A stretch of DNA of 64,000 nucleotides, from NCBI GenBank assembly GCA_902629505.1, contig CACORF010000001.1:1-64000 (forward strand), in the 5' to 3' direction. The notes beneath the pieces were generated by a model. That model did no database searches, was not told where the DNA came from, and saw nothing but the letters and a program-made list of their open reading frames with translations. Made by a program: the position numbers and the translations under genes. This document shows, in pieces, positions 1 to 64,000 of this stretch (the stretch's first letter is position 1; each line of letters starts with the position of its first letter). Source of the DNA: an uncultured Bacteroidota bacterium. Lineage in GTDB: Bacteria > Bacteroidota > Bacteroidia > Flavobacteriales > Flavobacteriaceae.

Positions 1-1
1 C

Positions 2-1054
2 GAATTCCCCAATGGAGAATCAATATTAAGTGGAATTGAAGAAATAGTAAAAAAAGCAGGAGGTCAAGTAATTTTTTCAGAAACTGGAGATACTTTAGAT
101 TCAGTTGATATTGTAATTGCAATTTATGGTGAAGATCCTTATGCAGAATTTCAAGGAGATAGAGAAAACCTAGATTACATATCAAAGGGATTTGACACTA
201 GTAAATTATCAAAATATAAAAATATGGGTGTCCCTGTTGTATCTGTCTTTTTGTCTGGTCGTCCAATGTGGACTAATCCAGAGATAAATAATTCAGATTC
301 ATTTGTTGCTGCTTGGTTACCCGGAAGTGAAGGTGGTGGTATTGCAGATTTACTTTTTCAAACTGATAAATCTTATGATTTTAAAGGAAAATTGTCTTTT
401 GCATGGCCATCTTCAGCTTTAGTATCAGAAGAAAATGAGGCACTTTTTAATCTCGGATATGGACTAACATATAAAAGTAATGATCAGATTGCTTTATTAT
501 CTGAAAACTCTGGTTTAAAAAATTCTGGCGTAGTTTCAACAGGTGTCTATTTTACTAAAGGTGCTCCCGTATCTCCTTGGGATATGTGGTTGGTTTCAGG
601 AGATCTAATGAAACAAATTGCAAGTTTCCCAACATCAGTAGGAGGACTTATTGTCAGTAAAACTGATCACTTAGCTCAAGAAGATGCTCTAAGAATTAAT
701 TGGACGCAAGGAGATGAAACTCGATACCAACCTTCAAATGAGGGTGATTATTTTAGAATTTCTTCTATCGATCCTGATAATATTACAAGGCAATCTAATG
801 GTGCTATGAAGCTAGCATTTAATGCGAAGTCATATTCAGGATCAACACAAACAATTAATATTGGTCAGTGTGATAACCAGATAGATTGTAATAAAACTAT
901 AGAATTAGAGGTTAGTAATGATTGGAAAGAATATATGATTAGCTTAAAAGATTTTGAAAATCTTGGAATAGATATGTCTAATATTACCTCTTCTTTTTTA
1001 GTTAAAGGAAAGGTAGGAACTGATATTGGCTTAAGTGATATTCGTTTAGAATAA
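2..1054 (+). CDS. Glycoside hydrolase family 3 (beta-glucosidase/exo-beta-glucanase), C-terminal part, 5' truncated by window edge
   Basis: Open frame continues to the left edge upstream of the listed ORF start at 224; GVPVVSVFLSGRPMW...FVAAWLPGSEGGGIADLLF is a typical GH3 C-terminal domain motif. Confidence 0.88.
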   Translation, partial: EFPNGESILSGIEEIVKKAGGQVIFSETGDTLDSVDIVIAIYGEDPYAEFQGDRENLDYISKGFDTSKLSKYKNMGVPVVSVFLSGRPMWTNPEINNSDSFVAAWLPGSEGGGIADLLFQTDKSYDFKGKLSFAWPSSALVSEENEALFNLGYGLTYKSNDQIALLSENSGLKNSGVVSTGVYFTKGAPVSPWDMWLVSGDLMKQIASFPTSVGGLIVSKTDHLAQEDALRINWTQGDETRYQPSNEGDYFRISSIDPDNITRQSNGAMKLAFNAKSYSGSTQTINIGQCDNQIDCNKTIELEVSNDWKEYMISLKDFENLGIDMSNITSSFLVKGKVGTDIGLSDIRLE

Positions 1055-1099
1055 GATTTAAATCAATAATTAATTTTCTTAACTTGAAAAAAAACAAAT

Positions 1100-2107
1100 A
1101 TGTATAATTCAAAAATAGCTGGATTAGGGAAATACCTCCCTGATAATGTTGTAACCAATGATGATCTTTCAAAAATTATGGATACAACAAATGAATGGAT
1201 TGTTGAAAGAACTGGGATAAAAGAAAGAAGACATATAAAGAAAGGTGATGGAAATACAACTGCCACAATGGGAGTTAAGGCTGCAAAAATTGCAATTGAT
1301 AGGGCTGGAATTGATAAAAATGATATTGATCTAATTCTCTTTGCAACTCTAAGTCCAGATTATTATTTCCCGGGTAGTGGAGTTCTAGTTCAAGAATTAT
1401 TAGAAATTCCTACTTGTCCAGCAATGGATATTAGGAATCAATGTTCAGGTTTTATTTATGCTATATCAACCGCAGATCAATTTGTAAAATCGGGTATGTA
1501 TAAAAATATTTTAGTTATTGGTTCAGAGAATCATTCTGGAGGATTGGATATGACTACAAGAGGTAGGGGTGTTTCAGTAATTTTTGGAGATGGGGCTGGA
1601 GCTGCTGTTATATCTCGAGAAGATGATCTTTCGAAAGGCATCTTATCCTCACATTTACATTCTGAGGGTAAACATGCAGAAGAATTATCATTAATTGGAC
1701 CAAGTACCAACAGATGGGTTCCTGAGATTATTGATGCAAATGACCCAGAGGATATTTCATATTATCCTTATATGAATGGCCAATTAGTATTTAAAAATGC
1801 TGTCGTTAGATTTTCAGAGGTAATTATGGAAGGTTTAAATCATAATGACTTAACCCCAGACAAAATAAATATGTTAATTCCTCACCAAGCAAATCTCAGG
1901 ATATCCCAATTTGTTCAAAAGAAATTTGGTCTTTCTGAAGATCAGGTTTATAACAATATTCAAAAATATGGAAATACCACTGCAGGTTCAATTCCAATTG
2001 CTCTCACTGAAGCCTGGGAGAATTCAAAAATAAATGAAGGAGATATTGTGGTTTTGGCAGCATTTGGTTCTGGTTTTACCTGGGGAAGTACAATTATAAG
2101 GTGGTAA
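1100..2107 (+). CDS. fabH: 3-oxoacyl-ACP synthase III (beta-ketoacyl-ACP synthase III)
   Basis: Cys (RNQCSGFIYA), His (IPHQANLRI) and Asn (YGNTTAGSIP) catalytic motifs of KAS III. Confidence 0.9.
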   Translation: MYNSKIAGLGKYLPDNVVTNDDLSKIMDTTNEWIVERTGIKERRHIKKGDGNTTATMGVKAAKIAIDRAGIDKNDIDLILFATLSPDYYFPGSGVLVQELLEIPTCPAMDIRNQCSGFIYAISTADQFVKSGMYKNILVIGSENHSGGLDMTTRGRGVSVIFGDGAGAAVISREDDLSKGILSSHLHSEGKHAEELSLIGPSTNRWVPEIIDANDPEDISYYPYMNGQLVFKNAVVRFSEVIMEGLNHNDLTPDKINMLIPHQANLRISQFVQKKFGLSEDQVYNNIQKYGNTTAGSIPIALTEAWENSKINEGDIVVLAAFGSGFTWGSTIIRW

Positions 2108-2122
2108 TTTTAAATTAATATT

Positions 2123-3517
2123 ATGTCTTTAAAAAAATTTCTTTTAGTCATAACACCCGTTATATTATACTTTGGGCTTAACTATGCTTTTTTATCAAAT
2201 AAAAGTTATGATTCAATGAAAGATTATATTGAGAAAACAAAGAATGAGTTTAGGTATGAAGTTGAGAATATTATTTATGAGGAACAGTGGACAGGATTTC
2301 ACATTAAGATGATCTCAGGTGAATGGCTAGATAAAAAAAAGGTAGAAGATGTTGAATGGTCCCATTATGTTGATATAGTAATACCAAATGAAACTATTTC
2401 TGAAACTGCAATAATGTTTGTTGATGGTGGAGACAAAGATGAAAGTTATTTTAGACTCGATTCTGTTTCTGTGAGTTATGCTTTAAAAACTAAATCTATT
2501 ATTGTAAATATTCATAATATTCCTGTACAACCAATTAATTTTCTTGCCTCAGATCAGGAATACTTTTATGAGGATGATCTAATCGCTTATGCTTGGAGTC
2601 AATTTTTAGAAAGAGGTGCGAAGAAAAAAGATATTGAGTGGTTGCCAAGATTGCCAATGACAAGAGCTGTAGTTAGAGCTATGGATTTAGCACAAGAAAT
2701 AGTTGCGCAGAATAATAAAAAACTAAACGACTTTGTAGTCTCAGGAGCGTCCAAAAGAGGATGGACAGCATGGACTACTGCAGCAGTTGATGATAGAATT
2801 GTTGGGGTTGTTCCGATGGTAATAGACATGCTTAATTTAGTTCCCTCTTTTGAGAATCACTTTAGAAGCTATGGCGAGTTCTCTCCTGCAGTTCAAGAGT
2901 ATGTTAACTATAATATTCCTGATTGGATGGGAACAGAAGAATTTAAGGTGCTTATGAGCTATGTTGAACCATATTATTTTAAAGATAAATTTACTATGCC
3001 CAAATATATTATTAATGCTGGGTCTGATGAGTTTTTTTCTACAGATTCCTGGAGGTTTTATTATGATGAACTACCTGAGAATAAATTGATAAGATATGTT
3101 CCCAATGCTAATCACTCTCTTAGTGGAGAATATTTGACTAATGATTTAGTTAGTTTCTTCTACAGAATAGTAAACAACATTGAACTACCGATACTTGAAT
3201 GGGAGTTAGTAGATGGAAATTTGAATGTTTATTTAGATTATGATGGTGAATATTCTGTATCAATTTGGAAAGCATTTAACCAAGATGGAAGGGATTTTAG
3301 GCTTTGGCAAAAAGGTGAGTTGTGGACTAAGTCAGATATGAAAAAAAATGAAGATAATAGATATAATATTGAATTAGAGATAAATAATACTGGTTATCAG
3401 GCAATTATGGTAGAGTTTACTCTAGATCAAGACTCAGATTTCCCTCTTAAAATTTCTACGGGTCCCTATGTTTTCCCAAATTCATATCCTTATGAAAAAT
3501 ATGAACCTTTGAAGTAA
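2123..3517 (+). CDS. PhoPQ-activated pathogenicity-related (PqaA-type) alpha/beta hydrolase-like protein
   Basis: FVVSGASKRGWTAWTTAAVDDRIVGVVPMVIDMLN is characteristic of the PqaA family. Confidence 0.8.
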   Translation: MSLKKFLLVITPVILYFGLNYAFLSNKSYDSMKDYIEKTKNEFRYEVENIIYEEQWTGFHIKMISGEWLDKKKVEDVEWSHYVDIVIPNETISETAIMFVDGGDKDESYFRLDSVSVSYALKTKSIIVNIHNIPVQPINFLASDQEYFYEDDLIAYAWSQFLERGAKKKDIEWLPRLPMTRAVVRAMDLAQEIVAQNNKKLNDFVVSGASKRGWTAWTTAAVDDRIVGVVPMVIDMLNLVPSFENHFRSYGEFSPAVQEYVNYNIPDWMGTEEFKVLMSYVEPYYFKDKFTMPKYIINAGSDEFFSTDSWRFYYDELPENKLIRYVPNANHSLSGEYLTNDLVSFFYRIVNNIELPILEWELVDGNLNVYLDYDGEYSVSIWKAFNQDGRDFRLWQKGELWTKSDMKKNEDNRYNIELEINNTGYQAIMVEFTLDQDSDFPLKISTGPYVFPNSYPYEKYEPLK

Positions 3518-3562
3518 AAAAATTCCAGAAAATTAAAAGAAGATTATCACAAAAAAAAAAAT

Positions 3563-3592
3563 TTGAATCGTATAATAATTTTTATATCTTTC
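3563..3592 (+). promoter_or_regulatory. Putative Bacteroidota housekeeping promoter of the exbB/exbD cluster
   Basis: TTG (3563-3565)-N19-TATCTTTC (3585-3592), close to TTG-N19-TAnnTTTG, upstream of ATG 3621. Confidence 0.5.
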
Positions 3593-3620
3593 GATCTCAA
3601 TTATTGAAAATATTAGAAAA

Positions 3621-4400
3621 ATGAAAAAAATATTATTTGCCTTAATCCTTTCTGTAATCGTTGGTACAACTTCTACTAATTATACTTTTGCCTCGACTAC
3701 AATTAATAGTATAGTTACTGTTCAGGATTCACAAGATGAGCCAATGATGGAGTCTTCAGAAGAAGCATCTGCTGGTTTTACACAAGAATTAAAGAAACGT
3801 TTCATTGAAGGTGGCCCAGGTTTTATGGGAATCGTTCTTATATGTTTAATTCTAGGATTAGCTATTTCAATTGAAAGAATAATTTACCTAAACCTATCTA
3901 CAACTAATTCTAATAAACTTACAGATGAAGTAGAAGAAGCACTTAAATCAGGTGGTGTCGAAGCTGCAAAGGAAGTTTGTAGAAACACAAAAGGCCCAGT
4001 TGCTTCAATTTTTTATCAAGGACTTGATAGAGCAAAAGATGGAGTCGAAAGTGCAGAAAAAGCTGTGATATCTTATGGTGGTGTCCAAATGGGACAGCTT
4101 GAAAAAAATGTTTCATGGATATCGCTGTTTATTGCATTAGCACCAATGCTTGGTTTCATGGGAACTGTTATCGGAATGATAAATGCATTTGATAGAATCG
4201 AGGCAGCAGGAGATATGCAGCCTTCACTTGTAGCAGGTGGTATTAAAATAGCTCTTTTAACAACTGTATTCGGTCTTATTGTAGCAATTATACTTCAAGT
4301 TTTTTATAACTATATAGTTGCTAAAATTGATTCAATAGTTAACGACATGGAAGATGCATCAATTACATTAATTGATATTCTTTCTGCCCAAAAAAAATAA
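3621..4400 (+). CDS. exbB: MotA/TolQ/ExbB proton channel family protein
   Basis: Signal-like N-terminus, PMLGFMGTVIGMINAF channel motif. Confidence 0.85.
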   Translation: MKKILFALILSVIVGTTSTNYTFASTTINSIVTVQDSQDEPMMESSEEASAGFTQELKKRFIEGGPGFMGIVLICLILGLAISIERIIYLNLSTTNSNKLTDEVEEALKSGGVEAAKEVCRNTKGPVASIFYQGLDRAKDGVESAEKAVISYGGVQMGQLEKNVSWISLFIALAPMLGFMGTVIGMINAFDRIEAAGDMQPSLVAGGIKIALLTTVFGLIVAIILQVFYNYIVAKIDSIVNDMEDASITLIDILSAQKK

Positions 4401-4406
4401 GTTATT

Positions 4407-4856
4407 ATGAATCTAGAAAAAATAACTAGAATTGGGTGTATAGCCTTAGGGATATTAGGTTTAATATTTTTATCATTGGTGTTTGCTACTGGTGATGATA
4501 GCATAAAAATGGCTGCTGCTTCTGGTAATTATGGGGTAATTACACCTATAATTTTACTTAGCCAAATTGTATTACTTATTGCTGTTGTAGTTACATTAAC
4601 TTTCTCTCTAAGAGGAATAGCTAAAGACAAAAATAAAATGAAAAATGCACTGAAGTCTACAGGTCTATTTCTTGTTGTTGTTCTTATTGGCTTTTTACTC
4701 TCAAATGGTGTCGAAACTCCAATGAGAGACGGAAAAGTTCTTTCTGCAATGGGTTCAAGGTTGGTTGGTACAGGAATTAGAGTATTCTTTATTTTAACAA
4801 TTATTGCTGTTGGTTTAATGGTTTTTCCTGGTACAAAAAAAATATTCAAAAAATAG
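4407..4856 (+). CDS. Hypothetical membrane protein in ExbB-ExbD cluster
   Basis: 4 predicted TM segments; flanked by exbB and exbD in the same orientation with 3-6 nt gaps. Confidence 0.65.
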   Translation: MNLEKITRIGCIALGILGLIFLSLVFATGDDSIKMAAASGNYGVITPIILLSQIVLLIAVVVTLTFSLRGIAKDKNKMKNALKSTGLFLVVVLIGFLLSNGVETPMRDGKVLSAMGSRLVGTGIRVFFILTIIAVGLMVFPGTKKIFKK

Positions 4857-4859
4857 GTT

Positions 4860-5483
4860 ATGGCTAAAAGAAAAGCACCAGAAGTTAATGCGGGATCAAT
4901 GGCTGATATTGCCTTCCTACTTTTGATTTTCTTTTTAGTAACCACAACTATTGAGACTGATAGTGGTATAAATAGAAAGCTTCCTCCAATGGAAGATCAA
5001 ATTGATCCACCCATCATCAGAGAAAAAAATATTTTTACGGTTGTTGTAAATAAGAATAATCAATTATTAGTTGAGGAATCTTTGACTGATATTAAAGATT
5101 TAAGAGGCCTTGCTGTTGATTTTCTTGATAATGGTGGTGGCTCAGGCGAAGAAGCCTGTGATTATTGCCAAGGTGAAAGAAATCCTAGATCATCTGATAA
5201 TCCTGATAAAGCTATTATATCACTGAAAAATGATAGGGAAACAGAATATAAAGTATACATAGCAGTTCAAAATGAGCTTGTAGCTGCATACAATGAGCTT
5301 AGGAATAGAGAATTTTCTAGATTGAACCCAAACCTAGGAATATCTTATGTTGAAGCTGATCTAATTTACAGTGACCCAAGAACATCTGCAGATGATAAAG
5401 CTAGTCTCAAAGAAAAATTAGATGTTGTTAAACAATTATATCCTCAAAAATTATCTGAGGCTGAACCAAGTAAAGTAAATTAA
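4860..5483 (+). CDS. exbD: ExbD/TolR family biopolymer transport protein
   Basis: GSMADIAFLLLIFFLVTTTIETDSG. Confidence 0.85.
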   Translation: MAKRKAPEVNAGSMADIAFLLLIFFLVTTTIETDSGINRKLPPMEDQIDPPIIREKNIFTVVVNKNNQLLVEESLTDIKDLRGLAVDFLDNGGGSGEEACDYCQGERNPRSSDNPDKAIISLKNDRETEYKVYIAVQNELVAAYNELRNREFSRLNPNLGISYVEADLIYSDPRTSADDKASLKEKLDVVKQLYPQKLSEAEPSKVN

Positions 5484-5485
5484 TA

Positions 5486-5968
5486 ATGGCAAAATTTAAT
5501 AAAAAGAAAAGTGGAGATTTACCTGCAATATCAACTGCCTCGCTGCCTGATATTGTTTTTATGTTATTGTTCTTCTTTATGGTTGCAACCGTAATGCGTG
5601 ACAGTACCTTAATGGTCCAAAATACTCTGCCTGCTGCTGATCAAGTTCAAAAATTAGATAAAAAAGACAGAGTTATCTATATATATGCTGGGAAGCCATC
5701 AAGTAGATATGTTGACACCTATGGTACCCAGGCTAGAATTCAATTAAATGACAAGTTTGGTTCTGTAGAAGAAGTTGGAGCATTTGTCCTTGCAGAAAGA
5801 GCTGCTAAGCGTGAAGAGCTTCAAAATGTTCTCACTACTGCACTAAAAGTTGATAGTGACACAAAGATGGGTATCATCAGTGATATAAAGCAAGAACTTC
5901 GAAAAGTCAATGCTCTAAAGCTAAACTATACTACTAGAGTTGGAGACTACACTCAAAATTTTAATTAG
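5486..5968 (+). CDS. ExbD/TolR family biopolymer transport protein (second copy)
   Basis: ASLPDIVFMLLFFFMVATVMRDSTL. Confidence 0.83.
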   Translation: MAKFNKKKSGDLPAISTASLPDIVFMLLFFFMVATVMRDSTLMVQNTLPAADQVQKLDKKDRVIYIYAGKPSSRYVDTYGTQARIQLNDKFGSVEEVGAFVLAERAAKREELQNVLTTALKVDSDTKMGIISDIKQELRKVNALKLNYTTRVGDYTQNFN

Positions 5969-6632
5969 AAAAAAGTTTTTACTTTTTTTTCTGTTATTTT
6001 TCACCCAATTAAGTTTTACCCAGTTAGATATTAGCAAAGATTTTTATAGAGAAGATCAATTCTATTTTGGATCAAGTTATTTTATTCAAACAGAACCCAT
6101 TGAAGATTTTAAACAGAACGGTTTCTCAGGAAATTTCCAATTTGGGTTTATTAGAGACCTCCCATTAAATAATAATTCTACTAAAGCAATTGGGATAGGT
6201 CTTGGGTATGAGAGAAATTTTTTTACTTCCAATATCCAGCCTATTGAGGCTAATGGTAATATTGATTATAGAATTGTTGTTAGTAGGTTTCTAGAATCTA
6301 AAAATAAAATTTCTTTTTCCTCATTTGTAATTCCTTTTGAATATAGGTGGAGAAGGTCATCAATAGATGAGTATAAATTTTGGAGAATCTACTCAGGATT
6401 TAAAATAAAGAAAAATTTCCCGCTATATTCTAACCCGTCATATGGATCAGAAATTACTATTGACGAAATAGAAGATTGGACAACCTCAATTTATTTAAAT
6501 GCTGGATATAATACTTGGAATATTTCTTTAGAATATGATTTGAACCCCATATTAAAAAACAAAAAAACTAGTAGTGGGGAAAATTTGAATATTAGCTTTT
6601 TTAGACTGGGTCTTGTATTTTATATATTATAA
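5940..6632 (+). CDS. Putative porin/outer-membrane beta-barrel protein
   Basis: Signal peptide (FLLFFLLFFTQLSFTQ), beta-rich sequence; start (TTG 5940, overlapping exbD) uncertain. Confidence 0.55.
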   Translation: METTLKILIRKKFLLFFLLFFTQLSFTQLDISKDFYREDQFYFGSSYFIQTEPIEDFKQNGFSGNFQFGFIRDLPLNNNSTKAIGIGLGYERNFFTSNIQPIEANGNIDYRIVVSRFLESKNKISFSSFVIPFEYRWRRSSIDEYKFWRIYSGFKIKKNFPLYSNPSYGSEITIDEIEDWTTSIYLNAGYNTWNISLEYDLNPILKNKKTSSGENLNISFFRLGLVFYIL

Positions 6633-8057
6633 CTCTTTTCTCAGTCTTGCAACTGGAAGATCAAGCTGCTCTCTATATTTAGAAACAGTTCTTCTGGCAA
6701 CCTTATACCCCTTATTTGATAAAGCCTCAGATAATTCAATATCTGATAAAGGCTTTGTCTTATCTTCACTTTCAATAATTTGTTTCAATGTTTTTTTAAT
6801 TTCAATTGTCGAAATTTCATCTCCATCTTTATTCATCATCCCCTCAGAAAAATAATTTTTTAGTAAATTAATTCCATAAGGAGTATCGATATACTTACTA
6901 TTTGCAACTCTAGATACTGTTGATATATCCATACTAATTTTTTCGGCTATATCTTTGAGAATCATAGGTTTTAGATCAGATTCCTCTCCAGATAAAAAAT
7001 AATCTTTTTGGAATGTAACAATAGCATCTACTGTTTGGAATAATGTTTGGTATCTCTGCTCAACAGCCTCTATGAACCATTTAGCTGAATCCAGTTTTTG
7101 TTTCAGAAATTGTACAGCTTGATTTTGTGACTTTGATTTATTAGGATCATTTTTATATCCTTCTAATATATTTTTATAAGAATTTGAGAGTCTTAATTCA
7201 GGAGAGTTACGTTTATTTAATTCAACAACAAGCTCTCCATCTTGAATTTTTAATATAAAATCAGGAATAATAGTATTGTTTGAAAATTCACTTGTAATTG
7301 ATCCTCCCGGCTTAGGATTTAATTTTGAAATTTCATCTATTGCAGCTTTTAGATCATTATCAGATAAATTTAACTTTTCAGAAAGCTTAGAAAATTTTTT
7401 CTTTGAGAACAATTCAAATTCAGACTCAATTATTTTAATTGAATTTAAAATTGATTCTTTACCACTAGCTTTTTTATTAAGCTGAATTAAAAGACACTCC
7501 TGGAGAGATCTAGCTCCAACTCCTGGTGGGTCAAGGTCCTGTATTTTTTTTAGAACAGATAAAATATCATTTTTAGTTGTAATGATATTTTGAGTAAACG
7601 CTAAATCATCAATTATATCATCAATTTCTCTTCTTAGATAACCGCTCTCATCAATACTACCAATTAAAAATTCACATAATGGTTTTTCTTTATCACTTAA
7701 GATTAAATTTCTAGATTGGTTATCTAAGTACTGATGAAAGCTTGGAGATGATTTTGTTTGGAAATTATTATTCTCCTCATTAGTTGAATAAAAATTTTGA
7801 CTATAATCATCGTTCTGATCTGAAAGATAATCATCAACATTAATATCTTCATTATTAACATCTGAGTCAAATTCGCTTGGGTCATCTTCAAATGATTCAC
7901 TTACTTCGCTTCCATGTTCAAGTGCAGGGTTTTCCTCAATTTCATTCTTTACTTTTTGTTCTAATTCAGCTGTTGTCATCTGAATTAGCTTCATTAGTTG
8001 AATTTGCTGAGGCGAAAGCTTTTGAGATAGCTTTAATTGTAATTTCTGATTAAGCAT
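6627..8057 (-). CDS. rpoN: RNA polymerase sigma-54 factor
   Basis: N-terminal QKLSPQQIQLMKLIQM region and C-terminal RpoN-box-like ARRTVSKYREQLDLPVARLRKEL. Confidence 0.93.
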   Translation of the reverse strand: MLNQKLQLKLSQKLSPQQIQLMKLIQMTTAELEQKVKNEIEENPALEHGSEVSESFEDDPSEFDSDVNNEDINVDDYLSDQNDDYSQNFYSTNEENNNFQTKSSPSFHQYLDNQSRNLILSDKEKPLCEFLIGSIDESGYLRREIDDIIDDLAFTQNIITTKNDILSVLKKIQDLDPPGVGARSLQECLLIQLNKKASGKESILNSIKIIESEFELFSKKKFSKLSEKLNLSDNDLKAAIDEISKLNPKPGGSITSEFSNNTIIPDFILKIQDGELVVELNKRNSPELRLSNSYKNILEGYKNDPNKSKSQNQAVQFLKQKLDSAKWFIEAVEQRYQTLFQTVDAIVTFQKDYFLSGEESDLKPMILKDIAEKISMDISTVSRVANSKYIDTPYGINLLKNYFSEGMMNKDGDEISTIEIKKTLKQIIESEDKTKPLSDIELSEALSNKGYKVARRTVSKYREQLDLPVARLRKEL

Positions 8058-8104
8058 ATTATTAGCAAATACTTAAACAAAAGTAAGAAAAGAATTAATT
8101 CTTA

Positions 8105-9529
8105 TTAGAATGAAGCATTTTTTGGTGTTCTCGGGTAAGGTATTACATCCCTAATATTTTGCATTCCAGTGCAAAACATAATTAGTCGTTCAAATCCAAG
8201 ACCAAATCCACTGTGAGGAACAGTACCATATTTTCTCAGGTCTAAGTACCACCATAATTCCTTTTCATCAATTCCCATTTCATTTATTCTCTTCACAAGG
8301 ATATCTAGCCTTTCCTCTCTTTGAGATCCCCCTATTATTTCACCAATCCCTGGGAACAAAACATCCATAGCCCTAACTGTTTTTTTATCGTCATTTAGCC
8401 TCATATAAAATGCCTTTATTTTAGATGGATAGTCATATATAATTACAGGAGATTTAAAGTGTTTCTCAACAAGAAACCTTTCATGTTCACTTTGAAAATC
8501 ACATCCCCATTCATCTATTAAATAATTAAATTTCTTCTTTTTATTATAGTTTGAATTTTCAAGAATTTCAAAAGCATCAGAATATGATATTCTTACAAAT
8601 TCGTTATCAATCGTGAATTTAATTTTTTCTAGAAGGGTCATTTCATCTCTCTCATTTTTAGGTTTTTGGCTTTGTTCTTTAGACAACCTCTCATCAAGAA
8701 ATTTAAGATCTTCTTTACATGAACTCATTATAAATTCAAGAATATATTTTAAGAAAGACTCTGCTAAATCCATATTATCATTTAGCTCATAAAAGGCCAT
8801 TTCAGGTTCAATCATCCAAAATTCTGATGCATGTCTTGAAGTATTCGAATTTTCAGCTCTAAAGGTAGGGCCAAAAGTATATACATTACCTAGACCTAGA
8901 GCATAGGTTTCAGCTTCCAATTGACCAGATACTGTTAGGCTGGTTTTTTTACCAAAAAAATCTTCTTTATAATCTAAATTCTTTTTATCAACTTGGGTAT
9001 TATTTAAAGTTGTAACCTGAAACATTTCACCCGCTCCTTCTGCATCACTAGATGTAATAATTGGAGTATTTATATAATTAAATCCTCTTTCATTAAAAAA
9101 TTTATGAACTCCATATGCAAGCTTTGACCTTATTCTCATGACAGCACTAAATGTTGAAGTTCTTATCCTTAAGTGTGCTTGTTCTCTAAGAAATTCAAAG
9201 CTGTGTTTCTTTGGTTGAATCGGATATTTCTCAGGGTCAGATTCTCCAAGAACTTCTATATTTAAAATCTCAACTTCAAAACTTTGACCTTTCCCAATAC
9301 TTTCAATTAAATTACCTGTTATTTTAAGTGAGGAGCCAACATTAATTTTTTTATGAATTTCATTTTCTTTATCAGAATCAGAAATTACACATTGAATATT
9401 TTGAATAGTTGAGCCGTCGTTTAGCTCAATAAACCGATTTCCTCTAAAAGCTCTAACCCAACCAGCTATAGTTATTTGACTATTGTAATTAGGGGAGCTA
9501 TATATTTCATTTATTTTTATTAAGTCCAT
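8105..9529 (-). CDS. asnS: Asparagine--tRNA ligase
   Basis: OB-fold N-terminus; class II aaRS motifs FGPTFRAENSNTSRHASEFWMIEPEMAF and GFGLGFERLIMFCTG. Confidence 0.93.
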   Translation of the reverse strand: MDLIKINEIYSSPNYNSQITIAGWVRAFRGNRFIELNDGSTIQNIQCVISDSDKENEIHKKINVGSSLKITGNLIESIGKGQSFEVEILNIEVLGESDPEKYPIQPKKHSFEFLREQAHLRIRTSTFSAVMRIRSKLAYGVHKFFNERGFNYINTPIITSSDAEGAGEMFQVTTLNNTQVDKKNLDYKEDFFGKKTSLTVSGQLEAETYALGLGNVYTFGPTFRAENSNTSRHASEFWMIEPEMAFYELNDNMDLAESFLKYILEFIMSSCKEDLKFLDERLSKEQSQKPKNERDEMTLLEKIKFTIDNEFVRISYSDAFEILENSNYNKKKKFNYLIDEWGCDFQSEHERFLVEKHFKSPVIIYDYPSKIKAFYMRLNDDKKTVRAMDVLFPGIGEIIGGSQREERLDILVKRINEMGIDEKELWWYLDLRKYGTVPHSGFGLGFERLIMFCTGMQNIRDVIPYPRTPKNASF

Positions 9530-9532
9530 ATG

Positions 9533-10084
9533 CTATAAATTGAGTATATCCTTCTCTTTTAGAGTAAACATTTCATCAACTTTTTTAATGTACTTATCGG
9601 TTAGCTCCTGAGAGTCTATTTCAAGATTAGATTTTAAATCCTCTGAAATATCAAGTCCTTTAATCTTGTTATTAGCATCTTTTCTTGTGTTTCTAATACT
9701 AACTTTGGCAGATTCAGATTCTGATTTTGCTAATTTAGTTAGCTCTAATCTTCTTTCTTCTGTAAGGGGTGGAATATTGATCAGCAATGATTCACCATTA
9801 TTTACAGGATTTAAACCCAAATTGGAATTTATAATACTTTTCTCAATTTCTTCAAGTAAATCTTTTTCCCAAGGTTGAATACTTATTGTTTGGGCATTTG
9901 GAGTGCTTATAGATGCAACTTGATTTAATGGTGTCATATTTCCATAATATTCAACTGATACACCCTTCAACATTATTGGATTTGCTTTACCAGCTCTTAT
10001 CTTAGCTAATTCAGTTTCTAAGTGATTTATAGAAGACATCATATTTAGCTCTGCATTTTCAATTATTTCTTGATTATTTTCCAT
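9533..10084 (-). CDS. frr: Ribosome recycling factor
   Basis: HLETELAKIRAGKANPIML...IPPLTEERRLELTKLAK. Confidence 0.94.
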   Translation of the reverse strand: MENNQEIIENAELNMMSSINHLETELAKIRAGKANPIMLKGVSVEYYGNMTPLNQVASISTPNAQTISIQPWEKDLLEEIEKSIINSNLGLNPVNNGESLLINIPPLTEERRLELTKLAKSESESAKVSIRNTRKDANNKIKGLDISEDLKSNLEIDSQELTDKYIKKVDEMFTLKEKDILNL

Positions 10085-10092
10085 ATTATAAA

Positions 10093-10800
10093 TTATTTAG
10101 AAACTTTAGTTCCAATTTTTTCACCCATTACAACTTTTGTCAAATTTCCTTTTGTATTCATATCAAATACAATAATTGGTAGTTCATTCTCTCTACTTAA
10201 AGTAAATGCAGTTGTATCCATTATTTTCAGACCTTTTTTTATTGTCTCCTCAAATGAAATGTCATCAAACTTAATGGCTTCTTTATTTTTTTCTGGATCT
10301 TCATTATATATTCCATCGACTCTTGTTCCTTTTAATATAACTTCTGCATTTATCTCAATTGCTCTTAAAACTGCAGCTGAGTCGGTTGTAAAATAAGGGT
10401 TACCAGTCCCTGATGCGAAAATTACAACTCGACCTTTTTCTAAATGTCTGGTTGCTTTTCTTTTTATAAAGGGCTCAGCTATTGACTCCATTTTGATTGC
10501 TGATTGAAGTCTGGTTGGAATATTCATATTTTCAAGAGCATTTTGTAGTGCAAGACCATTAATAACTGTTGCTAACATTCCCATATAATCAGCTTGGACC
10601 CTGTCTATGCCATCTTCAGACCCAGTTAATCCACGGAAAATATTACCACCTCCGATTACAATAGCAATTTCAACACCTTGATCATGTATTTGCTTAATTT
10701 CTTCCGCATAAACTACAAGTCTGTCATTATCAATACCATAGGAATTCTTTCCAAGAAGAGCCTCTCCACTAAGTTTTAAAAGTATACGGTTATATTTCAT
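10093..10800 (-). CDS. pyrH: UMP kinase
   Basis: [18 protein letters not shown]...GGGNIFRGL...; start placed at MKYNR rather than the ORF-track start 10818. Confidence 0.93.
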
Positions 10801-10840
10801 TCTACAGGGATAACACAAATATAATATTAAGTTTTAAAAT

Positions 10841-11530
10841 CTATTTAATATCTATTGCATTAAGAACAGAAAATTCACCAATCTTAGTTCTCCTTAACTC
10901 ATACAAATATGAGCCTGAATTCAATCTTTTGCCAAAATCATTTGCAATTGTCCTAATATAGGTTCCTTTAGAACAATCAATTTTAAATTCAACATATGGT
11001 GAATTAAAATCTAAAATTTCAAAATTATAAATTTTAATTTCTCTTTTATCTATCTCAATTTCTTTATTTTCTCTTGCATAATTATATAAACGCTTTCCAT
11101 CTTTTTTAATTGCTGAAAATATGGGTGGTTTTTGCAAACTATTACCAATAAATTCATTTGCTAATTTTTTTAAATTATTAATAGTGATGTGATTATACTC
11201 AAATTTTTCATTTACATCTGTTTCGGCATCAAATGATGGTGTAGACTCACCAAGTTTAAATTTACCAGTGTATGTCTTAGCTAAGTCTTGATACTTAGAA
11301 ATATTTTTTGTCTGTTTGCCTATGCATATAATCAATAATCCAGTAGCTAAAGGATCTAGTGTCCCGGCATGTCCTACTTTGATTTTTTTTATTTTAAACT
11401 TTTGTTGAAGAGATTTACGAATATATTTAACAACATCAAATGAGGTCCAGTTAATAGGCTTATCTATTAGGATTACTTTGCCTTCTTTTATATCAATAGA
11501 AGAAAAACTATCTATATTATATTTTTCCAT
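10841..11530 (-). CDS. truB: tRNA pseudouridine(55) synthase
   Basis: DKPINWTSFDVV, KVGHAGTLDPLATGLL. Confidence 0.93.
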   Translation of the reverse strand: MEKYNIDSFSSIDIKEGKVILIDKPINWTSFDVVKYIRKSLQQKFKIKKIKVGHAGTLDPLATGLLIICIGKQTKNISKYQDLAKTYTGKFKLGESTPSFDAETDVNEKFEYNHITINNLKKLANEFIGNSLQKPPIFSAIKKDGKRLYNYARENKEIEIDKREIKIYNFEILDFNSPYVEFKIDCSKGTYIRTIANDFGKRLNSGSYLYELRRTKIGEFSVLNAIDIK

Positions 11531-11757
11531 TATTTTTTATCCTTGTAAAGGATTGAAAATATACATAATATAAAACCTAAAACTACCATTAGGGGTGCGA
11601 GTCTAATACGTCTAAAGTTATATATTTCATCATTAAAAATATCAGGATCACTTGACTCTCCACCGGACATAATTATAAAGCCTAAAGCTATTATGAAAAT
11701 TGAGAGAAATAAGATTCTATATCTCCTTTTATTAAATAAAAAGCCTTTTCCACTCAT
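11530..11757 (-). CDS. DUF3098-type small membrane protein
   Basis: Two TM segments, MSGGESSDPDIFNDEIYNFRRIRLAPLMVVLGF, position between ftsX and truB. Confidence 0.7.
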   Translation of the reverse strand: MSGKGFLFNKRRYRILFLSIFIIALGFIIMSGGESSDPDIFNDEIYNFRRIRLAPLMVVLGFILCIFSILYKDKK

Positions 11758-11761
11758 AACT

Positions 11762-12634
11762 TTATCTTACAAATTTTAATTTTAAATATTTCTGAGTAAC
11801 TAGGAATGAACTAATCAATGATGTGAACAATCCGAAAGCTATTATAAAACCAATCAATAAGAGTGCATCATTAAAATTAGTGAAAAAGTTTATTTCCTCT
11901 ATTTGAATATTAAGCCTGTTAACAAACACATACAAAATAAAAATAGAGGTAATTGAAGACAATAAGCTTATTTTTAGATATTGGAATATAAATGGCCTTC
12001 TTATAAATTTACTCGTTGCTCCTACAAGTTGCATTGTCTTTATAGTATCTCTTTTTGAATAAATAGAGATTTTGATTGAATTATTAATTAAAATAAAACT
12101 GGTAATAAAAAATACTACACTAATAATCATAATCCATAGGCCAATTTTTTCAAAATTTTTTGTAAGAGCCTCAACTAGTGGTTTATCGTATTCAATTTCC
12201 TCAATAAATTCAAAATTATCAAGATTTTCAATAAAACTCTCAATAGAGTAAATATCAATTTGATCACCATTAAGTTGAATTGAAACTGCATCTAAAAGTG
12301 GATTATATCCTAGGAAACCAACAAATTCTTCTCCAATTTCTGCTGAGAAAATCTTTGCTGCATCCTCTTTAGATAAATAGTTAACACTCTTCACATCCTC
12401 ATCTAACGATAGAAGCTTTATCAGTTGCTTATTTTCAGAGTCTTTTACATCATTTTTAAGATAAACATTGATTGTAACATTTTCTTTAAAATAATTTTCA
12501 ATTGACGTGGAATTAAGATAAATAAAAGCTATTAACGATAAAGTAAATAATACAACTGTATTTATAAGGAAAATCGAAATTAAATTACTTCTTACCTTCT
12601 TGACTTCTGGATTGATTCTTTTTTTAGTTTCCAA
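11762..12634 (-). CDS. ftsX: Cell division permease protein FtsX
   Basis: One N-terminal TM, extracellular domain, three C-terminal TMs; LSKEDAAKIF, TIKTMQLVGATSKFIRRPF. Confidence 0.88.
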   Translation of the reverse strand: METKKRINPEVKKVRSNLISIFLINTVVLFTLSLIAFIYLNSTSIENYFKENVTINVYLKNDVKDSENKQLIKLLSLDEDVKSVNYLSKEDAAKIFSAEIGEEFVGFLGYNPLLDAVSIQLNGDQIDIYSIESFIENLDNFEFIEEIEYDKPLVEALTKNFEKIGLWIMIISVVFFITSFILINNSIKISIYSKRDTIKTMQLVGATSKFIRRPFIFQYLKISLLSSITSIFILYVFVNRLNIQIEEINFFTNFNDALLLIGFIIAFGLFTSLISSFLVTQKYLKLKFVR

Positions 12635-12708
12635 ACTTTTATAAAAGTAATAAACAAATAATAAATTAATTTTTATGTTAATTAAATTAGTTCTTCCTTT
12701 GTATAAAT

Positions 12709-15528
12709 TTGCTTAAAGTGAGATATAATTTTCTAGAAATAGAAAAGAAATGGCAGGAAATTTGGAAGACTAATCAAACTTATAAAGTTGGTTTTTCTAC
12801 AAAACCTAAATTCTATGTTTTAGATATGTTTCCTTATCCATCTGGAGCAGGTCTTCATGTTGGTCATCCACTTGGGTATATTGCAAGTGACATTTATTCT
12901 AGATTTAAAAGACATAAAGGATATAATGTGCTTCACCCTCAAGGGTATGACTCATTTGGGCTGCCCGCAGAACAATATGCAATTAGAACTGGTCAACATC
13001 CAAGAAAGACTACGTCTGAGAATATTAACATGTATAGAAGCCAATTAGATAGAATAGGTTTTTCTTTTGATTGGTCTAGAGAAATAAGAACATCTGATCC
13101 AAAATATTATAAATGGACTCAATGGATATTTATCCTAATGTTTAACTCATATTATTGTCCAAGGGATAAAAAAGCTAAGAGTATAAAAAGTTTAATAAGT
13201 ATGTTTGAGAAAGATGGTGATAAAAGTTTTAAAGAAGATCTTTCAGACTTTGGTTACTCATTTACAAATTCTCAGTGGAAAAAATTTGATGATAAAATTA
13301 AGTCTGATATACTTATGAATTTTAGATTGGCATACTTAACTGATGGAGATGTAAATTGGTGTGAAGAACTTGGAACAGTATTAGCAAATGATGAAATTAT
13401 AAATGGTGTAAGTGAAAGAGGGGGTTATCCAGTTACAAAAAGAAAGGTAAAACATTGGTGTTTAAGAATTAGTAAATACTCAGATAGACTTTTAAATGAT
13501 TTAGATAAAATTGATTGGCCAGATCCATTAAAAGAAATGCAAAGAAACTGGATCGGCAAATCTAAAGGTGTGTCTGTAACTTTTGATGTTGAAGATTTAA
13601 ATAATAAAATTGAGGTTTTTACCACAAGACCAGATACAATATTTGGTGTATCTTTTCTTACTATTGCGCCTGAATATAAAGATATTTCAGATTTATCATC
13701 ATTAAATCATAAATCAGAAATTGAGAATTACATTGATGAAGTTTCAAAAAAATCTGAGAGAGAAAGATTATCTGATGTAAAAACTGTTTCTGGAGTATTT
13801 TCAGGTTCTTATGCAATACATCCGTTTACAGGAAAAAAAATACCTATATGGATTTCAGATTATGTTATTGCAAGTTATGGAACAGGAGCTGTAATGGGAG
13901 TTCCTGCAGGAGATCAAAGGGATTTTGACTTTGCAAAAAAGTTTATGATAGATATTCCAAATATTTTTGAAAATATAGATATATCACAAACTGCTTTTTC
14001 CGATAAATCAGGGTTTAGGCTTATTAATTCAGAATTCCTTAATGGATTAGATTATGAAAATTCTTTGGAATTAATAATTGAACAAATTGAGTCTAAAGGA
14101 ATTGGCAAATCTAAAGTTCAATTTAAGTTAAGAGATGCAACTTTTAGTAGGCAAAGATATTGGGGTGAGCCTATTCCTATATATTATAAGAAAGGAATTC
14201 CAACTAATATTGAGACAGACTATTTACCTTTAAAGTTACCAGATGTAGATAATTTTCTTCCAACTAAAAATGGAGATTCCCCTCTAGGAAATTCATCTAC
14301 ATGGGCATGGAATGAAAATTTAAAAAAGGTTACATCAAATGCTGAAATAAATGATACCGATACTTTTCCTTTAGAATTGAACACAATGCCTGGTTGGGCA
14401 GGAAGTTCATGGTACTTCTATAGATATATGGATCCAACAAATGAAAAAGAATTTATTTCTAAAGAATCTCAAAAATACTGGGCTGACATTGACATTTACT
14501 TTGGAGGAAGTGAGCATGCAACAGGACACTTATTATACTCAAGATTTTATCAAAAATTTCTTTATGACTTAGGATATTTAAATAAGGATGAGTATTCAAA
14601 AAAATTAATTAATCAGGGGATGATTCTTGGAAATTCTGCATTTATATTTAGAAAATCAGGTTCAAATCAATACATTTCAAGTAATCTTATTTCAGAAACT
14701 AAAGTTGATAAAGTTAGGATTGATATAAAATATGTTAATGATGATAATCAAGTTGATTACAATTTTTTGAAATCTGAAGACTCTGATTATAAAAATTCAA
14801 CTTTTAAATTAGAAAATGATCTTTTCTATTGTGTTAGGGAACAAGAAAAAATGTCAAAGTCTAAGTTTAATGTAGTAAATCCAGATGAAATATGTGATCA
14901 ATATGGAGCTGATACTCTAAGAATGTATGAAATGTTTCTTGGCCCAATTGAGCAATCAAAGCCTTGGGATACAAGAGGAATATCTGGAGTCCATTCATTT
15001 TTAAAAAAGTTTTGGAATTTGTTTTTTAAAGATGGATTAATTAACGTATCAGAGAAGGAGCCTTCAAGAGAGTCATTAAAGTCACTTCATAAAACAATAA
15101 AAAAAATCAATGAGGATATTGAAAAATTAAGTCTTAACACTTGTATAAGCGCATTTATGATATGTATTAATGAGCTAAGTTCAATTAGTTGTAATAATAA
15201 ATATGTTCTTCAGGATTTGCTGATCCTAATTTCTCCTTTTGCTCCTCATTTTGCTGAAGAGTTATGGAGTCAATTAGGTCACAAAGAGTCAATAGTTAAT
15301 CAGGTTTATCCAGAATATAATGAAAAGTATTTAGTCGAGACTGATAAATTGTATCCTGTGTCATTTAATGGCAAAACTAAGTTTACTATAAATCTTCCAC
15401 TCGATCTTTCTAATAAAGAAATTCAAGATGCTGTGTTATCATACCATAAAACAAAGTCTATCTTAAATAATTCAAAGCCAAAGAAAATTATAGTTGTTCC
15501 TGGTAAAATTATAAACATTGTTTTATGA
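12709..15528 (+). CDS. leuS: Leucine--tRNA ligase (start TTG 12709 or GTG 12718)
   Basis: MFPYPSGAGLHVGHPLGY, YWGEPIPIY, EKMSKSKFNVVNPD. Confidence 0.94.
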   Translation: MLKVRYNFLEIEKKWQEIWKTNQTYKVGFSTKPKFYVLDMFPYPSGAGLHVGHPLGYIASDIYSRFKRHKGYNVLHPQGYDSFGLPAEQYAIRTGQHPRKTTSENINMYRSQLDRIGFSFDWSREIRTSDPKYYKWTQWIFILMFNSYYCPRDKKAKSIKSLISMFEKDGDKSFKEDLSDFGYSFTNSQWKKFDDKIKSDILMNFRLAYLTDGDVNWCEELGTVLANDEIINGVSERGGYPVTKRKVKHWCLRISKYSDRLLNDLDKIDWPDPLKEMQRNWIGKSKGVSVTFDVEDLNNKIEVFTTRPDTIFGVSFLTIAPEYKDISDLSSLNHKSEIENYIDEVSKKSERERLSDVKTVSGVFSGSYAIHPFTGKKIPIWISDYVIASYGTGAVMGVPAGDQRDFDFAKKFMIDIPNIFENIDISQTAFSDKSGFRLINSEFLNGLDYENSLELIIEQIESKGIGKSKVQFKLRDATFSRQRYWGEPIPIYYKKGIPTNIETDYLPLKLPDVDNFLPTKNGDSPLGNSSTWAWNENLKKVTSNAEINDTDTFPLELNTMPGWAGSSWYFYRYMDPTNEKEFISKESQKYWADIDIYFGGSEHATGHLLYSRFYQKFLYDLGYLNKDEYSKKLINQGMILGNSAFIFRKSGSNQYISSNLISETKVDKVRIDIKYVNDDNQVDYNFLKSEDSDYKNSTFKLENDLFYCVREQEKMSKSKFNVVNPDEICDQYGADTLRMYEMFLGPIEQSKPWDTRGISGVHSFLKKFWNLFFKDGLINVSEKEPSRESLKSLHKTIKKINEDIEKLSLNTCISAFMICINELSSISCNNKYVLQDLLILISPFAPHFAEELWSQLGHKESIVNQVYPEYNEKYLVETDKLYPVSFNGKTKFTINLPLDLSNKEIQDAVLSYHKTKSILNNSKPKKIIVVPGKIINIVL

Positions 15529-15782
15529 TTGACCCAATCTTTGAAATAATTGGTTTATCAGCAGCATTCCTTACTACTTCTGCATTTATTCCACAGGTTT
15601 ATAAGATCTATAAAGAAAAAAATGCTGATGGTATTTCGCTCACAATGTACATAATACTGTTTATTGGTGTTCTTCTGTGGCTCTTGTATGGAATTTTGAT
15701 AGGAAGTCTCTCAATAATTGTTGCAAATGGAATTACTGCACTTTTACAGCTAAGCATAATAATATTTAAGTTAAAAAACTGA
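15525..15782 (+). CDS. SemiSWEET-type sugar transporter (MtN3/saliva)
   Basis: 85 aa, 3 TM; AAFLTTSAFIPQVYKIYKEKNADGISLTMYIILFIGVLLWLLYG; 4-nt overlap with leuS. Confidence 0.85.
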   Translation: MIDPIFEIIGLSAAFLTTSAFIPQVYKIYKEKNADGISLTMYIILFIGVLLWLLYGILIGSLSIIVANGITALLQLSIIIFKLKN

Positions 15783-15843
15783 TAAAATTTTTCAGTTATT
15801 TAGCATATTACATAACTTTATAAAAATTTAATTTTAAAAATTT

Positions 15844-16545
15844 ATGTATTACGGTGATCTAAACTATTATTTACTATTGCTTCCTATATTTGCTCTTAGT
15901 TGGTATGTTAAATATCAACTTAAATCAAAATTTAAAAAATTTTCAAGGCAGACACTATCAGCTAATCTTTCTGGAAAAGAAATTGCTGAAAAAATGCTAA
16001 GTGATCATGGTATTTATGATGTAAAAGTTATAAGTGTTAGGGGACAACTTTCAGACCATTATAATCCACAAAAGAAAACTGTCAATCTAAGTGAGAGTGT
16101 TTACAATCAAAGAAATGCGGCAGCTGCAGCTGTTGCTGCGCATGAATGTGGTCATGCAGTTCAACACGCAAAAGGATATGAGTGGTTAAAAATGAGATCA
16201 ATTTTAGTACCTATGGTTGGTGTAACCTCACAATTAGGAATATATTTTCTCTTGGGTGGAATATTTTTAATTGAAACTTCTCCAATACTGGGTGAGAATT
16301 TACTTACACTGGGAATCTTTGGTTTTGCCTCCGGTACTTTATTTAGCCTTGTTACACTTCCAGTTGAGTTTGATGCTAGTAAAAGAGCAATATATTGGCT
16401 TGAAAGAAAAAGAATCGTAAATCAAAGAGAACTTATTCAATCAAAAGAAGCATTAAACTGGGCAGCTGGAACATATGTAGTAGCAGCTCTAGCTTCAATT
16501 GCTAACCTTGTATATTTGTGGATGAGGTTTGGTAGAAGAAACTAA
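15844..16545 (+). CDS. Neutral zinc metallopeptidase (YugP-like membrane protease)
   Basis: AAHECGHAVQHAKGYEWLKMRS, membrane segments, SLVTLPVEFDASKRA. Confidence 0.85.
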   Translation: MYYGDLNYYLLLLPIFALSWYVKYQLKSKFKKFSRQTLSANLSGKEIAEKMLSDHGIYDVKVISVRGQLSDHYNPQKKTVNLSESVYNQRNAAAAAVAAHECGHAVQHAKGYEWLKMRSILVPMVGVTSQLGIYFLLGGIFLIETSPILGENLLTLGIFGFASGTLFSLVTLPVEFDASKRAIYWLERKRIVNQRELIQSKEALNWAAGTYVVAALASIANLVYLWMRFGRRN

Positions 16546-17276
16546 CCTTTTATATATTTATCTATAGCCATAGCCATTGAGGGAGAAACTTCTGTTGGGG
16601 CTTTAATGTCTATTCTGAGATTTTTAGCTTTTGCTGCTTCTTCGGTTGTATTGCCATATACAGCGATAAGTGTCTTGTTCTGTTCAAAATCTGGAAAGTT
16701 TTTAAATAAAGATTCAATTCCTAATGGACTAAAAAAGACGAGTATATCATAATACACATCTCTTAAATCAGATAAGTCGCTAACAACAGTTTTGTATAGT
16801 TGAGCTCGCTCCCATGAAATTTCAAAAGAATCTAATGTCTTTATAATGTCTGGATTTAAACTACCAGATGTTGGTGCAAGGAATCTCTCTTTGTTGAATT
16901 TTATGAATGTAGCCTCAAGATCTTTAAAATTATTGTTTCCAACATAAATTTTTCTCTTTCGGTAAACTACATATTTCTGTAAATAGTAAGCAACAGCCTC
17001 AGACTGACAAAAATATTTAGTCTGATCAGGAACTTTAAATCTCATTTCCTCTGTAATTCTGAAGAAATGATCAACTGAGTTTCTACTTGTCAAAATAACA
17101 TTATGAAATTTAGAGAAATCAACTCTTTGTGCTCTTACCTCTTTAGCTGTAAGCCCTTCAACATGAATAAATTTTCTAAAATCTATTTTAAGTTTATACT
17201 TTCTCTTTAACGATGAATAAGGAGAATTCACGTTAGTAGGCTCTGGTTGAGATATTAAAATTGTTTTAATACTCAT
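16542..17276 (-). CDS. hemD: Uroporphyrinogen-III synthase
   Basis: ILISQPEP...NVILTSRNSVDHFF...DILVFFSPLGIESLF. Confidence 0.8.
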   Translation of the reverse strand: MSIKTILISQPEPTNVNSPYSSLKRKYKLKIDFRKFIHVEGLTAKEVRAQRVDFSKFHNVILTSRNSVDHFFRITEEMRFKVPDQTKYFCQSEAVAYYLQKYVVYRKRKIYVGNNNFKDLEATFIKFNKERFLAPTSGSLNPDIIKTLDSFEISWERAQLYKTVVSDLSDLRDVYYDILVFFSPLGIESLFKNFPDFEQNKTLIAVYGNTTEEAAKAKNLRIDIKAPTEVSPSMAMAIDKYIKG

Positions 17277-17291
17277 ACGAAAATTTTAGGT

Positions 17292-17972
17292 TTAATAAAT
17301 TGAATATAACCATATCCATGGGGCCAATTTGAACGCACAAAGATACAAAATAAAATACATAATTTCCTTAATATCAATTTTTGAAAAATAACTCAAATAG
17401 TTTTTTGTCTGAAAAATAAAATGAAGTCCCAATATGATTAAAAAATTATTTTTTAGATAGGTGAAGTCATAAAAATCATTTAAGTTGTATATAACGAAGT
17501 TGATCAACAATAATATTCCAATTATAATATTTATGATATAATTTTTAAAAAATATAAACTTAAGCCTGTAGTTAAGAAATATTTCTAAAATATATTTTAT
17601 AATTAAAAACCTTATTACCATAGTAATAAAAATTATAATATTAAAATTTAATAATCTAAAAAATAATTCATTACTAATTCCATCGAACTTAATAGTTCCC
17701 TGATAAGTTAAGGCACCAAAATAAGTCATAACTATTCCGTTGATAAGTAAAAAAAAGAATATATAGAAATAATTATAATAATTAATAACCGAAGTTCCTG
17801 AGCCTGAAATACCAAGATCATCAATGTTATATGGTCTTAAAATATTACGAAAATGATAGCTTAGACTTCTAAATAAATAAACTAATTTTACCCTTTGAAA
17901 TATTTGTAAAAAATAAAATACCAATAATATAATTAGAATAAATAGAGTGGTTAAATCTTGATTTCGAATCAT
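17292..17972 (-). CDS. DUF4271-type multi-pass membrane protein
   Basis: Multiple TM, located next to hemD as in many flavobacteria. Confidence 0.65.
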   Translation of the reverse strand: MIRNQDLTTLFILIILLVFYFLQIFQRVKLVYLFRSLSYHFRNILRPYNIDDLGISGSGTSVINYYNYFYIFFFLLINGIVMTYFGALTYQGTIKFDGISNELFFRLLNFNIIIFITMVIRFLIIKYILEIFLNYRLKFIFFKNYIINIIIGILLLINFVIYNLNDFYDFTYLKNNFLIILGLHFIFQTKNYLSYFSKIDIKEIMYFILYLCAFKLAPWIWLYSIY

Positions 17973-18019
17973 ATTAATCTTTAGATAAATAACAAAATTA
18001 TGGAATAACTCCTAAATAA

Positions 18020-18751
18020 ATGAAAGACAATTGTTTAATTATCATACCGACTTATAATGAAGCTGAAAATATTAAAGCTGTTATCAACAAAATTTTTTCT
18101 TTGAACGATAATAACTCAATATTGGTAGTTGATGATAATTCACCAGATGGGACATCAAATATTGTTGAGAATTTGACAAATGATAATACAGGTAAGCTTT
18201 TTTTAATTACAAGAGAAAAGAAAGATGGTTTAGGTTCAGCTTATAAGGTTGGTTTTAAATGGGCTCTTGAACAAAACTTTTCTTATATTTTTGAAATGGA
18301 TGCTGACCTATCTCATGATCCAAACGAAATAAAAAATCTAAAGAGATTTCTAATCAATAATGAATGTGATGTAGTTATTGGCTCTCGATATTTAGAGGGT
18401 GTAAGTGTAGTAAATTGGCCGTTATCCAGAATATTTCTGTCATATTTTGCTAATATTTATGTTAGGCTTATTACCTGTCTTCCCGTGAATGATTCAACTT
18501 CTGGTTTTGTAGGTTACTCAAATAAGGCTTTGTCATCTTTAGATATTAATAAAATAAAGTTTAATGGATATGCTTTTCAAATTGAAATGAAATTTAAACT
18601 TTGGAAAAAAAAGTTTAAGTTAAAGGAACATCAAATAATATTTGTTAATAGAGAATATGGAGACTCTAAAATGAATAAGAACATTATCTTTGAAGCAATA
18701 ATTGGTGTAGTAAAATTAAAACTTAATTCAATTTTTAAAAAAAATGAATAG
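18020..18751 (+). CDS. Polyprenol monophosphomannose synthase-like GT2 glycosyltransferase
   Basis: IIIPTYNEAENI, VVDDNSPDGT, EMDADLSHDP. Confidence 0.85.
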   Translation: MKDNCLIIIPTYNEAENIKAVINKIFSLNDNNSILVVDDNSPDGTSNIVENLTNDNTGKLFLITREKKDGLGSAYKVGFKWALEQNFSYIFEMDADLSHDPNEIKNLKRFLINNECDVVIGSRYLEGVSVVNWPLSRIFLSYFANIYVRLITCLPVNDSTSGFVGYSNKALSSLDINKIKFNGYAFQIEMKFKLWKKKFKLKEHQIIFVNREYGDSKMNKNIIFEAIIGVVKLKLNSIFKKNE

Positions 18752-20081
18752 ACTCCTAATTAAGGATATTATTATAATAAATGAAGGCATTAAAACTTCT
18801 GGTGATATATATATAGAGGGAGAGTTCATCAAAGAAATTGGAGTTAATCTTAAACTTGGCAAGGGAATTAAGATTATCGATGGTAAGGGGCGACTAGCAA
18901 TACCTGGAATGATAGACGATCAGGTTCATTTTCGTGAACCAGGTTTAACTCATAAAGGAGAGATAGCTACGGAATCAAAGGCAGCTATCGCTGGTGGTGT
19001 AACTTCATATTTTGAGATGCCAAATACATCTCCAAATACTACATCTAGAGAAGAGTTTGAGAAAAAGATTCAAATTGCATCAAAGAATTCATTTGCAAAT
19101 TTTTCATTTATGTTTGGTGGAACAAATGATAATATTGATGAAATAAAAAATTTGGATGATAAAGAAGTTGCAGGGATTAAACTTTTTCTAGGATCTTCAA
19201 CTGGAAAGATGTTAATAGATAATAAAGATTCAATTGAAAATATTTTTAATAGTACTTCATTACCTATATCAGCTCATTGTGAGGATGAGCAAACAATAAA
19301 AGATAATACAGAATATTTTAAAAATCTCTACGGTGAAGATATACCTATATCAGCTCATCCAAAAATTAGAGATGAAAAGGCTTGCCTGAAAAGTTCGAGT
19401 TTTGCAGTTGAACTTGCAAAAAAAACTGGCGCAAGACTAAATGTATTCCATATTTCAACTGCTATAGAACTTAATCTATTTGATACCAGTATGGAACTAA
19501 ATGATAAAAAAATAACATCTGAAGTTTGTGCTCATCATTTGTGGTTTACAGATGAAGATTATAATGAATTTGGTTCGAAGATAAAATGGAATCCAGCTAT
19601 AAAGTCCAAGAATGACAGAGATTCGTTATGGGAGGCATTAAAAGATAATAAAATTGATATTATTGCATCAGATCATGCTCCCCACACAATAGAGGAAAAA
19701 AGCAATAAATATTTGAGCTGTCCCTCAGGAGGTCCGATGGTTCAGCATACTATTTTATCTCTTTTGCAAAACTGTAAAAAATATGGAGTTTCACATGAAA
19801 AAATTGTAGAAAAAATAGCTCATAATCCAGCAACCATATTTAAAGTAAATAAGAGAGGTTTTTTAAGGGAAGGATATTATGCCGATATTGTCTTAATTGA
19901 CACTAATACTCCAACTCATGTTACTAAAGATTCTCTATTATACAAGTGTGGATGGTCTCCCTTTGAGGGACAAAAATTTGATAACTCTATTTACAAGACT
20001 ATCTTAAATGGGAATGTAGTTTATGAAAATGGAAAAGTAAATTCCATACCTTATGGAAAAAAAATAACTTTTAACAGATGA
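18744..20081 (+). CDS. pyrC: Dihydroorotase
   Basis: GMIDDQVHFREPGLTHKGE, ICAHHL-type metal ligands, ASDHAPH. Confidence 0.88.
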   Translation: MNRLLIKDIIIINEGIKTSGDIYIEGEFIKEIGVNLKLGKGIKIIDGKGRLAIPGMIDDQVHFREPGLTHKGEIATESKAAIAGGVTSYFEMPNTSPNTTSREEFEKKIQIASKNSFANFSFMFGGTNDNIDEIKNLDDKEVAGIKLFLGSSTGKMLIDNKDSIENIFNSTSLPISAHCEDEQTIKDNTEYFKNLYGEDIPISAHPKIRDEKACLKSSSFAVELAKKTGARLNVFHISTAIELNLFDTSMELNDKKITSEVCAHHLWFTDEDYNEFGSKIKWNPAIKSKNDRDSLWEALKDNKIDIIASDHAPHTIEEKSNKYLSCPSGGPMVQHTILSLLQNCKKYGVSHEKIVEKIAHNPATIFKVNKRGFLREGYYADIVLIDTNTPTHVTKDSLLYKCGWSPFEGQKFDNSIYKTILNGNVVYENGKVNSIPYGKKITFNR

Positions 20082-20395
20082 AAAAATATCTAATAATATT
20101 TACTTTCATAATTGGATGTTCATCAAATGTGCCAGAGGATTTAATTAGTGAAGAAAAAATGGAAAGTATTATTTTTGATATAATGATTCTCAATGCATCC
20201 AGTAGTTATGATCTAAAAATTGATAATGATATGATAAGTGATGAATTAATTTTCAGAAAACACGATATTGATAGTGCTCAATTCTATAACAGTGAGCTAT
20301 ATTACTCTCGAAATCCCAAAATTCATTTTAATATTTATTCTAATGTGAAGAGAAGGATTCAAAAATCAATTGATAGTATAAAAAGCATTAAATAA
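20078..20395 (+). CDS. DUF4296-type lipoprotein
   Basis: Lipobox-like FIIGCSSN; VPEDLISEEKMESIIFDIMILNA. Confidence 0.7.
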   Translation: MKKYLIIFTFIIGCSSNVPEDLISEEKMESIIFDIMILNASSSYDLKIDNDMISDELIFRKHDIDSAQFYNSELYYSRNPKIHFNIYSNVKRRIQKSIDSIKSIK

Positions 20396-21687
20396 TGAAA
20401 GAATTTATAGAAGAGCTAAAATGGAGAGGAATGTTACATGATGTAATACCTGGAGTCGAAGAGTATTTATCTAAAAATAAAACCATTGGATATATTGGAT
20501 TTGATCCTACATCTGATTCCCTGCACATAGGAAGTCTTGTTCCAATATTTATTCTTAAACACTTTCAAAATGCTGGTCATACCCCAGTAGTATTACTGGG
20601 TGGTGCAACAGGAATGATTGGTGATCCATCAGGAAAGTCTGATGAAAGGAACTTATTAGATAAAAAGATTTTAAAGTTTAATGAAAAGAAATTAAAGGTT
20701 CAATTTGAAAAATTTCTTGACTTTAAATCTAATATATCAAACAAAGCAATTCTTGTAAATAACTATGATTGGATGAGTAAATTCTCAATTATTGACTTTT
20801 CCAGAGATATTGGGAAACATATAACTGTTAATTATATGATGGCAAAAGAGTCAGTAAAAAAAAGAATTTCGAAAGATACTACACAAGGCATGTCATTTAC
20901 TGAATTTACTTATCAATTGATTCAAGGATATGATTTTCTTCATTTATATAAAGAAATGAATTGTATGCTTCAAATGGGTGGAAGTGATCAATGGGGAAAT
21001 ATTACTACTGGAACTGAACTTATTAGAAGAAAAGAAAATGTGAAGGCTTTTGCAATTACATGTCCGTTAGTTAAAAAATCTGATGGATCTAAGTTTGGAA
21101 AATCTGAAGGTGGAAATATTTGGCTAGATAAGAATAAGACTTCTGTATACAAGTTTTATCAATATTGGTTAAATATTTCAGATGAGGATGCAATAAACTA
21201 CATTAAAGTTTTTACATTTTTATCTCAAGATGAAGTTAATGGGTTAATAGAAGAGCATAATAAAGATAAAGCAAGAAGACTGCTTCAAAATAAAATAGCT
21301 GATACAGTAACTATTATGGTTCATGGAGAGAATGATTTAAAAAATGCAATGAGCGCATCAAAAGTTCTTTTTGGAAAATCAAGTAAAGAGGATCTTGAGT
21401 CTCTTGATGATGATACCTTTAATGAAATTTTTGATGGTGTTCCAAGTTCTAATATTTCTAAGGCAAAATTATTAGAGGAAATAGAAGTTGAGAACCTTCT
21501 CGCTATTCAGACAAATTTTCTAAAATCTGTTAGTGAGGCAAGAAGAGCGCTAAAAGAAAATTCAATTTCAATTAATAAGAAGAAAATTTCCCAAAATATT
21601 AAAATCAGTAAAAATGATTTAATAAATGGAAAATATATTTTACTTCAGAGAGGTCGTAAGAACTATTATTTAGTTATCGTTAATTAA
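20395..21687 (+). CDS. tyrS: Tyrosine--tRNA ligase
   Basis: GFDPTSDSLHIGSLVPI, QMGGSDQWGNITTG, KFGKSEG. Confidence 0.94.
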   Translation: MKEFIEELKWRGMLHDVIPGVEEYLSKNKTIGYIGFDPTSDSLHIGSLVPIFILKHFQNAGHTPVVLLGGATGMIGDPSGKSDERNLLDKKILKFNEKKLKVQFEKFLDFKSNISNKAILVNNYDWMSKFSIIDFSRDIGKHITVNYMMAKESVKKRISKDTTQGMSFTEFTYQLIQGYDFLHLYKEMNCMLQMGGSDQWGNITTGTELIRRKENVKAFAITCPLVKKSDGSKFGKSEGGNIWLDKNKTSVYKFYQYWLNISDEDAINYIKVFTFLSQDEVNGLIEEHNKDKARRLLQNKIADTVTIMVHGENDLKNAMSASKVLFGKSSKEDLESLDDDTFNEIFDGVPSSNISKAKLLEEIEVENLLAIQTNFLKSVSEARRALKENSISINKKKISQNIKISKNDLINGKYILLQRGRKNYYLVIVN

Positions 21688-21760
21688 TTGTTTTTTAAAT
21701 ATTAAATTTTAGATTGTTAATAAACATATAGGTATTATTTGCTAAATTGATGTTATAACT

Positions 21761-22453
21761 ATGAATAAGTCAGATATTAAAATACTTTGTGTTGATGATG
21801 AGCCTGATATTTTAGAGATTCTAAAGTATAATTTATCGGGTGAGGGATATGATGTATCTACGGCTAAAGATGGCAAAAGCGCTCTTAAAATAGCTAATGA
21901 TAAAGTTCCAAATGTTATAATCATGGATATAATGATGCCTAATATGGATGGGATAGAGGCTTGTGAGGCCCTCAGGGCAAACGACAGGTTTAACGATACT
22001 TTAATTATGTTTTTAACTGCCAGAGGTGAGGATTATTCTCATATTGCAGCATATGAAGCAGGAGCTGATGATTATGTCACAAAACCAGTTAAACCAAAAA
22101 TTTTAGTATCTAAAGTCAAAGGGCTTTTAAGAAGATCTAAAAAGAATTTTGAAAAAGAAGTTGACGAAATTCAATTTGGCAACTTTAAAATCAACAAAGA
22201 TAAATACAAAGTTTATGTAGATGATAGATCAATAAGTTTACCAAAAAAAGAGTTTGAGCTATTGAGTTTACTCTGTTCTAAGCCTGACAAGGTGTTCAAG
22301 AGAGAAAAAATAATGGAAAAAGTTTGGGGAGAACAAGTTGTTGTTGGCGACAGAACTATAGATGTTCACATAAGAAAATTACGAGAGAAAATAGGAAATA
22401 AATACTTTAAAACTGTTAAAGGTGTTGGTTATAAATTTATAATTGAAGAATGA
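21761..22453 (+). CDS. Response regulator (PhoB/OmpR family)
   Basis: Receiver domain VDDEPDILE...IMDIMMPNMDG, winged-helix output VVGDRTIDVHIRKLREKIG. Confidence 0.9.
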   Translation: MNKSDIKILCVDDEPDILEILKYNLSGEGYDVSTAKDGKSALKIANDKVPNVIIMDIMMPNMDGIEACEALRANDRFNDTLIMFLTARGEDYSHIAAYEAGADDYVTKPVKPKILVSKVKGLLRRSKKNFEKEVDEIQFGNFKINKDKYKVYVDDRSISLPKKEFELLSLLCSKPDKVFKREKIMEKVWGEQVVVGDRTIDVHIRKLREKIGNKYFKTVKGVGYKFIIEE

Positions 22454-23361
22454 AACTTCCCTTTAAAATTCAACCAAGTGTTCAAGCTTTTAGAGCATCT
22501 TTTTATATTAACATAATAGCTCTAATATTCTATTTTTTCGTTATTGGTGGTTTTTCAATAAATGATTTAGGGTATTTTATTCTGACTTTCTTTATGTCTA
22601 GTATAGTGCTTGAGAACTTTTTAAGTAGTAATAAATCAAACATTGAAGAAATTAACATTCTAAAGGATCAAGAAAATTATAGAAGAGAATTTTTAGGAAA
22701 TGTTTCGCACGAATTAAAAACACCATTATTTACTATTCAAGGTTATATACTAACACTTATCGAGGGTGCAATGAAAGACAAGAAAGTTAGAGGTAAATAT
22801 TTGAAAAGATCAGCTAAGGGTGTAGACAGGCTAATATCTATTGTAAAAGATCTAGATTTGATAACACAATTTGAGTCGGGTATTAAAACAGTTGATAAAT
22901 CTAATTTTAATATTTATGAGTTGATTTACAACGTTTATGATTTAATGGAGTTTGAATCAGAGAAAAATAATACAAAACTTTTAATAAAGGATGAACATAA
23001 TAGTCCTGTAATAGTAAATGCTGATAAAGAAAGAATTTTACAAGTATTAACTAACCTAATTGTAAACTCAATAAAATATGGAAAAGAAAATGGATATACT
23101 CAAGTAGCAGTTGAGGAATATAATAAAGATAGTATAATCGTAAGAGTAGCTGATAATGGAGAAGGAATAGAGGATGAACATTTGCCTCGTTTATTTGAAA
23201 GATTCTATAGAATTGATAAAAATAGATCTAGAAAAAAAGGTGGATCAGGACTTGGATTATCAATTGTTAAGCATATAATTGAGGCTCATCAAGAACAAAT
23301 TTTTGTTGAAAGTAAAGTTGGTCAAGGTACTGAATTCTCATTTACTTTAAAGAAACCTTAA
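22450..23361 (+). CDS. Sensor histidine kinase (two short TM, no large sensor domain)
   Basis: NVSHELKTPL H-box, ADNGEGIEDEHLPRLFERFYR, GGSGLGLSIVKHI; 4-nt overlap with response regulator. Confidence 0.9.
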   Translation: MKLPFKIQPSVQAFRASFYINIIALIFYFFVIGGFSINDLGYFILTFFMSSIVLENFLSSNKSNIEEINILKDQENYRREFLGNVSHELKTPLFTIQGYILTLIEGAMKDKKVRGKYLKRSAKGVDRLISIVKDLDLITQFESGIKTVDKSNFNIYELIYNVYDLMEFESEKNNTKLLIKDEHNSPVIVNADKERILQVLTNLIVNSIKYGKENGYTQVAVEEYNKDSIIVRVADNGEGIEDEHLPRLFERFYRIDKNRSRKKGGSGLGLSIVKHIIEAHQEQIFVESKVGQGTEFSFTLKKP

Positions 23362-23380
23362 GATATCCTTTATCATTTCA

Positions 23381-23698
23381 ATGAGTAAAAATGATTTTTT
23401 TCAAAGAGTTTACGACATAGTGAAAACTATTCCACAGGGTAGAGTAACTACTTATGGTTTGATTGCAAAAAAGCTAGGAATGGCGTCAAGTGCAAGAACA
23501 GTGGGATGGGCTCTTAACGCTTCCCACAATGACTCATCTATACCTGCTCATAGAGTTGTAAATAGAAATGGATTACTAACTGGTAAACATCACTTTAAAG
23601 GCTTTGACTTAATGAAACAGTTATTAGAGAATGAGGGAATAAAAGTTAAGGATGATAAAGTAATTGACTTTGAAGTTAAACTTTGGGATCCAAAATAA
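23381..23698 (+). CDS. Alkyltransferase-like (MGMT-family) protein lacking the catalytic Cys
   Basis: IPAHRVVNRNGLLTG: PCHRV active-site Cys replaced by Ala. Confidence 0.85.
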   Translation: MSKNDFFQRVYDIVKTIPQGRVTTYGLIAKKLGMASSARTVGWALNASHNDSSIPAHRVVNRNGLLTGKHHFKGFDLMKQLLENEGIKVKDDKVIDFEVKLWDPK

Positions 23699-23759
23699 TT
23701 ATATAAATTTTAAGAATTAAATCTATTAGTTACATGTATCTTTGTGTTGTTAACAAATT

Positions 23760-24929
23760 ATGGATTTAACAAAAAACAATATCAAAAAAACACTTGAGAA
23801 GATCAATATGACTGGTCATTCGAAAGATATTGTTTCATCTGGAATTTTAAAAAATATCCAAGTTTTTGGGGATCAAGTTGACATTGATCTAGTAGTAACT
23901 AATCCTGCTTTACAAGCAAGAAAAAAACTTGAAGTGGATATCATGAAAATAATTCACGATGACATTTATGAAAAAGCAAAAATTAATGTAAATACCAAAG
24001 TTGAGTCACCAAAAGCTAACAAAAATGTAGAAAATGAAATTGATTCACCTGATCGTCCAAAAATAACTACGCAAGCAAAAAAAATTAAAGGAGTTGATTC
24101 AATAATTGCAATATCTTCTGCTAAAGGAGGGGTTGGTAAGTCTACTGTAACAATTAATCTTGCTGCAGCACTTGCAAAAAAAGGATGTAAAGTAGGAATT
24201 CTTGATGCAGATATTTATGGGCCATCTGTTCCCACAATGATGGATGTTGAAGGATACGTTCCAAAATCAATTAAAATAAATGATAAATCAAAAATAGAGC
24301 CAGTAGAAAGCTATGATGTTAAAATTATGTCTATTGGTTTCTTTACAAAGCTTGATCAAGCTGTTGTTTGGAGAGGACCTATGGCATCAAAAGCTCTTAA
24401 TCAAATGATTTTTGATACTCATTGGGGTGAATTAGACTTTCTTTTTTTAGATTTACCTCCTGGTACAGGTGATATTCATTTAAGTTTAGTCCAATCTCTT
24501 CCAATTACAGGGTCAATTATTGTTAGTACACCCCAAAATGTAGCTCTAGCTGACGCTAGGAGAGGGATAAAAATGTTTCAACAAGAAAGTATATCTGTTC
24601 CAATATTGGGTTTAATTGAAAATATGGCATATTTCAAAGCAGAAGATTCTGCTACAAAACACTACATATTTGGTGAGGCTGGAGTAAAGTATTTATCAAA
24701 AGATTTAAATATTAATTTCTTGGGAGAAATACCAATATTTCAGGCTTTAAGAGAAGCTTCAGATTTTGGAAGACCTGGTTCACTTCAAGAGTCTACGGAT
24801 GTTTCAAATATTTTTGAAGAAATTTCAAAAAACATGGTTGAACAATTATTAATCAGAAATAAAGAATTACCTCCCACAAAGATTGTTGAAATTACTAACT
24901 TAGTGGGATGTTCTGCAATTAAAAAGTAA
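23760..24929 (+). CDS. Mrp/ApbC-type iron-sulfur cluster carrier ATPase
   Basis: SSAKGGVGKSTVTINLAAALAKKG deviant Walker A, DUF59-like N-terminus. Confidence 0.92.
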   Translation: MDLTKNNIKKTLEKINMTGHSKDIVSSGILKNIQVFGDQVDIDLVVTNPALQARKKLEVDIMKIIHDDIYEKAKINVNTKVESPKANKNVENEIDSPDRPKITTQAKKIKGVDSIIAISSAKGGVGKSTVTINLAAALAKKGCKVGILDADIYGPSVPTMMDVEGYVPKSIKINDKSKIEPVESYDVKIMSIGFFTKLDQAVVWRGPMASKALNQMIFDTHWGELDFLFLDLPPGTGDIHLSLVQSLPITGSIIVSTPQNVALADARRGIKMFQQESISVPILGLIENMAYFKAEDSATKHYIFGEAGVKYLSKDLNINFLGEIPIFQALREASDFGRPGSLQESTDVSNIFEEISKNMVEQLLIRNKELPPTKIVEITNLVGCSAIKK

Positions 24930-25171
24930 TGAGCAAATTAGAAAATAAAATATTAGATGCGCTTGAAGAGATCAGACCATTTCTAGTTAAGGATGGAGGT
25001 GATATATCTCTTGAATCAATTAAAGACTCAACTGTGAAAGTTAAACTACATGGTGCATGTGCAGACTGTAAAGTAAACCAGATGACTCTTAAAAATGGAG
25101 TAGAAACTACTATAAAAAAATATGCTCCAGAAATTAAAGAAGTCAAATCTGTATTGCCTCTTTCTCAATGA
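24929..25171 (+). CDS. NifU C-terminal-domain protein (Fe-S scaffold)
   Basis: IRPFLVKDGGDISL...LHGACADCKVNQMTLKNGVE. Confidence 0.9.
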   Translation: MSKLENKILDALEEIRPFLVKDGGDISLESIKDSTVKVKLHGACADCKVNQMTLKNGVETTIKKYAPEIKEVKSVLPLSQ

Positions 25172-26220
25172 TTAAAACTGATATTTTAATAATAGGGGCC
25201 GGCCCTACAGGCCTTTTTACCGTTTTTGAGGCGGGTCTTCTAAAAATGAAATGTCACATTTTAGATTCCTTGACACAACCTGGTGGTCAATGTATTGAGC
25301 TATATCCAAAAAAGCCTATCTATGATATACCTGCCTATCCTGAAATTATTGCAGGTGATTTAATTGAAAATCTATTAGAACAGATTAAACCTTTTAAACC
25401 GTCATATACTCTTGGAGAAACAGCATTAAATTTAGATAAACTTGATGATGGATCTTTTAAAGTAACTACTGATAAGGGGACTGAAATTTTCGCTAAAATA
25501 ATTGCAATAGCTGGTGGTCTTGGTACTTTTACACCAAGAAAACCAAATATATCGAACATAACTGATTATGAGGATAATGGTATCTTATACATGATTAAAG
25601 ATCCACTTGAGTTTAAAGATAAAACAGTTGTAATTGCTGGGGGAGGAGATTCAGCTTTAGATTGGTCAATTCATCTTTCAAAGATTTCAAAAAAAGTTAT
25701 ACTTATACACAGAAGAAATGAATTTAGAGGTGCAAATGATTCTGTTGCTTCTGTTCAAAAACTAAAAGATCTTGGAAAAATTGATGTTATTACTCCAGCT
25801 CAAGTTTCAAGACTCAATGGAAAGTCTAAACTCGAATCCATTATAGTAGATATAGATGGAAATGAAAATGAAATTAAAACTGACTACTTCATACCTTTGT
25901 TTGGTTTAGTTCCTAAATTAGGACCTATAAAAGATTGGGGTTTAAATATTGAGAATAATGCGATAAAAGTAAATAATAGCCTTGACTATCAAACAAATAT
26001 TGATGGTATTTATGCTATTGGAGACGTTAATACATATCCAGGGAAACTTAAGTTAATATTAAGTGGATTTCATGAGGCAGCTATAATGTGTCATAGTGCA
26101 TATTCAAAATTAAATCCAGACAAGAGAAACATACTTAAGTACACAACAGTCAGTGGAATTGAAGGTTTTGATGGTTCAAAAAAAGAGGCAAAAAAATCTC
26201 AGATAAGTAAAATTGATTAA
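25168..26220 (+). CDS. NAD(P)/FAD-dependent oxidoreductase, ferredoxin-NADP(+) reductase (TrxR-like) type
   Basis: IIGAGPTGLF, VVIAGGGDSALDW, YAIGDVNTYPGKLKLI; no CxxC. Confidence 0.85.
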   Translation: MIKTDILIIGAGPTGLFTVFEAGLLKMKCHILDSLTQPGGQCIELYPKKPIYDIPAYPEIIAGDLIENLLEQIKPFKPSYTLGETALNLDKLDDGSFKVTTDKGTEIFAKIIAIAGGLGTFTPRKPNISNITDYEDNGILYMIKDPLEFKDKTVVIAGGGDSALDWSIHLSKISKKVILIHRRNEFRGANDSVASVQKLKDLGKIDVITPAQVSRLNGKSKLESIIVDIDGNENEIKTDYFIPLFGLVPKLGPIKDWGLNIENNAIKVNNSLDYQTNIDGIYAIGDVNTYPGKLKLILSGFHEAAIMCHSAYSKLNPDKRNILKYTTVSGIEGFDGSKKEAKKSQISKID

Positions 26221-27677
26221 ATTTTATTAATAAAATTATTAAATGGATCTTTATATTCTATTCCATTATTAGTTCTTAATATTGATAACTTATTATAACT
26301 CTCAAGACCCCACAAAACAAATTCTATAAAGAATAGCTCATCATCGTCATTCAATTCAGGAATATATTTTTTAATCAACTTTTTTGCATCAATTACTTGA
26401 TTAAGTAGATCCTCGTAATCTTTATTTTTCAAGTTATCATTGATAACTAATTGTCTATTGGTGAACCACTCTAAAATTGAATCATAAGGAGTAACCTCAT
26501 CTGGTTTAATTAATTTTTCAATTCTAGGAAAATATTTATTAAAAATTGATTTCACAGCTGATGAAATAAGATTATATGATACTTGCTCTGCGCCCTCTTC
26601 CTCTCCCTCATAAACTAATTCTACTTTTCCATTTATTGAGGAAATAACTGAGCTAAAATCAGACATCCTAATTGAAGTTTTCTCTTCATTGTTAATTATC
26701 ATACGTCTTTCAGCAGATGAAACAAGATTTTGTAAACTGGTTATACTCATTCTTGCACTTACTCCACTTTTTCTATCAACAAGATCACTTTCTCTTGCCT
26801 CAAAAGAAATTTGCTCAATTATATCTCTTGCAACTTCGGGAATATGAATTTCTGAAGCTAACCTTGAATCAATTTTTGACTCTTGTTCTGTAATTTTTTT
26901 TGCAATATCAATGGATTCAGGGTAATGAGTTAGAATTTGTGATCCAACTCTATCTTTTAAGGGTGTTACAATTGTTCCTCTATTCGTATAATCTTCTGGA
27001 TTTGAAGTAAAAATAAATTGAATATCAAGAGGAAGTCTAACTTTAAAACCTCGAATTTGAATTTCTTTTTCCTCTAAAATTGAAAAAAGTGAAACTTGAA
27101 TTCTTGGTTGCAAATCTGGTAATTCATTAAGCACAAAAATACATCTGTGTGCTCTTGGGATTAATCCAAAGTGAATAACTTCTTCATTTGAATATGATAA
27201 TTTAAGATTTGTAGCCTTTATTGGGTCAATATCACCGATTAAATCTGATACTGTAACGTCTGGAGTCGCAAGTTTTTCGTAAAATCTTTCATCTCTGTGA
27301 AGCCAATCTATTTCAGTTTTGTCTCCATTAGATTTAATAATTTGAAGAGAACTTTTAAAAATTGGATTAAGTGGATCATCATTTGTTTCTGAGCCTTTGA
27401 TTATTGGAATCCACTCATCTAGAAGGTTTACACAAGTTCGCGCCAGTTTAGTTTTAGCTTGACCCCTTAAACCAAGAAGGTTAATACTATGATTTGAGAG
27501 AAAAGCTCTTTCCACACTTGGAATCACTGTCTCTTCATATCCGATTAGATCTGAAAATACATTAATACCTTCTGAGAGGTTATGCCTTAAATTATCTGTA
27601 ATTTCTTGATTAAGAGATTTATGTATGTAATCTGATGATTTTAATTCACCAATTGTTTTGATTTTAGGTTTGTTCAT
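26217..27677 (-). CDS. MoxR/ChlI-like AAA+ ATPase with atypical Walker motifs
   Basis: GLRGQAKTKLAR, CIFVLNELPDLQPRIQVSLFSILEE, FTSNPEDYTNRGTIVTPLKDRVGSQI. Confidence 0.85.
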   Translation of the reverse strand: MNKPKIKTIGELKSSDYIHKSLNQEITDNLRHNLSEGINVFSDLIGYEETVIPSVERAFLSNHSINLLGLRGQAKTKLARTCVNLLDEWIPIIKGSETNDDPLNPIFKSSLQIIKSNGDKTEIDWLHRDERFYEKLATPDVTVSDLIGDIDPIKATNLKLSYSNEEVIHFGLIPRAHRCIFVLNELPDLQPRIQVSLFSILEEKEIQIRGFKVRLPLDIQFIFTSNPEDYTNRGTIVTPLKDRVGSQILTHYPESIDIAKKITEQESKIDSRLASEIHIPEVARDIIEQISFEARESDLVDRKSGVSARMSITSLQNLVSSAERRMIINNEEKTSIRMSDFSSVISSINGKVELVYEGEEEGAEQVSYNLISSAVKSIFNKYFPRIEKLIKPDEVTPYDSILEWFTNRQLVINDNLKNKDYEDLLNQVIDAKKLIKKYIPELNDDDELFFIEFVLWGLESYNKLSILRTNNGIEYKDPFNNFINKI

Positions 27678-28780
27678 TATCTTAATTTTTGTCTTCTATT
27701 TTTGTCATAATCTTCAAATACCATTTCACTCAAACCTTCTAAACCTGTATAGAAGGCTTTTCCATTATTTACTTCAGAGAATTTTTTAACAAAAGTTTGC
27801 AAGTAGGGATCACTAGCAATCATAAATGTTGTAATTGGTATATTATTTTTTTTTGCAATTCTAGCTCTATTATAACACTGATCAAGAATAAAATTATCAA
27901 GACCAGCACTATTTTTATAAAAACCATCCTTTGTGAACATACAACTGGGCTTACCGTCAGTTATCATAAAGATTTGTTTATTATTATTCTTTTTTCTTCT
28001 AAGAATATCAAATGCTAAGTCAAGTCCCGCTACTGTATTTGTATGATAAGGTCCTACTTTTAAATATGGTAAGTCTTTAATACTAATTGGTTTTGCCTCA
28101 TCTCCAAATGATAAAATATCAATAGTATCTTTTGGGAATTTTGTTTTAATGTATTCAACAAGTGCCATAGCAACTTTTTTTGCTGGAGTTATTCTGTCTT
28201 CACCATAAAGAATCATACTGTGACTAATATCAATCATTAGCACAGTACTCATCTGAGAATTGTGGTTTGAATCCCAAACTACAATATCTTCTTTCTTAAG
28301 TGTTAGATCGTTTTCACCAGATGATATTATGGCATTTTTTAAACTTTCAGTTAATAATATTCTATCTAAGGGATCTCCATATTCAAAACCCTTTATGTTA
28401 AGATTATCATCAGATCCTGATGAAGAAAACTTTGTCCTATGATTTCCTTTTTTTGTTTTTTTTAGTTTACCAAATAAATGTTTAAGTACATGTTTTCTTA
28501 AAAGCCTTTCTGTTTTTGAGCTAATTTTAGTTTTTTCTTCTCCTCCTTGAATTTGTTTTGAGATAAAGCCTTTACTTAAAAGATCATTAATAAAATCATC
28601 AATAGTATAATTTTCATCTGTTAGCTGATACTCTTTATCTAACTCTCTTAGCCAATCAATAGCTTCATCAAAGTCTCCTGATGTATGAATAATAAGTTCC
28701 TTAAAAATATTAAACAGCTTCTCGAAAGGAGAAAGGTTAGGCTCTTTATAGTTGGTAAATTTAAATGCTGATTTCTTCAA
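27677..28780 (-). CDS. VWA-domain protein (partner of the MoxR-like ATPase)
   Basis: MIDAS motif VLMIDISHSM, IFMITDGKPS; starts adjacent to the ATPase gene. Confidence 0.85.
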   Translation of the reverse strand: MKKSAFKFTNYKEPNLSPFEKLFNIFKELIIHTSGDFDEAIDWLRELDKEYQLTDENYTIDDFINDLLSKGFISKQIQGGEEKTKISSKTERLLRKHVLKHLFGKLKKTKKGNHRTKFSSSGSDDNLNIKGFEYGDPLDRILLTESLKNAIISSGENDLTLKKEDIVVWDSNHNSQMSTVLMIDISHSMILYGEDRITPAKKVAMALVEYIKTKFPKDTIDILSFGDEAKPISIKDLPYLKVGPYHTNTVAGLDLAFDILRRKKNNNKQIFMITDGKPSCMFTKDGFYKNSAGLDNFILDQCYNRARIAKKNNIPITTFMIASDPYLQTFVKKFSEVNNGKAFYTGLEGLSEMVFEDYDKNRRQKLR

Positions 28781-28876
28781 TTTGTCTAAGAAATTAATTT
28801 CAATTCAAATTAAACAAATAAAATTTATCTTAGAGTTTAACTTTACTATATTTAAATGATTTTTAACAATATTTAA

Positions 28877-29950
28877 ATGATTGAAAAGGATTTTGTCAAT
28901 AATGATAATTTCTTGTCTGAAGGAATTGTAGAGTGGAGTTCACCTAGTAATATTGCGTTAGTTAAATATTGGGGTAAAAAATATAATCAAATACCCCAAA
29001 ATCCATCAATCAGTTTTACACTTTCTAAGTCCTCCACAACAACATCTGTGGAATTTAAACCAAAAAAAAATAAAGCCAATTCTATTGGTTTTGAATTTGA
29101 CGGTGTTAAAGATCACGAGTTTGGTCAAAAAATTAAATTATTTATTACCAACATTGAAAAGTATTTTAACTTTTTAAAAAACCATGATATAAATATCAAA
29201 TCAGAAAATAATTTTCCTCATAGTAGTGGAATTGCATCATCTGCATCATCAATGTCTGCATTAGCTTCGTGTCTAGTTGATATTGAAAAGTTAAATTCCA
29301 ATCAACAAGATGATTCATACTATTTAAAAAAGAAATCCTTTATAGCTAGGCTTGGTTCTGGAAGTGCCTCAAGAAGTATAGAAGGACCCATTACTCTTTG
29401 GGGTGAATCAAAATCTTATCCTGGAAGTTCTGATTTATATGCAATTAACATATCGGAAGGTGTAGATCAGATATTCAAAGAATATCAGAATACAATTTTA
29501 ATAATTGATCCTGGAGTTAAGAAAATATCAAGTTCGATTGGACATAAACTAATGAATGAAAATCCATTTTCAAAGACAAGATTTAGTGAAGCAAAGAATA
29601 ATATTACTAAGCTAAAAAATGTTTTAAAATCAGGGCATTTAGATGAGTTTATAAACATTACAGAATCAGAAGCTTTAATGATTCACTCTCTAATGTTAAC
29701 ATCAAGTCCATACTTTATTTTAATGAAGCCAAACACCTTAGAAGTTATTCAAAGAATCCTAGAATACAGAAGAGAAACCAAAAATCCAGTTTGTTTTTCA
29801 CTTGATGCTGGCTCTAATGTTCATCTACTTTATCCAAATATAATTAAGCCTGACGTACAAAAATTTATTGAGGATGATCTATTAAATTTTTGTAAATCTA
29901 AGACATGTATATTAGATAGTCTTGGTAATGGTTCAGAAAAAATTAAATAA
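28877..29950 (+). CDS. mvaD: Diphosphomevalonate decarboxylase
   Basis: SSPSNIALVKYWGKK, NFPHSSGIASSASSMSALA. Confidence 0.9.
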   Translation: MIEKDFVNNDNFLSEGIVEWSSPSNIALVKYWGKKYNQIPQNPSISFTLSKSSTTTSVEFKPKKNKANSIGFEFDGVKDHEFGQKIKLFITNIEKYFNFLKNHDINIKSENNFPHSSGIASSASSMSALASCLVDIEKLNSNQQDDSYYLKKKSFIARLGSGSASRSIEGPITLWGESKSYPGSSDLYAINISEGVDQIFKEYQNTILIIDPGVKKISSSIGHKLMNENPFSKTRFSEAKNNITKLKNVLKSGHLDEFINITESEALMIHSLMLTSSPYFILMKPNTLEVIQRILEYRRETKNPVCFSLDAGSNVHLLYPNIIKPDVQKFIEDDLLNFCKSKTCILDSLGNGSEKIK

Positions 29951-30834
29951 TGGATAGTACTTCTTTTAACTCAAAAATTTTGTTGTTTGGTGAGTATGGT
30001 ATTATGCATGATTCAGATGCTTTATCTATTCCTTATAAAAGATTTAATGGATTTCTTGCTAAATCAAATAATCTAACAGAAGATCAAAAAAAATCAAATA
30101 GAAATATAGAATCTTTATATGAATATATGATTCAAGAAGAATATCTAGGTGATATAATTAATTCAAATAATTTAAAAGAGGAAATTGATTCAGGTCTATA
30201 TTTTGAAAGTAATATTCCAATTGGAAGTGGGCTTGGAAGTAGTGGAGCTTTAGTCTCCTCAATTATATCAAGATATTCTAAAGTTGATTTGAAATCATTT
30301 TCTAATGCGGAATTAAAAAAAATTATGTCATTAATTGAATCAAAATTTCATGGAAATTCCTCTGGGTTTGATCCTGCTGTGTCATACTTTAATAAACCAA
30401 TGCTATATTCAAATCAAAAAATAAGACCGATTGAAATAATTGCTTTTAAAGATTTTAAAGTATATATAATAGATAGTCGAATAGAATCCTCAACAAAAAA
30501 AATGATTAAGACATTTGAAGATAAAATGATTGATAGTGAATTCAGACTTTTCTTTAATAATAAGTTTATTACTAATACTAATCAATGTATTGACCACTTA
30601 ATAAATAATCCTGAACTGTTTAGAAATTCAATTAAAGAACTATCAAATGACACTTACAATAATTTTCATGAAATGATTCCAAATAACATAAAAAACAAAT
30701 GGAAAGAAGGTATTAGAAATGATTCATATTATATGAAACTTTGTGGATCTGGTGGGGGAGGGTTCTTTTTAGCTTATGATTTTGATAATCAAATAAATTC
30801 AAGTTTTTCTGAGTTTAATTTTTTTCAGATATAA
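29950..30834 (+). CDS. GHMP kinase, probable mevalonate kinase
   Basis: ILLFGEYGIMHDSDA, IPIGSGLGSSGALVSSI; coupled to mvaD. Confidence 0.82.
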   Translation: MDSTSFNSKILLFGEYGIMHDSDALSIPYKRFNGFLAKSNNLTEDQKKSNRNIESLYEYMIQEEYLGDIINSNNLKEEIDSGLYFESNIPIGSGLGSSGALVSSIISRYSKVDLKSFSNAELKKIMSLIESKFHGNSSGFDPAVSYFNKPMLYSNQKIRPIEIIAFKDFKVYIIDSRIESSTKKMIKTFEDKMIDSEFRLFFNNKFITNTNQCIDHLINNPELFRNSIKELSNDTYNNFHEMIPNNIKNKWKEGIRNDSYYMKLCGSGGGGFFLAYDFDNQINSSFSEFNFFQI

Positions 30835-30838
30835 ATAA

Positions 30839-31321
30839 ATGAGTAAAGTCATAATTTTATTTGGTGTAAGTGGTTGTGGTAAATCTTTAATTGGGAAAAA
30901 ACTTTCTTTAGATTTAAAATTCAAATTTATTGAGGGAGATGACTTTCACTCAAATGAAAATATTGAAAAAATGAATAATAATATTCCATTAAATGATAAA
31001 GACAGAGAGACATGGATTAAAGATATTAATAGCGAGATAAATAGATTAAAGATCAAAAATATAGTAGTTGCATGTTCAGCTCTAAAAGAGTCGTACAGAC
31101 AAGCGCTGATAAATGGAGTTAATGCAGATATAGATTGGTTCTGTCTTAAAGGAAACTTTGACTTAATAAAGAAAAGACTTGACATCAGAGAAGATCATTT
31201 TTTCAAGTCGGATTTACTTAACTCTCAGTTTAATATAATTGAATATCCTGATTATTGTAAATTTATTGATATCACTGAAAGTCCTGATATTATTGTTGAA
31301 AAAATTAAATCTGAATTATAA
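30839..31321 (+). CDS. gntK: Gluconokinase
   Basis: LFGVSGCGKSLIGK, FIEGDDFHSNENIEKM, VVACSALKESYRQAL. Confidence 0.88.
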   Translation: MSKVIILFGVSGCGKSLIGKKLSLDLKFKFIEGDDFHSNENIEKMNNNIPLNDKDRETWIKDINSEINRLKIKNIVVACSALKESYRQALINGVNADIDWFCLKGNFDLIKKRLDIREDHFFKSDLLNSQFNIIEYPDYCKFIDITESPDIIVEKIKSEL

Positions 31322-32662
31322 ATGACTGATTTTGGAATAATTGGAGTAGGTAGAATAGGGACAAGCTTGGCAAGAAATATGTCATCAAATGGTATAAAAG
31401 TCTCTTTATATGATAAAAGTTTTGAAACATCTATAGATATTAAAAATCATTATCCAGAATTAGAATCTTCTTTAATGTTTAATGATATAAACAAATTTAT
31501 TAGTTCTATCTCATTGCCAAGAAAAGTTTTAGTTCTTGTTCCATCTGGTCATTCATTAGATGAGGTGATTTCTCTCTGTATAAAAAACCTTGATTCAAAC
31601 GATATTTTAATTGATGCCGGTAATACTAATCCAACTATAAGTTTTAAAAATCATCAAAAAATTAAATCAAAAAATTTGTTATATCTAGGCATGGGTGTAT
31701 CTGGGGGAGTTTTAGGAGTTCTTAAAGGCCCTTCAATAATGATAGGTGGAGATCTAAAGGCATTTAACGAAGTAAAAAATATGTTTTCTAAAATAACATC
31801 TAATACAATCAATAACTCAAAAAGCTATGAATTATTTGGGGATTCTAACCAAGGTCACTTTGTTAAGATGGTCCATAATGGTATAGAATATGTTGAAATG
31901 CAACTTATATCATCAATATATTACCTCATGATAAAATCTAATAAATATAAATATGATGATATCGCAAATATTTTTAAAAAATGGAATAAATCGGATTTGA
32001 ATAGTTATTTACTTGAGATATCTTCCACCAAACTTGTGGAAAAAACAGATGGTAACTTTTTACTAGATATAATTGATGATAAAGCTGATGATAATGGGAC
32101 TGGTAGGTGGATGTTAAAATACGGAGTTGATCTTGGATGCTCAATGAGTATGCTAAATGCTGCACTAGATTCCAGGTTTATTTCAAAAAATAATAATGCA
32201 AGATTGAAGTTCAGTAATTCAATAAAAAAAGACATTGGGGAATATGATATCAACTTTAATTCATTAGCTGATGCATATAGTTTTTGTAGACTAATAAACT
32301 ATGTTCAAGCATTTTTATTGATTGATTCTGCAAATCAAAATTATGGGTGGAATATAAGTATTTCAAAGGCTTTAAATGTTTGGTCAAATGGAAGCATTAT
32401 AAAATCAAAACTAATTAATACTTTATATAGAGACTATTCAGTTGATAATATATTGGATGATAAAAAAATATTCAAAACCTTTAATGAGTTTAAACCTGGA
32501 CTGATTGATATTTTAGATTTATCATTAAAAAATGATATATCCCTTCCATGCTTTAGTGAGGCATTGAGTTATATAAATCAAATTTCAAGTCTATCTTTGA
32601 GCACCAAATTAATTCAGGCTCAACGAAACCAATTTGGATCTCACAAAATAGATACTAATTAA
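31322..32662 (+). CDS. gnd: 6-phosphogluconate dehydrogenase (divergent, short C-terminus)
   Basis: FGIIGVGRIGTSLARN, GMGVSGGVLGVLKGPSIMIGG, GHFVKMVHNGIEYVEMQLI; follows gntK. Confidence 0.85.
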   Translation: MTDFGIIGVGRIGTSLARNMSSNGIKVSLYDKSFETSIDIKNHYPELESSLMFNDINKFISSISLPRKVLVLVPSGHSLDEVISLCIKNLDSNDILIDAGNTNPTISFKNHQKIKSKNLLYLGMGVSGGVLGVLKGPSIMIGGDLKAFNEVKNMFSKITSNTINNSKSYELFGDSNQGHFVKMVHNGIEYVEMQLISSIYYLMIKSNKYKYDDIANIFKKWNKSDLNSYLLEISSTKLVEKTDGNFLLDIIDDKADDNGTGRWMLKYGVDLGCSMSMLNAALDSRFISKNNNARLKFSNSIKKDIGEYDINFNSLADAYSFCRLINYVQAFLLIDSANQNYGWNISISKALNVWSNGSIIKSKLINTLYRDYSVDNILDDKKIFKTFNEFKPGLIDILDLSLKNDISLPCFSEALSYINQISSLSLSTKLIQAQRNQFGSHKIDTN

Positions 32663-32675
32663 TTAAATAATTATT

Positions 32676-33380
32676 TTATTTTGATACAATATAAATTGTA
32701 GAGGCGCCATAAAGTTTTTTTCTTGTTTCAACTTTTTTAAAACCTGTTTTATAAAGCATCTCTATAAATCTATTTTTTGGAGGAAAATTTTTTGTAGAAT
32801 CTAATAAGTAAAGGTAAGCTTTCGTTTTTCCTGAAAAAATAAAAGCAATTATTGGAATGTATATTCTAGTTATTAGTGTGTATAAGATTTTAATTATCGG
32901 ATTTTCTGGAATTGAAGTTTCAAGTATTATTAGTTTCCCATCATTCTTTAAAACTCTATAACTTTCGCTTAACCCTTTCTCCAAATTACTAAAGTTTCTA
33001 ACTCCATATCCAATTGATACAATATCAAATTGGTTATCGTCAAAAACTAGATTTTCAGCTTCACATATTTTAAGATTTATATTTTCAATTTTTAAATCAT
33101 TAATTTTTTTACGAGCAATTTTCAGCATATTACCTGAGACATCAATTCCTTCGATTTTTGAGCCATTAATTTTACTTAGATTTATTGCAATATCCCCAGT
33201 GCCAGTTGCAATATCAAGTATTCTTTTAGGAGATGAATCTATTGCAATTTCAGCTATCTCTTTTTTCCATTTAGAATGATTTCTGAAAGTCATTAAATCA
33301 TTCATGAAGTCATATTCATTTGATATAGATTCAAAAATATTTTTTATCTGCACAAAATTTGAGGATTTGTTAGTATTCAT
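32676..33380 (-). CDS. ubiE: Demethylmenaquinone methyltransferase (UbiE/MenG)
   Basis: NEYDFMNDLMTFRNHSKWKKE, ILDIATGTGDIAI, GYGVRNF. Confidence 0.9.
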   Translation of the reverse strand: MNTNKSSNFVQIKNIFESISNEYDFMNDLMTFRNHSKWKKEIAEIAIDSSPKRILDIATGTGDIAINLSKINGSKIEGIDVSGNMLKIARKKINDLKIENINLKICEAENLVFDDNQFDIVSIGYGVRNFSNLEKGLSESYRVLKNDGKLIILETSIPENPIIKILYTLITRIYIPIIAFIFSGKTKAYLYLLDSTKNFPPKNRFIEMLYKTGFKKVETRKKLYGASTIYIVSK

Positions 33381-33382
33381 TT

Positions 33383-34144
33383 TTATCTAATTGACTTAAT
33401 AAACGAATCTATTGAATCCACACCATTTTCATGAAGATTTTTTATAAATGCAGATCCAATTATTGCACCCTTTGAATAACCCACAGCAGCATCAAATGTT
33501 TCTTTATTTCCTACTCCAAAACCAATAATTCTCGGTGTATCTAAGTTCATTTTCTCGATTCTTTTAAAATAATTAATTTGTTCTGAGCTAAAAGAATCCT
33601 TTGAACCAGTTATACTTGATGAACTCACCATATAGATAAAACCATTTGATATTGAATCAATCTTTCTTATTCTTTTATCTGATGTTTGTGGAGCTATTAA
33701 AAACATATTATAGAGCTGATTTTCTTCAAACATTGATTTATAATTTTCTTCATAATAATCAATTGGTAAGTCAGGTATTATTAATCCATCAATTCCAATT
33801 TCATTACATTTTTTACAAAAGGCATCAACACCATATTGAAGCATAGGATTAAAATAACCCATAATAATTAATGGAATAGAGACTTTATCTCTTATTCCTT
33901 GTAATTGATCAAACAATTTATTGGTATTCATTCCATTTTTAATTGCTATAGTAGAGCTATCTTGAATTGTTGGTCCATCAGCCAATGGATCACTAAATGG
34001 TAGGCCGATCTCAACCATATCAACACCTGATTCCTGCAACTTAATAATAATATCTTTCGTATCATTTAAATTAGGGTATCCAGCTGTAAAGTATATGGAC
34101 AATAACTTCCCCTCTTCTCCTAATTTTTTGTCAATCCTATTCAT
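33383..34144 (-). CDS. trpA: Tryptophan synthase alpha chain
   Basis: VEIGLPFSDPLADGPTIQ. Confidence 0.95.
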   Translation of the reverse strand: MNRIDKKLGEEGKLLSIYFTAGYPNLNDTKDIIIKLQESGVDMVEIGLPFSDPLADGPTIQDSSTIAIKNGMNTNKLFDQLQGIRDKVSIPLIIMGYFNPMLQYGVDAFCKKCNEIGIDGLIIPDLPIDYYEENYKSMFEENQLYNMFLIAPQTSDKRIRKIDSISNGFIYMVSSSSITGSKDSFSSEQINYFKRIEKMNLDTPRIIGFGVGNKETFDAAVGYSKGAIIGSAFIKNLHENGVDSIDSFIKSIR

Positions 34145-35325
34145 TATAAATTAAAATAATCAATGTATGTATTTAAATCCTTATCACCTCTACCTGAGAA
34201 GTTAACAACTATAATATCATCTGGTTTAAAATCTAGATATTTAAATGCAGCAAAAGCATGTGCTGTTTCTATTGCAGGTATAATCCCCTCAAGTTTTGAG
34301 ACCTCAAGTCCTGCAAGCATAGCATCACTATCTGTTATTGACATAAACTCTGCTCTTTTACTTTCAAGTAAATGAGCATGAAGAGGACCTACTCCTGGAT
34401 AATCAAGACCAGCTGAAATAGAATAGGGCTCAACTATTTGTCCATCTTTAGTCTGCATTAAAAGTGTTTTACTTCCATGAATAATACCTGTTTTTCCAAG
34501 AACTGATGTTGCAGCACTTTTCCCTGATTCAACTCCTTCTCCAGCCGCCTCAACTGAAATAATTTTTACTTTTTCATCTTCTAAATAATGGTAATATAAT
34601 CCAGCAGCATTGCTTCCACCTCCTATATTAGCAATTAAATAATCAGGATATTCAGTCCCTTCTTTGTCTTTCAACTGAGACTTTATCTCTTCTGAAACTA
34701 CAGCCTGAAACTTAGCTACCATATCAGGATAAGGATGAGGACCTACTACTGATCCAATAATGTAATGAGTTGTTACTGGATTATTAATCCAATCCCTAAT
34801 TGCTTCATTAGTAGCGTCTTTTAGTGTTTTACTACCTGATTCAGCAGGAACTATTGAAGCTCCAAGCATTTTCATTCTAGCTACATTAGGAGCTTGCCTT
34901 TTTATGTCAATTGCACCCATATAAATTACACATTCAATTCCTGCTAATGCACAAACTGTTGCAGTTGCTACTCCATGTTGACCAGCACCTGTTTCAGCAA
35001 TAATTCTTTTTTTCCCAAGTCTTTTGGCCAGTAAAATTTGACCAACAGTGTTATTTATTTTATGAGCTCCTGTATGACATAAGTCTTCTCTTTTAAAGTA
35101 AATTTTACATTTATATTTTTTTGACATTCTTTCAGCAAAATACAGTGGAGTAGGCCTACCTACATAATCTTTTAAAAGATTATTATAATCCTTTTGGAAA
35201 TTAGGATCATCAATGATCTTATTGTAATTTTTTTCTAATTCATCAAGGTTTGGAAATAGCATTTCAGGAACAAAAGCACCTCCATAATTTCCATAAAACC
35301 CTTTTTTATCTACTTTATATTTCAT
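34144..35325 (-). CDS. trpB: Tryptophan synthase beta chain
   Basis: YGGAFVPE, KREDLCHTGAHKINN, GGGSNAAG. Confidence 0.96.
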   Translation of the reverse strand: MKYKVDKKGFYGNYGGAFVPEMLFPNLDELEKNYNKIIDDPNFQKDYNNLLKDYVGRPTPLYFAERMSKKYKCKIYFKREDLCHTGAHKINNTVGQILLAKRLGKKRIIAETGAGQHGVATATVCALAGIECVIYMGAIDIKRQAPNVARMKMLGASIVPAESGSKTLKDATNEAIRDWINNPVTTHYIIGSVVGPHPYPDMVAKFQAVVSEEIKSQLKDKEGTEYPDYLIANIGGGSNAAGLYYHYLEDEKVKIISVEAAGEGVESGKSAATSVLGKTGIIHGSKTLLMQTKDGQIVEPYSISAGLDYPGVGPLHAHLLESKRAEFMSITDSDAMLAGLEVSKLEGIIPAIETAHAFAAFKYLDFKPDDIIVVNFSGRGDKDLNTYIDYFNL

Positions 35326-35935
35326 TTTTTATTATCTCTATAAAAGTTTTTAGTTCATCAATTTTTTTTAAATGATTTTCATCTTCAAATTTACTATTAA
35401 CGTCTATTCCATATATAGGAAGATCCATTTTAAAAAGTTCAATTAGTGATTCAATAGAATGAAGACCTATCCCACCGCTAATAAAGAACCCTTTTTTTAA
35501 ATTATATTTTTTTAAATTTTTCCAGTTAAATGACTTACCAGTTCCACCAGGAAGTTCTGATTTTGAGTCAAACAAGAATAAATCACAATAGTCTTCATAG
35601 CTTTTCAAAATGTTAAAATCAAAATTATCATCTATTCTAAATGACTTTATAACTTGAATTCCAGTATCTAATATTTCGTTACAAAATTGAGGAGATTCAT
35701 CACCATGTAATTGAACGCAAGTTAAGTCATGCTTATCAATTTTATCAATAACATCCTCAGTAATTGAGTTAAAAAAGACACCTGTCTTTTTAATTTCTTT
35801 ATTTATGTTTGGAGTAATATTATTTACGTATCTAAGAGATTTTTCCCAAAAAATATGACCAATGTAGTCTGGCTTTAAGACAGCTACTTGGTTAATGTTC
35901 TCATGATTAAATAGTCCGCAAATTTTAAATTTCAT
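35315..35935 (-). CDS. trpF: Phosphoribosylanthranilate isomerase
   Basis: KICGLFNHENI, VQLHGDESPQFC, FISGGIG. Confidence 0.92.
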   Translation of the reverse strand: MKFKICGLFNHENINQVAVLKPDYIGHIFWEKSLRYVNNITPNINKEIKKTGVFFNSITEDVIDKIDKHDLTCVQLHGDESPQFCNEILDTGIQVIKSFRIDDNFDFNILKSYEDYCDLFLFDSKSELPGGTGKSFNWKNLKKYNLKKGFFISGGIGLHSIESLIELFKMDLPIYGIDVNSKFEDENHLKKIDELKTFIEIIKNEI

Positions 35936-36716
35936 TTTGAACCTCTTTTATAAAATTATAAGCTGATTTAAATGGATCATCTGTTCTCATGAAGTTTTCA
36001 CCAATTAAAAAACCTTGGTAACCAACCTCTCTTAGTTTTAAAATTGATTCAACTTTACTAATGCCGCTCTCAGATATTTTAACAAAACTCTCAGGAATCA
36101 TACTATATAAATCTATACTATTTTGTATATCAATTTCTAAGGTGTCAAGATTTCTATTATTTACTCCAATAATATCTGTATTATCCCAAGATATTTTCTC
36201 TAACTCTCTTGCATCATGAATCTCAAAAAGTACTTCTAGTCCTATGCTTTTTGCTAATGAACTAAAATTTTTAATTTCCTCTTTTGACAATATTGATGCT
36301 ATTAGTAAAATTGCGTCTGATCCAATTGATTTTGACTCAATTATTTGATATTCACTAATAATAAATTCTTTTCTTAAAATTGGTATACTTGCAATGTCTA
36401 TTATATTAAGAATATCCTTAATATCTCCATCAAAATATTGCTTATTAGTTAATATTGATAATCCAGCTGCTCCAGCTTTTTCATATCCTCTGACCACTTC
36501 TGATATATTAGATTTATAATTAATATTATTATTGGATGGAGATCTTCTTTTAAATTCACATATTATCCCACCAGGACTTTTAAGAATTGAATCTTTTAGA
36601 GAAATACATTTTCTAGAAAATAAACTTTTGCTCTCTAATTTTTTTAAAGAACTCATCGAGGATAGTTTTGCCACCTCCAATCTCTTATCTTCTACAATCT
36701 TATCAAGAATCTTCAT
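35925..36716 (-). CDS. trpC: Indole-3-glycerol phosphate synthase
   Basis: ICEFKRRSPSNNNIN, ILRKEFIISEYQIIES, GVNNRNLDTLEID. Confidence 0.94.
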   Translation of the reverse strand: MKILDKIVEDKRLEVAKLSSMSSLKKLESKSLFSRKCISLKDSILKSPGGIICEFKRRSPSNNNINYKSNISEVVRGYEKAGAAGLSILTNKQYFDGDIKDILNIIDIASIPILRKEFIISEYQIIESKSIGSDAILLIASILSKEEIKNFSSLAKSIGLEVLFEIHDARELEKISWDNTDIIGVNNRNLDTLEIDIQNSIDLYSMIPESFVKISESGISKVESILKLREVGYQGFLIGENFMRTDDPFKSAYNFIKEVQNEI

Positions 36717-37720
36717 TTCATAATATTTATCAGATCATTAAAACATTTAAGGGCTTTTCCACTTTTGATAGATTCTTTTGCTTCTTCAAAAGCCTCTAAG
36801 ATTGATATTTTCTTTGATATTGCGATTGCTAAAGAAGCATTTGCACAGACTACATCCTGTTGATCATTTGATCCATTTCCACTTAAAACATTCATAAAGA
36901 TTTTTGATGATGACTTTATATCTATTCCACCTTTTATACTATCAGATTTAATATTTTTTAAATTAAAATCCTTGGATCCCAAAATAAACTCACTTTCTCT
37001 TGAATATACCTTTGTATCTCCAGTTAAAGATATTTCATCATAACCGTCCAATGAGTGTATTACATTATAACTAATATCAGTTTGCTGATATAAATAATTA
37101 TAAATCCTGGCCAATTCTAAATTATACACTCCTACTATCTGTTTTTTTGGCATAGTTGGATTTACCATTGGTCCTAACATATTAAAAAAAGTTTTTAGTC
37201 CAAGTTCTTTTCTTACCGGAGCAACATTCTTCATTGCAGGATGAAAAAGAGGTGCATGTAAGAAGCATATATTAGCTTTATCTACAGCCTCTTTGATTTT
37301 GTTTGAGTTATTATTAAAATTTAAACCTAAGCTTTCCAGAACATTACTAGATCCACAGCTTGAAGAAACTCCATAGTTTCCATGTTTTGCAACTTTAACT
37401 CCCGAACCAGCAGTTACAAAAGAGGCTAATGTTGATATATTAAAAGTATCCTTCTCATCCCCACCTGTTCCGCACAAATCAATTAAATCATATTCATCAA
37501 GATTTATTTTTAGAGATAATTCTATTAAAGCTTTTCTAAAACCATTTAGCTCTTCAATAGTTATATTTCTAATCATAAAGATTGTCAAAAATGATGCTAT
37601 TTCACTAGTGTTAAGCTTACCTTCAGAAATTTCAATTATAATATTTCTAGACTCATCTTCTGATAATGTCTCATATTGAGTAAGTCTGTTTAGAACTTTT
37701 TTCATAGGCTGTTTATCCAA
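36713..37720 (-). CDS. trpD: Anthranilate phosphoribosyltransferase
   Basis: DLCGTGGDEKDTFNIST, KHGNYGVSSSCGSS. Confidence 0.95.
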   Translation of the reverse strand: MDKQPMKKVLNRLTQYETLSEDESRNIIIEISEGKLNTSEIASFLTIFMIRNITIEELNGFRKALIELSLKINLDEYDLIDLCGTGGDEKDTFNISTLASFVTAGSGVKVAKHGNYGVSSSCGSSNVLESLGLNFNNNSNKIKEAVDKANICFLHAPLFHPAMKNVAPVRKELGLKTFFNMLGPMVNPTMPKKQIVGVYNLELARIYNYLYQQTDISYNVIHSLDGYDEISLTGDTKVYSRESEFILGSKDFNLKNIKSDSIKGGIDIKSSSKIFMNVLSGNGSNDQQDVVCANASLAIAISKKISILEAFEEAKESIKSGKALKCFNDLINIMK

Positions 37721-38268
37721 TTTTTTAGTATTTTTTTTCCTTTTGGTGTTAAGACAGATTCAGGATGAAACTGGACTCCTCTAACATCATAATCTTTATG
37801 TTTAATTGACATAATCTCTCCATTTTCGTCAACTGAAGTTACTTTAAATTCTTTGGGAACAGGTTTATCAACAATCCATGAATGATATCTGCCAACCTCT
37901 AATTCAGATTCAATATTATTAAAAATTAAATCTGAATCAGTTACTGTTATTCTTGAGGAAACACCATGGTATACATTTTCCAGATTCCTCAATGTTCCTC
38001 CAAATGCTTCAGCTATAGCTTGTTGTCCCAAGCAAACGCCAAAAATATTTTTTGAATCGTAATACATCTTTATCACATCTAATATTTTTCCTGCTTCTGA
38101 TGGTATTCCTGGTCCTGGTGAAATAAGAATTGCATCAAAATGTTTTATTTCATCAAGCTCAAACTTATCATTTCTTTTAACTGTTATTTCACACCCAAGT
38201 TCCTCTACATAATACAAAAGATTATATGTAAAGGAATCGTAATTATCTATAAGGAAAATCTTCTTCAT
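37702..38268 (-). CDS. trpG: Anthranilate synthase component II (glutamine amidotransferase)
   Basis: IDNYDSFTYNL, GVCLGQQAIAEAFGG, VQFHPESVLTPKG. Confidence 0.94.
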   Translation of the reverse strand: MKKIFLIDNYDSFTYNLLYYVEELGCEITVKRNDKFELDEIKHFDAILISPGPGIPSEAGKILDVIKMYYDSKNIFGVCLGQQAIAEAFGGTLRNLENVYHGVSSRITVTDSDLIFNNIESELEVGRYHSWIVDKPVPKEFKVTSVDENGEIMSIKHKDYDVRGVQFHPESVLTPKGKKILKNWINSL

Positions 38269-39665
38269 TTTATCTTTTCAGCTTCATCTAAAGCCTTATC
38301 TAGTGCACCTAATTTATTTTTTACTTCCTCTAATTCTTTCTCAGGGACAGAGTCAATAACAATACCTGCTCCTGCTTGATAATTCAAAATATTATTTTTA
38401 CTAAAAAATGATCTTATAATAATTGCATGATTAAAGTTCCCATCAAAATCTATATATCCAATAGCTCCACCATAAAAATTCCTATTTACTTTTTCATACT
38501 TTTCAATTAATTCAAGAGCCTTATGTTTTGGTGCTCCTGATAATGTTCCTGCAGGAAATGTATCCTCAACAACTTGAAACGACTTTACACCCTCTTTTAA
38601 TATTGAAGTGACTTTAGATACAAGATGTATTACATGAGAATAAAATTGAACTTCTCTATTTTTTTCAATTTTAACATTGTTTCCGCTCCTACTTAAATCA
38701 TTTCTAGCTAAATCAACCAACATTATATGTTCAGAGTTTTCTTTTGGGTCTTCAGCTAACTCTTTAGCTCTTTTTTGATCTTCTTCATCGTTACCTGTTC
38801 TTTTGAATGTACCGGCAATGGGATGAATTTCAGACTTCCCATCTTTAATGATAATTTGAGCTTCTGGTGAGCTTCCAAAGATTTTAAAATCACCATAATC
38901 AAAGAAGAATAGATATGGTGAAGGATTTATTGATCTAAGGGCTCTGTATACGTTGAATTCATCACCACTAAATTTTTGTTTGAATCTTCTTGATAAAACT
39001 AACTGAAAAACATCACCTCTCTTACAATGTTCTTTTGCTTTTTTGACGTATTCAATATATTCATTATCTGTTATAGGTGATTCGGATATACCAGATTTTC
39101 TGAAGTTAAATACTGAGTAGCTCTTGTTATTTAGTATTGACTCCACATAATCAATATTATGGGATTCTTCAATAGAATTACAGAAAATGTGAGCCTCGTG
39201 ATTATACTGACTAATTGCAATTACATTTTTGTAAAGACCATAATATATATCTGGAATGTCAAAATCATCTTTATTTTTAATCTCAACTGAGTCATAATAT
39301 TTCACTGATTCATGACTCATGAATCCAAAAATTCCATTATTTAAAAATTTGAAATCAGATTTTGTAGTCTCGAACTTTTCTAAATAGTTGTGAATTACAC
39401 TTGAAATTTTTTCATCCTTACCTAACACTCTAGATTCATCCTCACCACTAGGATAAGAACAATGAACTTCACTGTTTTTAATTTTAATGTATCCTATTTG
39501 ATTGAAACATATAAATGAGTAGTTGTTATTAGCTAGCATGTAATCACTATTTTCTAATAAAAGACTATTAGGAAATATGTCTCTAATCTTTAAATAGACT
39601 TCAACAGGAGTAATAGTATCTGCAAAGATTTTTTTATGATAATTATTTAATTTTATTTTTTTCAT
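38265..39665 (-). CDS. trpE: Anthranilate synthase component I
   Basis: DVFQLVLSRRF, FPAGTLSGAPKHKALELI, GGAIGYIDFDG. Confidence 0.94.
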   Translation of the reverse strand: MKKIKLNNYHKKIFADTITPVEVYLKIRDIFPNSLLLENSDYMLANNNYSFICFNQIGYIKIKNSEVHCSYPSGEDESRVLGKDEKISSVIHNYLEKFETTKSDFKFLNNGIFGFMSHESVKYYDSVEIKNKDDFDIPDIYYGLYKNVIAISQYNHEAHIFCNSIEESHNIDYVESILNNKSYSVFNFRKSGISESPITDNEYIEYVKKAKEHCKRGDVFQLVLSRRFKQKFSGDEFNVYRALRSINPSPYLFFFDYGDFKIFGSSPEAQIIIKDGKSEIHPIAGTFKRTGNDEEDQKRAKELAEDPKENSEHIMLVDLARNDLSRSGNNVKIEKNREVQFYSHVIHLVSKVTSILKEGVKSFQVVEDTFPAGTLSGAPKHKALELIEKYEKVNRNFYGGAIGYIDFDGNFNHAIIIRSFFSKNNILNYQAGAGIVIDSVPEKELEEVKNKLGALDKALDEAEKIK

Positions 39666-39667
39666 AG

Positions 39668-39696
39668 CAAAAAAAAAGCCTGTCGTGAGACAAGCT
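39668..39696 (-). terminator. trp attenuator: intrinsic terminator immediately upstream of trpE
   Basis: Minus-strand AGCTTGTC-TCAC-GACAGGCT (8 bp with one G-U) followed by TTTTTTTTGC; ends 2 nt before trpE ATG (39665). Confidence 0.85.
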
Positions 39697-39724
39697 ATAT
39701 TATAACAGTTTTATTCACGATCAA

Positions 39725-39769
39725 TTAGATTTCGTAATTCCACCACCAGTATGTATTGATTAATTTCAT
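39725..39769 (-). CDS. trpL: trp operon leader peptide MKLINTYWWWNYEI
   Basis: Minus-strand ATGAAATTAATCAATACATACTGGTGGTGGAATTACGAAATCTAA; three consecutive TGG codons, directly upstream of terminator and trpE. Confidence 0.85.
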   Translation of the reverse strand: MKLINTYWWWNYEI

Positions 39770-39996
39770 CACGCAAATATAAAATAAAAACAAAATAAAC
39801 CAACAGAAACAAAACCTATAATTATAAAAATTGCTGTTGATATGAGTTTTAGATGTTTTTTTGTTCCTTCTGCCATATCCATTGTCTCAAGTTGAGGCTC
39901 ATTAACATCTTTAAGTTCATTTATAGATAGGAAAGTAGCTGCAACAACTGCACCAGTACAAACTAAACCCATTATAAATATAAAAGTATCACCCAT
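39769..39996 (-). CDS. Small two-TM membrane protein (75 aa), stop overlaps trpL ATG
   Basis: MGDTFIFIMGLVCTGAVVAATFLSINELKDVN...; TGATG overlap with trpL. Confidence 0.65.
   Translation of the reverse strand: MGDTFIFIMGLVCTGAVVAATFLSINELKDVNEPQLETMDMAEGTKKHLKLISTAIFIIIGFVSVGLFCFYFIFA
39774..39803 (-). promoter_or_regulatory. Putative trp operon promoter (Bacteroidota -33/-7 type)
   Basis: Minus-strand TTG (39803-39801)-N19-TATATTTG (39781-39774), 4 nt before the trpL ATG. Confidence 0.7.
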
Positions 39997-39997
39997 T

Positions 39998-40171
39998 TTA
40001 TTTGTTTAGCATCTGTTTAAAATAACAACCAAAAGAAAGTATTGAAGGAACCCATAATCCAACAAATAGTCCTTCATCTTTATAACCATAGAACCATAAA
40101 GAAACTGAAAGTACAAAAGAGATAAACGCAGCTCCAATTAGAAAAATATCAGATTTTTGAAAATATTTCAT
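39998..40171 (-). CDS. Small two-TM membrane protein (57 aa; below ORF-track cutoff)
   Basis: Translated by hand: MKYFQKSDIFLIGAAFISFVLSVSLWFYGYKDEGLFVGLWVPSILSFGCYFKQMLNK; 1 nt from the downstream ORF. Confidence 0.6.
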   Translation of the reverse strand: MKYFQKSDIFLIGAAFISFVLSVSLWFYGYKDEGLFVGLWVPSILSFGCYFKQMLNK

Positions 40172-40281
40172 AGTTAAATATATTTATGCCAAAATACATA
40201 ATTAGAATTAAACTAAAAAAAGTATAACTCAAGTTTTTTTTAAATTACTATATGATTTTCTTATTTTAGAAATAAAAAAAT

Positions 40282-40590
40282 ATGATCAATCTAACTTCGG
40301 ATGAGCTAATTGAAAAGCTAAAAAAAGATAAAAATTCATATCTATTAGATGTTAGAACGGATGAAGAATTTGAAGATTCACATATTCCTAATTCTAAACT
40401 CCTAAATATCAGAGATCCTCAATTATTCATGGATGGTATCCAAGATTTAGATAAGACTAAGAACTATTATGTTTATTGTCATTCTGGTGTAAGAAGTGTA
40501 CAAGCATGTCAAATTATGAAGTCTTTTGGATTTGAAAACTTGTATAATTTATTAGGTGGAATTTCCGAATGGACCGGTCAAAAACAATAA
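40282..40590 (+). CDS. Single-domain rhodanese-like protein
   Basis: LLDVRTDEEFEDSHIPNS, YVYCHSGVRSVQA. Confidence 0.88.
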   Translation: MINLTSDELIEKLKKDKNSYLLDVRTDEEFEDSHIPNSKLLNIRDPQLFMDGIQDLDKTKNYYVYCHSGVRSVQACQIMKSFGFENLYNLLGGISEWTGQKQ

Positions 40591-40745
40591 ATGTTGTAAT
40601 CTTTATAAAAAATATGAGTTTGGATTTATTTTTTATTAAGCAATTTTTATTCTTCTCCTAGGATTTATTTTATATTTGACATTCGCCTTAATAATTAGGG
40701 CATAAAATTTAATTATTCATAACAACAGCTTTTGATTTATAACTT

Positions 40746-42242
40746 ATGACTACACAGGAAAAATTAGGGATAGATGAAAGAATTAATGAGGCTTTTCAAC
40801 CCATATCCAATTTTTGGGAAGGATTAATTCTTCATGAGTTTTTTGGGACAGGGATACCAACAATAATATTTTTATTAGTTGGAGGAGCTGCTTTCTTTAC
40901 TCTTTACTTTGGATTTATAAATATTCGTGGATTTGGACTTTCATTGAGAACAGTGATGGGGAGATACGATGGACTTGATGAAAAAAGAAAAGAAAGTGGA
41001 GAAGTTAGTCATTTTCAGGCTTTAGCGACAGCAGTCTCTGGAACAGTAGGTAATGGTAACATTGCAGGTGTTGCGATGGCAATTGCTATTGGTGGTCCAG
41101 GTGCTACCTTTTGGATGATTTTGTGTGGGCTACTAGGTATGTCTTCAAAATTTGTTGAATGTACACTAGGTGTTAAATACAGAGATGTTGGTTCAGATGG
41201 AACAGTATATGGTGGACCCATGTACTATCTTTCAAAGGGTCTAAAAGAAAGAGGTTTTGAAAAATTTGGGAAAGTACTAGCAGTAATTTTTGCAATTTTA
41301 TGTATTGGTGCTTCATTTGGAGGAGGAAATGCTGCACAGTCTAATCAAGCTGCACTCCAGATGGTCGACTTATTTGGATTAACTGGTGGTTCAGCAAGAA
41401 CAATTGTTGGAATTATAATGATGATTGTTGTTGGAATTATAATAATTGGTGGTATTAAAAGAATTGCATCAGTAACTGAAAAAATAGTTCCTTTCATGGC
41501 AGGAATGTATGTTTTAGCTTGTCTTTATATTATATTTTCAAATTTATCTTTTGTAGATGATGCATTCGCAATGATAATAAATGGTGCGTTTGCACCCACT
41601 GCAGCAGTTGGAGGGTTTATTGGAGTTTTAATCCAAGGGTTTAGAAGAGGTGCCTTTTCAAATGAGGCAGGTGCAGGTTCAGCATCAATTGCTCACTCGG
41701 CAGTTATCACAAGTTACCCAGCCTCTGAAGGGTTAGTTGCTCTTTTAGAGCCATTTATTGATACTGTTGTAATATGTACAATGACAGCACTTGTCATAAT
41801 AATTTTTAACGGAGACAATACCTTATTTACATATGGTAATTTAGTTGAGGGATCTTCTGCTGTAATGGTTAATGGTCAACAACTTGAAGGAGCGGGTTTA
41901 ACATCTGCAGCATTTGCTGAGTATATTACTTTTTCAGGGCCTTTTCTAGCAATTGCAGTTGTGCTATTTGCTTTGTCAACAATGATATCATGGTCTTATT
42001 ATGGTCTTCAATCATGGATGTATGTTTTTGGAAAGGGTAAAATATCGGATCTTACTTATAAGTTACTCTTTTTGGTATTTATAGTCATTGGTGCTGCAGG
42101 TGATATGTCGTCAGTGTGGGCATTTTCAGATGCTATGATTTTAGCTCTAGTTTTCCCTAATATGATTGGTCTATTTATTTTATTCCCAAAAGTTAAAGAG
42201 GAATTAGCTAAATATGTTGAAGTAATTAATAGCAGAAAATAA
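40746..42242 (+). CDS. AlsT/AGCS-family sodium:alanine (amino acid) symporter
   Basis: ALATAVSGTVGNGNIAGVAMAIAIGGPGATFWM, RRGAFSNEAGAGSA. Confidence 0.92.
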   Translation: MTTQEKLGIDERINEAFQPISNFWEGLILHEFFGTGIPTIIFLLVGGAAFFTLYFGFINIRGFGLSLRTVMGRYDGLDEKRKESGEVSHFQALATAVSGTVGNGNIAGVAMAIAIGGPGATFWMILCGLLGMSSKFVECTLGVKYRDVGSDGTVYGGPMYYLSKGLKERGFEKFGKVLAVIFAILCIGASFGGGNAAQSNQAALQMVDLFGLTGGSARTIVGIIMMIVVGIIIIGGIKRIASVTEKIVPFMAGMYVLACLYIIFSNLSFVDDAFAMIINGAFAPTAAVGGFIGVLIQGFRRGAFSNEAGAGSASIAHSAVITSYPASEGLVALLEPFIDTVVICTMTALVIIIFNGDNTLFTYGNLVEGSSAVMVNGQQLEGAGLTSAAFAEYITFSGPFLAIAVVLFALSTMISWSYYGLQSWMYVFGKGKISDLTYKLLFLVFIVIGAAGDMSSVWAFSDAMILALVFPNMIGLFILFPKVKEELAKYVEVINSRK

Positions 42243-42265
42243 TAAGTATATTAAATACAATTATT

Positions 42266-42273
42266 TATATTTG
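42266..42273 (+). promoter_or_regulatory. Putative -7 box of rpsU promoter
   Basis: TATATTTG matching TAnnTTTG about 21 nt before rpsU ATG; no clear -33 TTG. Confidence 0.4.
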
Positions 42274-42294
42274 CGTTCGAAAATAAATTTATAG

Positions 42295-42489
42295 ATGTTA
42301 ATTATACCAATTAAAGACGGTGAAAATATTGACAAAGCTCTAAAGAGGTTTAAGCGTAAGTTTGATAAAACTGGAGTCATGAGATCTCTTAGAGATAGAA
42401 AACAGTTTGTTAAACCATCAGTAGTTCACAGGACTAAGATCAAAAAAGCTCAATACATACAAAGGCTTAAAGATCAAGAAAATCTATAA
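42295..42489 (+). CDS. rpsU: 30S ribosomal protein bS21
   Basis: ENIDKALKRFKRKFDKTGVMRSLRDRKQFVKPSV. Confidence 0.92.
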   Translation: MLIIPIKDGENIDKALKRFKRKFDKTGVMRSLRDRKQFVKPSVVHRTKIKKAQYIQRLKDQENL

Positions 42490-42529
42490 TATCTCCCTAT
42501 TTATTCTTTAACGTTGTAACTTAGTTATA

Positions 42530-43417
42530 ATGTTAATTGAAAAGTTTATTGAATATCTAAAAATAGAGAGGAACTATTCGGTAAATACTTTATCTGCCTA
42601 CAAGAAAGATTTAATGGAATTTCAAGTATTTATCAATGAAAATTATGATAAATGTGTAATTGAAAATGTTGATTATAAGATTATAAGATCATGGATAGTC
42701 CTCCTTGTAAATAAAAACTTATCGAACAGATCAATTAATCGAAAAGTTTCAAGCTTAAAATCGTTTTATAAGTTTTTAGTAAAAACAGATACCATTAATT
42801 CCTCGCCTTTAATAGCTCATAGTCCATTAAAACAATCTAAAAAGATTCAAGTTCCATTTTCAAAGGATGAGATAGGTGCTTTATTAGATAGTGATTTTTT
42901 CAAAAGTGATTACAAAGGAGTCTTACAAAAAACAATTATTTCATTTTTTTATTTTACTGGTGTCAGAAGAATTGAGTTAATAAATCTTAAAACGTCGGAT
43001 ATAAACATGGATTCATATACAATAAGAATAATGGGAAAAAGAAATAAGGAAAGAATTATCCCAATGTTACCAAAATTAAAAGAATCAATTAACGAATATC
43101 TTAAAATAAAATCACAAGAATTCAATAATGAGATATCTGATTATTTATTTATTTCTAAATCTGGTATCCAGCTTTCAGAAAAATATGTCTATAGAACGGT
43201 AAACGAATATTTTAAGCTTGTTTCTCCAAAAGTTAAAAAAGCTCCTCATGTTTTAAGACATAGTTTTGCCACTCATTTAATTAATGAAGGAGCTGATATA
43301 AATTCAGTAAAAGAATTGTTAGGTCATTCAAGTCTTTCAGCTACTCAAGTGTACAGTCACACTAGCATGGAGAGAATAAAGGAGGTCTTTAAAAGCTCAC
43401 ATCCAAGAGCAAAATAA
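42530..43417 (+). CDS. Tyrosine recombinase XerC/XerD type
   Basis: YFTGVRRIEL, HVLRHSFATHLINEGADINSVKELLGHSSLSATQVYSH. Confidence 0.92.
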   Translation: MLIEKFIEYLKIERNYSVNTLSAYKKDLMEFQVFINENYDKCVIENVDYKIIRSWIVLLVNKNLSNRSINRKVSSLKSFYKFLVKTDTINSSPLIAHSPLKQSKKIQVPFSKDEIGALLDSDFFKSDYKGVLQKTIISFFYFTGVRRIELINLKTSDINMDSYTIRIMGKRNKERIIPMLPKLKESINEYLKIKSQEFNNEISDYLFISKSGIQLSEKYVYRTVNEYFKLVSPKVKKAPHVLRHSFATHLINEGADINSVKELLGHSSLSATQVYSHTSMERIKEVFKSSHPRAK

Positions 43418-43493
43418 TATTTTAAAATTTATAACTTTTTACTTTGTTTGAGCAGAAAAAAGCTTTTATTTTGCATTCAGTTTTTTATAATAA

Positions 43494-43567
43494 GCCGATG
43501 TAGCTCAGCTGGCTAGAGCAGCTGATTTGTAATCAGCAGGTCGTGGGTTCGAGTCCCTCCATCGGCT
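43494..43567 (+). tRNA. tRNA-Thr (TGT)
   Basis: Cloverleaf by hand: acceptor GCCGATG/CATCGGC, anticodon arm GCTGA-TTTGTAA-TCAGC, GGTTCGAGTCC T-arm. Confidence 0.95.
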
Positions 43568-43585
43568 CTTTGAAATATTGAATTT

Positions 43586-43667
43586 GGGGAGATACTCAAG
43601 CGGTCAACGAGAGCAGTCTGTAAAACTGTTGGCTACGCCTTCGTAGGTTCGAATCCTGCTCTCCCCA
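43586..43667 (+). tRNA. tRNA-Tyr (GTA)
   Basis: Acceptor GGGGAGA/TCTCCCC, anticodon arm GCAGT-CTGTAAA-ACTGT, long variable arm. Confidence 0.95.
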
Positions 43668-43676
43668 CAAAATAAC

Positions 43677-43749
43677 GCGGGAGTAGCTCAGTTGGTAGAG
43701 CGTCAGCCTTCCAAGCTGAATGTCGCGAGTTCGACCCTCGTCTCCCGCT
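43677..43749 (+). tRNA. tRNA-Gly (TCC)
   Basis: Acceptor GCGGGAG/CTCCCGC, anticodon arm TCAGC-CTTCCAA-GCTGA. Confidence 0.95.
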
Positions 43750-43765
43750 CAAAAACCTTCTATAT

Positions 43766-44959
43766 ATGCATAGTTTCTTTAAAATATCAAAAAATCAACT
43801 TTATTACATTTTTATATCATTAATACTAGTTTCTTGCCAATCAAATTCCAAGATTGATAATAATTTAATTCTAGAATTTCAAGAACAACTTATAAAAGAT
43901 GAAACTACTGGCTCTAACGTTGCTATGGTTTTTAAAGATGATGAGGTTGTATATAAGCAAGTTGTTAATTCGGGTAAAGAAGGAGATAAAAATATTAATG
44001 ATGATACAATATTCCCTGTTTGGTCAATGAGTAAACCGATTACAATAGTAGCTATGATGACTCTTTTTGAGGATGGTCTCATAGATTTTAATGATGATGT
44101 GTCAGATTACATTCCAAGTTTTAAAAATATCAAATGTAAAGGAAAAGTTGATGAGATATATGATTGTAAAAATTCCTTAAAGATTTTACATTTAATGACA
44201 CATAGAGCAGGTTACAAATACTATAATTGGAAGTATTATAGACTCCAACCAGGTGAATCTATGGGTCTATATATTAACCATGAAAAATATGATAACTTAA
44301 AAGATTTTGCTGAGGATGTCACAAGAATACCCTTAGAGTATGAGCCTGGAACTCAATATGTTTATGGAATAAGTCAAGCTATTTTAGGAAGAATTGTTGA
44401 GGTGGTGACAAAAAAGACTTTTTATGAATATTTAAAGGAAAGAATATTTGATCCCCTTGGTATGACTAATACAAAATTTTATCTAACTGAAGATGAAAGA
44501 AATAGATTTCAACCATTATTCTTAAATTCTCAATCAATAAAAGAGTTTACAAACTCTTATGACGAACTTAGCTATGACATAGATAACTATGCTTATTTTG
44601 GAGGTGAGGGATTAGTATCAACATTAGAAGATTATGCAAAATTTTGCAAAATGTTATTAAATGATGGAGAGTTAAATGGTCAAAGAATAATTTCACAATC
44701 AAGTATTGATATAATGACAGAGAAACACTCTGAAGGACAGGATGGATTTTATACTGCATTTTCTTTATTTGTTCTTGAAGATCCTGAGAAAGATGGAAGA
44801 GGTTCATCCAAGGGAATTTATGGATGGTCTGGATATCACAACACTCACTTTTGGATAGATAATCAAAAAAATCTTTTTGGTCTATTCATGACAAGAGCTA
44901 GAGAATATAAACAAGATATTCAAAATGATTTTAGAGAGGCTGTATACTCTGTATATTAA
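43766..44959 (+). CDS. Serine hydrolase (class C beta-lactamase/EstB family) lipoprotein
   Basis: Lipobox LILVSCQS, SxxK motif WSMSKPITIVAMM, TNTKFYLTEDERNRF, GWSGYHNT. Confidence 0.88.
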   Translation: MHSFFKISKNQLYYIFISLILVSCQSNSKIDNNLILEFQEQLIKDETTGSNVAMVFKDDEVVYKQVVNSGKEGDKNINDDTIFPVWSMSKPITIVAMMTLFEDGLIDFNDDVSDYIPSFKNIKCKGKVDEIYDCKNSLKILHLMTHRAGYKYYNWKYYRLQPGESMGLYINHEKYDNLKDFAEDVTRIPLEYEPGTQYVYGISQAILGRIVEVVTKKTFYEYLKERIFDPLGMTNTKFYLTEDERNRFQPLFLNSQSIKEFTNSYDELSYDIDNYAYFGGEGLVSTLEDYAKFCKMLLNDGELNGQRIISQSSIDIMTEKHSEGQDGFYTAFSLFVLEDPEKDGRGSSKGIYGWSGYHNTHFWIDNQKNLFGLFMTRAREYKQDIQNDFREAVYSVY

Positions 44960-44975
44960 TTTTTTATTAAAATTA

Positions 44976-45047
44976 GCCGATATAGCTCAGGGGTAGAGCG
45001 TTTCCTTGGTAAGGAAAAGGTCCCGAGTTCAAATCTCGGTATTGGCT
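44976..45047 (+). tRNA. tRNA-Thr (GGT)
   Basis: Acceptor GCCGATA/TATTGGC, anticodon arm TTTCC-TTGGTAA-GGAAA. Confidence 0.94.
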
Positions 45048-45050
45048 CAA

Positions 45051-45245
45051 CTATAATGTGGTTTTAAAAATAATTTGGTAAATAAGCAAAAAGGTTCCAA
45101 AAATTGCGCCACCGAAGTAGATTATCTTTAAAAGTAAAATAAATTTCTTTCCAAGTATATTCTCCTTCTCCCATCTTCTTACTATTATTATTGCAACAAC
45201 AAAAAGTAATATTGAAAATAATGTGCCAAACAAGTCAAATATCAT
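45051..45245 (-). CDS. Small two-TM membrane protein (64 aa), convergent with tRNA-Thr
   Basis: MIFDLFGTLFSILLFVVAIIIVRRWEKENILGKKFILLLKIIYFGGAIFGTFLLIYQ; stop 4 nt from the tRNA 3' end. Confidence 0.55.
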   Translation of the reverse strand: MIFDLFGTLFSILLFVVAIIIVRRWEKENILGKKFILLLKIIYFGGAIFGTFLLIYQIIFKTTL

Positions 45246-45317
45246 AAATTAGTATTTATTAGTTCGGCAAATTTATATTAGAATCTTTTTAGATTAGCAT
45301 CTTTATTTGTTAAAAAA

Positions 45318-45473
45318 ATGAGAAAAAACATCAAGTATATAATTATTTTTTTTGTTGTAATATTTATTGATATTATCATAAATATGGGTTTTCTTATATA
45401 TTCAGGAGGTAGTCATAAATCTCAGCTTTCATTTATTGATAAATTTTTGCTAAAAATAATTGACTATTTCTAA
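45318..45473 (+). CDS. Small single-TM ORF (51 aa)
   Basis: Hand translation MRKNIKYIIIFFVVIFIDIIINMGFLIYSGGSHKSQLSFIDKFLLKIIDYF; no homolog recognised. Confidence 0.4.
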   Translation: MRKNIKYIIIFFVVIFIDIIINMGFLIYSGGSHKSQLSFIDKFLLKIIDYF

Positions 45474-45483
45474 TCTTCATTAC

Positions 45484-46800
45484 ATGAATAAATTATTAAA
45501 ATGGTCATTAACTGCTGCTCTTGCCGGGTTTCTTTTCGGATTTGATACTGTTGTAATATCTGGTGCTGATCAAAAGCTTCAAGAATTATGGAATTCCTCA
45601 GATATTTTTCATGGCTCAGTTGTGATGGCGATGGCCTTATGGGGAACAGTTTTTGGAGCAATTTTTGGAGGAATTCCAACAAGAAAATTTGGACGAAAAA
45701 ACACACTAATTTGGATTGGAATATTCTATTCAATTTCAGCAATTGGCTCAGCTCTTGCAAATGATCCAATTACTTTTGCAGTATTTAGATTTATAGGTGG
45801 AGTAGGTGTTGGAGTTTCTGGTATTGCAGCTCCTGCATACATCTCAGAGATTGCACCTGCAAAAAATAGGGGAAGACTTGTAGGACTCTATCAATTTAAT
45901 CTAGTAACTGGAATATTAGTTGCATTTTTATCAAATTATCTACTTAGTGGAATTGGTGAAAATGACTGGAGATATATGATGGGTATAGAGGCTATTCCAG
46001 CGATATTATATACTTTACTTGTTCTTTCAATTCCAAAAAGTCCAAGGTGGCTTTATCTTAATAATCAAAAAGATAAAGCTGAAAAAATAATAAGGGATGC
46101 TTATTCAAAAAATGATGCAGATGAATTAATTATTGAAATAACAAGAGATAAAGAATCAAATGTTGAATCAGAATCAATCTTTCAAAAAAAATATAGTTTT
46201 ATACTCACTCTTGCCTTCTTAGTTGCAGCTTTTAACCAATTTTCAGGAATTAATGCATTCCTTTATTACGCTCCCAGAATATTTGAAGAAGGAGGGCTTG
46301 GTCAAAATGCAGCATTATTAAATAGTGTTGGAATTGGTCTTACTAATGTGATTTTTACATTTATTGGGATTAATTTAATTGATAAACTTGGAAGAAAAGT
46401 TCTTATGTACATAGGATCCATTGGTTATATAATTTCTCTAAGTCTAATTAGCCTTTCTTTTATTTTAGAATGGGGTGGTATTGCACTTCCTATTTTTCTA
46501 TTTTTATTTATTGCATCCCATGCAATTGGGCAGGGAGCAATAATTTGGGTCTATATATCTGAAATTTTTCCAAATCATATTAGGAGTTATGGTCAGTCAT
46601 TTGGAATCTCTACTCATTGGGTTCTTGCTGCTATCATACCCTCATTTGTTCCATTTTTATTTGGCTGGATTGGTCCTGGAATTGTATTTGCATTTTTTGC
46701 TTTTATGATGGTTTTACAATTACTATTTACTCATTTTATAATGCCAGAGACAAAAGGGGTGTCTCTTGAAGAATTAAGTAAAAAATTAATTAAAAATTAA
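45484..46800 (+). CDS. Sugar porter family MFS transporter
   Basis: GFLFGFDTVVISGA, GRKNTLIWIG, PETKGVSLEEL; start moved to MNKLLKWS. Confidence 0.92.
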   Translation: MNKLLKWSLTAALAGFLFGFDTVVISGADQKLQELWNSSDIFHGSVVMAMALWGTVFGAIFGGIPTRKFGRKNTLIWIGIFYSISAIGSALANDPITFAVFRFIGGVGVGVSGIAAPAYISEIAPAKNRGRLVGLYQFNLVTGILVAFLSNYLLSGIGENDWRYMMGIEAIPAILYTLLVLSIPKSPRWLYLNNQKDKAEKIIRDAYSKNDADELIIEITRDKESNVESESIFQKKYSFILTLAFLVAAFNQFSGINAFLYYAPRIFEEGGLGQNAALLNSVGIGLTNVIFTFIGINLIDKLGRKVLMYIGSIGYIISLSLISLSFILEWGGIALPIFLFLFIASHAIGQGAIIWVYISEIFPNHIRSYGQSFGISTHWVLAAIIPSFVPFLFGWIGPGIVFAFFAFMMVLQLLFTHFIMPETKGVSLEELSKKLIKN

Positions 46801-48701
46801 TTTGAGTTTGAGCTTGAATTCTCTAAGTTATCAGTACAATAATCAAATTTTGGTATCTTATCTTCTGACATTGACTGAGCATTAAGTATAAACTGAGCAC
46901 ACTGCGTAACATTGTCAACATTCCAATCACTAAGATCTTGATCAAAGACTACAGTTTGTTTTAAAAAGGCTCTCATGTCATTAACATTATTTGTATTCCA
47001 CCCGCTTATGTCTTGATTAAACTTTTTTGCTAAACGAAAGGTTTGTCTCATATTTATTACATTTTCTGTATTCCATCCGCTTATATCTTGATTGAATTCC
47101 CAAGCATTTTGAAATGCATTATACATATTTTCAACTTTTCCCGTATCCCAATTACTTATATCTTGATTAAAGTCAGTATTTGCAAATATTCTTAAAAAAC
47201 TTTCTACATCTGATGTATCCCAAGAGCTTATATCAGATGATACAGATGCATTATTAGTAGTATTTTTTTTTCGAAACAAAGAGTTTAAATCAGTAATACC
47301 AGAAGTACAAACTCCAGACAAATCTTCACCAGCATCTCTTTTTGCGATAAGAGTGTTTCTATTAACTTTAGTATATGGTTTCCCGTCTACTGTACCAACA
47401 GCACCAACTGAAGCATTTGGACATAAAATTGTTACTCCATTTGGATGTAAATAGAAAAGTAGTTCCTCATAGTTTGCAGTAATTGTTGTGTCACTAGTGA
47501 TATTAAAAGTATATGTTGGATTTGTACTAAGTTCATTACCAGAGCTATCAGTCCAATTTATAAATCCGTAACCAGTATCGGGACTAGCTGTTATACTTAC
47601 ACTTTCTCCATCATTATATGTTCCGCCTGAAGGTGAAACAGATCCATTATCACCTGTATTAACTGTTAATTGAAACTGAGGAGTAGATCCTCCTCCTCCT
47701 CCTCCTCCTCCTCCTGATGGAGGCTGGATTGGAGTTGATGTTTGTGTACCTTGCTCTACATCAAAGTTAATGGTCTCGGATAACTCTCCACAACTACTTT
47801 GATTTACAGTGGAGACAGTGAATGATTGAGGACCACTTTCATTTATTTTTCCTTCAATTTTATAGGTAGTTCCAGTAATTGAATATGTTAAACCCTCTGG
47901 AAGTCCTGAGAAAGTTAAACCCTCTGCAGAGCCCCCATATGATATTTCAATAGGTTGAATTTCATCACCTGTTACCGCAGATCTATATAAATCACCTAAT
48001 ACTTCAATTGTAGGGCTGTTAGGACTTCTTGCAAGTACTATTCTCTCAATTTTCTCGCACTGATCACTTTCAAATTTTAAATCAAATGCAAATAAATTTT
48101 TGACTCCAGAAAAAACAAAACCATCAACTGAAATAGTTCCGTTTACATTTACCACAGAAATACCACTTGGTATTGAATCTTGAATAAATGAAACGGAATA
48201 AATTGCTTCATCATAAATTAATTTTACTGGACTAATCCTTTGACCTGTACAAAACATCTGTTCGTTGGCCATGTCAATGCTTGATAATTCAATTGCAGGG
48301 CATGAAACAGAATTAATCTCGTTGACAAGATTGTCTAATTGAGCTTGAAGTTCATTTCTGCTGTTTACAATACTTAAATATTCATCGTATAGATCACTAT
48401 TTTCTTGTTCAGCCTGTTCATAGTCATTTGTCATGTTGTTCAGTTCCTCCTCAAGTTCTTTGAGAATATCTGTAAGATTAGTAATTTGATTGAGTAGGTC
48501 ATTATTTGAAGATGATAATTGATCATTCGAAGATGAAAGGTTTGATATATCAAATGTTAATGTATTTACTTCGATTGTCAAGTTGCTTATCTGCTCTTGC
48601 AGCGCTATATTTCTTTTTTCCAATTCATCTATCTCGTCTTTATTACAGGAATTAGTAATTGTAAAAAAAAATAGAATTAAAATTGGTATAAACTTTTTCA
48701 T
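46797..48701 (-). CDS. Surface lipoprotein: coiled-coil stalk, Ig-like region, poly-Gly linker, InlB-type B-repeat, BspA/DUF285 repeats
   Basis: Lipobox TITNSCNK; heptad-rich residues 25-130; LTVNTGDNGSVSPSGGTYNDGESVSITASP; repeated FNQDIS(G/N)W(N/D)T. Confidence 0.82.
   Translation of the reverse strand: MKKFIPILILFFFTITNSCNKDEIDELEKRNIALQEQISNLTIEVNTLTFDISNLSSSNDQLSSSNNDLLNQITNLTDILKELEEELNNMTNDYEQAEQENSDLYDEYLSIVNSRNELQAQLDNLVNEINSVSCPAIELSSIDMANEQMFCTGQRISPVKLIYDEAIYSVSFIQDSIPSGISVVNVNGTISVDGFVFSGVKNLFAFDLKFESDQCEKIERIVLARSPNSPTIEVLGDLYRSAVTGDEIQPIEISYGGSAEGLTFSGLPEGLTYSITGTTYKIEGKINESGPQSFTVSTVNQSSCGELSETINFDVEQGTQTSTPIQPPSGGGGGGGGGSTPQFQLTVNTGDNGSVSPSGGTYNDGESVSITASPDTGYGFINWTDSSGNELSTNPTYTFNITSDTTITANYEELLFYLHPNGVTILCPNASVGAVGTVDGKPYTKVNRNTLIAKRDAGEDLSGVCTSGITDLNSLFRKKNTTNNASVSSDISSWDTSDVESFLRIFANTDFNQDISNWDTGKVENMYNAFQNAWEFNQDISGWNTENVINMRQTFRLAKKFNQDISGWNTNNVNDMRAFLKQTVVFDQDLSDWNVDNVTQCAQFILNAQSMSEDKIPKFDYCTDNLENSSSNSN
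47688..47714 (+). repeat. (TCC)9 microsatellite encoding a 9-Gly linker on the minus strand
   Basis: Nine uninterrupted TCC units read directly. Confidence 0.95.
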
Positions 48702-48716
48702 AATTTAAATAATCGC

Positions 48717-50405
48717 CTACCAAAACATTGCATATAAAAATGTTGTAATTAAAAGTACGCTAAATGCTCCAATATTGAATGTATTATTTGTTGCAAATAA
48801 TTTTTTTGTAAGATTTATACCCTTTGGATCATCTTGATTACCTTCAATATAACTTATAACTGCAATAATAGCAAGAGTTGCAATGCAAGTATAACCCATC
48901 TGGTGCATAAAAGGTAGCTCAACAAATATTGAACCATCACTCCATCCTTTTGGTGCAACTTTAAAATACATGGCAATTGGAATTGATAATATAGCTCCCC
49001 ATATAGCTGCATTATTAGTAGCTTTCTTATAAAATAAGCCCATTAAAAATACTGCCAAGATTCCAGGACTTACTACTCCAGTATACTCTTGAATAAATAT
49101 AAATACTTGTCCAAGACTTCCAAGTTGTGGTGCGATTATTATTGCAGTAATTAATGCAACAACTGCAGCTATTCTTCCTACTGAAACCATTTTTGCATCT
49201 GATGCATTTTTATTAAAATGAGATTTGTATATATCCATTGTAAAAATTGTAGAAGTAGAATTCAACATTGATGCTAATGAAGAAACAATAGCAGCTGCAA
49301 GAGCAGCTAGTATTAGACCTTTAACTCCTGCTGGAATAAAGTTTTTAATTAACCAAGGCGCAGCATTATCATTAGCAAAATTTCCTGTAGCACCAATAAA
49401 ACCTGGATCAACTGATGTGGCTGTTAAAACACCAGCATCATCAATATTCATTACATATGCAATAATTCCAGGTAATACCACAATTACAGGTATTATTAAT
49501 TTAAGAAAAGCAGCAAAGACAATACCTTTCTGACCTTCAGCTAGACTTTTTGCTGCAAGTGTTCTTTGAATAATATATTGATTAAAACCCCAGTAGTATA
49601 GATTTGCTACCCACATACCTCCAATTAATACAGCAAGACCTGGAAGATCCCACCATGCATCACCTCCATTTGGCTTTATAATTTCTCCTTTAGATAAAAT
49701 CATTGAAAATCTTTCAGGTGCCTTCTCATAAACATATTTCATACCATCAATAAAGCTTCCTGAATCTGTAACATTTGATAGGGCAAAATACGTCATTAGT
49801 AAGCCTCCAAAAATTAAGATAACTACTTGGATTACATCTGTCCATGCAACTGATGCCAGACCTCCCCAAAGTGAATATGCAGCAGCAAATAAACCAAGTC
49901 CTATAATACTGTTTAGTAAAATGGATCCGTCACCAACTCCAATTATTGTATCCAGGGCTTTACCTCCAAGAAACAGAACGGTTGTTAGGTTTACAAAAAC
50001 AAAAAGGGCTATCCAGAATATTGCAAGTATAGTTTTTAGGTTAGTGCTATATCTTTTTTCAATAAATTCAGGAATTGTATACAGTCCTTTTTCAATAAAT
50101 ATGGGAAGAAAATATTTACCTACAACTAAAAGAGTTATTGCCGCCATCCATTCATATGAAGCAATTGCAAGACCTAAAGCAAACCCTGATCCTGACATTC
50201 CAATAAACTGTTCAGCAGAAATATTAGCTGCAATTAATGAAGCACCAACTGCCCACCAAGGAAGAGATTTACTCGCTAGAAAGTAATCTTCTGCATTTTT
50301 TTGTTTTCCTTTTTTATCTCTTGAGACCCATAAACCTATTCCTAATATAACTGCGGCATAAAGCCCAAAGATTAGATAATCTAATAATTCAAAATTCCCA
50401 TTCAT
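48717..50405 (-). CDS. Sodium:solute symporter (SSS family, sodium/sugar cotransporter-like)
   Basis: DYFLASKSLPWWAVGASLIAANISAEQFIGMSGSG. Confidence 0.9.
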   Translation of the reverse strand: MNGNFELLDYLIFGLYAAVILGIGLWVSRDKKGKQKNAEDYFLASKSLPWWAVGASLIAANISAEQFIGMSGSGFALGLAIASYEWMAAITLLVVGKYFLPIFIEKGLYTIPEFIEKRYSTNLKTILAIFWIALFVFVNLTTVLFLGGKALDTIIGVGDGSILLNSIIGLGLFAAAYSLWGGLASVAWTDVIQVVILIFGGLLMTYFALSNVTDSGSFIDGMKYVYEKAPERFSMILSKGEIIKPNGGDAWWDLPGLAVLIGGMWVANLYYWGFNQYIIQRTLAAKSLAEGQKGIVFAAFLKLIIPVIVVLPGIIAYVMNIDDAGVLTATSVDPGFIGATGNFANDNAAPWLIKNFIPAGVKGLILAALAAAIVSSLASMLNSTSTIFTMDIYKSHFNKNASDAKMVSVGRIAAVVALITAIIIAPQLGSLGQVFIFIQEYTGVVSPGILAVFLMGLFYKKATNNAAIWGAILSIPIAMYFKVAPKGWSDGSIFVELPFMHQMGYTCIATLAIIAVISYIEGNQDDPKGINLTKKLFATNNTFNIGAFSVLLITTFLYAMFW

Positions 50406-50505
50406 TTAGCCAAAGTTAAAATTGAAAAGTTTAATTGATTTTGTTTAGTTTTTATAAAATTAGAATTTTTGTTTAATTTAAAAAATTAAAGTTCAATAGT
50501 TTAAA

Positions 50506-50628
50506 GTGAACCAAAAGAAACAAAAAAATAGTATCGCTGTAAAGATTGCAAAAAGAATTTTAATTAGTTTCTTTATTGTTGTTCTTATTGTGGTGTCACT
50601 TTTTTATATATTAGGATTACTTCGATAA
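50506..50628 (+). CDS. Small single-TM ORF (40 aa, GTG start)
   Basis: MNQKKQKNSIAVKIAKRILISFFIVVLIVVSLFYILGLLR; basic N-terminus plus TM; no homolog recognised. Confidence 0.3.
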   Translation: MNQKKQKNSIAVKIAKRILISFFIVVLIVVSLFYILGLLR

Positions 50629-50647
50629 AAAATTTAAAGAATTGGAA

Positions 50648-50959
50648 ATGAATATTAAAGAATTAAATTCAAATGAAATAATGCCAGGCTTTCATGGTAG
50701 AATAATTAATGGCTCTGAATTTACATGGGTATATTGGGAAATTGACAAAGGGGCTAGCTTACCGGAACATAATCATGTAAATGAACAACTAATGCATGTA
50801 TTAGAAGGTGAGTTTGAATTTACAATTAATGGTAAAAAAAATATATGCACTAAGGGGTCTACGTTTCTAATACCTTCTAATGTTCCCCATTCAGGAAAAG
50901 CTATAAGCCAATGTATAATAATGGATGTGTTCAGTCCGAAAAGAGATGACTTAGGATGA
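50648..50959 (+). CDS. Small cupin protein, KdgF-like
   Basis: LPEHNHVNEQLMHVLEGEFEFTINGKK...IPSNVPHSGKA...MDVFSPKRDDL resembles KdgF; 4-nt overlap with next SDR. Confidence 0.75.
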   Translation: MNIKELNSNEIMPGFHGRIINGSEFTWVYWEIDKGASLPEHNHVNEQLMHVLEGEFEFTINGKKNICTKGSTFLIPSNVPHSGKAISQCIIMDVFSPKRDDLG

Positions 50960-51735
50960 AAATAGATTTAACAGGTAAAAAAGCTCTAGTAGGAGGAAGT
51001 AGTAAAGGTATTGGATTAGGTATTGCAATTGAACTAGCAAATTCTGGTGCAAGTGTCTGTCTTATGGCAAGAAATGAATCAAGACTAAAAGAAATTGTAG
51101 GTCAACTTCCCAATTCAAGTAGTCATAGTTATTTAGTTGTTGATTTTTCAAAATTTGAAGAATATAAACTTAAGATTGAGGATTATGCTCAAAATAATCA
51201 TATAGATATTTTAGTTAATAATACTCAGGGACCACCTGCAGGGAATTCCTTATCAAAAAATATTGATTCTTATCAAGAAGCATTTGATTTATTATTTAAA
51301 AGTGTTGTTCATACCACCTCACTAGTCATTCCAAAGATGCAAAAGAATAAATGGGGAAGGATAATTAACGTTACCTCAGTTTCAGTAAAAGAGCCTTTAA
51401 ATTATCTTGTTTTATCTAATAGTATTAGATCTGCAGTTGTTGCATGGGCTAAGAGTCTATCCGTAGATCTTGGTCCTGATGGAATTACTGTTAATTCAAT
51501 TTTAACCGGATACTTCGACACTGAGAGAATTAAAGAATTAAATAAAGAAAAATCAAAGTCATTAAAAATTACAGAAACTGAAGTACTTGATAAAATGAAA
51601 TCGTTAGTTCCTGCCTCACGTCTTGGAAAACCAGAGGAATATGGGTATTTGGTCTCATTTCTTAGTTCAGATAATGCTGCATATATCAATGGAGCTTCAA
51701 TACCAATTGATGGTGGTCTGCTAAAATCTTATTAA
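50956..51735 (+). CDS. SDR-family oxidoreductase with non-canonical active site
   Basis: Rossmann VGGSSKGIGLGIA, GITVN; YxxxK position reads SNSIR. Confidence 0.85.
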   Translation: MKIDLTGKKALVGGSSKGIGLGIAIELANSGASVCLMARNESRLKEIVGQLPNSSSHSYLVVDFSKFEEYKLKIEDYAQNNHIDILVNNTQGPPAGNSLSKNIDSYQEAFDLLFKSVVHTTSLVIPKMQKNKWGRIINVTSVSVKEPLNYLVLSNSIRSAVVAWAKSLSVDLGPDGITVNSILTGYFDTERIKELNKEKSKSLKITETEVLDKMKSLVPASRLGKPEEYGYLVSFLSSDNAAYINGASIPIDGGLLKSY

Positions 51736-52529
51736 ATATCATCATATCTTCCTGGAGCAAGTAATCCACTGACTAATCTAAAAACAGAATGTGGTATGAT
51801 TTTCAAGAGAAATACTATTACTTTCCAAGTTTTTGTGGGTACAGATATTCTCTTACCTTTAAACATTGCATCTACTCCTTCTTGTGCTATTCTTTTTGCA
51901 CTTTTCTTTAAAAAACTGGGAACGCTATCCATTTCAGCTTGAACCCCACTAGCTGTGTGAAAGTTTGTAACTGTATACCCTGGACAAACTGCAGTAGAGG
52001 TGATACCATATTTATTATAAAAACCTAGTGACTCACTAAATCTATTCATAAATGTTTTAACAGGCCCATAAAGAGACTGAAGAGATGATGCTGGTGCAAA
52101 AGCAGCAACTGATGAAACAATCATGATCTTTCCTCCACCATTTGAAATCATATCATTGATATATTTTTTAGTAAGTGCGATGACAGAGGTTCCTAAAACT
52201 CTTAAGCACCTTTCTTCATCTTCTAAAGAATTTTCATGAAATGCATTAGGCAAAGCATATCCTGCGTTATTGATAAGTATATCAACTTTGTATTTTTTCT
52301 GACTAGTATATTCATAAATTTCACTTGGGGAATTAATTAGGGTTAAATCTGAGGCAAAAAAATTACAATCTATATTAAATTTGTTTGCTAATTCTTTTGA
52401 TACACTATCTAATTTATCTCTGGACCTGGCCACTAATATTAAATTATATCCTCTTTTTGCAAGATCCTTTGAAATTTCAAGTCCTATTCCTGAAGTTGCG
52501 CCTGTTACTAGAGCATAAGAATTTTTCAT
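51732..52529 (-). CDS. SDR-family NAD(P)-dependent oxidoreductase
   Basis: VTGATSGIGLEIS, NNAGYA, SSVAAF...YGPVKTF. Confidence 0.88.
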   Translation of the reverse strand: MKNSYALVTGATSGIGLEISKDLAKRGYNLILVARSRDKLDSVSKELANKFNIDCNFFASDLTLINSPSEIYEYTSQKKYKVDILINNAGYALPNAFHENSLEDEERCLRVLGTSVIALTKKYINDMISNGGGKIMIVSSVAAFAPASSLQSLYGPVKTFMNRFSESLGFYNKYGITSTAVCPGYTVTNFHTASGVQAEMDSVPSFLKKSAKRIAQEGVDAMFKGKRISVPTKTWKVIVFLLKIIPHSVFRLVSGLLAPGRYDDI

Positions 52530-52569
52530 ATCTGCAAATCTAACTAATTAGTTTAATTTTACGGTCGAA

Positions 52570-53598
52570 ATGAAAATTGATATTAGAAGTTTATCGGAAG
52601 ATCAAATAATTGAATTCTTCGAGAAAAAAGGGTTTGACTCCTACAGGGGTAGACAAGTTTATGAGTGGATTTGGAAAAAGTCCTCATATTCTTTTGATAA
52701 GATGACAAATATATCTAAAGATCTAAGGGATGTTCTAGATAATCATTTTGTTATAAATCATATTCAAGTAGATAAAATTCAAAAAAGCTCTGATGGAACA
52801 ATAAAAAATGCAGTAAAACTTCATGATGATCACATTGTTGAATCTGTTCTGATTCCAACTGATGATAGAACTACTGCATGTGTTTCTTCTCAAGTAGGAT
52901 GTAGCCTTGATTGTAGATTCTGTGCTACTTCAAAATTAAAGAGAATGAGAAATCTTAATCCTGATGAAATATATGACCAGGTAGTAACAATCAACAACCA
53001 GAGTTTAAAATATTTTAATAGACCCCTTTCTAATATTGTTTACATGGGGATGGGGGAACCTTTGATGAATTTCAATAATCTAATTAAATCAATCGAAAAA
53101 ATTTCTTCTGACAAAGGGCTTAATATGTCTCAAAAGAGAATAGTTGTTTCAACATCTGGTATTCCTAAAATGATCAAAAAATTAGCAGACGAAAACTTAA
53201 AGGTTAACCTAGCACTTTCTCTTCACTCAGCAATTGAGGAAACCAGAAATATTATAATGCCATTCTCTAAAAAATTTTCATTAAGCGAAATTAAAGATTC
53301 ATTAATTTACTGGTATTCGAAGACTAAAAGAAAAATAACTTTTGAGTATATAGTTTGGAAGGATGTTAATGATAGCATTGAACATATCAATGCTTTAGTC
53401 AATTATTGTAAATCAATTCCTTCAAAAGTAAATTTAATTGAATATAACTCAATAGGTGATCAAAATTTCAAATCTGCCAATCCCAAAATAATTAATCTTT
53501 ATAAAGACCTACTGGAAAAAAATAAAATTACTGTGACAGTTAGAAGATCTAGGGGTAAAGACATAGATGCAGCCTGTGGTCAACTTGCTAATAAGTAA
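52570..53598 (+). CDS. rlmN: 23S rRNA (adenine2503-C2)/tRNA methyltransferase
   Basis: Radical SAM CSLDCRFC, MGMGEPLMNFNN, C-terminal RRSRGKDIDAACGQL. Confidence 0.94.
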   Translation: MKIDIRSLSEDQIIEFFEKKGFDSYRGRQVYEWIWKKSSYSFDKMTNISKDLRDVLDNHFVINHIQVDKIQKSSDGTIKNAVKLHDDHIVESVLIPTDDRTTACVSSQVGCSLDCRFCATSKLKRMRNLNPDEIYDQVVTINNQSLKYFNRPLSNIVYMGMGEPLMNFNNLIKSIEKISSDKGLNMSQKRIVVSTSGIPKMIKKLADENLKVNLALSLHSAIEETRNIIMPFSKKFSLSEIKDSLIYWYSKTKRKITFEYIVWKDVNDSIEHINALVNYCKSIPSKVNLIEYNSIGDQNFKSANPKIINLYKDLLEKNKITVTVRRSRGKDIDAACGQLANK

Positions 53599-53602
53599 AT
53601 TC

Positions 53603-55186
53603 CTATTTCCTCTTACTTTTTGAAGCAAGAATTAGAGCGTTGTATGCATTAACAATTTTACCCGTTTTTGATAACGATTTAAAGTTTGTTTTTCCATCCT
53701 TGCCTGGTATCTTAACATTTAAGTTTATTTCCATACCACTTTCTAAAATAATCTCTTTTAATTTTGATGCAGAAAGTTTTGGGAAATATGAGAGGACCAT
53801 TGATGCAACTCCAGTTAGTGATGGAGCTGCCATGGATGTTCCACTTTGAAATGCATATTCGTTATTTGGCAGTAAAGAGTAAACTCTATTACCTGGCGCA
53901 AATATATCTACGTTCTCAAGGCCATAATTTGAAAAAACAGCTATGATATTATCATTAAATTCAATTGTGCTAGCACCAACATTAATAAAGTTATCTGAGA
54001 ATTCATCTTTACCTAGATATTGGTCGTTTGGATAATTCTCATTTTTTATTTCATCTAAATCTTTGGCGTCATTTCCAGCAGCATGTACAATTAAAACATC
54101 ATTTTCAGCAGCATACTTAATAGCATCAATAACCCACTCTGGATTAGTGGAGAATGATTTTCCAAAGCTCATATTAATTATTTTAGCTCCATTATCTACA
54201 GCATATCTAATTCCAAGTGCAATATCCTTATCATATTCATCTCCATTTGGAACAGCTCTAATTGCCATAATCTCAACATTATTATTGATTCCTTTATTAC
54301 CTATTGAATTATTTCTAATACCGGCAATTATACCAGATACATGAGTACCATGGCTCTCTGATTTTTTAGAATGAATAACTTTTGAGTTTCCATAATCAAT
54401 ATCATTTATATCATAAATATCATCACCGACAATTGTTCTTCCATTAAAGTTAACATTGTAATGATAATTTATCTGATCAGAAAAATATTCAATACCATCT
54501 TTAAGATAATTTAGGTCTAGGTCTCTTGAATTATAAAATGAGATTAATTCTTTTGATCTTTTAATCAATGAATCATTAGAATTTATTTTTAATACATCTG
54601 ATTGTGAGTAATCATCTTTTTCTAAGAAATCAGATATAATTTTATTGGCATCTATATAGTCATTAGTTAATTTTTTATAATAATCTAATGATTGTTTAGA
54701 CTCTTTAACTTTTTTTTCTACAGTACTAACTGCAGAATTAAAATTTCTGTAATTAGTCAAGTCATCTCTAATAATTCTAGACATCTCAAGTGTCTCATTA
54801 TAAGAATCTCCAAGAAAATTCCATCCATTTACATCATCAACATATCCATTTTTATCATCATCAATCCCATTATTTGGAATCTCATTTTTATTTACCCAAA
54901 TTAATTCATTAAGATCTTCATGATTAACGTCAATACCTGCGTCAATTACTGCTACTATAACCTTCTTTGCCTTTAAACCCATTAATAGTTCTAAGTGAGC
55001 CCTTTCAACGCTCATACCTGGAATAGAATCTTTTTCTAGGTCTAAATTGTGCCAATTCATCTTTTTCTCATCTGTAAAATTTAATTTGATTTCATCATTT
55101 TTAGATACTAGATATTCGTTTGTAAATTTTACAGTTGAACAAGAAAAGTTAAAAATAAGAATTAGCAGAAAAATATTTTTTTTCAT
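53603..55186 (-). CDS. S8-family (subtilisin-like) serine protease, lipoprotein
   Basis: Asp VAVIDAGIDVNHEDL, His SHGTHVSGIIAG, Ser SGTSMAAPSLTG; lipobox NFSCST. Confidence 0.92.
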   Translation of the reverse strand: MKKNIFLLILIFNFSCSTVKFTNEYLVSKNDEIKLNFTDEKKMNWHNLDLEKDSIPGMSVERAHLELLMGLKAKKVIVAVIDAGIDVNHEDLNELIWVNKNEIPNNGIDDDKNGYVDDVNGWNFLGDSYNETLEMSRIIRDDLTNYRNFNSAVSTVEKKVKESKQSLDYYKKLTNDYIDANKIISDFLEKDDYSQSDVLKINSNDSLIKRSKELISFYNSRDLDLNYLKDGIEYFSDQINYHYNVNFNGRTIVGDDIYDINDIDYGNSKVIHSKKSESHGTHVSGIIAGIRNNSIGNKGINNNVEIMAIRAVPNGDEYDKDIALGIRYAVDNGAKIINMSFGKSFSTNPEWVIDAIKYAAENDVLIVHAAGNDAKDLDEIKNENYPNDQYLGKDEFSDNFINVGASTIEFNDNIIAVFSNYGLENVDIFAPGNRVYSLLPNNEYAFQSGTSMAAPSLTGVASMVLSYFPKLSASKLKEIILESGMEINLNVKIPGKDGKTNFKSLSKTGKIVNAYNALILASKSKRK

Positions 55187-55187
55187 C

Positions 55188-55334
55188 TTATGAATTAATA
55201 TGGTTTAATCTGTCCTTGAGTTTATTTAGTTTTAATTTTCTCCACCAAGCTTTATTTTCTTCGTTTTGAGATTCAGCTCTATGAATTTTTTTATTTAGCT
55301 TATTAATCTTTTTTTTAAGGTATGATTTATCCAT
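55188..55334 (-). CDS. Small highly charged protein (48 aa)
   Basis: Hand translation MDKSYLKKKINKLNKKIHRAESQNEENKAWWRKLKLNKLKDRLNHINS; coiled-coil-like, DUF465-like appearance. Confidence 0.5.
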   Translation of the reverse strand: MDKSYLKKKINKLNKKIHRAESQNEENKAWWRKLKLNKLKDRLNHINS

Positions 55335-55373
55335 TTTTTTCATACCTATAAGTTACAAAATTGAATTTAAATT

Positions 55374-55730
55374 TTAACGAGATTTTCTATTATCAATAAA
55401 ACTTTTGATAAAAACAATCATTGCCAATGCAGATGTGGAGATCATTAGAATAACTCTGATTAAGCCAATTCCCCCTCTTTCAACAACACCTGGTAAAACT
55501 TGGATAACTAACGCCAGTAGAATTAATAAAGTAAATAAGACAACTAAATGAGCAGATAATTTTACAAGTTTTTCATTTGTAAGCATTGTTCCTAAAAGAA
55601 GCAATATAACTCCAAAAAAAGCAGGTATTAGAGCAGTGAACGAATTTGTATCAATATACCCCCAAGCTGACATTGATATAAGTGCAATTGAGTTTATTAA
55701 ATTAAATTTTTGAATACTTCTGATTTCCAT
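55374..55730 (-). CDS. Hypothetical membrane protein (4 TM)
   Basis: Hydrophobic segments, Gly-rich TMs. Confidence 0.65.
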   Translation of the reverse strand: MEIRSIQKFNLINSIALISMSAWGYIDTNSFTALIPAFFGVILLLLGTMLTNEKLVKLSAHLVVLFTLLILLALVIQVLPGVVERGGIGLIRVILMISTSALAMIVFIKSFIDNRKSR

Positions 55731-55783
55731 ATTATTTGTTATTAATTAGTCCAAATATATTATATACTATAATAGCCTTGAAA

Positions 55784-56161
55784 TCATTTAACAGATTTCT
55801 TCGAAGAGTAGGCTATTATAAGGCAACTTAAAAGCATAATTGATGCAGGCATAGATTTTATAAGCTCATCACCTATGCTGAAATGCATATAGATGGCAAC
55901 TATCATCATTAAACCAATCCCTAATGCTGAAAACATTCTTAATTTTTTATAATAGAGACTTAAGATAAGAAGGACAGCTAGTCCTACTTTTATAATACCT
56001 ATTGTTAAAAAATAGTCACCTAGACCATATACCACAAATTCCTCCATTAGACTGTTTGCATCACCCCCTCTGTAGGATGTTGATTTGTCAGATCTGAAGA
56101 GCCAAACATTGATGACAGTTAATCCAACAACTACTGATAAAATTTTTGATAATACTTTCAT
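55784..56161 (-). CDS. Hypothetical membrane protein, DoxX-like
   Basis: Four hydrophobic segments. Confidence 0.6.
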   Translation of the reverse strand: MKVLSKILSVVVGLTVINVWLFRSDKSTSYRGGDANSLMEEFVVYGLGDYFLTIGIIKVGLAVLLILSLYYKKLRMFSALGIGLMMIVAIYMHFSIGDELIKSMPASIMLLSCLIIAYSSKKSVK

Positions 56162-56170
56162 TTTCTTTTT

Positions 56171-57241
56171 TTAGCTATATGAATTTAGTAATAATTTTTT
56201 TGATGCATTTATTGCTTCAATTGGATCCATATTAAATATTTGAGATTCAACTCCAATAAATCCAGAATATCCTGATTTCTTAACTATTTGAAGCATTTTG
56301 GAGTAATCTATGTCCACATCATTTCCTTCTGAATCAAAACCATGAGTTTTTGCACTTACACCTTTGGCATATTTCATAAGTTTTTCAACACCGTCGTACA
56401 TGTCAAATCTTTCTACGCATGTATCGTAAAGAGTAGGGGGTCTAACTGAAGACTTTTCCGCTCCTTCAGTTAGCAACTTGTATGTCTCAGATAATTTTTT
56501 TTCATCTTGCTTTATACAAAAGTTTCCAAAATCTGGGAGAGTCCCCATATTATTATAATTAACATTTTCAATAACATTAACTAAATAATCAGCATTAGAA
56601 GAATATCCTCCATGATTCTCAACTATAATATTTATGCCCAATGGTTCTGAGTATTCGCATAACTTACTTAAATTAATTATTGAGTTTTCTGACCATTCAG
56701 AAAGGTTATCATCTGATCCTCTTAAGTTTACTCTTACTGAATGACATTTCATTTCACTTGCACAATCAATCCATGTATGATAATCATCAAAATTTTCTAC
56801 ATAAGTCCCAAGATCAGGCGCAATATCTATCATTATTAAAAGATTTTTTTGATTATAATCACTAGCTCTAGTGTTTAAATCTTTTGCTAGTTTTTTTATT
56901 CCATTTAACGAAGTCTTCTTTTTTTCTCTTAAAAGACCACCAGTGTATGACATTTGTAAATATTCTAAGCCTTCAAATCCGAGTTCTGAAGCAATTTTGG
57001 CAAAGTCCATTGGATCAGTTTGTCTCATCATTTCCAGTCTAAATAAGGAAAACTGCGCTAAAGACAATTTGTAGGGAAAATTAATAGAATTATAGAATGG
57101 TTTTGATAAACCTAATGAGCTTAGTCCAATAGATGAAATTAAAATATTATTGATGAACTTTCTTCTTTTCAATGTATTGTATTTGCTTATAAACTTAACA
57201 AAAATTATATTTTTTTCTAAACATGCAAAAAAAAAATACAA
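56171..57241 (-). CDS. Sugar phosphate isomerase/epimerase (TIM barrel), probable Tat/Sec signal; true start probably TTG 57172
   Basis: [20 protein letters not shown] signal; [29 protein letters not shown]. Confidence 0.82.
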
Positions 57242-57268
57242 ATCAGTTATTTTGTAAGAAAAAAATTA

Positions 57269-57276
57269 TAAATTTG
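57269..57276 (+). promoter_or_regulatory. Putative -7 box of tuf promoter
   Basis: TAAATTTG matching TAnnTTTG, 33 nt before tuf ATG. Confidence 0.45.
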
Positions 57277-57309
57277 CAGCTCGTAAAAAAACAAGAAAAA
57301 AATACTGTT

Positions 57310-58497
57310 ATGGCTAAAGAAACTTTTGATAGATCGAAACCCCACTTAAATATTGGGACAATCGGTCACGTTGATCACGGAAAAACCACTCTTACAGCTG
57401 CAATCACAAAGGTACTAGCTGATGCTGGATACTCAGAAGCTAGAAGCTTTGATTCAATTGATAATGCACCTGAGGAAAAAGAACGTGGTATTACAATTAA
57501 CACATCTCATGTTGAATATCAAACTGCGAACCGTCACTACGCTCATGTAGATTGTCCAGGTCACGCCGATTATGTAAAAAACATGGTAACTGGTGCTGCT
57601 CAAATGGATGGAGCTATATTAGTTGTTGCTGCAACTGATGGTCCTATGCCTCAAACAAGAGAGCACATATTATTAGGAAGACAGGTTGGTGTTCCAAGAA
57701 TTGTTGCCTTCTTAAACAAGGCGGATATGGTTGATGATGCTGAGCTTCTCGAATTAGTTGAAATGGAAGTTAGAGATCTTCTTTCTTTCTATGACTATGA
57801 CGGAGATAACACTCCAGTTGTTCTTGGTTCTGCTCTTGGAGCTCTAAATGGTGAGCAAAAATGGGTTGACAGCGTAATGAAATTGATGGAAGGTGTTGAT
57901 AGCTGGATTGAACTTCCTAAAAGAGATATAGACAAAGACTTTTTAATGCCAATCGAAGACGTATTCTCTATTACTGGTAGAGGTACTGTAGCAACAGGAA
58001 GAATTGAATCTGGTATTGCTAACTCAGGTGATGAGGTTGATATCATTGGTATGGGTGCTGAAAAGCTTAAGTCTACAATAACAGGTATCGAGATGTTTAG
58101 AAAAATTCTTGATAAAGGAGAAGCAGGTGATAATGCTGGTATTCTTCTAAGAGGTATTGAAAAAACTGATATTTCAAGAGGTATGGTTATTTGTAAGCCA
58201 GGCTCTGTTACTCCTCACTCTAAGTTTAAGGCTGAGGTGTATATCTTGAAAAAAGAAGAAGGTGGTCGTCATACTCCATTCCACAACAATTATCGCCCTC
58301 AGTTCTATGTTAGAACTACAGATGTTACAGGTAATATTGTGCTTCCAAGTGGTGTAGAGATGGTGATGCCAGGTGATAACTTAACTATAGATGTTGAGTT
58401 AATATCACCTATTGCACTAAATGTTGGTTTAAGATTTGCAATCCGTGAAGGTGGAAGAACCGTCGGTGCAGGTCAGGTAACTGAACTTTTAGACTAA
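57310..58497 (+). CDS. tuf: Elongation factor Tu
   Basis: [33 protein letters not shown]; start corrected from ORF-track 57223. Confidence 0.97.
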
Positions 58498-58520
58498 TAG
58501 AACAAAGTTTAATTAACTCT

Positions 58521-58551
58521 AAGGGTGTCTTGCAATTTGCATGATACCTTT
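58521..58551 (+). terminator. Hairpin between tuf and tRNA-Trp (terminator/processing element)
   Basis: AAGGGTGTCTTGCA-att-TGCATGATACCTTT: 13 of 14 pairs (two G-U). Confidence 0.5.
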
Positions 58552-58565
58552 TGTGTAAAATATAA

Positions 58566-58638
58566 ACGGGTTTAGCTCAGTTGGTAGAGCACTGGTCTCC
58601 AAAACCAGGTGTCGGGAGTTCGAGTCTCTCAACCCGTG
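58566..58638 (+). tRNA. tRNA-Trp (CCA)
   Basis: Acceptor ACGGGTT/AACCCGT, anticodon arm CTGGT-CTCCAAA-ACCAG. Confidence 0.95.
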
Positions 58639-58649
58639 CACAAATAAAG

Positions 58650-58844
58650 ATGATGTCGATTATAAACTTTATAAAGGAATCTGTAACAGAACTGAGGGAT
58701 AACGTCAAATGGACACCCCGTTCAGAATTGTTAAATCTATCTGCTTTAGTGATAGTTTTTTCAGTGATTTTTTCATTAGTAATATGGGGCGCTGATTCAA
58801 TTCTCTCTAGAGTAGTTAAACTTTATTTTAATTTAATAGGATAA
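58650..58844 (+). CDS. secE: Preprotein translocase subunit SecE
   Basis: SIINFIKESVTELRDNVKWTPRSEL plus C-terminal TM; start corrected because the listed ORF begins inside tRNA-Trp. Confidence 0.9.
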   Translation: MMSIINFIKESVTELRDNVKWTPRSELLNLSALVIVFSVIFSLVIWGADSILSRVVKLYFNLIG

Positions 58845-59396
58845 ATGGTGGAAGTAGTAGAAAAAAAATGGTATGTAATTAGGGTGGTCACTGGTCAGGA
58901 GGTCAAAATTAAAGATTATATAATGACAGAAGTTTCTAGAGTCTCACTTAATAAACAGATTGAAGAAATGCTTGTTCCAACCGAAAAAGTTGTCCAAATA
59001 AGAAAAGGTAAAAAGATTTCAAAGGAAAAGACATATTTTCCTGGCTATATTATGATGAAGGCAGATATCTCAGGAGAAATTTTACATGTGATCAAATCGG
59101 TATCAAACGTTTTAGGCTTTTTAGGTGAAACAAAAGGGGGTGAGCCAATACCATTAAGACAGTCAGAGGTAAATAGAATGCTAGGTAAAGTAGATGAATT
59201 AGCTATTTCAGGTGAACAAATTAATATTCCTTTTACTATTGGTGAAAGTGTTAAAGTTATTGATGGCCCTTTTAATGGATTTACGGGATCTATAGATAAT
59301 GTAAATGAAGAGAAAAGAAAACTCGAAGTTATGGTTAAGATTTTTGGAAGAAAGACTCCACTAGAATTAAGTTACATGCAAGTTGAAAAATTATAA
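58845..59396 (+). CDS. nusG: Transcription termination/antitermination protein NusG
   Basis: [33 protein letters not shown]. Confidence 0.95.
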
Positions 59397-59398
59397 TT

Positions 59399-59842
59399 AT
59401 GGCAAAGGAAGTTGACAAAGTATTAAAATTACAAATAAGAGGTGGAGCAGCAAACCCATCTCCACCAGTAGGCCCTGCCCTTGGTGCAGCCGGTGTTAAT
59501 ATTATGGAATTTTGTAAACAATTTAATTCTAGAAGTCAAGATAAACCAGGAAAAGTCCTGCCTGTCGTTATTAGTGTTTTCAAGGATAAAAGCTTTGACT
59601 TTGTAATTAAGACACCACCTGCTGCTGTTCAACTATTAGAAGCTGCAAAAAAGAAAAAGGGCTCTGGTGAACCTAATAGAGAAAAGGTTGCAACTGTTTC
59701 TTGGGATCAAGTAAAAAAAATAGCAGAAGATAAAATGGTTGATTTAAACGCATTTACTGTCGAATCAGCTATGAGAATGGTTGCCGGTACAGCAAGATCA
59801 ATGGGAATTAAAGTAAATGGAGGAGAACCTCCTGTTAAATAA
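59399..59842 (+). CDS. rplK: 50S ribosomal protein L11
   Basis: [33 protein letters not shown]. Confidence 0.97.
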
Positions 59843-59844
59843 TT

Positions 59845-60534
59845 ATGGTAAAATTATCAAAAAATAGAAAGATTTCACTTGAGAAGATTGATGCTGAAAA
59901 GTCTTACAGCCTAGATGAAGCTTCTGCTCTTGTTAAAGAAGTTACCACTACTAAGTTTGACTCCTCTGTCGATCTTGCAATAAGGCTTGGAGTAGATCCA
60001 AAAAAGGCAAATGAAATGGTTAGAGGCGTAGTATCTCTTCCTCATGGAACTGGTAAGTCCTTGAAGCTTTTAGCACTTGTTACACCTGATAAAGAAGATG
60101 AAGCAAAAAAAGCTGGAGCAGATTTAGTTGGATTAGATGATTATATTGAAAAAATAAAAAAAGGTTGGGTTGATGTTGATGTTATTGTAACTATGCCAAG
60201 TGTTATGGGGAAGCTAGGCCCTCTTGGTAAAGTACTTGGTCCAAGAGGATTAATGCCAAACCCTAAGACAGGAACTGTGACTATGGATATTGCCAAGGCA
60301 GTCTCTGATATTAAAGGAGGAAAAATTGATTTTAAAGTAGACAAAACCGGAATTATCCATGCGTCCGTTGGAAAAGTTTCTTTTACTGCAGATAAAATAA
60401 AAGATAATGCTAATGAACTAATTAAGACAATCATTAAGCTAAAACCATCAGGTGCTAAAGGCACATACATTAAGAGTATTTCAATGTCAAGTACAATGAG
60501 CCCTGGTATTGCTATTGAGTCTAAATTTGAATAA
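59845..60534 (+). CDS. rplA: 50S ribosomal protein L1
   Basis: [25 protein letters not shown]. Confidence 0.97.
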
Positions 60535-60541
60535 TTTAAAA

Positions 60542-61231
60542 ATGAATAAAGAAGAAAAAGTTAAAGTTGTTGAGGAGCTTAAAGGCCAATTATCTGATTA
60601 TAAGTCAATATATCTGACTGACATAGCAGGTCTTGATGCTACACAAACAAGTAAGCTTAGAAGAGAGTGTTTCAATTCAGACGTTAAGCTTTCAGTTGTT
60701 AAAAATACTTTTCTTGAAAGAGCTATGAGTGAATCTGAAAATGATTTTGGAGAACTCAAAGATCTACTGAAAGGTAATACAACTATAATGCTTTCAAAGG
60801 TTGGAAATAGTCCGGCAAAAGTTATTAAAAAATTTAGAAAAGATGGTGACAAGCCAATATTGAAAGGTGCATTTGTAGATGAGGCAATTTACATTGGAGA
60901 TGAACATATCGAAGCACTATTTAATTTAAAATCAAAAGATGAAGTTATAGGAGAGATAATATCAATTCTTCAGTCACCAGCTAAGAACGTTATTTCAGCA
61001 TTAAAATCAAGTAGTGGAAAAATTGCAGGTTTAGTTAAAACATTAACTGAAAAACCTGCGGAGGAAGCAAAAGCTGAAGAGCCAGCTGTTGAGGAAGCAA
61101 AAGCTGAAGAGCCAGCTGTTGAGGAAGCAAAAGCTGAAGAGCCAGCTGCGGAGGAAGCAAAAGCTGAAGATGAAACAAAAAAAACAGAGGAACAAACCTC
61201 TGAGGGTGAATCAAATGATGAGTCCAAATAA
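60542..61231 (+). CDS. rplJ: 50S ribosomal protein L10 with repetitive acidic C-terminal extension
   Basis: MNKEEKVKVVEELKGQLSDYKSIYLTDIAGL; start corrected from 60509. Confidence 0.95.
   Translation: MNKEEKVKVVEELKGQLSDYKSIYLTDIAGLDATQTSKLRRECFNSDVKLSVVKNTFLERAMSESENDFGELKDLLKGNTTIMLSKVGNSPAKVIKKFRKDGDKPILKGAFVDEAIYIGDEHIEALFNLKSKDEVIGEIISILQSPAKNVISALKSSSGKIAGLVKTLTEKPAEEAKAEEPAVEEAKAEEPAVEEAKAEEPAAEEAKAEDETKKTEEQTSEGESNDESK
61061..61170 (+). repeat. 30-nt in-frame tandem repeat (about 3.7 copies) in rplJ
   Basis: gaggaagcaaaagctgaagagccagctgtt repeated at 61061, 61091, 61121 and partially 61151. Confidence 0.95.
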
Positions 61232-61272
61232 AAATTAAGTGTAATAATAATTAATAATTAAAAACTCTAATA

Positions 61273-61653
61273 ATGGCAGATCTAAAAAAAGTCGCAGAAC
61301 AGTTAGTAGGTTTAACAGTTAAGGAAGTTAACGAGCTAGCTGATATTCTTAAAGATGAATATGGTATCGAACCTGCAGCAGCAGCAGCAGTGGCGGTAGC
61401 AGCAGGTCCTAGTGCAGGTGGAGGTGAAGCAGCTGAAGCAAAATCAGAATTTGATGTTGTTTTAAAATCAGCTGGGGGCTCAAAACTTGCAGTAGTTAAA
61501 TTGGTCAAGGAGTTAACTGGATTGGGGCTTAAAGAAGCCAAAGATTTAGTTGACAATACTCCTAGTTCAATTAAAGAAGCAGTATCAAAAGACGATGCTG
61601 AGGGACTAAAGAAATCACTTGAAGAAGCTGGAGCTGAGGTTGAACTTAAGTAA
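61273..61653 (+). CDS. rplL: 50S ribosomal protein L7/L12
   Basis: [36 protein letters not shown]. Confidence 0.97.
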
Positions 61654-61673
61654 GTTAAAATAACTTCATTTTT

Positions 61674-61704
61674 TAGGCTTTTAGAAATTTTATCTAAAGG
61701 CCTA
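61674..61704 (+). promoter_or_regulatory. Strong hairpin in rplL-rpoB intergenic region
   Basis: TAGGCTTTTAGA-AATTTTA-TCTAAAGGCCTA, 12-bp stem with one G-U, 7-nt loop, not followed by a U tract. Confidence 0.7.
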
Positions 61705-61730
61705 TGCTTGTTTAAACAAAACTCTAAAAT

Positions 61731-64000
61731 ATGACTAATAATAAATTGAGAACAAATTTTTCTAACACCAAAACTGCAAATGTAGAAACTGACTTTTTAG
61801 ATATTCAAATTAAGTCATTTCAAGATTTTTTTCAACTTGAGACAAAGTCTGATGAAAGAGTTGAGGAAGGTTTATTCAACACTTTCAAAGAAAACTTTCC
61901 AATTACTGATGCAAGAAATCAGTTTGTGTTAGAGTTTTTAGATTACTTTGTAGACCCACCAAGATATTCAATGCATGAATGTATTCAAAGAGGTTTAAGT
62001 TATTCAGTTCCTCTTAAAGCCAGACTTAAGCTCTATTGTACAGATGTTGAACATGAGGATTTCGAAACAATAGTACAAGACGTATTTCTTGGATCTATAC
62101 CTTATATGACTCCAAGCGGAACTTTTATAATTAATGGTGCCGAAAGAGTCGTAGTTTCTCAGCTTCACAGATCTCCTGGTGTATTTTTTGGACAATCTTT
62201 CCATGCCAATGGAACTAAACTTTATTCTGCAAGGGTAATTCCATTTAAAGGTTCTTGGATTGAGTTTGCTACTGATATTAACAACGTAATGTATGCGTAC
62301 ATTGATAGAAAGAAAAAATTACCTGTAACTACATTATTTAGAGCAATTGGATATCAAGGTGATAAGGAAATACTAGAAATTTTTGATTTAGCTGAAGAAA
62401 TTAAAGTTACAAAAGCAGGACTTAAAAAAGCCCTAAATAGAAAATTAGCAGCTAGAGTTTTAAGAACATGGCACGAGGATTTTGTTGATGAGGATACAGG
62501 TGAAGTTATTTCAATTGAAAGAAATGAAATTATAATTGATAGAGACACTTTAATTGAAAAAGATCATATTGAACAGATACTTGATGCAGATGTCAAAACA
62601 ATCTTGATTCATAAAGAAGATGCACAAAACTCAGATTATGCTATTATTTATAATACTCTTCAAAAAGATCAAACTAACACTGAAAAAGAGGCAGTTGAAT
62701 ACATTTACAGGCAGTTGAGAAATGCTGAACCACCAGATGAAGAGACAGCTAGAGGTATTATAGATAAATTATTTTTTTCTGATCAGAGATACAACCTTGG
62801 AGAAGTAGGTAGATATAGAATGAATAAAAAATTGAATCTTGATGTCGATATGGAAGAAAGGACTTTAACAAGACTAGATATCACAACTATTATAAAATAC
62901 TTAATTGAGTTAATAAATTCCAAAGCAGAAATAGATGATATTGATCACCTTTCAAATAGAAGAGTTAGAACAGTAGGAGAACAACTTTCATCTCAATTTG
63001 GTGTCGGACTTGCTAGAATGGCAAGAACAATTAGAGAAAGAATGAATGTTAGGGACAACGAAGTGTTTACCCCAATTGATTTAATTAATGCAAAAACATT
63101 ATCTTCTGTTATAAATACTTTCTTTGGTACAAATCAACTATCTCAGTTTATGGATCAAACAAATCCACTAGCAGAGATTACACACAAAAGAAGACTTTCT
63201 GCTCTTGGTCCTGGAGGTTTATCTAGAGAAAGAGCAGGTTTTGAGGTAAGAGATGTCCACTACACTCACTATGGAAGATTGTGTCCAATTGAAACCCCTG
63301 AGGGTCCAAACATTGGGCTTATTTCATCTTTATCTGTATATGCAAGAGTTAATAGTCTTGGATTTATTGAAACACCCTACAGACAAGTAAAGAATGGTAA
63401 GATTGATCTTAAGAATATTACATATTTATCTGCTGAAGAAGAAGAGAATAAGTTGATTGCACAAGCTAATATTAACTACGATAATTCTGGTAAAATAAAA
63501 GCTGAAAAAGTAATTGCAAGAGATCAGGCAGATTTTCCTGTTGTAAAACCAGATAATATAAATTATACTGATGTAGCTCCTAATCAAATTGCATCAATCT
63601 CTGCTTCATTAATCCCTTTCTTGGAACATGATGATGCTAACCGTGCACTAATGGGATCAAATATGATGCGTCAGGCAGTTCCACTTCTTAAACCTGAGTC
63701 ACCAATAGTAGGAACAGGATTGGAGAAATCAGTAGCTACTGATTCAAGAGTTCTTGTAAATGCAGAACGAAATGGTGTTGTTGATTATGTAGATGCTAAT
63801 AAAATAGTAATTAAATATAAGCTCTCTAGTGAAGAGAAATTACTAAGTTTTGATGATGATACAAAGATTTATGACCTTACTAAATTTCAAAAAACAAATC
63901 AAGGTTCATGTATTAATTTAAAACCAATTGTAAGTAAAGGTGATCAAGTAACAAAAGGTCAGGTTCTTTGCGAGGGATATGCTACTCAAAAAGGAGAATT
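61731..64000 (+). CDS. rpoB: DNA-directed RNA polymerase subunit beta, truncated by window edge
   Basis: [73 protein letters not shown]; continues to the right edge. Confidence 0.96.

Follow-up and report, generated by a model that had tools for sequence, protein, structure and literature searches.

Organization of the trp locus

The window, i.e., the whole stretch of 64,000 nucleotides analysed here, stems from an 865-kb draft genome whose named congeners are uncultured marine flavobacteria, e.g., the MED-G11-like bin FRAM18_bin151. On the minus strand the order TTG-N19-TATATTTG-CGTG-ATG leads into a 14-codon open reading frame (ORF) encoding the peptide MKLINTYWWWNYEI, followed by a terminator and the genes trpEGDCFBA. 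TrpE and TrpG were identified by their Pfam domains; trpD, C, F, B and A are ORFs in the expected order that were named by sequence, without a family search. The main features are as follows.

38265..39665, minus strand: trpE, first structural gene of trpEGDCFBA (Pfam Anth_synt_I_N and Chorismate_bind)
39725..39769, minus strand: trpL, leader peptide ORF MKLINTYWWWNYEI followed by its stop codon, 14 codons with three tandem Trp codons, read from the sequence; its ATG occupies 39769..39767
39769, minus strand: predicted transcription start (+1), the A of the trpL ATG, inferred from the box-to-start distance of 4-5 nt in F. johnsoniae and an A at box+5
39774..39781, minus strand: -7 element TATATTTG of a predicted promoter of sigma-ABfr type, from sequence and conservation
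39801..39803, minus strand: possible -33 element, represented by a TTG at a distance of 19 nt from the -7 box
39769..39996, minus strand: 75-aa ORF whose last codons hold the promoter; the protein is conserved in 17 genus members and has no confident Pfam match

The initial annotation had placed TTG-N19-TATATTTG at the end of the 75-aa ORF, 4 nt from the trpL ATG. Both coordinates and sequences proved correct: the element spans 39803..39774 on the minus strand and is separated from the ATG by CGTG. Upstream of trpL, two small ORFs of 57 and 75 aa (39769-40171, minus strand) probably encode membrane proteins and lack a confident Pfam match.

The -7 box is conserved in its position ahead of trpL

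The box TATATTTG fits TAnnTTTG, the -7 element of the Bacteroidota sigma-ABfr promoter. By itself the box is weak evidence, because TAnnTTTG is no commoner in the window than in shuffled sequence (91 occurrences compared to 104 expected), and the argument is therefore carried by position and conservation. In nearly all genus members the box lies 4-5 nt ahead of the trpL ATG. To extend the comparison, 135 distinct Flavobacteriaceae trp leaders were collected from TrpE-anchored searches and fetched regions. With the strict regular expression used, no leader was recovered from about 50 of the fetched loci; some of these were added by hand for the tree described below, and in the remaining ones, mostly from outside the family, the leader may be absent or diverged. 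TAHHTTTG was found 4-5 nt before the ATG in 59 of the 135 relatives, whereas Markov-1 resampling of their upstream sequences put it there with a frequency of 0.004. A fortuitous match within AT-rich coding sequence, with the trp promoter lying elsewhere, would fit the lack of enrichment across the window; however, the position of the box is conserved over many lineages with unrelated upstream sequence, against the 0.004 expected, and we consider this explanation extremely improbable. The Trp-rich leader peptide is retained among relatives, and loss of the box in relatives that keep trpL, named in the initial annotation as an observation that would speak against a leaderless trpL, was examined and left that prediction standing.

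Compared with the sigma-ABfr TTTG at -33, the window shows TTG-N19. Outside the genus, 24 of 45 leaderless loci had a TTG at exactly this distance from the box (1.7% expected), an enrichment in relatives. Within the window's genus TTG-N19 occurs in only 6 of 13 members, TAG often standing in its place, so that the -33 half of the promoter is less secure than the -7 half.

Box-to-ATG spacing points to a leaderless trpL mRNA

The gap between box and ATG was bimodal in the 135 leaders, with 4-5 nt in 59 and 14-21 nt in 57 of them. Gaps of 4, 5 and 6 nt were counted 27, 32 and 2 times, respectively, gaps of 7-12 nt were sparse, and a second mode appeared at 16-18 nt. Among cultured species, Zobellia uliginosa and Zobellia russellii have a gap of 5 nt. 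Only three leaders had gaps below 4 nt, each by virtue of an extra in-frame upstream ATG beside the box. Transcripts of F. johnsoniae begin 4 or 5 nt after the same box (PMC6847099). The base at box+5 was an A in 100% of gap-4, 83% of gap-5 and 78% of gap-14-24 leaders; this A is the A of the ATG itself at gap 4, the -1 base at gap 5, and lies inside the leader at long gaps. Leadered relatives display an A-rich translation-start context, with 57-91% A at positions -2 to -10. In the leaderless class A amounts to only 3-33% at -2 to -4, and the A-rich context is missing between box and ATG. Taken together, gap classes, the A at box+5 and the pattern of A-rich context indicate that what precedes the AUG in leaderless loci is promoter and not mRNA. 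The spacing of 4-5 nt and the A at box+5 set the predicted +1 at or adjoining the AUG, and in gap-5 leaders transcription may start one base further upstream, at AAUG.

A leaderless or near-leaderless trpL, as predicted in the initial annotation, is thus strongly supported by comparison across relatives, with the start site itself placed by analogy to F. johnsoniae. Counting against this reading, the transcripts mapped in B. thetaiotaomicron and F. psychrophilum were leaderless in only 3.7-5.5% of cases. The promoter might also be real and the start lie elsewhere, giving a 5' leader of 1-10 nt or another trpL start codon, e.g., the in-frame TTG at 39793. Some relatives do show gaps of 7-12 nt, and gap-5 loci usually carry a -1 A that could serve as +1, but the floor of 4 nt and the missing A-rich context favour a start at or adjoining the AUG, and the TTG at 39793 precedes the box. 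Such a shifted start is unlikely. In one further relative the best leaderless start would be a GTG 4 nt after TATATTTG, and a leaderless GTG would be unusual; with its ATG ambiguous, this leader was scored as leadered despite the 4-nt spacing.

In the proposed mechanism, RNA polymerase carrying the Bacteroidota housekeeping sigma factor would bind the TATATTTG promoter, transcription would start at the A of the trpL ATG, and the ribosome would initiate directly on the 5'-terminal AUG. To our knowledge, Bacteroidota are without Shine-Dalgarno sequences.

The upstream ORF and translational coupling

The stop codon of the 75-aa ORF (TGA, 39771..39769, minus strand) overlaps the trpL ATG in the sequence TGATG, and within the genus this stop codon overlaps or abuts the trpL ATG. 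Across 17 sequences, codons 69-74 of the ORF, which cover the box, showed zero synonymous change, while the amino acid at codon 70 varies; mean synonymous diversity over codons 1-66 was 0.40. As TTT accounts for many of the fixed codons and the genome is AT-rich, Ile73 is the most telling: it is ATA in 17/17 sequences, and several other Ile codons of the ORF vary. At Ala75, the next codon outside the box, each of the four GCN codons occurs. This synonymous constraint points to a working promoter.

An alternative is that trpL is mainly expressed as the third cistron of a unit with the 57-aa and 75-aa ORFs, by termination-reinitiation at TGATG or TAATG, the box being of minor importance. In all 13 distinct leaderless genus loci tested an upstream ORF ends at the trpL start, the 75-aa ORF and trpL have no visible terminator between them, and in other prokaryotes translation can be coupled through overlapping stop and start codons (PMC6728339). 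However, the 4-6 nt spacing is retained with no ORF ending near the ATG in 45 of 45 leaderless loci from outside the genus, which argues against translational coupling as a general explanation of the spacing, and the constraint on the box likewise speaks for promoter function. Coupling as the main route therefore appears quite improbable; inside the genus, read-through transcripts and translational coupling are a possible extra route to trpL expression, next to the leaderless mRNA. The embedding of the box in an ORF, which had been taken as part of the arrangement, holds in the window's genus, but it is found only there and, given the 45 loci, is not needed for the arrangement.

The leader encodes a probable trp attenuator of classical type

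The minus strand carries the predicted segments of a transcription attenuator.

39755..39760, minus strand: segment 1, ATCAAT, pairing with segment 2 when the ribosome is absent (predicted fold before the terminator 3' arm emerges; window only)
39715..39725, minus strand: segment 2, ATTGATCGTGA, antiterminator 5' half with the conserved CGTGA (pairs with TCACG in the predicted folds of 126 of 129 leaders)
39669..39695, minus strand: segments 3 and 4, intrinsic terminator GCTTGTC-TCAC-GACAGGC-T9 (sequence and fold; equivalent hairpin in 123 leaders)

Folding yielded the classical set of structures, i.e., segment 1 ATCAAT with ATTGAT of segment 2 in the absence of a ribosome, the CGTGA/TCACG antiterminator with a ribosome placed on the Trp codons, and the terminator alone with a ribosome placed on the stop codon. 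The CGTGA/TCACG pairing was predicted in 126 of 129 leaders when the region upstream of the stalled ribosome was masked and folding was carried out before the 3' arm emerges. A tandem-Trp short ORF, MKLINTYWWWNYEI, precedes trpE, and the predicted folds contain a mutually exclusive antiterminator and terminator in correct ribosome geometry. In every leader scored, from both the leaderless and the leadered groups, CGTGA starts 25-30 nt past the first Trp codon. The stop codon moves from about -7 to +15 around CGTGA, and a constant Trp-to-CGTGA distance despite this movement would be expected where stalling at Trp is what is measured. Terminator pairing was kept with several compensatory pair types in the 123 leaders. 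Covariation was checked for the terminator alone; the CGTGA/TCACG pairing is nearly invariant, so that covariation says little about it. The folding energy of the whole leader was unremarkable (z -0.92).

With charged tRNA-Trp available, the ribosome would reach the stop codon and cover segment 2, allowing the terminator to form. When it is scarce, the ribosome would stall at WWW and cover segment 1, leaving CGTGA of segment 2 to pair with the TCACG of the 5' portion of the terminator, so that trpE would be transcribed. When translation does not occur, segments 1 and 2 would pair and termination would result by default, as modelled for the window. On this model the attenuator is otherwise classical and is related to Rfam Bacteroid-trp; we infer its response to tryptophan. 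The locus as a whole is very probably a ribosome-mediated trp transcription attenuator with a leaderless leader-peptide mRNA, a promoter-start fusion that, judging from sequence comparison, is widespread in Flavobacteriaceae.

Recurrence of the predicted leaderless state in Flavobacteriaceae

The distribution of both spacing classes was followed on a quick, unrooted TrpE tree of 124 rows with SH-aLRT support only. The leaderless state, found in 66 of the 124 rows, required at least 10 changes, five of them forced by well-supported branches. Most Flavobacterium rows are leadered and three are leaderless, and three relatives outside the order, found with Rfam family RF01692, had gaps of 22-23 nt. 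The promoter-start fusion would accordingly have switched several times with a form bearing a leader of ~10-17 nt.

Predicted leaderless starts at other genes

Of the 131 box-bearing ORFs in 800 kb of congener G017, 23 had a gap of 4-5 nt, compared to ~0.6 expected per position, with gene starts chosen mechanically as the longest ATG ORF. A reversed-box control over the same 800 kb gave no peak at gaps 4-5. The peak together with the clean control indicates that such starts form a real, genome-wide class. Some of the 23 ORFs look like housekeeping genes, as named by eye from their N-termini. The share of box-bearing ORFs at gaps 3-6 was 22% in the congener, 11% in a genome with leaderless trpL (G071) and 6% in a leadered one (G207), from small samples with mechanically chosen starts. 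From these sequence counts, leaderless starts look commoner in the window's genus than elsewhere, where values of 3.7-5.5% have been reported.

A scan of 400 kb of the congener for further leaderless leader peptides accompanied by a terminator found trpL alone. A search for His leaders in 151 genomes returned five candidate His-rich leader peptides downstream of TATATTTG, all apparently leadered: one had a gap of 7 nt and the others longer ones. Leaderless starts in His attenuators were thus not supported, as all five matches had gaps of at least 7 nt.

Relation to known attenuators

Bacteroid-trp (RF01692) was the best-scoring Rfam match of the window, at 28.4 bits (E 0.81) and below the gathering threshold of 49 bits. 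Weak matches to RprA, Phe_leader and similar families were judged to be due to chance. The window shares with RF01692 a Trp-rich leader ORF and a terminator upstream of Bacteroidota trp genes, but has a shorter peptide and an mRNA predicted to start with the AUG. Leadered relatives of the Flavobacterium type score above the cut-off of the family, and relatives above it mostly have gaps of 17-23 nt. A search with RF01692 across the class gave matches in only 14 of 247 genomes, which makes the model unfit as a phylum-wide survey.

The initial annotation had regarded an attenuator with leaderless initiation as unusual. This assessment calls for some correction, since S. lividans trpL1 and S. meliloti trpL have already been described as leaderless. 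In S. lividans, trpL1 encodes a leaderless Trp-rich leader peptide, MFAHSTRNWWWTAHPAAH, ahead of trpE, together with a Rho-independent terminator (PMC8079986). It resembles the window in its Trp-rich peptide before trpE, its terminator and its leaderless start, predicted in our case; being from an actinobacterium with a different promoter type, it is likened by arrangement. The S. meliloti trp attenuator trpL (rnTrpL) has a 14-aa leader peptide and an RNA whose 5' end is the ATG (PMC7298713). Peptide length, attenuator and 5' end (again predicted here) agree with the window; in contrast, S. meliloti is an alphaproteobacterium, and the liberated RNA and the peptide have further roles in trans. 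In mycobacteria, leaderless short ORFs encoding polycysteine are amino-acid-responsive attenuators according to work cited in PMC9031893. They share with the window the use of a leaderless short ORF, predicted in our case, in such a role but respond to cysteine and are described as regulating the translation of downstream genes. A limited literature search returned no report of a leaderless trpL attenuator in Bacteroidota. Leaderless trpL attenuators are thus known from S. lividans and S. meliloti, and what appears to be new is how widely and repeatedly they are used in Bacteroidota.

According to surveys, leaderless mRNAs are rare in Bacteroidota, and yet in dozens of lineages a trp regulator has apparently merged its promoter with its start codon. 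We lean slightly towards the view that leaderless initiation is selected in the Flavobacteriaceae trp attenuator, which would switch repeatedly between discrete leader states of 0-1 nt and ~10-17 nt, and that in streamlined marine lineages it is part of a sizeable leaderless class, roughly one in five box-bearing genes, within a phylum in which mRNAs of this kind were thought rare. Leaderless lineages and their close leadered relatives represent a natural experiment on whether Bacteroidota ribosomes start efficiently at 5'-terminal AUGs, and such pairs also let one ask if removal of the leader alters attenuation. The succession of TAHHTTTG, 4-5 nt and ATG offers a sequence rule by which leaderless genes may be predicted in uncultured marine genomes.
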